This document shows positions 1 to 28,519 of a stretch of 28,519 nucleotides of DNA, piece after piece. Numbering within the stretch: position 1 is the first letter of the stretch; each line of letters begins with the position of its first letter. Under the pieces are notes generated by a model. The model worked only from the letters and a program-made list of their open reading frames with translations. It did no database searches and had not been told where the DNA came from. Location: positions 1 through 28,519 of IMG/VR virus record IMGVR_UViG_3300037330_000113; one strand, 5' to 3'. Source of the stretch: a virus. The position numbers were made by a program, and so were the translations under genes.

Positions 1-269
1 AGCACATCGGCGGCGCGCGTGACATTGACCATGATGATCGGACGCAAGCCACCGACCCCCGCAAGGCTGGGAAACCCGCTTTCCTTGCGCGACACACGGT
101 CCTGCACCCAGAGCAAAGGCCGCTGACTGCGCGGCAGACGTGCCAGCGCAAAGCCCAAGGCAGCGGCATCCGCGGCGGTTTCGGCAAAGGCCTCGGACAA
201 GGTGGACCGGGACGGCGCCGGCTGCTGCGGCTCGCCTGTCGGCGTTTTCTGCATACGAAGCAAACCCAT
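1..269 (-). CDS. imuA: ImuA-like SOS mutagenesis protein (5' part only)
   Basis: The start of a minus-strand gene that runs off the left edge; about 89 codons are present and no stop is reached. Two in-frame ATGs exist, at 269-267 and 254-252. The translation has a hydrophilic start and then a conserved-looking stretch (ALGFALARLPRSQRPLLWVQ), which resembles the ImuA/SulA-RecA-like proteins of alphaproteobacteria. In this family ImuA works with ImuB and DnaE2 in SOS-induced translesion synthesis. The identification is supported by a perfect alphaproteobacterial LexA-type box at 299-313, 30 to 45 bp upstream. imuB and dnaE2 would be expected beyond the left edge. Without the rest of the protein the family call is moderate. 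Composition and context suggest this is the chromosomal flank rather than the mobile part. Confidence 0.6.
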   Translation of the reverse strand, partial: MGLLRMQKTPTGEPQQPAPSRSTLSEAFAETAADAAALGFALARLPRSQRPLLWVQDRVSRKESGFPSLAGVGGLRPIIMVNVTRAADV

Positions 270-298
270 ACACGACACACCTAATTTCGGATCAAAAT

Positions 299-313
299 GT
301 TCATGCTTTGTTC
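299..313 (-). promoter_or_regulatory. LexA/SOS box (GTTC-N7-GTTC)
   Basis: GTTC at 299-302 and GTTC at 310-313 are separated by exactly 7 bases, giving the direct-repeat LexA operator known from alphaproteobacteria (GAAC-N7-GAAC on the gene strand). It lies just upstream of the imuA-like start codons. A third GTTC follows at 316-319. Its position before an ImuA-like gene fits the known SOS control of imuAB-dnaE2. Confidence 0.65.
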
Positions 314-462
314 TAGTTCATCCTGCCGATTCTGGCAATCCGCCAGCCATCCTGCAGCGGGATGCCTCAGGCGAAAACCATGGCTGACAGGACAAAAGGC
401 AATCGGACCGGCCTGCAATTTCCGCTTGTTCTTGGCGCGTCATTGCTGCTAGACCCCGCGGC

Positions 463-552
463 GGAGATGTGGCCGAGTGGTCGAAGGCGCTCCCCTGCTA
501 AGGGAGTAGGCGGGAAACCGTCTCGAGGGTTCGAATCCCTTCGTCTCCGCCA
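463..552 (+). tRNA. tRNA-Ser(GCU), CCA encoded
   Basis: A complete class II tRNA can be folded by eye. The acceptor stem GGAGATG (463-469) pairs with CGTCTCC (542-548) with one G-U pair. A D-arm follows (GCCGAGTGGTCGAAGGC). The anticodon stem CTCCC/GGGAG encloses the loop CTGCTAA, so the anticodon is GCU (serine codons AGC/AGU). There is a long variable arm typical of tRNA-Ser, a GGTTCGAATCC T-loop region, discriminator G549, and CCA at 550-552. It sits between the chromosomal imuA-like gene and the accessory genes. tRNA-Ser genes are common island boundaries, but I found no second copy of its 3' end in the window. Confidence 0.95.
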
Positions 553-655
553 CTTGCCATCCCAAAAGCGTTCTCCCGATCCGGCTGTGGCCAGAATTTC
601 CCGTTGTTTTCGAGGGTTATGCGGGTGGGGCTGTTAACCGGCTTCGGTTACATGA

Positions 656-680
656 GGCCCGGAAGCGTTCTCTCCGGGCC
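656..680 (+). terminator. Hairpin after tRNA-Ser, possible terminator
   Basis: A perfect 8-bp stem, GGCCCGGA (656-663) and TCCGGGCC (673-680), encloses a 9-base loop and is followed by GTTATT. It lies about 100 bp downstream of the tRNA and could end its transcript. The T-run is poor, so the assignment is tentative. Confidence 0.45.
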
Positions 681-882
681 GTTATTCTCCGGACCTGTTA
701 ACCGCAGCCATTCCGGTTATCAGCGTTAAAGCATTGGCGTGGCATCATTATTTGGAACAGTGCATCTCGATAGTTTCGCAAGTTCATCCGGATGCCGGAC
801 GGAACCGAGATCGAACAGTAGATCTGCGATGGTCATGAATCCACTCCATCTTCCAAATGACGACGCTGTATCCGTTCGCGCT

Positions 883-910
883 TTGTGCTGAGTCAGCCTC
901 GTGCTACGAT
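883..910 (+). promoter_or_regulatory. Weak sigma70-like promoter candidate for the DUF5131-TcmP pair
   Basis: TTGTGC (883-888) and TACGAT (905-910) are separated by 16 bases and sit 25 bp before the TTG start at 935. Both boxes match the consensus only partly. This is the best candidate upstream of the pair, not a firm call. Confidence 0.25.
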
Positions 911-934
911 ATAGAAAAAGCATGAGGCGAGCAG

Positions 935-1702
935 TTGGCGCAAAAGTCGGAGATCGAGTGGACAGACGCAACTTGGAACCCGGTCACGGGCTGCACCAAA
1001 GTTGGTCCGGGATGTGACAACTGTTACGCAGAGCGTTTCGCGGAGCGCTGGCGTGGGATTCCGGGGCATCCGTACGAACAAGGCTTCGATCTGAAACTGT
1101 GGCCATCAAGGCTACGACAGCCAGCGCTTTGGAAAAAGCCGCGCATGATCTTCGTGAACTCGATGAGCGACCTCTTCCACAAGGAAATCGATCGCGCATA
1201 CATAGACCAGGCGTTCGACGCCATGGAGCACGCGGATTGGCATGTCTATCAGGTTCTGACCAAGCGCAGTTCGCTCATGCGCAACTATATCCGGACGCGG
1301 TATGACGGCGAGCCAGTCCCACGCCACATCTGGCTAGGCGTCTCGGTTGAGAACGCCGCACACACCAGCCGTATCGAACATCTGAAACAGATCAACTCTG
1401 ATGCCCGCTTCATCTCGTTTGAACCGCTGCTTGGGGCGATCGGCGATGTCGATCTGCGAGGGATCGCGTGGGCCATCGTCGGAGGCGAAAGCGGTCCCCG
1501 GGCGCGGCCCATGGAGGAAGTTTGGGCTCGCGAGCTTCGTGACACCTGCGACCGTGACGATGTAGCGTTCTTTTTCAAACAGTGGGGCGGCGCGCGACCA
1601 AAATCCGGGGGGCGTCTGCTCGATGGCGAAGAGTGGAACGGCTTTCCTTGGCAGATCGTCCCTGAACCGATAATTCGTGCTCTACAGCCAGAGGATGCTT
1701 GA
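935..1702 (+). CDS. DUF5131 / phage Gp37-Gp68 family three-Cys protein
   Basis: A 255-residue protein opening MAQKSEIEWTDATWNPVTGC. The start is a TTG preceded by GAGG; the ATG at 922 is in another frame. It belongs to the phage Gp37/Gp68 (DUF5131) family. Cys20, Cys27 and Cys30 lie in the TGC-x6-C-x2-C-YAE stretch, the three-Cys motif said to resemble a radical-SAM iron-sulfur signature although the protein is not a classic radical-SAM enzyme. Further family blocks are the WLGVSVEN segment, FISFEPLLG and IVGGESG. The next gene is its specific partner TcmP, and the TGA stop shares one base with the TcmP ATG (TGATG), so the two are translationally coupled. The biochemical role is unknown; the family is common on phages and in defence-rich islands. 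Lower GC than the phage module on the right suggests separate acquisition. Confidence 0.85.
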   Translation: MAQKSEIEWTDATWNPVTGCTKVGPGCDNCYAERFAERWRGIPGHPYEQGFDLKLWPSRLRQPALWKKPRMIFVNSMSDLFHKEIDRAYIDQAFDAMEHADWHVYQVLTKRSSLMRNYIRTRYDGEPVPRHIWLGVSVENAAHTSRIEHLKQINSDARFISFEPLLGAIGDVDLRGIAWAIVGGESGPRARPMEEVWARELRDTCDRDDVAFFFKQWGGARPKSGGRLLDGEEWNGFPWQIVPEPIIRALQPEDA

Positions 1703-2856
1703 TGCCGCCTCGGATCGAAAACTACCAAGGACGCGAACAGTCATTCATCAAGCACCTGTTTCTTAACAAATACCTCGAGTCTGCCGCCTACAAGCTTTTT
1801 CAGGGCAGATCGCCGGTGTTCAATTTCGTCGACGCGTTCGCCGGACCTTGGCGCGTGTCAGACACGAACATGTACTCTGACGCTTCCTTCTCGCAAGCCA
1901 TTGAGACGCTTGAAACAGTGCGCAAGTCATTGCTCGAAATGGGGCGGCCAGGCCTCAAGGTGCGTTTCCGGTTCTGCGAACGAAACCCGGCCTCAGTCGC
2001 AAAACTTACGCAGTTCGCGGCGCAGAAACCCGAGTTTGACATCAAGGTTTTCTCCGGTCCCTTTGAGGACAATCTCGATGGTATCCGAAGTGAATGCCGC
2101 GACGGCTTCACCTTCACGTTCATCGACCCCACGGGTTGGAACGTCGAATCCGTCAAGGTCTTTGATTTCCTAAGAGCATTGAATGGGGAGTTCCTGTTCA
2201 ACTTCATGGCCGAGGAAGTGAACCGTCATGCCGGTTGGGATGGTGTCGCAGAGTCTGTTGGGCGGTTCCTTGCGGACCCTGCTTGGAAAGCAGCGTTCGA
2301 GGCGCTGCCCGAGGCTTCCAACGAGACGAAGATCTTGCGGCTTTTGAAAGCCAAGATGAAGGAAGCGAGGGTCGCAACCTATCTGACAGATATGGCAATC
2401 CGAAAACCGCGCGAGGATCGGATCAAGATGCGTCTGATCCTGGGCACACATAGCGGATTTGGTGTGGAGGTCTTCCGGAGGGTTCAGGAAAAGGTAGAGA
2501 AGGAGGCAGTTCGCACGCGACATGCCATTCAGGCCGAGGAAAGCGGGCAATCGCAGCTCTTTCCAGAGGATCAAATTATCGCTTTCGAGACCGGTCGTGA
2601 TGGGGTTGGATGCTCTGCGAACATGGGCTGGGCTGCTGATCTGATGCTCCGCACCGTGTCTGCACGTCCGGGAATTGCGTTCAGTACGCTCGCCAGCGAG
2701 GTCATGGAGCAGGTTCCTGTGCGGACGACACACCTGAACAAGATCGTTGCGGCCAATCGAAAGGATGGATTGATCCGTTTCGATCTTCCAACTGGGAAAC
2801 GGACCCCTAACCCTGAGACTAAGCTTTGGCCATTGGGCGTCGTCAACGGAACCTAA
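1702..2856 (+). CDS. tcmP: Three-Cys-motif partner protein TcmP
   Basis: A 384-residue protein starting at the ATG at 1702, which overlaps the preceding stop as TGATG; a TTG one codon earlier is possible but less likely. Features recognised from the TcmP family are the N-terminal HLFLNKYLESAAYKLF segment, the FNFVDAFAGPW block (about residues 34-44), which looks like a Rossmann-type methyltransferase motif I region, and FTFIDPTGWN further on, comparable to a motif IV position. The C-terminal third (from about residue 320) resembles a winged-helix. TcmP is reported to occur beside DUF5131-like three-Cys proteins, exactly as here. Function is not established; a nucleic-acid or base-modifying role in defence is an inference. 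It ends 12 bp before the convergent hsdS. Confidence 0.8.
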   Translation: MPPRIENYQGREQSFIKHLFLNKYLESAAYKLFQGRSPVFNFVDAFAGPWRVSDTNMYSDASFSQAIETLETVRKSLLEMGRPGLKVRFRFCERNPASVAKLTQFAAQKPEFDIKVFSGPFEDNLDGIRSECRDGFTFTFIDPTGWNVESVKVFDFLRALNGEFLFNFMAEEVNRHAGWDGVAESVGRFLADPAWKAAFEALPEASNETKILRLLKAKMKEARVATYLTDMAIRKPREDRIKMRLILGTHSGFGVEVFRRVQEKVEKEAVRTRHAIQAEESGQSQLFPEDQIIAFETGRDGVGCSANMGWAADLMLRTVSARPGIAFSTLASEVMEQVPVRTTHLNKIVAANRKDGLIRFDLPTGKRTPNPETKLWPLGVVNGT

Positions 2857-2868
2857 AAGGGGCTGAAC

Positions 2869-4017
2869 TTAATCGGCAGCCTTTCCGTTGAAAATCTCGT
2901 GCAACATGGCCGGGATCAGAGCCTCCACGTCATTTGCCGTGCTGGCGCGGATGGCGCGAGCTTCTCGGGCCTTGGTCTGGATGCTGTTGAACCAATGCTG
3001 ATGGTTGAATGGTGGCGCAGGGACTGTGATTGCTTCCAGTGCGTTTTGGCCGAGAGTGCGATTCCGGTCTGCACTGCCAGGGGATGCGGCTTGAACTTTG
3101 CTGATGCCTTCATGGGTCTGGAGGTAAAACCAAATGAATTCGGCTGTGGCGAGTCCATCAACAGGTACGCATGTCAGGTATCGGTGAGACCCAACCCGAC
3201 CATGATCGTTGGGACCAGCAACAGCAAACGCGCCCTCCCAAGCCTTGATATTGCTGAATACTAGGTCGCCTTCCTGAACAAGGAAGGGCTTCTGCCAACT
3301 TACTTCCGCGCCAACCAAGTCCGGTTTGTGAAACGTTCCCCGACCGAATGAGCGGACACCAAGCTCGGGATAGACGCCATCAAGGTCAACCTCGACCTGG
3401 CGGCGCACCAAAGGGGCGACTACGGACATGGGGCGCAGGGGGGCGCCGTCGATAGCGCGCTGGAAGGCCTTCAACAGCATGGCCTGCGTTTCGCGTTCGG
3501 TGGCTTCGATGGCGCGACGGCGTTCGTCCACTAGTGCCGCGACTGTGTCGAGTCGCTGGACGATGCGGCGCTGCTCGTCGAGAGACGGGAGCGGCACCAC
3601 CATTTTCAGGAATTTCTCTTCCTTCATGCGCACGCGGTTTGTCGACCCCTCGCTCGCTCGGCGACAAAGGTCGACGAACTCAGGAGTGCGCGAATACCAC
3701 TCGAAGTAATGCGGCAGCACAGTTGAATCGTCGATGTCAAAGCACGGGAAATCATTACTGACTAATGCCCCGTCCAACTCGACCGGAACGACACCAAAAG
3801 CGCCATGACGGGCATCGATCCTAGAAATCAGAAACTGACCAGCCTTGGCACAAAACTGACGCGGGGCTGCGATTGCCGCCCCCGGTACTTCGCCGCGAAG
3901 CGTCAGACCCTTTCCCCAAAGGCGTGCAGTGATCTGCTTATATTGCACATCTGGTGCGACTGGGACCCAGTCCTCTGACTTGGTCAGGAACCTGTCGATG
4001 GTGATCGTTCGCGCCAT
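2869..4017 (-). CDS. hsdS: Type I restriction-modification specificity subunit HsdS
   Basis: A 382-residue DNA-recognition subunit of a type I system. The layout is two target-recognition domains separated by a conserved helical spacer: TRD1 (residues 1 to about 145), the PLPSLDEQRRIVQRLD spacer (about 150-195), TRD2 (about 200-335), and a second helical repeat ending ALIPAMLHEIFNG. The probable start is ATG 4017-4015, overlapping the hsdM stop as TGATG; a GTG one codon upstream is an alternative. It is the last gene of hsdR-hsdM-hsdS. Its two TRDs set the bipartite target, which cannot be read from sequence alone. There is no sign of truncation or of a second recombining hsdS copy. Confidence 0.92.
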   Translation of the reverse strand: MARTITIDRFLTKSEDWVPVAPDVQYKQITARLWGKGLTLRGEVPGAAIAAPRQFCAKAGQFLISRIDARHGAFGVVPVELDGALVSNDFPCFDIDDSTVLPHYFEWYSRTPEFVDLCRRASEGSTNRVRMKEEKFLKMVVPLPSLDEQRRIVQRLDTVAALVDERRRAIEATERETQAMLLKAFQRAIDGAPLRPMSVVAPLVRRQVEVDLDGVYPELGVRSFGRGTFHKPDLVGAEVSWQKPFLVQEGDLVFSNIKAWEGAFAVAGPNDHGRVGSHRYLTCVPVDGLATAEFIWFYLQTHEGISKVQAASPGSADRNRTLGQNALEAITVPAPPFNHQHWFNSIQTKAREARAIRASTANDVEALIPAMLHEIFNGKAAD

Positions 4018-5582
4018 CACAGGCGCTCTGCCAGAGTGGCCTTGATCTCGTCCATTATACCAAGAATCCGCTCTTCCTGCGCGATGATCGCGTCGACAAT
4101 CTCTGTTGGCGCACGATGGTCGGCGACCTCGCCTGAATGTGGATTTTTGATGTCGAGGTTGCAGGCCGTGACGCGACCCTGTGCATCGCGCTGGATCAGG
4201 TCAGCGGCCGAAATCTTCCAGGCGCGCTCGTTTTCCTCGCGGTTGTTCCACCAGGCAAGGCAGCCTGCGAACTCTTCGTAGGCCATCGGTGCCGTCTTTG
4301 AGTATTTCTTGCGGCCCTCGGGCAAGGGCAACTCATAGTACCAGATGTCCTTCGTCGGGCCGCTGGTGTCAAAGAAGATCAGGTTCGCCGGGATATCGGT
4401 ATAGGGCGCGAACACTCCTTCTCGCAGCCGAACGACGGTGTGCAGGTTGAATTTTTCGAGCAGGTCGGCCTTGATCCGTGCCGAAATCCCGTCACCGAAC
4501 AGCGTGCCATGCGGGACAACGACCGCAGCGCGCCCGCGCCCGGCACGCTTTAGCCGCCGCATGATCAGCTGCAGGAACAGCAGCGCCGTCTCGGCGGTGC
4601 GCCGATCCTCGGGGAAGTTGTTGAGGGTGCCCGCTTCTTCTTCGCCGCCGAAGGGCGGGTTGGTCAGGATGACATTGACCCGCTGATCCTCGCCGATCTC
4701 TGCCAGCCGGAAGCGCAAGGAGTTGCCGGGGTCGATGCGCGGGGCATGCAGACCATGCAGGAGGAGATTCAACTGCGACAGCAGAAACGGCAGCGACTTG
4801 GCCTCGCCACCCTGAACGCTTTCGTCCTGAAGCACGCGACGCTTTTCCACTGTGTCGGCTTGGCGTTCGAGGTGCAAATAGGCTTCCGTCAGAAAGCCGC
4901 CTGTGCCACAGGCCGGATCGAGGATGGTCTCGCCGAGTTTGGGATCCGTCACCTCGACCATGAAGCGCACGACAGGCCGAGGCGTGTAGAACTCGCCCGA
5001 GTCCCCCGCCGCGTCGCGCATCTCGCGCAGCAGCGTCTCGTAAAGGCGGCCGAGGGTGTGTACCTCTTCGGAGGAGTCGAAATGGATGCCGTCGATCAGG
5101 TTAACCACGTCGCGCAGCAGGTAGCCGCTTTCCATCCGGTTGGCGAAGCCCTGAAAGACGGTGGCAATCACGTCGCGCCGTTCACGTCGGCCGTTGTCGC
5201 CGCGCAGAGCACGCAGATAGGCAAACAGACCAGGACCGCGCGTGCCGTCTGGCAGTTCGGTCATTTCGGCAACGAGGAATGACAGCAGGTCGGGCCCGGT
5301 GATGCCGTCAGCGTCGGCCGCCCAATCGCGCCAGCGATACGGGGACTCAATGATCGAGCGATAGTCCTTCCCCGACATTTCCGCACGCCCTTCCTCGATC
5401 CGCTCCATGTCGTCGAGGAACTTCAGGAACATGATCCAGGTCAGCATCGGCAGGCGGTCGAGATCGCCGTTCAGCCCCTTGTCCTTGCGCATGATCTTGC
5501 GCGCGGACTTGATGATGCTGTCGAGACGCTGGGCAGTGGTCAGTTGCTTCGGCGCAGCCTTCTTGCGGGCGGTTGTGGCCAA
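4017..5582 (-). CDS. hsdM: Type I restriction-modification DNA methyltransferase HsdM
   Basis: A 521-residue N6-adenine methyltransferase subunit. It has an HsdM N-terminal helical domain (about 15-150), the FYTPRPVVRFMV segment (about 198-209), SAM-binding motif I DPACGTGGF (222-230) and catalytic NPPF (308-311), the gamma-class order. Length is normal for the family. The start is TTG at 5582-5580: an AAGGAG Shine-Dalgarno lies 7 bases upstream in the 17-base gap after hsdR, and no in-frame ATG fits. The 3' end is coupled to hsdS through TGATG. With HsdS it methylates host sites; with HsdR it forms the restriction complex. All motifs are intact, so the system looks functional. Confidence 0.95.
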   Translation of the reverse strand: MATTARKKAAPKQLTTAQRLDSIIKSARKIMRKDKGLNGDLDRLPMLTWIMFLKFLDDMERIEEGRAEMSGKDYRSIIESPYRWRDWAADADGITGPDLLSFLVAEMTELPDGTRGPGLFAYLRALRGDNGRRERRDVIATVFQGFANRMESGYLLRDVVNLIDGIHFDSSEEVHTLGRLYETLLREMRDAAGDSGEFYTPRPVVRFMVEVTDPKLGETILDPACGTGGFLTEAYLHLERQADTVEKRRVLQDESVQGGEAKSLPFLLSQLNLLLHGLHAPRIDPGNSLRFRLAEIGEDQRVNVILTNPPFGGEEEAGTLNNFPEDRRTAETALLFLQLIMRRLKRAGRGRAAVVVPHGTLFGDGISARIKADLLEKFNLHTVVRLREGVFAPYTDIPANLIFFDTSGPTKDIWYYELPLPEGRKKYSKTAPMAYEEFAGCLAWWNNREENERAWKISAADLIQRDAQGRVTACNLDIKNPHSGEVADHRAPTEIVDAIIAQEERILGIMDEIKATLAERL

Positions 5583-5589
5583 TTTGGCA

Positions 5590-5595
5590 CTCCTT
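5590..5595 (-). promoter_or_regulatory. Shine-Dalgarno that decides the hsdM TTG start
   Basis: On the minus strand AAGGAG is followed by 7 bases and then TTG (5582-5580). It is the only strong ribosome-binding site between the hsdR stop and the hsdM open frame, and supports TTG initiation. Confidence 0.6.
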
Positions 5596-5599
5596 CAAT

Positions 5600-7969
5600 T
5601 CAAGCGGTGTAGAGCAGACGCTGCAGCTCGGTGACGGCGCTGCGCAGCTCCTTGCCGCCGCCAAAGCGGGCGGCAATTTCAATTACATTACCCCATTCGT
5701 TAAATGGAGGAATTTCAAGGAAGTCGGGCAGCTTGAACTGAGCACTGCCGTGTTCGGCATATTTCTCGAGCAAGGCATCCAGAACTTCACGGGCATCAGG
5801 CCCGAAGCAGGCCAGAAAGTCGTCCTGTTCCCGCAGCAGGCGGTCCGCGCGCTCGCGGCGGGTGCGCAACGGCGCGTTATAGGCAAGATGGCAAAGAAGG
5901 TCGAACGGGTCGGCCTCCGGCTTTCCGACAGCATCGGCAAGGGAGTCGAGCTCGATACCTTTCTCCTCCAGCCGTTCGACGATCTCGGCCCGGCGCTCAG
6001 GATCAAGCCAGTCTCTCCGCAGTTCCGAGGCATTGGGATACAGGGTGCGGACCTTGTCGCCGGTATAGTCAGTCAGCTGGCGGCAGGCGAGCTGCCGTCC
6101 ATCGGAGTCGAGGTCGTAAACGAGGTGTCGGACAATCGAAACCTCACCGCCATCGACATAGAATTTGCGGGGGCCGGCCTCTGGCTCGTCGTCGAGATCG
6201 ACCGGTCCATCCGGAATATCCGGAAAATCGTCGGGATCCAGCGCCACTTCCTCAATCTCGCGCTCTTCAACGACATCACCTTCTGCATTGATCACCGTTT
6301 CATCTTCGCGAACGGGATCGCCGTCGAACGCCGGGTCGGCGAACATTCGTGTCGCGGTACCGGTGTAGTCGATGATGTTGAAGGCGAGCTTCCCATAGTC
6401 GGCCCTGAGGCGCGTCCCGCGTCCTATGATCTGCTTGAACTCCGGCATGGAGCCCACGACCCGGGCCAGCACAACGTTCTTGCAGGTCGGGGCGTCGACG
6501 CCGGTGGTCAAAAGCTGCGACGTGGTGAGGATGACCGGCGTCTGGGTTTCGACATCCTGGAACTTGGCCCGGTGCGCGCTGCCAACATCACCCTCATCGG
6601 ATGTTACGCGGCAAACGTAGTCAGGGTGATCCTTCACCAGATCGGTGTTCAAGGCGGCGAGCGCCTGGCGCATTTCGAGCGCGTGTTCCTGGTCGACGCA
6701 GAAGACGATGGTTTTGGCGAAGCGATCAGTCTCTGCCATGAAGCCCGCCAAGTGTTTCGCAATGGCCTGCGTCCTCGCACGAAGCGCCACGACCCGCTCG
6801 AAGTCTCGCGTCGAATATTCGGTATCAGGGATTTCGCGTCCGTAACGGTCGAGTTCGCCCCGCGTCGGGCGCCATCCGGCGGCGTCGTAGTCCGAGATGA
6901 CACGGTGAACGCGGTACGGAGCGAGGAAGCCGTCGGCGATGCCCTGCGCGAGACTGTATTCGTAAAGTGGATCGCCGAAGTAGTTGTAGGTGTCGAGGTT
7001 TTCCTCGCGCCGCGGCGTCGCCGTCATTCCGATCTGGGTTGCTGGCGCGAACCATTCGAGAATCTCGCGCCAATTGCTGTCGTCACGCGCGCTGCCCCGG
7101 TGGCACTCGTCGATTATTATGAGGTCGAAAAAATCCCGTGCATATTCGCGATAGAGGCCAGGACGATTTTCATCTCGCGCAATGGACTGGTAGATTGCGA
7201 AATATATATCGCGGCTTTTAACAGCTACGCCGCCAGCGATTTTATGTCGGGCATCGCCGAATGGGCTGAAATCCTTCGCCATCGGATCGTCGACAAGCAC
7301 GTTTCGGTCGGCGAGAAACAAGATCTTCGGGTTGCGGTTGACTCCCTTCGAATTCCAACGTGCCGACCAGAGCTTCCAGCAGATCTGGAAGGCGACAGCG
7401 GTCTTGCCTGCCCCCGTGCACAAGGTCAGGAGCGCCCGCTTCCTGCCCTGCAGCGCAGCCTGAACGGCGCGGTTTACGGCGATCTCCTGATAATAACGCA
7501 GGGGCTTCGACCTGTCAGGAAACGTGGGTGTCAGCAGCCGTTCCGCCACCTCGTCATCGACGATACCCTCGGCACGACGCAGACGCGCCCAGAGATCAGC
7601 GGGCGATGGGAAATCCCTGATCATTCGCTCAATGCCGGTTGTATAGTCGAATTCGACAATTTCGATGCCATTGGTGGAATAAGCGAACCGAAGACCGAGA
7701 ATTTCGGCATACTCCTTGGCTTGCTGAAGCCCTTCAGCCGCATGGCTGTAACGGGACTTGGCCTCGACAACTGCTATCGAGAAATCGGGATTGTATCGGA
7801 GCAGGTAGTCGGATCGCTTCTGCTTACCACGACGCGCCTTGCCACCAATGAATACCACACGGCCGTCAGTAAAAGTTCTCTGCTCATTTATTGCGTGCGG
7901 GCGATCATCCCAACCCGCTGCTTGCAGCTTGGGGACGACGAATTTCCTGCAGGTATCGGCCTCATTCAT
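5600..7969 (-). CDS. hsdR: Type I restriction endonuclease subunit HsdR (EcoEI-like)
   Basis: A 789-residue restriction and translocase subunit. The N-terminal PD-(D/E)xK nuclease has D54, PD61-62 and the E69-A-K71 triad. The SF2 motor has Walker A TGAGKT (185-190), DECH (287-290), MTATP and the late motif IIGRGTRLR. The C-terminal part resembles the EcoEI/type IB HsdR C-terminal domain, and the size fits that group rather than the roughly 1000-residue EcoKI/EcoR124 type. The start is taken at ATG 7969-7967 because GAGAAG lies 7 bases upstream; a TTG two codons earlier is less likely. First gene of the operon; the promoter should lie in 7970-8126, where I see no clear consensus. Confidence 0.93.
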   Translation of the reverse strand: MNEADTCRKFVVPKLQAAGWDDRPHAINEQRTFTDGRVVFIGGKARRGKQKRSDYLLRYNPDFSIAVVEAKSRYSHAAEGLQQAKEYAEILGLRFAYSTNGIEIVEFDYTTGIERMIRDFPSPADLWARLRRAEGIVDDEVAERLLTPTFPDRSKPLRYYQEIAVNRAVQAALQGRKRALLTLCTGAGKTAVAFQICWKLWSARWNSKGVNRNPKILFLADRNVLVDDPMAKDFSPFGDARHKIAGGVAVKSRDIYFAIYQSIARDENRPGLYREYARDFFDLIIIDECHRGSARDDSNWREILEWFAPATQIGMTATPRREENLDTYNYFGDPLYEYSLAQGIADGFLAPYRVHRVISDYDAAGWRPTRGELDRYGREIPDTEYSTRDFERVVALRARTQAIAKHLAGFMAETDRFAKTIVFCVDQEHALEMRQALAALNTDLVKDHPDYVCRVTSDEGDVGSAHRAKFQDVETQTPVILTTSQLLTTGVDAPTCKNVVLARVVGSMPEFKQIIGRGTRLRADYGKLAFNIIDYTGTATRMFADPAFDGDPVREDETVINAEGDVVEEREIEEVALDPDDFPDIPDGPVDLDDEPEAGPRKFYVDGGEVSIVRHLVYDLDSDGRQLACRQLTDYTGDKVRTLYPNASELRRDWLDPERRAEIVERLEEKGIELDSLADAVGKPEADPFDLLCHLAYNAPLRTRRERADRLLREQDDFLACFGPDAREVLDALLEKYAEHGSAQFKLPDFLEIPPFNEWGNVIEIAARFGGGKELRSAVTELQRLLYTA

Positions 7970-8126
7970 ACGCAATCTTCTCTGCCCGGTTTCAACCCGC
8001 CATCGAAAGGCTAATGGCTTGTCAAAGAAATGGGCTCATTTCAACGCGCAATTCTTTGGTTTTGAAGCTCTTTCGCCATACTCAAGTTTCCAGAACCTAC
8101 AGCCTGCCCGATCTTTGCCGCAAGCC

Positions 8127-8522
8127 CTATTGCGTCGTGCCACGCAGCCACATGCGTTGGCAGGCCCATTCATCTGGAAACTGTCCTCGCAGTGATTGAA
8201 GCGTCACGTCCGTCGGCTGTCGCCCCTCGAGGATCGCCTCGATTAAGTCGGGCGCTAGGAACGCGAGCCGAAACACGCGCGTAAGGTATGGTGCGGCGAT
8301 TCCTTCGCACTTTGCGAGATCCGCGATAGTGGCGAACTGGCCAGACTCCAGCATCCGTTTCCAGCGGAAAGCGCGGGCCAACGCCTTGATAAGGCTGTCA
8401 TCGGCTTGGCGACGGGTCTGCGCGCCTTCCGGCAAGACCATCTCCTTCCGCCCGCCGCGCTTAACGATACGGAACGGGACATGGATGTTGATGGTGTCTG
8501 GAATTGGCTTTACGCGGGTCAT
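8127..8522 (-). CDS. Small recombinase-associated protein, unknown function
   Basis: A 131-residue basic protein (MTRVKPIPDTINIHVPF...). The middle (about 70-105, FATIADLAKCEGIAAPYLTRVFRLAFLAPDLIEAIL) has the length and pattern of a helix-turn-helix followed by a second helix, suggesting DNA binding. Its ATG overlaps the recombinase stop by 4 nt (ATGA), so it is the last gene of a four-gene cassette. I have seen this protein type directly downstream of serine recombinases with the same YTRKSSEEG start, but know no assigned function. A recombination accessory or directionality factor is a reasonable guess, not a demonstrated role. Confidence 0.75.
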   Translation of the reverse strand: MTRVKPIPDTINIHVPFRIVKRGGRKEMVLPEGAQTRRQADDSLIKALARAFRWKRMLESGQFATIADLAKCEGIAAPYLTRVFRLAFLAPDLIEAILEGRQPTDVTLQSLRGQFPDEWACQRMWLRGTTQ

Positions 8523-9826
8523 GCAGCCTCTCCAACATCAGTGGCCATTTCGCGCGCCAGCGCAGTCAGCCCGTCCATTCGCAGTCGGACGTTCAGCCCC
8601 TCGGTGCCGATGTCGACCTGCTCGACCAGCAACGAGACAATTCGTGCCTGTTCGGCAGGGAACAACTCATCCCACAGCGGATCGAGCCGGGTTAGCGCAT
8701 CGACTGCATCCGCTTCAGTGATGCTGCCATCTTGCGCCTTGGCCGCTTTCCAAGTGCCCGCCACGATCTCGGGTTGCCGGAACACGGCGCGCAGTTGGGC
8801 GATGACGGCAGCTTCGATTTCGCCTGCTGGGACGCGCCCGACCGGGCAAGACCCGGCTCCATGCTTCAGCACGTTCTGGCTGACGTAATAGCGATACAGC
8901 CGTCCGCCCTTGCGGGTGTGGGTCGGCGAGAAAGCAGCGCCGTCGGGACCATAGAGCAGCCCTTTCAACAGCGAGGGCGTGTCGGCGCGGGTGTTTGCTG
9001 CCCGCTTGCGCGGGCTTTCCGTCAGGATGCTGTGAACGTTGTCCCAGACTTCGCGGTCGATGATCCCTTTGTGTTCGCCGGGGTAGCTGGTTCCCTTGTG
9101 AACTGCCTCGCCGATGTAAACCCGGTTGTTCAGCATCCGGTAGATGAACTTCTTGTCGATCCGATGGCCGCGAGCGGTCGTAACGCCGCGCTCGGCCAGT
9201 TCGCGCGCCAGCACTGTGCCAGATCCGATTTGGATGAATCGCGCGAAGACCCAGCGGACATGGGCGGCGTCTTCGGGGTTCTCCAGCAACTTGCGGTCCT
9301 TCACGATGTAACCCAGCGGTGGGCAGCCACCCATCCACATCCCCTTCATCCGGCTGGCGCGGACCTTGTCGCGGATTCGTTCGGCAGTCACCTCGCGCTC
9401 AAACTGCGCGAAACTTAGCAGGATGTTCAGTGTCAGGCGGCCCATAGAAGTCGTCGTGTTGAAGGACTGGGTCACGGAAACGAAGGTCACGCCATTCCGA
9501 TCAAACACCTCAACCAGCTTGGAAAAATCCATCAGCGAGCGGGACAGGCGGTCGATCTTGTAGACCACCACCACGTCGACCAGCCCGTCATCGACATCAG
9601 CAAGTAACCGTTTCAAGCCGGGCCGTTCCAGCGTGCCGCCGGAAATACCGCCATCGTCATACTGGTCGCGAACCAGCACCCAGCCTTCGGAACGCTGGCT
9701 GGCGATGTAGGATTCGCAAGCCTCGCGCTGGGCGTGCAGGCTGTTGAACTCCTGCTCCAGCCCTTCCTCGGAGGATTTGCGGGTATAAACCGCGCAGCGC
9801 AGCTTGCGGACGATAGGTTTGTTCAT
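8519..9826 (-). CDS. Serine recombinase (recombinase family, DUF4368/zinc-ribbon-less type)
   Basis: A 435-residue site-specific recombinase. The resolvase/invertase catalytic domain occupies about residues 1-155, with the catalytic serine in YTRKSSEEG and the helix-E regions DRLSRS and SFAQFEREVTAERIRDKV. The Recombinase domain follows (MGGCPPLGYI to about residue 275). The usual zinc-ribbon region (LLYGPDGAAFSPTHTRKGGRLYRYYVSQ) has lost its cysteine pairs, as is common in this subgroup. The start is ATG 9826-9824 after CGGAGGGCGGC; an upstream open stretch is in the DUF2924 gene and is not part of the protein. ATGA overlaps join it to the genes on both sides. Likely integrase/excisionase of the element or of its own small cassette; no att core was identified. 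Confidence 0.93.
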   Translation of the reverse strand: MNKPIVRKLRCAVYTRKSSEEGLEQEFNSLHAQREACESYIASQRSEGWVLVRDQYDDGGISGGTLERPGLKRLLADVDDGLVDVVVVYKIDRLSRSLMDFSKLVEVFDRNGVTFVSVTQSFNTTTSMGRLTLNILLSFAQFEREVTAERIRDKVRASRMKGMWMGGCPPLGYIVKDRKLLENPEDAAHVRWVFARFIQIGSGTVLARELAERGVTTARGHRIDKKFIYRMLNNRVYIGEAVHKGTSYPGEHKGIIDREVWDNVHSILTESPRKRAANTRADTPSLLKGLLYGPDGAAFSPTHTRKGGRLYRYYVSQNVLKHGAGSCPVGRVPAGEIEAAVIAQLRAVFRQPEIVAGTWKAAKAQDGSITEADAVDALTRLDPLWDELFPAEQARIVSLLVEQVDIGTEGLNVRLRMDGLTALAREMATDVGEAA

Positions 9827-10278
9827 GCCGCCCTCCGATGGTTTTTCAGTCCGAAGAACACCCAGCCGTTCCAGCGCGTGCCGGTGATAGCCCGTGCGAT
9901 GGCGGACAGAGACTGATATGGCCGCCCCTGCCATTCGAAGCCACCTTGCGTCACAGTGACGATCTGCTCGACGCCCTGCCATTCGCGCAGCAACCGGGTG
10001 CCGGTGATCGGACGGTCGCGATCAGCGCGGATGCGGCGGGTGGTGATGTTGCCGCCATCTAGCTGTTCCCCCAAGGCTTCCAGCCGCTTGATGGTTTCGG
10101 GTTTCAGCCCGCCATAGGCCAGTTCTTGGATGCGATAGGCCAGCCGGGATTCAAGGTAGCGGCGGTTGAAGGGCGGAGGTTCGGTTTCGAACAGGTCGCG
10201 CCACTGCGCCTTCAGCTCAAGCGTCGATGTTGTCTTCAGCGCTGCCAGGCGCGCGGGGATGGGATCGGGCTTCGTCAT
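9823..10278 (-). CDS. DUF2924 domain protein
   Basis: A 151-residue protein starting MTKPDPIPARLAALK at ATG 10278-10276, preceded by CGGAGA. It carries the DUF2924 pattern: LKAQWRDLFETEPPPFNRRYLESRLAYRIQELAYGG in pieces across residues about 18-55, then a basic GTRLLREWQG block and a C-terminal SLSAIARAITGTRWNGWVFFGL motif, which resembles a small DNA-binding fold. DUF2924 genes are typically found immediately upstream of serine recombinases in alphaproteobacteria, exactly as here, with a 4-nt overlap. Role unknown, presumably in recombination or its control. Confidence 0.88.
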   Translation of the reverse strand: MTKPDPIPARLAALKTTSTLELKAQWRDLFETEPPPFNRRYLESRLAYRIQELAYGGLKPETIKRLEALGEQLDGGNITTRRIRADRDRPITGTRLLREWQGVEQIVTVTQGGFEWQGRPYQSLSAIARAITGTRWNGWVFFGLKNHRRAA

Positions 10279-10478
10279 GCGTGTCTCCGGTCTGTTGGAG
10301 TTGCATGAATGCATTGGTCTGGCGGATAGTGTAGGCAACTTTCTCCCTTTTTATCAGAAGGTTGTCCCGTGTCCCGCATCCGCAATCGGATCAGCCCGAG
10401 CGCCAGTAGGCCGCAAAGTTCTGCACGGCGTTCAGCAGGTGACATGGCCGAGGGTGGCAGGGAATTCGGGCGTTTCAT
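10275..10478 (-). CDS. Small conserved first gene of the recombinase cassette
   Basis: A 67-residue protein, start at ATG 10478-10476. The core (MSPAERRAELCGLLALGLIRLRMR) is an amphipathic helix pair, followed by a polar tail ending TPTDRRHA. The stop overlaps the DUF2924 start as ATGA, the same junction as the other two in the cassette, which is the main evidence that it is real. I recall similar short proteins ahead of DUF2924 genes. No function is known. Confidence 0.7.
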   Translation of the reverse strand: MKRPNSLPPSAMSPAERRAELCGLLALGLIRLRMRDTGQPSDKKGESCLHYPPDQCIHATPTDRRHA

Positions 10479-10597
10479 CGTTCGGCATCTCGACTTCAGG
10501 GGTTTCCTTACCGACGAAAAGCCAGATCCGAACCCCAGATGGGACAAGTCGCTCGGGTCCAAGCACAGAAAACGGAACGGATATGGAACGTCCACTC

Positions 10598-10626
10598 TTG
10601 CGGTTTGAAGTTTTGTTCACGATTAT
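10598..10626 (+). promoter_or_regulatory. Promoter candidate for the 747-residue protein
   Basis: TTGCGG (10598-10603), a 17-base spacer and GATTAT (10621-10626) lie about 45 bp before the ATG at 10672, in the 193-bp gap between two divergent transcription units. The match is partial (3/6 and 4/6). Confidence 0.3.
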
Positions 10627-10671
10627 CGAGAGTTGAATCAGTCAGATGCTTTCAATCGAGAGGATGAGATC

Positions 10672-12915
10672 ATGCCGCGCAAAGTTGTTCCGATCGGCCC
10701 GCATGTTCTTGCTCTGATTGAAGATGCCCGGATCGATTTATCCAATGCGGTACTTTCCGTTCGGGAAGGCGAAAATGAGCCAGAATTTAATCTCCAAGAT
10801 GACCTCCCTGATCACGCAGACGATGAAGCTGTCGATGCATTCAAGACGGCACTCATTGAATCGCTCACCGAATTTGACGCGGATGAGTTGAGACCTGCAG
10901 AACAGCGCTGTCGCCGGATTCGTGCCCTTGCCGAAGGAAAAGGCCTCACTTCCCTCAATACCATTGTTGAGCAGAAACTCGATGACGGCCAGGCGCAAGA
11001 ATTCGATAAACAACCCGACCCCCTTTGCCGGAGTATTTGGGCATTCCAGAATGCTCGCCAGATATTCGAGGATGCTGAGAGTTTTCATTTTGCCCGGCAG
11101 TTCCGCGACTACGGGAAGATGTACGATGCTTTCGAGGTGGAACTTGAAAAGGCGACCGTGCTGGATGCCGCAGCGATTGATGAGGCGGCACTCGCAGCAA
11201 AGATCACCAAGGTTCTCGAACTCAAGACCAATTGCACCGTCAAAGCACTCGATCTGCCCGCGACGTCAGTTCACCCCGCGTCGATCATGTTGATCGTCCG
11301 CCACGGCGGGCCGCTTTCAAGTGTCTACGATCATCGGGATGATGGTCGCAGGGGCACGATCTATTTTCGTCCACCGAACGAAGCGACCCTCATTTACACA
11401 CCATCTATGCGGCAGATCGAGGTCTGCGCGGACAGCCCGGTGGTCCGGCAGGAAGTCGCTGGCGCCTTCGCGTCCATCACGCTTGGCCACGATGTTTCGC
11501 AAAAGCCTCTGACTTGGAAGCGTTACAACTTGTCCCGGTTCCGGTCGTCGTTGCATCTCGATCCGCCAAATGTTGAAGGCTTCGAGATCAAGTTCGCCAA
11601 GGTGCTTGAGGCCGAGATCCGGCTTGGAAACTGGAGCCGAAAGCTGCTCCTGAAGGTTGCGATCGAGGATGACATCGGTGAAGTGGCTGATCGCTACCTG
11701 AGACCGAACAACATCTTCCGCCGCGCCGACGGCTTCAGCCGCATCGGTATCGCTGTCGCCTACAACAGGGTGGGGGACGAGAAGGAGCGCACCCTGAACA
11801 TCACGATTTCCGGTTCGAAAAGCTGCAACCTTCAAAGCAACAAGGATCCGGAGGAGCGCAATCTTGGCTTTGCGCTGCTCGACGCGTGGGGAATCCTCAG
11901 TGCCTTCAAGCAAATCGACCCCAATGACCTGCGTGCAATCTTCCCGCAACTGGTCGCGCTTCATGACCGTGTGGACGATGAGGTTAGTGGCGAATACCTG
12001 CGCGAAATGGGATTGGACCCCGATCACCTGATTCAGGGTGGTCTCCTTGAGCGGCGTGGACGTCAGGATATCGTGCTGATCGACGACGATGACATGGCTG
12101 GCGAAGGCGCGGTGAAACCTTCGATCCATGAAGGCATGGTCCGGACGATCGGGCCATTTGGTCAAAGCGGCGGCACCCGGCCAGCAGCTGATCTCGAAAT
12201 GTATGAGATCAATCGGCAATGGCTGCACGAAACGGTGGTTCGGTTGATGAAGCCGCTGTTGAACAAGCGCACATCGCAGGTCTTGGATGCAGACCTCACG
12301 CTGCTCGGCTCCATGCAGATCGATGCTTCTGAAGTCCCAGTGTATTTCGCACGGCGGCTCGAGGATGCCAAGACAATCGGACGGTTGGATTTGGCTTTGC
12401 GGGCACGCAACAAGGCTGGGGTCGGCATCGTTCTGGCGGCCGGGACCGACCATCCGACCTGCCTTGGACCGAACGTGGTCGTACCCATCCTGACGAACCT
12501 GTCGCCCGACGGTGAAGAACTTGTTGTAGCCCGTGATGGCCTTGATTTGGCCTATCGCGGCAACCTGTCGCTAGCTCGGGGCGGGGCCACCCCGCAGGTA
12601 CTAAGATCGGGCAAACAATCGGCAACGCTGCACGTGCCGGGCAAAGATTCCGTGGCTTTGGTTGGCCCTGATCAGATCGCTCTCTTCGAAAGGCTGGTTT
12701 CGGCAGAAAAGGCTGGTAGTCCGGATGTGCAGGTCAAGGAACTGATGGACGGCCTCGGATCACGCAGCCCGCAGCAAGCATTCCGAGCCGACATGTGGGA
12801 AAGCCTGGTGAACGTTTACATCAGCAAAGGGGCAAAGCGCGGGTATTGGCGTCTGGTCACCACCGCGCCTGCGTTGGAAAGCGCGCCCGAAACCCCGGTC
12901 GAAGAGCCCGTCTAA
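10672..12915 (+). CDS. Large protein of unknown function (747 residues)
   Basis: I do not recognise this protein. The start is taken as ATG 10672, preceded by GAGAGG with 8 bases spacing; an in-frame TTG at 10633 is possible. The N-terminal about 200 residues are acidic and helical. A middle region (about 215-420) is rich in predicted strands (TIYFRPPNEATLIYTP, LNITISGSKS). An acidic run (VLIDDDDMAGEG) sits near residue 480. The C-terminal about 60 residues (QVKELMDGLGSRSPQQAFR...GAKRGYWRLV) look like a winged-helix DNA-binding domain. No signal peptide, membrane segment, Walker motif or clear nuclease motif is visible. It sits alone between the recombinase cassette and the phage module, with moderately lower GC than the latter. 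A cargo or defence role is possible by position only. Confidence 0.85.
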   Translation: MPRKVVPIGPHVLALIEDARIDLSNAVLSVREGENEPEFNLQDDLPDHADDEAVDAFKTALIESLTEFDADELRPAEQRCRRIRALAEGKGLTSLNTIVEQKLDDGQAQEFDKQPDPLCRSIWAFQNARQIFEDAESFHFARQFRDYGKMYDAFEVELEKATVLDAAAIDEAALAAKITKVLELKTNCTVKALDLPATSVHPASIMLIVRHGGPLSSVYDHRDDGRRGTIYFRPPNEATLIYTPSMRQIEVCADSPVVRQEVAGAFASITLGHDVSQKPLTWKRYNLSRFRSSLHLDPPNVEGFEIKFAKVLEAEIRLGNWSRKLLLKVAIEDDIGEVADRYLRPNNIFRRADGFSRIGIAVAYNRVGDEKERTLNITISGSKSCNLQSNKDPEERNLGFALLDAWGILSAFKQIDPNDLRAIFPQLVALHDRVDDEVSGEYLREMGLDPDHLIQGGLLERRGRQDIVLIDDDDMAGEGAVKPSIHEGMVRTIGPFGQSGGTRPAADLEMYEINRQWLHETVVRLMKPLLNKRTSQVLDADLTLLGSMQIDASEVPVYFARRLEDAKTIGRLDLALRARNKAGVGIVLAAGTDHPTCLGPNVVVPILTNLSPDGEELVVARDGLDLAYRGNLSLARGGATPQVLRSGKQSATLHVPGKDSVALVGPDQIALFERLVSAEKAGSPDVQVKELMDGLGSRSPQQAFRADMWESLVNVYISKGAKRGYWRLVTTAPALESAPETPVEEPV

Positions 12916-12950
12916 CAACGGTCTAACATACGCAGGGGGACGGTCTAACA
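12910..12950 (+). repeat. Three direct repeats GTCTAACA phased 11 and 22 bp
   Basis: GTCTAACA occurs at 12910-12917, 12921-12928 and 12943-12950, so start-to-start distances are 11 and 22 bp, one and two helical turns. The second and third copies share the longer ACGGTCTAACA. The first overlaps the stop of the 747-residue gene. The array lies 44 bp before the Com-like gene, the first of the phage module, so operator or activator sites are plausible. Confidence 0.6.
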
Positions 12951-12993
12951 AACGGCTGATTATTGGAAAGGCTCCACATAGAGGAGCACTTCC

Positions 12994-13239
12994 ATGCCGA
13001 CTCCCTTCCCATCGCGCCAACCAGCCCTATCAAACTGGCCCACCGGCGCGAAACCCAAGCCCAATACCCTGAACCCGGAATGGCGCTGCACGCGCTGTGA
13101 CAAGCTGCTCGGCGTTTGCCGGGACGGCCGCATGCACCTGCGCTTTGCGCGGGGGCACGAGTATTTCGTGGGCTTCCCTGTCCAGGCCACCTGCCGCGGC
13201 TGCGGGACACTGAACCAAGCGTCCAACCCCTCTGGCTGA
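12994..13239 (+). CDS. com: Com-like zinc-finger regulator (phage Mu Com family)
   Basis: An 81-residue protein with GAGGAG 7 bases before its ATG. It has a CxxC pair (WRCTRCDKLLGV) and a second CxxC pair (ATCRGCGTLNQAS) about 35 residues later, the arrangement of Com proteins, including the characteristic CGTLN ending. In phage Mu, Com is an RNA-binding zinc finger that activates translation of the adjacent mom DNA-modification gene by changing mRNA structure at its start. Here the next gene, 100 bp downstream, has a perfect hairpin immediately before its ATG, but it encodes a sigma-like protein and not Mom. The N-terminal 25 residues are a Pro/Asn-rich extension. Confidence 0.75.
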   Translation: MPTPFPSRQPALSNWPTGAKPKPNTLNPEWRCTRCDKLLGVCRDGRMHLRFARGHEYFVGFPVQATCRGCGTLNQASNPSG

Positions 13240-13311
13240 CGCGCTCTACTACCACCACCCCCCTGAAATCGCAGAGACGCGCGACGTCCTGACCTGGCCA
13301 CGAAAAGGCGC

Positions 13312-13340
13312 TGGACGCCTGGCCGCAAGGCAGGCGTCCA
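13312..13340 (+). promoter_or_regulatory. Perfect hairpin abutting a start codon
   Basis: TGGACGCCTG (13312-13321) and CAGGCGTCCA (13331-13340) form a 10-bp perfect stem around a 9-base loop; base 13341 is the A of the ATG of the sigma-like gene. The only Shine-Dalgarno-like AAGG (13327-13330) is in the loop and the adjacent stem base. In mRNA this would structure the initiation region and could be a translational switch. Confidence 0.6.
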
Positions 13341-14063
13341 ATGTCTTTCGCATGGCACGAGATCCGTGATCAAATCATGCATTCCGCTTCCACCCTCAAC
13401 TTTCAGCGCAGCTTCGATGCCATCCGGCGCACGCAGGCCGCCATCGCGCCGTTCCGGGATCCGGCGACTTTGCTGGACGGGCTGCATCGCACAACCGGCG
13501 ATCCGGCCCGGAAGAACGTGATCCTCTCCGCACTGGTCGAGGCGGCGCAGGGCGACGGCCCCGCGTCCGACTGCGCCCTGACGATGCTGTTGCTGGCGCT
13601 CTGGCCTGGGCTCGACGCCATCCGGCGCCGGTCGCTCTGGCGCAGGATCGGTTCAGCCGACGAGATCGCGTCCGATGTGCTGTCGCGCACCACCGACGCG
13701 GTCCGCGGCCTCGACCTCGGGCGCGTCAACTGGATTGCGGCCACGGTGCTGCGGAACGTCGAGCGCGACATGATCCGAGCGCGCCAGCGCGACGCGGCGC
13801 GCGAGCATCTCGCCAGCGGCGCCGACCCCGACGAGGTGGCGGACACCGGCGACGGCGGGATCGGCGCGGCCGGGTACGCGCGCTTGAACGGCGCCGTGCG
13901 GAAGCTGCTCGGCGATGACGCCCTGCTGGTGATCCGCGTGGCGATCGAGGGCTTCTCGCAGGCCGAGGTGGCCGTCGAACTGGGGCTGACCGAGGCCGCC
14001 GCCCGCAAGCGGTACCAGCGCGCCATGCGCAAGCTGCGCGACGCCCTCCAGGAAATCCCCTGA
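13341..14063 (+). CDS. Sigma-70-like phage transcription factor
   Basis: A 240-residue protein. The C-terminal region (about 200-235, GFSQAEVAVELGLTEAAARKRYQRAMRKL) is a sigma region 4-type helix-turn-helix. Upstream, SADEIASDVLSRTTDAVRG through ATVLRNVERDMIRARQRD (about 105-160) resembles the region 2 layout of ECF-like factors. The N-terminal 100 residues are not recognised. It probably redirects host RNA polymerase or binds DNA for early gene control of the phage module. The start at ATG 13341 abuts a hairpin; an internal ATG at 13377 (codon 13) is the alternative start if the first is not used. Confidence 0.75.
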   Translation: MSFAWHEIRDQIMHSASTLNFQRSFDAIRRTQAAIAPFRDPATLLDGLHRTTGDPARKNVILSALVEAAQGDGPASDCALTMLLLALWPGLDAIRRRSLWRRIGSADEIASDVLSRTTDAVRGLDLGRVNWIAATVLRNVERDMIRARQRDAAREHLASGADPDEVADTGDGGIGAAGYARLNGAVRKLLGDDALLVIRVAIEGFSQAEVAVELGLTEAAARKRYQRAMRKLRDALQEIP

Positions 14064-14066
14064 GCC

Positions 14067-14141
14067 GATGTCCCGATCCGGTCCCGCCGGTGGCTTTTCC
14101 CATTCGAGCGCCCCGAGCGCCTTCCCTCCAACCGAAAGCAG
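14067..14141 (+). repeat. 75-bp intergenic repeat, copy A
   Basis: Begins GATGTCCCGATCCGG (14067-14081), ends its first block with GGTGGCTTTTCCC (14089-14101), and closes with CCTCCAACCGAAAGCAG (14125-14141) just before the next start codon. The same blocks in the same order and spacing occur at 15574-15649. In this copy the hairpin arm is degenerate. Confidence 0.7.
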
Positions 14142-14147
14142 ACACGC

Positions 14148-14342
14148 ATGAACCGAACTGCCGATCTGTCGCTCGAGGATTTCAGGCGTCTTCCGGGGCT
14201 CTATCGCCGCTGGGAACTGACCGAGGTCTGCGAGTCCAACCGCAACTATCAGATCGAGGACGCCGGCACCCATGCCGACGGGACGCCGCTGCTGGCGATC
14301 TACGTCGCCGAGCCCGCGCCCGACCACCGCGAGGCCGCGTGA
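14148..14342 (+). CDS. Small phage-module protein, unknown (64 residues)
   Basis: MNRTADLSLEDFRRLPGLYRRWELTE... is a soluble acidic protein with no cysteine pairs or membrane segment. Only a weak AAAGCAG precedes the ATG. The reading frame has strong GC3 and fits tightly between the sigma-like gene and the next small gene (shared TGATG at its stop). I do not recognise a family; small early-region phage protein by context. Confidence 0.65.
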   Translation: MNRTADLSLEDFRRLPGLYRRWELTEVCESNRNYQIEDAGTHADGTPLLAIYVAEPAPDHREAA

Positions 14343-14380
14343 TGCGCCTCCTCGATCACCTCATCTCACGGAGAACCGCA

Positions 14381-14674
14381 ATGCCGGACCAGCCGGACGA
14401 CTTCACCCGTCTTCGCGCCGCGAACTACGCCCTCGAAGACCTCCCCGAGACCATCGCCTTCCCGCAGCGCCCCGGCGACGAACCCCGCGAGCCGCTGCCG
14501 GTCGTGGAAGCCACCGTCGACGAGATCGCCTTTGCGATCGTGGAAGCGGAGCGGGAGAGCTCGGCCGCCTACCGCCGGGCCGACGCGCTAAAGCGGCTCT
14601 ACAAGCTCGCCCGCGAGGCGGGGTGCATTGGCGCCGACCGCGCCGCCCCGGCAGTGATGAAGAAGGAGGGCTAG
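14381..14674 (+). CDS. Small phage-module protein, unknown (97 residues)
   Basis: The frame opens at an ATG at 14342 that overlaps the preceding stop, but the ATG at 14381 (MPDQPDDFTRLRAANYAL) has a good ACGGAG site 7 bases upstream and is preferred. The protein has an acidic N-terminal half and a C-terminal helical segment (EIAFAIVEAERESSAAYRRADALKRLYKLA in pieces), which may form a coiled coil. No family recognised. It ends 2 bases before the ATPase gene, whose AAGGAGG lies within its last codons. Confidence 0.65.
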   Translation: MPDQPDDFTRLRAANYALEDLPETIAFPQRPGDEPREPLPVVEATVDEIAFAIVEAERESSAAYRRADALKRLYKLAREAGCIGADRAAPAVMKKEG

Positions 14675-14676
14675 TG

Positions 14677-15555
14677 ATGGCCCTTCCCATCATCGGCGCC
14701 GACGAACGGCTCGCGCAGCGCAAGGGGATCAAGGGCGTCATCTTCGGCCGGTCCGGCATCGGGAAGACGTCGCTGCTCTGGACGCTGAACGCCTCGACCA
14801 CGCTCTTCCTCGATCTCGAGGCCGGCGATCTGGCGGTCGAGGGGCTGGAGATCGACACGCTCCGGCCCCGCACCTGGAGGGAGTGCCGCGACTTCGCGGT
14901 GTTCATCGGCGGGCCGAACCCGGCGCTGCGCGAGGACCAGCCCTACAGCCAGGCGCATTTCGACGAGGTCTGCGGCCGCTACGGCGATCCGGCAGTGATC
15001 GCGAAGTACGAGACCATCTTCATCGACTCGATCACCGTGGCCGGGCGGCTGTGCTTCCAATGGTGCCGTGGCCAGGCGGAGGCATTTTCCGAGAAGACCG
15101 GCAAGCCCGACATCCGGGGTGCCTACGGGCTGCATGGCCGCGAGATGCTCGCCTGGCTGACCCATCTGCAGCACACGCGCGGCAAGCATGTCTGGTTCGT
15201 CGGGATCCTCGACGAGAAGCTGGACGACTTCAACCGCAAGGTCTTCCAGCCGCAGATCGACGGCAGCAAGACCGGGCTCGAGCTGCCGGGCATCGTGGAT
15301 CAGGTCATCGCCATGGCCGACATCCCGGACCCAGGCGGCCAGCCACAGCGCGCGTTCGTCTGCCAGACGCTGAACCCGTGGGGCTATCCGGCCAAGGACC
15401 GCTCCGGCCGCCTCGACATGGTCGAGGCCCCGCATCTCGGCCGGCTGATGGAGAAGATCCAGCGCCCCGCGGCGCCCGCCTCCGAACGCCTGACCTGGCC
15501 GCCGGTGGTCATCCCGGCCGAACCCGCCGCCGCGCAGGTGCCCGACCATGGCTGA
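14677..15555 (+). CDS. RecA-like AAA_24 ATPase, Sak4-type recombinase candidate
   Basis: A 292-residue ATPase. Walker A is GRSGIGKT (24-31), followed by FLDLEAGD (44-52, the acidic strand typical of RecA/AAA_24 proteins), and Walker B is TIFIDSIT (113-120). The start ATG at 14677 follows AAGGAGGG; a GTG one codon earlier is possible. The compact single-domain RecA-like architecture with an SSB-like gene directly downstream matches the phage Sak4-type single-strand annealing ATPases, such as that of phage HK620, which act with a cognate SSB. Assignment to that subgroup is by context; the ATPase call itself is firm. Confidence 0.85.
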   Translation: MALPIIGADERLAQRKGIKGVIFGRSGIGKTSLLWTLNASTTLFLDLEAGDLAVEGLEIDTLRPRTWRECRDFAVFIGGPNPALREDQPYSQAHFDEVCGRYGDPAVIAKYETIFIDSITVAGRLCFQWCRGQAEAFSEKTGKPDIRGAYGLHGREMLAWLTHLQHTRGKHVWFVGILDEKLDDFNRKVFQPQIDGSKTGLELPGIVDQVIAMADIPDPGGQPQRAFVCQTLNPWGYPAKDRSGRLDMVEAPHLGRLMEKIQRPAAPASERLTWPPVVIPAEPAAAQVPDHG

Positions 15556-15564
15556 TCCTCTCTC

Positions 15565-15605
15565 GCCACCCCCGATGTCCCGATCCGGGCGCCGGGGTGG
15601 CTTTT
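15565..15605 (+). terminator. Intrinsic terminator-like hairpin after the ATPase gene
   Basis: GCCACCCC (15565-15572) and GGGGTGGC (15594-15601) form an 8-bp perfect stem, followed at once by TTTT (15602-15605). The loop contains a smaller CCCGATCCGGG hairpin. It lies 10 bp after the ATPase stop, yet the next gene has the same direction, so it may be an attenuator between them and not a full stop. Confidence 0.6.
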
Positions 15606-15649
15606 CCCCTCTGACGCCGCTGCGCGTCCCATCCTCCAACTGAAAGGAG
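15574..15649 (+). repeat. 75-bp intergenic repeat, copy B
   Basis: Shares with 14067-14141 the blocks GATGTCCCGATCCGG (15574-15588), GGTGGCTTTTCCC (15596-15608) and CCTCCAACTGAAAGGAG (15633-15649; 15 of 17 bases identical), with near-identical spacing. The last block here is the Shine-Dalgarno of the following gene. Confidence 0.7.
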
Positions 15650-15656
15650 CCGCGCA

Positions 15657-16280
15657 ATGTCCGGACCTTGGAACGACTTCAACTCCGCGCAATCGAACAC
15701 CAACGTCATCCCCAAGGGCACCCTCGCCAGGGTGCGCCTGGCCCTCCGCCCGGGAGGTTTCGACGACCCGGCGCAGGGCTGGACTGGCGGCTGGGCGCGC
15801 CGCGCCGCCACCGGCGCCGTCTATCTCGACGCCGAGTACACGGTGCTCGAAGGGCCCTATGCCCGCCGCAAGGTCTGGTCGCTGATCGGCCTTTACAGCC
15901 CCAAGGGCCCGGATTGGGCGAACATGGGGCGCGGCCTGATCCGCGGCATCCTCAATTCGGCGCGCGGGATTTCCGACAAGGACAACTCGCCCGAAGCGCA
16001 GGCGCGCCGCCGCATCAACGGGTTCGGCGATCTCGACGGCGTCGAGTTCGTGGCCCGCATCGACATCGGCACCGACACCAACGGCGAGGACAAGAACGAG
16101 ATCCGCGCCGCCGTCACGCCTGACCACCGCGACTATGCCGCGCTGATGGGCACCGTCGCGCCGCAGTTCGCCGCCGCCCCGGCGCAGGGCCATGTCCCGC
16201 AGCAGCCCGCCACACCTTCCCAGCCCAGCCAGCCCGCGTCCGCCCCCGGCACCGCCGGTCGGCCGAGCTGGGCGCAGTAA
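15657..16280 (+). CDS. DUF669-like protein, putative phage ssDNA-binding protein
   Basis: A 207-residue protein with AAAGGAG 7 bases before the ATG. It starts MSGPWNDFNSAQSN; the core (about 20-150) contains predicted strands, with a conserved-looking ARRKVWSLIGLYS segment, GLIRGILNSARGI and VEFVARIDI. The tail (about 160-207) is Pro/Gln/Ala-rich and low in complexity, like the flexible C-terminal tails of single-stranded-DNA-binding proteins, although it lacks the acidic tip of classical SSB. DUF669-type proteins typically neighbour AAA_24 ATPases in phage replication regions. An SSB role for this one is inferred from that pairing. Confidence 0.65.
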   Translation: MSGPWNDFNSAQSNTNVIPKGTLARVRLALRPGGFDDPAQGWTGGWARRAATGAVYLDAEYTVLEGPYARRKVWSLIGLYSPKGPDWANMGRGLIRGILNSARGISDKDNSPEAQARRRINGFGDLDGVEFVARIDIGTDTNGEDKNEIRAAVTPDHRDYAALMGTVAPQFAAAPAQGHVPQQPATPSQPSQPASAPGTAGRPSWAQ

Positions 16281-16294
16281 GGGGGATCTCGGCC

Positions 16295-17983
16295 ATGCGC
16301 CTGCGCCCCCGCCAGAAGACCTTCGTCGAGCGCAGCGTGGCTGCGCTCGCCTCCCGCGGCAACACGCTGAGCGTGGCGCCCACCGGTGCGGGCAAGACCA
16401 TCATGCTCTCGGCGGTCACCGGCGAGATGATCGGCGACGGTGCCAAGGCCTGCGTGCTGGCGCATCGCGACGAGCTGACGGCGCAGAACCGCGCCAAGTT
16501 CCAGCGGGTCGTGCCCGGCGTCGCCACCTCGGTCATCGACGCCACGGAGAAGTCCTGGGGCGGCCAGGTCGCCTTTGCGATGGTGCCGACGCTGGCGCGC
16601 GCATCCAACCTCGCCGACATGCCGCGTCTCGATCTGCTGGTCGTCGACGAGGCTCATCACGCTGTCGCCGACAGCTATCGCCGCATCATCGACCGCGTGC
16701 GCGACGCTAATCCCGACGCCCGCATCTTCGGGGTCACGGCGACGCCGAACCGGGGCGACAAGAAGGGCTTGCGCGAGGTCTTCGACAATGTCGCCGACCA
16801 GGTGCGGCTGGGTGAACTGATCGCTTCGGGCCATCTGGTGCCGCCCCGCACCTTCGTCATCGATGTGGGCGTGCAGGACGAGCTGCGCGCGGTCCGCAAG
16901 ACGATGTCGGATTTCGACATGGCGGAGGTTGCGGGCATCATGGACCGCGCCCCCGTCACCGACGAGGTGATCCGGCACTGGAAGGAGAAGGCGGGCGACC
17001 GGCAGACCGTGGTGTTTTGCTCCACTGTCGCCCACGCCGAACACGTCACCGACGCCTTCAGGGCGGCAGGCGTTTCCACCGCGCTGATCCACGGCGATCT
17101 GGCGGCCGAGACGCGCAAGGCGATCCTCGCCAGTTACGCGGCGGGCGACACCCGCGTCGTCGTCAACGTCGCCGTGCTGACCGAAGGCTGGGACCACCCG
17201 CCCACCTCCTGCGTCGTGCTGCTGCGCCCCAGCTCCTACAAGTCCACCATGATCCAGATGGTCGGGCGCGGCCTGCGCACCGTCGATCCCGAGGAACACC
17301 CGGGCATCGTCAAGACCGACTGCGTCGTTCTGGATTTCGGCACCTCGAGCCTGATCCACGGCACGCTGGAACAGGATGTAGATCTCGACGGCAAGACTGA
17401 GACCGGCGAGGCCCCGACCAAGACCTGCCCGGCCTGCGAGGCTGAGATCCCGCTGGCCGCCACCGAATGCCCGCTCTGCGGTGAGGCGTTCCCGCGCGAG
17501 GATGAGGAGGCCGGTGAAGGCGCCAGTGCCGCGCCGCTCTCCGGCTTCATGATGACCGAGATCGACCTGCTGAAACGGTCCAGCTTCGCGTGGGTCGACA
17601 TCTTCGGAACCGACGATGCGATGATGGCCACGGGCTTCACCGCCTGGGGCGGCATCTTCTGGCTGGACGGGGTCTGGTACGCCATTGGCGGGGCGAAGGG
17701 CGAACGCCCGCATCTGCTGGGCGTCGGCGAGCGCACCGTCTGCCTCGCGCAGGCCGACGACTGGCTGAACACCCACGAGACCGACGAGAGCGCTTTCAAG
17801 ACCCGCTCCTGGCTGCGCCAGCCGCCGACGGAAAAGCAGCTGCAGTACCTGTCGCCCGAGTGCCGCCATGACTTCGGCCTGACGCGCTACCGCGCCTCGG
17901 CGCTGATGACCTTTGGCTTCAACAAGCACGCAATCCGGCAGCTGATCGACGCGGCGGCCGCTCCCGAACGGAGGGCGGCATGA
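16295..17983 (+). CDS. SF2 DEAD/DEAH-box helicase
   Basis: A 562-residue superfamily 2 helicase. Motif I is PTGAGKT (29-35), motif II DEAH (118-121), motif III VTATP (147-151), and motif VI QMVGRGLR (321-328); the second RecA-like domain includes LIHGDLA and LTEGWDHP. A CxxC...CxxC zinc knuckle (Cys378, 381, 392, 395) follows, then a 160-residue C-terminal domain that may contact DNA or a partner. This is the phage/plasmid group of SSL2-like helicases. It sits in the replication module between the SSB-like and nuclease genes, implying DNA unwinding or fork remodelling. Start ATG 16295 after a GGGGG-rich stretch. Confidence 0.92.
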   Translation: MRLRPRQKTFVERSVAALASRGNTLSVAPTGAGKTIMLSAVTGEMIGDGAKACVLAHRDELTAQNRAKFQRVVPGVATSVIDATEKSWGGQVAFAMVPTLARASNLADMPRLDLLVVDEAHHAVADSYRRIIDRVRDANPDARIFGVTATPNRGDKKGLREVFDNVADQVRLGELIASGHLVPPRTFVIDVGVQDELRAVRKTMSDFDMAEVAGIMDRAPVTDEVIRHWKEKAGDRQTVVFCSTVAHAEHVTDAFRAAGVSTALIHGDLAAETRKAILASYAAGDTRVVVNVAVLTEGWDHPPTSCVVLLRPSSYKSTMIQMVGRGLRTVDPEEHPGIVKTDCVVLDFGTSSLIHGTLEQDVDLDGKTETGEAPTKTCPACEAEIPLAATECPLCGEAFPREDEEAGEGASAAPLSGFMMTEIDLLKRSSFAWVDIFGTDDAMMATGFTAWGGIFWLDGVWYAIGGAKGERPHLLGVGERTVCLAQADDWLNTHETDESAFKTRSWLRQPPTEKQLQYLSPECRHDFGLTRYRASALMTFGFNKHAIRQLIDAAAAPERRAA

Positions 17984-17986
17984 CCC

Positions 17987-18397
17987 ATGTCCACCTCCAC
18001 CCCCATCACGGCCGAGGACCGGCGGCGACTCTGGCATCCGCGTGGAACGCTCTGTGCTGTCTGCCGGCAACCCAGCCGTGGCTTTGGCTGGTTCGATCCG
18101 CACCGGTCGAAGCGGCCCCGGCCATCGGTCTGGTTCTGCTCGATGTCCTGCCAAGACTACTGGACGCGGTTGGCGCAGGGGCGTTCAGCCATGGTTGATC
18201 TGACCGAGGAAGAACGCGCCGCGATCACCGCCACCATGAAGCGCGTGGCGCTGCTGATGGACGAGATCGGCTGGACGACACCGCTCGCCGATCTGACCGA
18301 GGCTCAGGTGCGCGGGCTCATCGAGGAAGCTGTCGAGGGCTTCCGCGAGGCCATGTCCGACATCGCCCGGGCGCAGACACCGGAGGTGCCGTTCTGA
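17987..18397 (+). CDS. Small Cys-containing phage protein (DUF6511-like)
   Basis: A 136-residue protein. The N-terminal half has LCAVCRQPSRGFGWFDP and FCSMSCQDYW, a CxxC and a CxxxC that probably form one zinc site. The C-terminal half (from about 70) is helical: LTEEERAAITATMKRVALLMDEIGW and ADLTEAQVRGLIEEAVEGFREAM. From memory this matches DUF6511; I cannot verify it. It follows the helicase by 3 bases and its TGA overlaps the next ATG (TGATG), so it is co-translated with the nuclease. Role unknown. Confidence 0.7.
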   Translation: MSTSTPITAEDRRRLWHPRGTLCAVCRQPSRGFGWFDPHRSKRPRPSVWFCSMSCQDYWTRLAQGRSAMVDLTEEERAAITATMKRVALLMDEIGWTTPLADLTEAQVRGLIEEAVEGFREAMSDIARAQTPEVPF

Positions 18398-19164
18398 TGC
18401 TGGACTATAACCGCCGCCCCAGCTTCGCGGACCGGGTCAACGCCGCTGTCGATCGAGCGCTGACCGCCGATCAGGCGACGCGGCCGCCCCGCGACTATCT
18501 GGGCGGATCGCGCCTCGGCCATGCCTGCGAGCGGGCTCTGCAGTTCGAGTTCACGGCAACGCCGAAGGACGAGGGCCAGGACTTCTCGGGCCAGTCGCTG
18601 CGCATCTTCGCCATTGGCCATGCGCTCGAGGATCTGGCCGTCGCCTGGCTGCGCCGCGCTGGCTTCGATCTCTACACCCGCAAGGGCAACCGGCCTGACG
18701 GCGGCCAGTTCGGCTTTTCCGTCGCAGGCGGGCGCATCCGGGGTCACGTCGACGGCATCATCGCCGCTGGGCCTGAGGGCTTTGGTCTCGCCGTTCCCGC
18801 GCTCTGGGAATGCAAGACCATGAACGCGAAGAACTGGCGCTCCTGCGTCAAGGACGGCGTGACGAAGTCGAAGCCGGTCTACGCCGCCCAGATCGCGCTC
18901 TACCAAGCCTACATGGAAGGGACCGTCCCCGGCATTTCGGCAGCGCCCGCCGTATTCACCGCCATCAACAAGGACACCGCCGAGCTTCACCACGAACTGG
19001 TGCCCTTCGATGCCGATCTCGCGCAGCGCATGTCAGATCGGGGCGTGCGGATACTGCAGGCGACCGACGCGGATGAATTGCTGCCGCGCGTCGCCACCAC
19101 GGCCGATTTCTTTGAATGCCGCTTCTGCCCGTGGGCCGAGCGCTGCTGGAGGTTCGAGCGGTGA
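18397..19164 (+). CDS. Cas4/RecB-like PD-(D/E)xK nuclease with Fe-S cysteines
   Basis: A 255-residue nuclease. Active-site signature: GHALED (H75/E78), HVDG (D119), the WECK pair (E138, K140) and Q165 in the AAQIALYQ helix, the RecB/Cas4 family order. One N-terminal Cys (C44, in GHACERALQF) plus three C-terminal cysteines (C241, C244, C250 in ECRFCPWAERCW) reproduce the Cas4/AddB 4Fe-4S pattern. No CRISPR array or cas genes are present, so this is a phage recombination exonuclease and not adaptation machinery. It likely resects ends for the RecA-like ATPase. It overlaps the primase-helicase start by 4 nt (GTGA). Confidence 0.88.
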   Translation: MLDYNRRPSFADRVNAAVDRALTADQATRPPRDYLGGSRLGHACERALQFEFTATPKDEGQDFSGQSLRIFAIGHALEDLAVAWLRRAGFDLYTRKGNRPDGGQFGFSVAGGRIRGHVDGIIAAGPEGFGLAVPALWECKTMNAKNWRSCVKDGVTKSKPVYAAQIALYQAYMEGTVPGISAAPAVFTAINKDTAELHHELVPFDADLAQRMSDRGVRILQATDADELLPRVATTADFFECRFCPWAERCWRFER

Positions 19165-21482
19165 GCGACGACGGCATCCTGCATTTTAATCCCTGGATGG
19201 ACTTCAACGACGGGCCTCCCGCCGAGAACCCGTTCGGCTGCGATCCCGACCCGGACCAGGTCGTCATCTTCCTCGATACCGTCTTCAGCTGGTGCGAGGG
19301 GCTGATCCCGCTGCGCGGCTTTGTCGACAAGGGTCAGGGCCGGGACGGCAAGCCGCACAATATCTGGATCCCGGCCGACGACACCGCGCCCGGCAAGCTC
19401 GCGACCTTCGCCGCATGGGCCAACCGCGAAGGGGCGGCCGTCTATGTCATCCCCGGCACCGTCGCCGAACAGGGTCAGGCTCGCGCAGCGGATGTGCTGC
19501 AGATGCAAGCCATCGTCGTCGATCTCGACGCAGGCGACATCCCGGCCAAGCTTGACCATGTCACCCGCCACCTCGGCGCTCCCACGCTGATCATCGAGAG
19601 CGGCGGCCGCACGCCCGAGGGTGCCGCGAAGCTCCATGTCTGGTGGAAACTGACCGAACCCGCCGAGGGTGACGACCTTGCCACCCTCTGCCGCCTGCGC
19701 GGCGACATCGCCGTGAAGGTCGGCGGCGACACGCATTTCCGCTCGGCGCACCAGCCGATCCGGGTGCCAGGCACGGTCTATCACAAGCATGGCCACCAGC
19801 GCCTTGTGCAGATCCGCGAACATCGCGACGTCGAGGTGGACCTTGCAGACTTCGCCGAGAGGGTCGCTGACATGCCGCCGCTGCCGGGTGTGGGCTTCGC
19901 CAGTGACCAGTCCGCCCCGCCCGAGAAGCCCGGCATCGACGCGGTGCTCACCACGCCGGTGCGTGAGGGCGCGGTCGACGACTGGTCCCGGTTCCAGGGG
20001 GCCAGCGCCGCCATCGGCCATTACGTTCGCCTGGTGCACGAAGGCCGCCTCGATCCCTTCGCGGGCTGGGAGGCGATCTGCGGCTACAACGCCGCCATGC
20101 TGCGCCCGTCCTGGCCGCTCGATCGGCTGCAGGCCGAGTCCGAACGCCTCTGGGCGCTGCATGTGAAGCGCTACGGCCCGCCGCTCCTGCGCGCGGCCCA
20201 CGCTGATGCCCCGACCAGCCCGCTGCCGACCTTCAGCCTCGGGGCACTGCTCGATGACACGAGCCCGATGCCCGAGGACATTATCGGACCGAGGGTGTTG
20301 ACGCCGGGCGGGCTTCTGGTGCTGGGCGGCGCGCCGAAGGTCGGCAAGAGCGATTTCCTGATCTCCTGGCTCGTGCACATGGCGGCGGGCGTGCCGTTCC
20401 TCGGCTTCACGCCGCCTCGTCCGCTGCGCGTGTTCTATCTGCAGGCCGAGATCCAGTATCACTACCTGCGCGAGCGCATGCAGCAGATCGCGCTGCCCGC
20501 CGCCGTGATCGCCGCGGCACGCGACACCTTCATCGCCACGCCGAAGCTGAAGCTGCTGCTGGACGCGGAGGGCGTCGCCCGCGTCACAGAGGCGATCCGC
20601 ACGGCATTCCCCGATGCGCCGCCCGACATCATCGTCATCGACCCGATCCGCAACCTCTTCGACGGCGGCCCCGAGGGTGGCGGCGAGAACGACAACACCG
20701 CCATGATGTTCTTCCTGAAGGACCGGGTGGAGCTTCTGCGCGAGGCGGTGAACCCGGATGCGGGCGTCATCCTCGCCCACCACACCCGCAAGGCCAGCAA
20801 GCACCAGGTCAAGGACGACCCCTTCCTCGCCCTTTCCGGCGCCAGCGCGCTGCGCGGCTTCTACACCTCGGGGCTGCTCATGCACCGGCCCGACGAGGAC
20901 AGCACCGTCCGCAGGCTGGAGATCGAGCTGCGGAACGGGCCTGCGCTGCCGGGCAAGCTGATCGACAAGGTGAAGGGCGAATGGGTCGAGCTGAACCCGC
21001 TGAACGAGCGCCTGGTGCGCAAGGAGGTCGGCGCCAAGCTCGACGCCGAACGGCTGCGCAAGCATGACGTCATCCTCGGCATGCTGCTGGATGAGGCGGC
21101 CAGCGAGCGCCTCTACACCGCGATGCAGTTCGCCGAGACCTTCGAGAACCGGGGCGGTCTGGGCAGCAAGCACACCATCCGTGAACGCCTCAGCGTGCTG
21201 GCGACCAAGGGCTTCGTGAAGTTCCTGCGCGACCCCTCGGGGTTCGGCTTCCCCGTCACCCGGTCGCGGTTCGGCTATCTCTGCGTCGAGGGCATGCAGT
21301 TCGGCGCACCCGTCGATCATGTCGATCCGGCGACCGGCGAGGTCACGACGGAGGTCCGCCAGGTCCTGCCCAGCCACTTCAAATGCCCCCAATCCGGGCT
21401 CTGCCTGCAGGTCGAAAACCCCGCTGTCTGGGTCTACCCGGACGGGCTCGAAGACGACCTAACTCATATGAGTGAGGCCTGA
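19161..21482 (+). CDS. Primase-helicase (RepB-like primase plus RepA-like AAA_25 ATPase)
   Basis: A 773-residue two-domain replication protein. The N-terminal half holds an AEP/RepB-type primase signature: VVDLDAGD (119-125), ESGG...LHVWW (146-162) and a later basic SAHQPIRVPG (195-204). The C-terminal half is a RecA-like helicase with Walker A GGAPKVGKSD (389-398) and Walker B IIVIDPI (490-496), followed by LAHHTRK. The last 150 residues include a winged-helix-like segment (SKHTIRERLSVLATKGFVKFL). The GTG start at 19161 overlaps the nuclease stop; the earlier open frame is the end of the nuclease in another phase. This is the probable replication initiator or helicase of the element. Its 3' end runs into the first palindrome of a candidate origin. 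Confidence 0.9.
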   Translation: MSDDGILHFNPWMDFNDGPPAENPFGCDPDPDQVVIFLDTVFSWCEGLIPLRGFVDKGQGRDGKPHNIWIPADDTAPGKLATFAAWANREGAAVYVIPGTVAEQGQARAADVLQMQAIVVDLDAGDIPAKLDHVTRHLGAPTLIIESGGRTPEGAAKLHVWWKLTEPAEGDDLATLCRLRGDIAVKVGGDTHFRSAHQPIRVPGTVYHKHGHQRLVQIREHRDVEVDLADFAERVADMPPLPGVGFASDQSAPPEKPGIDAVLTTPVREGAVDDWSRFQGASAAIGHYVRLVHEGRLDPFAGWEAICGYNAAMLRPSWPLDRLQAESERLWALHVKRYGPPLLRAAHADAPTSPLPTFSLGALLDDTSPMPEDIIGPRVLTPGGLLVLGGAPKVGKSDFLISWLVHMAAGVPFLGFTPPRPLRVFYLQAEIQYHYLRERMQQIALPAAVIAAARDTFIATPKLKLLLDAEGVARVTEAIRTAFPDAPPDIIVIDPIRNLFDGGPEGGGENDNTAMMFFLKDRVELLREAVNPDAGVILAHHTRKASKHQVKDDPFLALSGASALRGFYTSGLLMHRPDEDSTVRRLEIELRNGPALPGKLIDKVKGEWVELNPLNERLVRKEVGAKLDAERLRKHDVILGMLLDEAASERLYTAMQFAETFENRGGLGSKHTIRERLSVLATKGFVKFLRDPSGFGFPVTRSRFGYLCVEGMQFGAPVDHVDPATGEVTTEVRQVLPSHFKCPQSGLCLQVENPAVWVYPDGLEDDLTHMSEA

Positions 21483-21627
21483 CTCATATGACGTCACCAA
21501 CTGTGCACTCAACGAAATCAACGGGTTACGGGCAAATAAGAGTTAGGTCCCTAACTCATGCCCGAAGACTTCATGAAGTCTTATTCCTTAATGATTTCAG
21601 CTACTTGCCCCTCCAGGAACAGTTAGG
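21458..21627. repeat. Palindromes and four AGTTAGG boxes, candidate origin or operator cluster
   Basis: AGTTAGG occurs four times, twice in each orientation: 21458-21464 (reverse), 21541-21547, 21550-21556 (reverse) and 21621-21627. The middle two form GAGTTAGG-TC-CCTAACTC (21540-21557). Perfect palindromes are ACTCATATGAGT (21462-21473), TGACGTCA (21489-21496) and the 18-bp AAGACTTCATGAAGTCTT (21565-21582). ACTCAT appears three times. The stretch is visibly AT-richer than the flanking genes and directly follows the primase-helicase gene. Confidence 0.6.
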
Positions 21628-21644
21628 TGTCAAACCCCCATACT

Positions 21645-21691
21645 ACGTATGGGAGGGCCACCCCACAGGGTTGGCCACTCCTCCCATACGT
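21645..21691. repeat. Long hairpin with 12-bp perfect outer stem
   Basis: ACGTATGGGAGG (21645-21656) pairs perfectly with CCTCCCATACGT (21680-21691). Inside, GGCCA-CCC pairs with GGG-TTGGCC leaving a small bulge, so nearly the whole 47 bases can fold. There is no T-run after it, so a DNA cruciform, single-strand initiation structure or protein site is at least as likely as a terminator. Confidence 0.6.
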
Positions 21692-21741
21692 CCGGGTCAG
21701 CCGCGCGCACCGCCGTGACGGCCTGTTGTGCGTCCCGATCC

Positions 21742-21785
21742 GACGACGGCGGCCCCGTACCGCCAAGCACCAGACCGCCGTCGTC
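21742..21785. repeat. GC-rich inverted repeat before the ruvC-like gene
   Basis: GACGACGGCGG (21742-21752) and CCGCCGTCGTC (21775-21785) form an 11-bp perfect stem with a 22-base loop, 37 bp before the next ATG. It overlaps the 3' end of the third GTCCCGATCCG copy. Possible attenuator. Confidence 0.5.
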
Positions 21786-21822
21786 TTCCACCACCACAGG
21801 CCACCGGCAAAGGAGACCCATC

Positions 21823-22362
21823 ATGGCTCAGCCGACTCTGATCCCGAATTGCGACGGCGCAAGGTTTGAATCGCTTCCGCTCGACACGCCCCGCAACCGC
21901 TGCATCCTCGCGCTCGACCTCGGCACCTCGACCGGCTGGGCGATCCGCGGCCATGACGGACTGATCACCAGCGGCACCGTCTCGCTGCGCCCGCGCCGCT
22001 TCGACGGCGGCGGCATGCGATACCTGCGCTTCACCAACTGGCTGACCGAGATCGACCGGCTGTCCGGTCCTGTCGCCGCGATCTGGTTCGAGGAAGTCCG
22101 CCGCCACGCAGGTACTGACGCGAGCCACATCTACGGCGGGCTCATGGCCACGCTGACCGCATGGGCCGAGCTGCGCGGCGTGCCCTACGAGGGCGTCCCG
22201 GTCGGCACGATCAAGCGTCACGCGGCAGGCAAAGGTAACGCCGACAAGTCCGCAATGGTCGCGGCCGTCCGCGCCCGCGGCTTCAGCCCCGCCGACGACA
22301 ACGAGGCTGACGCCATCGCGCTGCTCCTCTGGGCGATCGAAACGAACGGGGGTGTCGCATGA
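21823..22362 (+). CDS. RuvC-like Holliday junction resolvase
   Basis: A 179-residue RNase H-fold nuclease with AAGGAGA 6 bases before the ATG. The first acidic residue is D32 in LALDLGTSTGWA, the second E90 in IWFEEVRRH, and the last ones are D159/E161/D163 in DDNEADAIALLLWA, matching the RuvC active-site order. Length is normal. It resolves four-way junctions, which fits the recombination-dependent replication genes upstream. The stop overlaps the next gene as ATGA. Similar proteins are common in alphaproteobacterial phages. Confidence 0.88.
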   Translation: MAQPTLIPNCDGARFESLPLDTPRNRCILALDLGTSTGWAIRGHDGLITSGTVSLRPRRFDGGGMRYLRFTNWLTEIDRLSGPVAAIWFEEVRRHAGTDASHIYGGLMATLTAWAELRGVPYEGVPVGTIKRHAAGKGNADKSAMVAAVRARGFSPADDNEADAIALLLWAIETNGGVA

Positions 22363-22559
22363 GATGGCACCCCCACGGCTACGGCGGCCGACGCCGGGAT
22401 CCCGAGCAGGTGAAGCGCGAGGGCTGGCAGGAACAGGGCGTCCTCGCGGTCTCCGCCGATGATGACCGCCTCACCTGGCCCGAGCGTGAACTGGTGCGCC
22501 AGCTGGGCGAGAAGCTCTATGGCCCGCGCCCTTCCGAACGGGAGGCGCGTCATGGCTGA
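22359..22559 (+). CDS. Small phage-module protein, unknown (66 residues)
   Basis: A very basic and tryptophan-containing small protein (MRWHPHGYGGRRRDPEQ...). It is joined to the ruvC-like gene by an ATGA overlap and overlaps the next gene by 8 nt. The end region contains GGGAGG, the ribosome-binding site of the next gene. No family recognised. Kept because of the tight coupling on both sides. Confidence 0.6.
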   Translation: MRWHPHGYGGRRRDPEQVKREGWQEQGVLAVSADDDRLTWPERELVRQLGEKLYGPRPSEREARHG

Positions 22560-22932
22560 TCGCGAATGGACCGCGGACTGCGTCGCCGATCATTTCGAGG
22601 AGGCGTTCCGCACCCTGCGCAAGCTGCCGCCGGTGAAGGCCAAGGGCTATTTCAACGTCTGGCCCGAGGTTGCTCGGACCCGGCGAGAGATCGCGGCGAT
22701 GGAACCGCAGCCGATGCGGGTCTGGCCCTCGGCCGCCGCGATCACCCGGCTCGAGCAGACCTTCGACTGGGTGCTCTGGATCGAGGAGGCGGAGCGCAAG
22801 CTCGTCTGGTCACGCGCGGCCCGTGTACCGTGGAAGCAGATCAGCGGCGAGCTCGGCTGCGACCGCACCACCGCGTGGCGGCGCTGGCAGCTGGCGCTGA
22901 CCAAGATCGCCGCGCGGCTGAATGCGCAGTGA
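22552..22932 (+). CDS. DUF6362-like phage protein with helix-turn-helix
   Basis: A 126-residue protein (MADREWTADCVADHFEEAFRTL...). The C-terminal part (about 85-120, ARVPWKQISGELGCDRTTAWRRWQLAL) is a clear helix-turn-helix of the resolvase/sigma type. The middle has a W-rich segment (YFNVWPEVARTRREI; FDWVLWIEEAER). From memory it matches the DUF6362 family, which usually lies near the terminase end of phage early regions. A role as a late-gene regulator or terminase-small-subunit-like protein is possible. The start ATG 22552 follows GGGAGG. Confidence 0.75.
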   Translation: MADREWTADCVADHFEEAFRTLRKLPPVKAKGYFNVWPEVARTRREIAAMEPQPMRVWPSAAAITRLEQTFDWVLWIEEAERKLVWSRAARVPWKQISGELGCDRTTAWRRWQLALTKIAARLNAQ

Positions 22933-23346
22933 CTCCAATGTGTTGCAACACTTTTCCCTTCGACATCTGCAACATGTTCGTGCTATTCCGAAGGCAAGAT
23001 GGGGAGAGTGCGCTGGAAAGCTCGCTCTCCCCTTTGCGTTGACGGGGGTCTCCTGGACCCCGGTATCCAGCGAGGGTCCGGCCGGGGTCCACCCGAGGCA
23101 GTTTCCGGTTCCTTCCTGGCCATATTTGTATGCTGGCGGGCGAAGCGCGGGACATCGCCAGCGACAGGGCCGGATTTTTGGGAAGCCACCCGGAAGCCTG
23201 AGCCACCCGAGCCCCGCGCGAACACCAATAAACACAGGCATTTCCGACCGGACACCGCTGGTGGCCGCTGGACCCCGCGGAGTCCGGCGCGGCATCCGGA
23301 GTCCGGAAGCCACCGGCATCCACCCAACCGAGGAACCTTGCCCGCC
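22933..23346. other. 414-bp gap before the ParB-methyltransferase gene
   Basis: No supported gene. The left end has a 12-bp perfect palindrome GTGTTGCAACAC (22940-22951) followed by TTTT, and TGCAACA repeated at 22968-22974, overlapping the palindrome AACATGTT (22971-22978). The rest is GC-rich. The methyltransferase frame is open upstream to 22999, but the extra residues are low-complexity Pro/Arg/Gly and have no recognisable fold, so I read this as untranslated leader. Confidence 0.55.
22940..22951. repeat. 12-bp palindrome GTGTTGCAACAC
   Basis: A perfect palindrome 8 bp after the DUF6362-like stop. With TTGCAA at the centre and the related TGCAACA 17 bp further on, it looks more like a dimeric regulator site than a terminator, despite the TTTT that follows. 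Confidence 0.45.
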
Positions 23347-24600
23347 ATGACGCTGAGCTTCGCCCCGGACGCGATCGAGATGTGGCCGCTGGCAAAGCTC
23401 CAGCCCTACGCGAAGAACGCGAAGGCGCATGGCGCGGACCAGGTCGCGAAGATCGCCGCCAGCATGGCCGAGTTCGGCTGGACGGTGCCCTGCCTCGTGG
23501 CCGAGGATGGCGAGCTGATCGCGGGCCACGGGCGCGTGCTGGCCGCGACGCAGTTGGGACTAACCGAAGCGCCGGTGATCGTGCTCGGGCATTTGACCGA
23601 GGCGCAGCGGCGGGCCTACCGGATCGCGGACAACAAGCTGACCGAGCTTGGCACTTGGGACGAGGCGCTGCTGTCGGGCGAACTGAACGAGTTGCTGGCC
23701 GAGGATTTCGACCTGTCCTTGATCGGGTTCGATGACGCTGAACTCGAGGCCCTGTTGGCCGGAGATGTCGATCCTGAAGCCGCCTCCCGCGAGGGCGAGG
23801 ACGATGTTCCCGAAACGCCTGAAACCCCGATCAGCCGACCCGGCGATCTCTGGGTGCTTGGCAAGCATCGGCTGCTCTGCGGTGATGCGACCGTGGCCAC
23901 CGATGTGGAACGCCTACTGGGTGACGTGAAGCCGTTGCTGATGGTAACCGATCCGCCTTACGGCGTCGAATACGATCCCGGCTGGCGAAACAAGGCAGGT
24001 GCCGCTGCGACCAAGCGCACCGGAAAGGTGCTGAATGATGACCGGGCTGACTGGCGCGAGGCCTGGGCGCTGTTTCCCGGCGACGTCGCCTATGTCTGGC
24101 ATGGGGCCTTGCACGCGACCACGGTCGCCGACAGCCTGATTGCCTCAGGCTTCAACATCCGATCGCAGATCATCTGGGCAAAAGACCGTCTGGTGCTGAG
24201 CCGCGGCGATTATCATTGGCAGCACGAGCCCTGCCTCTATGCCGTGAAAAAGACCGGCAAGGGCCACTGGGCGGGTGATCGCAAGCAGACGACGCTCTGG
24301 CAGATTGCCAACAAGGATCAGGATGCCGACACAGTTCACGGGACGCAGAAGCCCGTCGAATGCATGCGCCGCCCGATCCTGAACAACTCGAGCCCCGGGC
24401 AGGCGGTCTACGAGCCGTTCATGGGCTCTGGCACCACACTGATCGCGGCTGAGACGACTGGGCGCGTGTGCTTTGGGATCGAACTCAATCCAGCTTACGT
24501 CGATGTCGCTGCGGAGCGGTGGCAACAGTTCACGGGCCAGAACGCAGTTCTGTCCGGCTCGGGCCAGACGTTCAACGAAATCAAGAACAAAGACGATTGA
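23347..24600 (+). CDS. ParB-like domain fused to DNA methyltransferase (beta class)
   Basis: A 417-residue fusion. Residues about 10-110 are a ParB/sulfiredoxin-like domain (KLQPYAKNAKAH, ELIAGHGRVLAA with the GHGR motif, YRIADNKLTELG). Residues about 165-405 are a DNA methyltransferase with catalytic DPPY (202-205) before the SAM motif FMGSGTT (358-364), the beta-class order (N6-adenine or N4-cytosine). TQKPVECM before the SAM motif is also typical. Such fusions are frequent in phages and plasmids of alphaproteobacteria and probably protect element DNA from restriction. The ATG at 23347 has only a distant GAGGAA. No partner endonuclease is adjacent. Confidence 0.9.
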   Translation: MTLSFAPDAIEMWPLAKLQPYAKNAKAHGADQVAKIAASMAEFGWTVPCLVAEDGELIAGHGRVLAATQLGLTEAPVIVLGHLTEAQRRAYRIADNKLTELGTWDEALLSGELNELLAEDFDLSLIGFDDAELEALLAGDVDPEAASREGEDDVPETPETPISRPGDLWVLGKHRLLCGDATVATDVERLLGDVKPLLMVTDPPYGVEYDPGWRNKAGAAATKRTGKVLNDDRADWREAWALFPGDVAYVWHGALHATTVADSLIASGFNIRSQIIWAKDRLVLSRGDYHWQHEPCLYAVKKTGKGHWAGDRKQTTLWQIANKDQDADTVHGTQKPVECMRRPILNNSSPGQAVYEPFMGSGTTLIAAETTGRVCFGIELNPAYVDVAAERWQQFTGQNAVLSGSGQTFNEIKNKDD

Positions 24601-24603
24601 GGC

Positions 24604-25785
24604 ATGAATGACCTGGCTCTACCTTCCTCTGGACGCGCTTCCGGACCCGGAGACGCATGCCTGTTTGGCCTCTCCCTCTGCTCGGGCGCGGGCGGACTCG
24701 ACCTCGGGCTCACCATCGCCATCCCCGGGTATCGTGCTGTGGGCCATGTCGAACGGGAAACCTTCGCCGCAGCCACTCTCGTGGCGCGGATGGAAGACGC
24801 GTCCCTGGATCAGGCTGTTATCTGGGACGACGTTGGAACCTTTGACGGCCGACAGTGGCGCGGCGCGGTGGACATCGTCACTGCGGGATATCCGTGCCAA
24901 CCGTTCTCCGTCGCGGGCAAGCGTCTCGGCACTGAAGACCCGCGTCACCTCTGGCCGCATGTCGCCCGGATCATCGGTGAAGTCGAACCGCCCTTCGTCT
25001 TTCTCGAGAATGTCGCCCATCATCTCCGCCTCGGCTTCCCCGAAGTCGCCAGCGGACTGGTCGGCATGGGCTACCGCCTTGCGGCAGGCCTCTTTACGGC
25101 GGCGGAAGTCGGTGCGCCCCATCGGCGCGAGCGCCTGTTCATCCTCGCCATCCGCGAAGGAGACAAATTGGCCGACCCCGCGCGCCTGCTCTGGGACCCG
25201 CTCGAGTGGCGGGAACCGGACGGAAATGATGCGGCTGTGGCCGACGCCTCGCGCGAGTGCCAACGAGAACCGGCAGACCAGGCCGACACCTTCGCAGGAA
25301 GCGGGTCAGCATGGGATGAACTTGGCGACAACGGCTGCGCTTTGGCCCACGCCGCAGACCGACAGTTTCCGCAGCCGGGGTGGCGAGCGGAGAGCGGAGA
25401 AAGGCCTGGACGGCATGGCGCGGGACTGGCCGACGCCGATGGCGAACGACGGCTGCAAGCCGAGCGCAGGCAAACGCAAGACAGCCGACCTGACCCATGC
25501 CAGCCGCATGTGGATGACGCCGACGGCGCGCGATCACAAGGACGGGGCGACGACACTGGCGAACACGCCGGTCAACGGCCTGCTTGGCCGCCAGGTCCTG
25601 GTAACGCCGATTGCTGGGAGCGATACCTCCGAGCAGCGCCGAACCTTGAACCCAGCATTCGTCGAGGCGCTGATGGGCTGGCCCACCGGGTGGACCGGCT
25701 TCGCCTCTGTGGCAACGGCGTGGTCCCCCTGGTTGCAGCGCATGCGCTCAGAACTCTGGCAGCTGAACTGCTGGCCGATGGATGA
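24604..25785 (+). CDS. C5-cytosine DNA methyltransferase (Dcm-like)
   Basis: A 393-residue frame with all key C5-methyltransferase motifs: motif I LSLCSGAGGLDLGL (23-36), motif IV PCQPF with catalytic C98, motif VI ENV (135-137), motif VIII HRRERLF (173-179), and motif X CGNGVVPLVAA (369-379). The region between VIII and X, where the target-recognition domain belongs, is unusual: hydrophilic, with repeated LADP/VADAS/LAHAAD/LADADG/VDDADG units. Another complete frame (24608-25798) covers the same DNA; see that entry. In the 3' half this frame has weaker third-position GC (about 59% by hand over 58 codons from 25425) than its rival (about 88%). The gene starts 3 bases after the ParB-MTase stop. 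Confidence 0.85.
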   Translation: MNDLALPSSGRASGPGDACLFGLSLCSGAGGLDLGLTIAIPGYRAVGHVERETFAAATLVARMEDASLDQAVIWDDVGTFDGRQWRGAVDIVTAGYPCQPFSVAGKRLGTEDPRHLWPHVARIIGEVEPPFVFLENVAHHLRLGFPEVASGLVGMGYRLAAGLFTAAEVGAPHRRERLFILAIREGDKLADPARLLWDPLEWREPDGNDAAVADASRECQREPADQADTFAGSGSAWDELGDNGCALAHAADRQFPQPGWRAESGERPGRHGAGLADADGERRLQAERRQTQDSRPDPCQPHVDDADGARSQGRGDDTGEHAGQRPAWPPGPGNADCWERYLRAAPNLEPSIRRGADGLAHRVDRLRLCGNGVVPLVAAHALRTLAAELLADG

Positions 25786-25798
25786 GGAGGTTGCATGA
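24608..25798 (+). CDS. Second complete frame over the C5-MTase gene (WPTP-repeat protein)
   Basis: An open frame of 396 codons shifted by one base against the C5-MTase. It begins at an ATG 4 bases after that gene's ATG (MTWLYLPLDALPD) and stops at 25798 in an ATGA overlap with the next gene, the junction type seen throughout this operon. The 5' half is Ser/Arg/Pro-rich. The 3' half carries five W/M-x-T-P units (LWPTPRAS, LWPTPQTD, DWPTPMAND, MWMTPTARD and an earlier NWPTPRA) and ends with LNPAFVEALMGWPTGWTG, a motif I know from phage proteins annotated as methyltransferases or hypothetical. Codon third positions favour this frame in the 3' half. It may be translated as a second protein, be the true frame of the 3' half joined by frameshift, or be a remnant. 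Confidence 0.45.
   Translation: MTWLYLPLDALPDPETHACLASPSARARADSTSGSPSPSPGIVLWAMSNGKPSPQPLSWRGWKTRPWIRLLSGTTLEPLTADSGAARWTSSLRDIRANRSPSRASVSALKTRVTSGRMSPGSSVKSNRPSSFSRMSPIISASASPKSPADWSAWATALRQASLRRRKSVRPIGASACSSSPSAKETNWPTPRACSGTRSSGGNRTEMMRLWPTPRASANENRQTRPTPSQEAGQHGMNLATTAALWPTPQTDSFRSRGGERRAEKGLDGMARDWPTPMANDGCKPSAGKRKTADLTHASRMWMTPTARDHKDGATTLANTPVNGLLGRQVLVTPIAGSDTSEQRRTLNPAFVEALMGWPTGWTGFASVATAWSPWLQRMRSELWQLNCWPMDEEVA
25169..25521 (+). repeat. Five TGGCCGACGCC-type units inside the C5-MTase locus
   Basis: TGGCCGACCCC (25169), TGGCCGACGCC (25238), TGGCCCACGCC (25343), TGGCCGACGCC (25427) and TGGATGACGCC (25511) are spaced 69, 105, 84 and 84 bp, all multiples of three. Each unit reads as L/V-A-D-A in one frame and W-P-T-P in the other. 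Confidence 0.65.
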
Positions 25799-26016
25799 AG
25801 CAGTCGCGGACCATGTCGCTGGTTGAGGCTGTCGCTAACGTGATCATCGGCTACGGTGTCGCGGTCTTCACCCAGATCCTGATCTTCCCGATCTTCGGGT
25901 GGCACACGACACTGGCGCAGAACCTGAAAATGGGCTCCATTTTTGCATTCGTGAGCATTGCCCGTTCTGTTGCCCTTCGGCGGCTGTTTGAGGCGATCCG
26001 CATCCGGGGCTCTTGA
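25795..26016 (+). CDS. Small membrane protein, DUF7220-like
   Basis: A 73-residue protein with two hydrophobic segments: about residues 10-30 (VEAVANVIIGYGVAVFTQILI) and about 48-60 (GSIFAFVSIARSV), then a basic RRLFEAIRIR tail. It opens MKQSRTMSLVEA. From memory it matches the DUF7220 family of phage and plasmid proteins; function unknown. GAGGAGG lies just upstream, and its ATG overlaps the stop of the 24608 frame. Confidence 0.75.
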   Translation: MKQSRTMSLVEAVANVIIGYGVAVFTQILIFPIFGWHTTLAQNLKMGSIFAFVSIARSVALRRLFEAIRIRGS

Positions 26017-26095
26017 AACCGCTCAGTGGTGCCAAACCCATTGGCGTCCTTCGGCGCAACCCCGTATGATAAAAAAATTAGAGAGACTGGAGATC

Positions 26096-26725
26096 ATGGC
26101 AGGCGGACAAAAGCACTGGGACGGGGTTTACGGCGCGCGGGCGGAATACGAACTGACGTGGTTCGAGGCGACGCCGTCGGTTTCGTTTGATCTCATCAAA
26201 CGGCATCTGAAGGCCGGGGACGCATTCATCGACATTGGCGCGGGTGCGTCGCGGCTTGTCGATGCTCTGCTCGACGCTGGCCTCGGTCCGCTATCGGTGC
26301 TTGATCTGTCCAGCTCCGCATTGGCCGTGAGCAGGCAGCGACTTGGCCCTCGCGGCGACGCGGTCGCGTGGATCGAGGCGGATGTGACGTGCTGGCAACC
26401 TGAACGGACGTATGCGGTCTGGCACGACCGGGCTGTTTTCCACTTCCTGACGGAGCCTGAGGATCGCGTGGCCTATGCGCGCGCCATGTCGAACGCACTC
26501 TGTCCGGGTGGGACAGCGATCATCGCGACCTTTGCCGATGATGGCCCCGAGACCTGTTCCGGATTGCCGGTGGTGCGCTACGCTCCGGAGGATCTCGAAC
26601 GCGAGTTTGACCACCTGCTTACCGGCCAGCTCGAAACGATTGATGCCAGACGGCACATGCACATCACGCCGAAGGGCAATCGGCAGAGCTTTCAGTATAG
26701 CGTGTTTAGAAAAAAAGTGACTTGA
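26096..26725 (+). CDS. Class I SAM-dependent methyltransferase
   Basis: A 209-residue methyltransferase. It begins KHWDGVYGARAEYELTWFEATP, has motif I FIDIGAGAS (44-52), the acidic post-I strand LSVLDLSSSAL, motif II/III WIEADVTCW, and the family marker WHDRAVFHFLTEPEDR, then CSGLPVVRY and a QSFQYSVFR ending. Soluble enzymes with exactly these blocks are common in bacteria and act on an unknown small molecule; this is not a DNA methyltransferase. Start taken as ATG 26096, 3 bases after GGAG; ATG 26066 has no ribosome site. Probable cargo or host gene between phage modules. Confidence 0.85.
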   Translation: MAGGQKHWDGVYGARAEYELTWFEATPSVSFDLIKRHLKAGDAFIDIGAGASRLVDALLDAGLGPLSVLDLSSSALAVSRQRLGPRGDAVAWIEADVTCWQPERTYAVWHDRAVFHFLTEPEDRVAYARAMSNALCPGGTAIIATFADDGPETCSGLPVVRYAPEDLEREFDHLLTGQLETIDARRHMHITPKGNRQSFQYSVFRKKVT

Positions 26726-26749
26726 GCCGCCCTCCTAAAGGACGGCGGC
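26726..26749. terminator. Hairpin between convergent genes
   Basis: GCCGCC-C-TCCT (26726-26736) pairs with AGGA-C-GGCGGC (26739-26749) with one C-C mismatch and an AA loop. It starts directly at the methyltransferase stop codon. A run of seven A (26710-26716) on the left would give a T-run for transcripts coming from the minus strand. A bidirectional terminator is plausible. Confidence 0.5.
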
Positions 26750-26762
26750 ATGCAAGGCTCGG

Positions 26763-26783
26763 GCACTTGGCACTTGGCACTTG
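26763..26783. repeat. Tandem repeat, GCACTTG x 3
   Basis: Three perfect tandem copies of the 7-mer GCACTTG, in the short gap between the convergent terminator hairpin and the stop of the DUF3489 gene. Slippage product or small protein-binding array; nothing further is visible. Confidence 0.7.
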
Positions 26784-26788
26784 ATGGA

Positions 26789-27304
26789 TCAGGCTGCTGG
26801 CAGTTTGTAAATCCGCTTGCACCCCTCGACCTTGTCCGACGTGACGTCGAGCCCGAGCTTCTTCTTGAGCGCGCCCGACATTGCGCCCCTAACCGTATGC
26901 GACCGCCAGCCCAAGGCTGCGACGATCTCATCGATGGTCGCGCCGCCGTCGGCACGGAGCATGGCGATCAGCTCTTCCTGTTTCGTGCCCGCACTCTGGA
27001 TTGGAGTTGTCAGGTCTTGTTGTGGGGAGGGCACTTCGTCGACGGCGTCGCCAAGCCCAAGCGTGGAATGGGCCAGTTGCGTGGCGCGCAAGGTCAGGGA
27101 ACCCGCGTCATCGTGCCGCCAGACCGTATCGGGATCAGCGGCAGCGATCTCCTCGATCAGCCCGCGCTTCAACAGGCTTTTGCAGACATTGCCGACAGCG
27201 CCACCCTTGAGGCTGGCAGTGACGGGAAAGATCAGACCGGTTGCACGGGCGCAGGCGGTTGACAAGATGATGGTTTGGGCATCGGACAGATGAATTTGGG
27301 TCAT
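26789..27304 (-). CDS. DUF3489 domain protein
   Basis: A 171-residue protein starting MTQIHLSDAQTIILSTA at ATG 27304-27302, preceded by CGGAGA; the open frame extends further up but without a start site. Two winged-helix-like segments are seen: residues about 5-70 (SDAQTIILSTACARATGL, VGNVCKSLLKRGLIEEI) and the DUF3489 domain at about 108-168 (TKQEELIAMLRADGGATIDEIVAALGWRSHTVRGAMSG in pieces, then RIYKL). The linker is polar. DUF3489 proteins are frequent in alphaproteobacterial mobile elements and are probably DNA-binding regulators. Last gene of the minus-strand small-gene cluster. Confidence 0.88.
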   Translation of the reverse strand: MTQIHLSDAQTIILSTACARATGLIFPVTASLKGGAVGNVCKSLLKRGLIEEIAAADPDTVWRHDDAGSLTLRATQLAHSTLGLGDAVDEVPSPQQDLTTPIQSAGTKQEELIAMLRADGGATIDEIVAALGWRSHTVRGAMSGALKKKLGLDVTSDKVEGCKRIYKLPAA

Positions 27305-27398
27305 GACGGTCTCCGGTTGACAGGCGACGCGGATTGCGGTGCCTTCTACCGGGTGAAGCCCGCCGATGGCGGGCTGATCTTGTGTTGCGGGCAAAAGA

Positions 27399-27623
27399 TC
27401 ACTCGGCGTGTTCGCCCTCGAAGAAGGCGCTGTCGGTGATCTGGCGCAGCAAGCTGGCGTAGTGGTTCAGGGTGCCGACATGGCCCCAGTTGATCTCGTC
27501 GGGGTGGGCGTCAAAATGGTCCGCGCTGAGCGCTGTCAGGCGTTCGAGCATCGCGTCGATCTCGCCTTTGGTGGCGAGGAAGGCGGCGAGGGCTTTGGTG
27601 TTATCGGTGGCGCGGCGGGTCAT
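27399..27623 (-). CDS. Small conserved-looking protein (74 residues)
   Basis: Start at ATG 27623-27621 (MTRRATDNTKALAAFLATKGEI) with AAGGAG 9 bases upstream. The protein is helical and acidic (AMLERLTALSADHFDAHPDEINWGHVGTLNHYASLL in parts). No cysteines or membrane segment. I recall similar small proteins beside DUF3489 genes, without known function. Second to last gene in the minus-strand cluster. Confidence 0.7.
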   Translation of the reverse strand: MTRRATDNTKALAAFLATKGEIDAMLERLTALSADHFDAHPDEINWGHVGTLNHYASLLRQITDSAFFEGEHAE

Positions 27624-27696
27624 AGGGGGTGGCTCCTTGAGCGAGTTGCATCGTTTTCTCGAGACAATCATCGCTCTGATGGGGTGATTATCGTAG

Positions 27697-28011
27697 TCAA
27701 TTCAAAGCAATAACATTGCTCTCTGATCCCTTGGCGCGGTCGGTGGCTTCTACCCAGCCACCGTCCTGCCAGAGATAAAGGTGGCACAGCTCGCAGGTCG
27801 GATGCGGCAGGATTTGCGGCGCGCGGGGTGGATCGAAACAGTCCAGTTCATCAGTGCGCACCTGCCGGATTTCCTTTGCGGCGAGGATGTCCTCAGGCGT
27901 CCAACGCGCCAGTGCGGGCAGCATGTGGCTGGGGTAGCCGTCAAAATGGACATAGATATGCGCCCATTCCTCGGGCCCAGTTTGAATGGTAATCTGCGCG
28001 CGTGTGCTCAT
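27697..28011 (-). CDS. Small protein with HIYVHFDGYP motif (104 residues)
   Basis: Starts MSTRAQITIQTGPEEWAHIYVHFDGYPSHM, with GGGAGA 8 bases before the ATG. The IYVHFDGYP block is typical of a widespread family of short proteins on mobile elements that I know only as hypothetical. A single CxxC pair (CELCHLYLW) lies in the C-terminal half, which could bind metal with His residues nearby. No membrane segment. Same direction and cluster as its neighbours. Confidence 0.75.
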   Translation of the reverse strand: MSTRAQITIQTGPEEWAHIYVHFDGYPSHMLPALARWTPEDILAAKEIRQVRTDELDCFDPPRAPQILPHPTCELCHLYLWQDGGWVEATDRAKGSESNVIALN

Positions 28012-28025
28012 GTTTCTGCTCTCCC

Positions 28026-28244
28026 TCAGATCAGGTGCAAGCTGGCCAGCACAGCGCTGGCTGCGGCGAGCTGGGTGGTCGGCAGCTCAATCTTGAGATG
28101 CGAGATCACGTCCGAGGCTTCGGCTTTGATCCCGTCTTCGCGCAGCGCGGCCTCAATGGCTTCGGCGACGGCGTTCGGGCGCGAGCGGTCGAATTGTGCG
28201 GGAAGCGCTGCGTGGTCTATGCGGATGGTTGTGATTGCAGTCAT
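28026..28244 (-). CDS. Small protein, unknown (72 residues)
   Basis: MTAITTIRIDHAALPAQF... with AAAGGA about 8 bases before the ATG. Mixed strand/helix pattern, no motifs recognised. It lies 12 bp after the next gene upstream on the same strand and 14 bp before the 104-residue gene, so it belongs to one operon with them. Confidence 0.65.
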   Translation of the reverse strand: MTAITTIRIDHAALPAQFDRSRPNAVAEAIEAALREDGIKAEASDVISHLKIELPTTQLAAASAVLASLHLI

Positions 28245-28256
28245 TATCTTGTCCTT

Positions 28257-28466
28257 TCAGGGTTGGGTTTCGGCAGCAGCTCCAGCGCGGCGTCCGGTCT
28301 CAAAGGCATCCTCCAGGGCGGCGCGCATCGCCCAGACGGCGACATCGTGGAAATCCAGCTGGTCGCTGTTCCGGGTTTCCAGCGTCTCGACGAAGAATTG
28401 CTTGATGGCGATCTCGAGGATCAGCGCCTCCGGGGCTGTGGGTTTGGCTTTGGTCTCGATGGTCAT
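28257..28466 (-). CDS. DUF6900-like small protein (69 residues)
   Basis: The stretch FVETLETRNSDQLDFHDVAVWAMRAALEDAFETGR (given here in two halves in the protein, residues about 25-60) matches, from memory, the DUF6900 family with its RNSD-x-LDFHDVAVW core, commonly found in plasmids, ICEs and prophages of alphaproteobacteria. GGAGACC lies before the ATG at 28466-28464. First visible gene of the minus-strand cluster; a GATCAGG/CCTGATC inverted repeat lies just upstream. Function unknown. Confidence 0.75.
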   Translation of the reverse strand: MTIETKAKPTAPEALILEIAIKQFFVETLETRNSDQLDFHDVAVWAMRAALEDAFETGRRAGAAAETQP

Positions 28467-28478
28467 GATCTGGTCTCC

Positions 28479-28500
28479 GATCAGGGGTGATTTCCTGATC
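28479..28500. repeat. Inverted repeat GATCAGG-N8-CCTGATC, possible operator
   Basis: GATCAGG (28479-28485) and CCTGATC (28494-28500) form a perfect 7-bp dyad with an 8-base spacer, 13 bp upstream of the start of the DUF6900-like gene and next to its Shine-Dalgarno. The size and position suit a repressor or autoregulatory site for the minus-strand cluster. Confidence 0.4.
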
Positions 28501-28519
28501 CCAGAATCGCTCCTTCGCA

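Follow-up and report, generated by a model that had tools for sequence, protein, structure and literature searches.

A near-invariant leader RNA between a Com-like gene and a sigma-like gene in alphaproteobacterial phages as a probable Com-type operator

The com-sigma locus

The window analysed in this work is the whole of an IMG/VR virus record of 28,519 bases. A gene for a small Com-like zinc-ribbon protein is followed by 101 nt and then by a gene for a sigma-like protein. The stretch between both genes contains a near-invariant noncoding leader that is named the com-sigma leader here. The coordinates of the genes, the leader, and the elements of the leader are shown in Table 1.

Table 1. 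Features of the com-sigma locus in the window.
Feature	Positions	Strand	Details and evidence
Gene of Com-like zinc-ribbon protein	12994..13239	+	81 aa, CxxC...CxxC; ORF, relatives with the leader downstream, profile-profile match
com-sigma leader	13264..13343	+	Around 78 nt, near-invariant, noncoding; column conservation, covariance-model survey
P1, first Com-type hairpin	13276..13288	+	GACG-[CGCGA]-CGTC; 13276-13279 with 13285-13288
Helix A (alternative State II)	13283..13338	+	RNAalifold consensus; pairs 13283-13288/13333-13338, 13290-13291/13331-13332, 13293-13295/13328-13330, 13296-13299/13321-13324
SD1	13303..13308	+	AAAAGG here; 5' of P2; counts in 65 leaders
P1b, second Com-type hairpin	13307..13319	+	GGCG-[CTGGA]-CGCC; 13307-13310 with 13316-13319
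P2, start-site hairpin	13312..13340	+	GNRA tetraloop 13325-13328, abuts the start codon
SD2 candidate	13327..13330	+	AAGG that spans parts of the GNRA loop and the upper stem; 10 nt upstream of the ATG
Gene of ECF-like sigma factor, probable target	13341..14063	+	240 aa; Sigma70_r4_2, profile search, AlphaFold fold matches

The conserved com-sigma module starts at around position 12,960 of the window. The opposite end of the record (2869-9982, 463-552) carries tRNA-Ser, type I restriction-modification-like genes, and a large serine recombinase. Two copies of an intercistronic element, CCGATGTCCCGATCCGG-N9-TGGCTTTTCCC with a hairpin and a T-run, are located at 14065-14101 and 15572-15608. Both copies are 86% identical and are placed after the sigma gene and after a Sak4-like gene, around 1.5 kb apart. 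The exact pattern was found in 290 of the 554 fetched loci, among which the same contigs are partly repeated. The element is possibly a phage attenuator or terminator-leader.

The Com-like protein

The Com-like protein has two CxxC pairs (C32/C35 and C67/C70). An earlier note on this DNA had described the 81-aa ORF as a Com-type two-CxxC protein, and homology to Com was confirmed at the profile level: the comparison of the Com profile with the Com-like protein using hhalign gave a probability of 97% (E 1.1e-10), and the CxxC pairs are separated by a single long gap in the alignment. The Pfam model PF10122 (Zn_ribbon_Com) gave 11.1 bits (E 0.28) for the copy in the window and 20.8 bits (E 2.6e-4) for a diverged copy, both below the curated cut-off of 22.9. 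The CxxC pairs are separated by 31 residues, compared to 16 in Mu, and the spacing is thus not a short one. Judged from these profiles, the homology of the Com-like protein to Com is distant, with an insertion between the CxxC pairs. The fold search with the model of the Com-like protein gave no informative match.

A second Com-like subtype (CHDCGRLLG...CPGCGSLN) that is around 42% identical to that of the window was identified in L005, L009, L041, L042, L047, L048, L502, and L510, where the leader and the sigma type that follow it are the same as in the window. The subtypes are distributed as if com alleles had been exchanged at the leader.

The sigma-like protein and its translation start

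The downstream protein looks like an ECF sigma factor in its region 4 and in its overall fold. Region 4 was matched by PF08281 (Sigma70_r4_2; E 5e-8, 32.8 bits, cut-off 25.7), and for region 2, residues 106-236 were spanned by TIGR02937 with 33.2 bits, which is below 42.9. The profile search with the sigma-like protein matched ECF sigma chains. The AlphaFold model has a pLDDT of 84, and sigma factors rank first among the folds that it matches (prob 0.99-1.00, best E 2.7e-3). The protein differs from ECF sigma factors in that it has an extra N-terminal helical part of around 100 residues and a weak region 2. No anti-sigma gene was recognised next to the sigma-like gene.

The start of the sigma-like gene at 13341 is ATG, GTG, or TTG in all 99 distinct aligned loci, which are the basis of the conservation and start codon counts in this work. 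Translation from the internal ATG at 13377, which the earlier note had named as a result that would speak against its proposal, is ruled out, as this ATG is lost in 15 of the 99 loci.

Two candidate Shine-Dalgarno sequences precede the start. It had been claimed that the AAGG in the loop of the start-site hairpin is the only one. This claim does not hold, as AAAAGG lies upstream (SD1 in Table 1) and a sequence of the SD1 type is present in 64 of 65 leaders (AAGG in 53, AGGAGG in 6, GGAGG in 3, and GAGG in 2; other in 1). SD1 is AGGAGG in several distant relatives. The AAGG of SD2 is present in 60/65 leaders. A possible pairing of SD1 with codons 2-5 (P3) has 86% of its cells paired, a signal that is weak against shuffles and confounded with coding.

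Conservation and distribution of the leader

The mean column conservation of positions 13265-13340 is 0.969 among the 99 sequences, compared to 0.863 for the third codon positions of com and 0.767 for those of sigma. The leader is also found 5' of sigma homologues with 37-50% identity. No curated RNA family in Rfam matched the leader (at E 1). The region around 13312-13340 folds far better than shuffles (z -3.98, 0/200), and the hairpin at these positions is one part of the larger leader. The earlier note had taken this single hairpin as the operator. It is replaced here by a leader of around 78 nt with two Com-motif hairpins (P1 and P1b).

The near-invariant com-sigma RNA is found in phages and prophages of many alphaproteobacteria. 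Relatives that were identified by searching with both proteins are located on viral and bacterial contigs, mostly of Rhodobacterales and Hyphomicrobiales; several of these loci come from metagenome bins whose host is uncertain. The genome survey used a covariance model of the leader (R1). Of 298 genomes sampled within the family to which a Paracoccus genome belongs, 16 carry the leader; the corresponding sample from its class gave 4 of 385. Each of the survey loci inspected has a com-like gene upstream and a sigma-like gene downstream of the leader, and the three were together in the loci examined. A role of the leader as a general element beside other genes was rejected, as strong covariance-model matches in the genome surveys were found at the com-sigma locus and in no other context. 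The named phage collections gave no match, and the plasmid collection gave a match in one record (Shinella). The viral scan with the L279 sigma protein as the sole query gave no match.

One locus, L319 from a Gemmobacter MAG, departs from this arrangement. The sequence 3' of com jumps from GGCCACGAG of the leader into the sigma coding region, and P2 and the start codon are gone. This is either a natural deletion or an assembly fault.

Hairpins of the leader

The anatomy of the leader was derived from 65 diverse leaders (alignment A4). These leaders are related, and the pair counts thus overstate the number of independent events.

P1 consists of 4 pairs that are 100% paired in the 65 leaders. 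P1 exhibits covariation, with A-U in 53 and G-C in 12 of the 65 leaders, together with U-G and G-U variants. Its loop is C-N-Y-G-A, where C and G are invariant, A is present in 64/65 leaders, and NN is variable. P1b is a direct repeat of P1 and its cells are 99% paired. The sequence AGAGGCGCNNGACGCCC occurs twice in distant leaders, and both copies are identical in L509 (AGAGGCGCGAGACGCCC). P1b overlaps SD1 and the 5' arm of P2. GGCGC at 13307-13311 is outside P2 and is nevertheless conserved, for which P1b accounts.

The arms of P2, TGGACGCCTG (13312-13321) and CAGGCGTCCA (13331-13340), form a perfect 10-bp stem. The earlier note was exact on this stem and on the contact between base 13340 and the ATG at 13341. 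Across the leaders, the end of P2 is contiguous with the start codon or 1-3 nt from it. For the apex of P2, a reading as an internal loop topped by GCC-GNRA-GGC is better than one as a 10-bp stem with a 9-nt loop, as the pair 13320/13332 is broken in 12/65 leaders and the tetraloop is GCAA in 47, GAAA in 5, GTCA in 4, GGAA in 3, and GTAA in 2 of the leaders. The inner pairs of P2 are near-invariant, and the two outer pairs vary, with compensation and with breaks. The covariation that had been proposed as a check on the hairpin was therefore found in P1 and only partly in the stem at 13312-13340. The two most divergent leaders are L424 and L426; in L426, P1 and the outer part of P2 are kept and the apex of P2 is changed.

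P1 and P2 together have a covariation score of 0.102, which is above all 500 shuffles (0.059), and 96.8% of their cells pair, compared to at most 49% in slid versions. P1b and P2 are mutually exclusive, which suggests a translational switch. RNAalifold prefers a different arrangement in which P1b is formed and the 3' arm is engaged by copy 1 of the repeat (helix A). Helix A and P1b have 98.7% of their cells paired, with 2 pairs that changed on both sides, and the comparative evidence for State II is positive but modest. Both arrangements are near isoenergetic, with mean energies of -23.8 kcal/mol for P1 and P2 and -22.4 kcal/mol for helix A and P1b.

Com loop motif in the leaders of recognised Com genes

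According to a study by in vitro selection and probing (SELEX/SHAPE), the motif recognised by Com is CC(N)2-3GAG within the loop of a hairpin, where C-G closes the loop on a stem of 3-4 bp (PMC6483171). The Mu site is AUGC[CUGCGA]GCAU just 5' of the initiation hairpin, and the binding of Com to the hairpin has been disputed (PMC6483171). The constant C, G, and A of the P1 and P1b loops, with free NN, equal this published motif. The leaders of recognised Com genes were therefore tested for the motif.

The classic set consists of 26 distinct leaders from PF10122 loci and phages. A hairpin with a C(N)2-3GA loop is present in 24 of the 26 leaders (dinucleotide shuffle mean 1.1, max 5), and two such hairpins are present in 8 (shuffle mean 0.03). 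Of 63 other loop patterns, the most frequent one reached 5 of the 26. The classic stems covary, with 17 different stems. The leaders of B3, UMP151, JD024, and Mcat3 have two hairpins each, whose spacing and placement resemble those in the window; the Mu leader has a single one. The Mu region is unremarkable by folding energy alone (z 0.56).

Two Com-motif hairpins are present in 69/73 com-sigma leaders and in 0.1% of the shuffled versions of the leader in the window. The loop is closed by G-C in 141 of 142 com-sigma hairpins, compared to C-G in 30 of 32 classic hairpins, which suggests a changed specificity.

Proposed mechanism and alternative explanations

The com-sigma leader is very probably a Com-type operator that is variant in its protein, its loop-closing pair, and its target. 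The sigma gene is, with good probability, under translational control. The whole explanation that we favour, in which the RNA between com and sigma is a Com-type translational operator and the Com-like protein controls initiation on the sigma gene, is judged likely from comparative sequence evidence. Control of the sigma-like gene in the manner of com-mom had been proposed in the earlier note. The Com-motif hairpins, the remote Com homology, and the joint retention of com, leader, and sigma argue for this part of the proposal, whereas a sole Shine-Dalgarno sequence in the loop and a lone hairpin as the operator were given up.

In the proposed mechanism, the Com-like protein from the upstream gene would bind P1 and P1b, and the bound protein would decide whether ribosomes start on the sigma gene. 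The 3' arm GGCGUC (13333-13338) together with the apex would hide SD2. This arm could be captured by either repeat, by copy 2 in P2 or by copy 1 in helix A. Com would hold both repeats as hairpins, ideally during RNA synthesis, and would leave the 3' arm without both partners, such that SD2 and the AUG could be freed. Once made, the sigma-like factor could serve to read phage genes. Forcing both Com hairpins in a thermodynamic calculation cost 14.6 +- 3.2 kcal/mol and did not raise the accessibility of SD2 and the start codon. As the calculation showed no freed start site, the freeing step would rest on the energy of the protein and on co-transcriptional folding. The better conservation of SD1 than of SD2 as a Shine-Dalgarno sequence speaks against activation. 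Activation is nevertheless the favoured direction by analogy with Mu, at about even odds. A more specific proposal is offered tentatively, with considerable doubt. Each of two near-identical Com hairpins could lock the one sequestering arm, and the arm would be released only if Com held both of them. Production of a sigma factor would be gated in this way in phages of alphaproteobacteria, and the use of tandem hairpins would be widespread among Com operators.

The use of SD1 in a split ribosome-binding site, with Com as a repressor, is an unlikely alternative that has to be weighed. P2 would fold out the 29 nt up to the AUG, and Com on P1b, which overlaps SD1, would hide SD1 and break P2, such that sigma synthesis would be turned off as Com accumulates. 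The order of SD1 (13303-13308), P2 (13312-13340), and ATG (13341) is that of a split site, as in T4 genes 38 and 25 (PMC3014915), where a hairpin also lies between the Shine-Dalgarno sequence and the start codon. The hairpin here differs from those of T4 in that it lies within a probable Com-type operator that is able to refold. The end of P2 is close to the start codon everywhere, and SD1, besides its presence in 64/65 leaders, is canonical in distant ones including those with degraded SD2 (L426 and the L423 group). However, SD1 would be only 3 nt from the AUG with P2 formed, and it can pair with codons 2-5 and hence be hidden. Known Com is also an activator, and the classic operators inspected have the Shine-Dalgarno sequence 3' of the second Com hairpin, which matches SD2 and not SD1.

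It is very improbable that Com is a mere neighbour and that the choice of P1 and P1b or of P2 and helix A answers another ligand, temperature, a host protein, or the sigma protein. The motif in the loops is that of Com and is found again in the leaders of recognised Com genes, and strong leader matches were found only with an adjacent com-like gene, although such control would be compatible with near-isoenergetic folds and with the same leader beside two Com subtypes (the L005 group). A DNA element (operator, replication origin, or recombination linker) with palindromes that act in duplex DNA and with incidental RNA folds can be given hardly any credence, as a DNA site does not require the fixed orientation, the fixed contact with the start codon, the tolerated G-U pairs, the GNRA-type loop, and the Com-type loops, even if the near-complete nucleotide invariance and the position at the boundary of interchangeable com and sigma alleles would suit it.

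Comparison with Mu com-mom and significance

The Com-type translational operator favoured here shares three characteristics with com-mom of Mu (also of D108, and with Com genes before Mom-like or methylase genes in Pseudomonas and E. coli phages). Both have a small CCCC zinc protein directly upstream of the target, C(N)2-3GA loop hairpins upstream of the target start, and an initiation-site hairpin at the start codon (the TIS in Mu and P2 here). However, the target here is an ECF-like sigma factor gene and not a DNA-modification gene, and nearly all leaders here have two hairpins, of which the second overlaps the start-site hairpin. The loop-closing pair is G-C here and C-G there, the Com-like protein here has the insertion between its CxxC pairs, and the leader here does not overlap the com ORF and hardly varies.

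In the annotated Com systems inspected and the papers found, Com controls DNA-modification genes, and where a function is annotated for the gene after a Com gene of the classic phages, it is that of a Mom-like or methylase gene. No earlier report of tandem Com hairpins or of sigma targets was found in the literature, in which subscription journals were thinly covered such that reports may be missed. If the proposed operator is true, a branch of Com that controls a sigma factor would place this regulator at the top of a transcription programme of the phage, and more than 100 natural variants are available for comparison. The C(N)2-3GA hairpins, which are often in tandem and have covarying stems, are independent support for the motif that was obtained in vitro (PMC6483171), and with this comparative result on Com operators it becomes practical to predict Com targets. 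The inversion of the pair that closes the loop offers a natural test of RNA loop recognition by a zinc ribbon.

A leader with three C(N)2-3GA hairpins was also identified in L528, where it follows a PF10122 Com gene and precedes an ORF. This ORF is possibly another Com target that is not a methylase.
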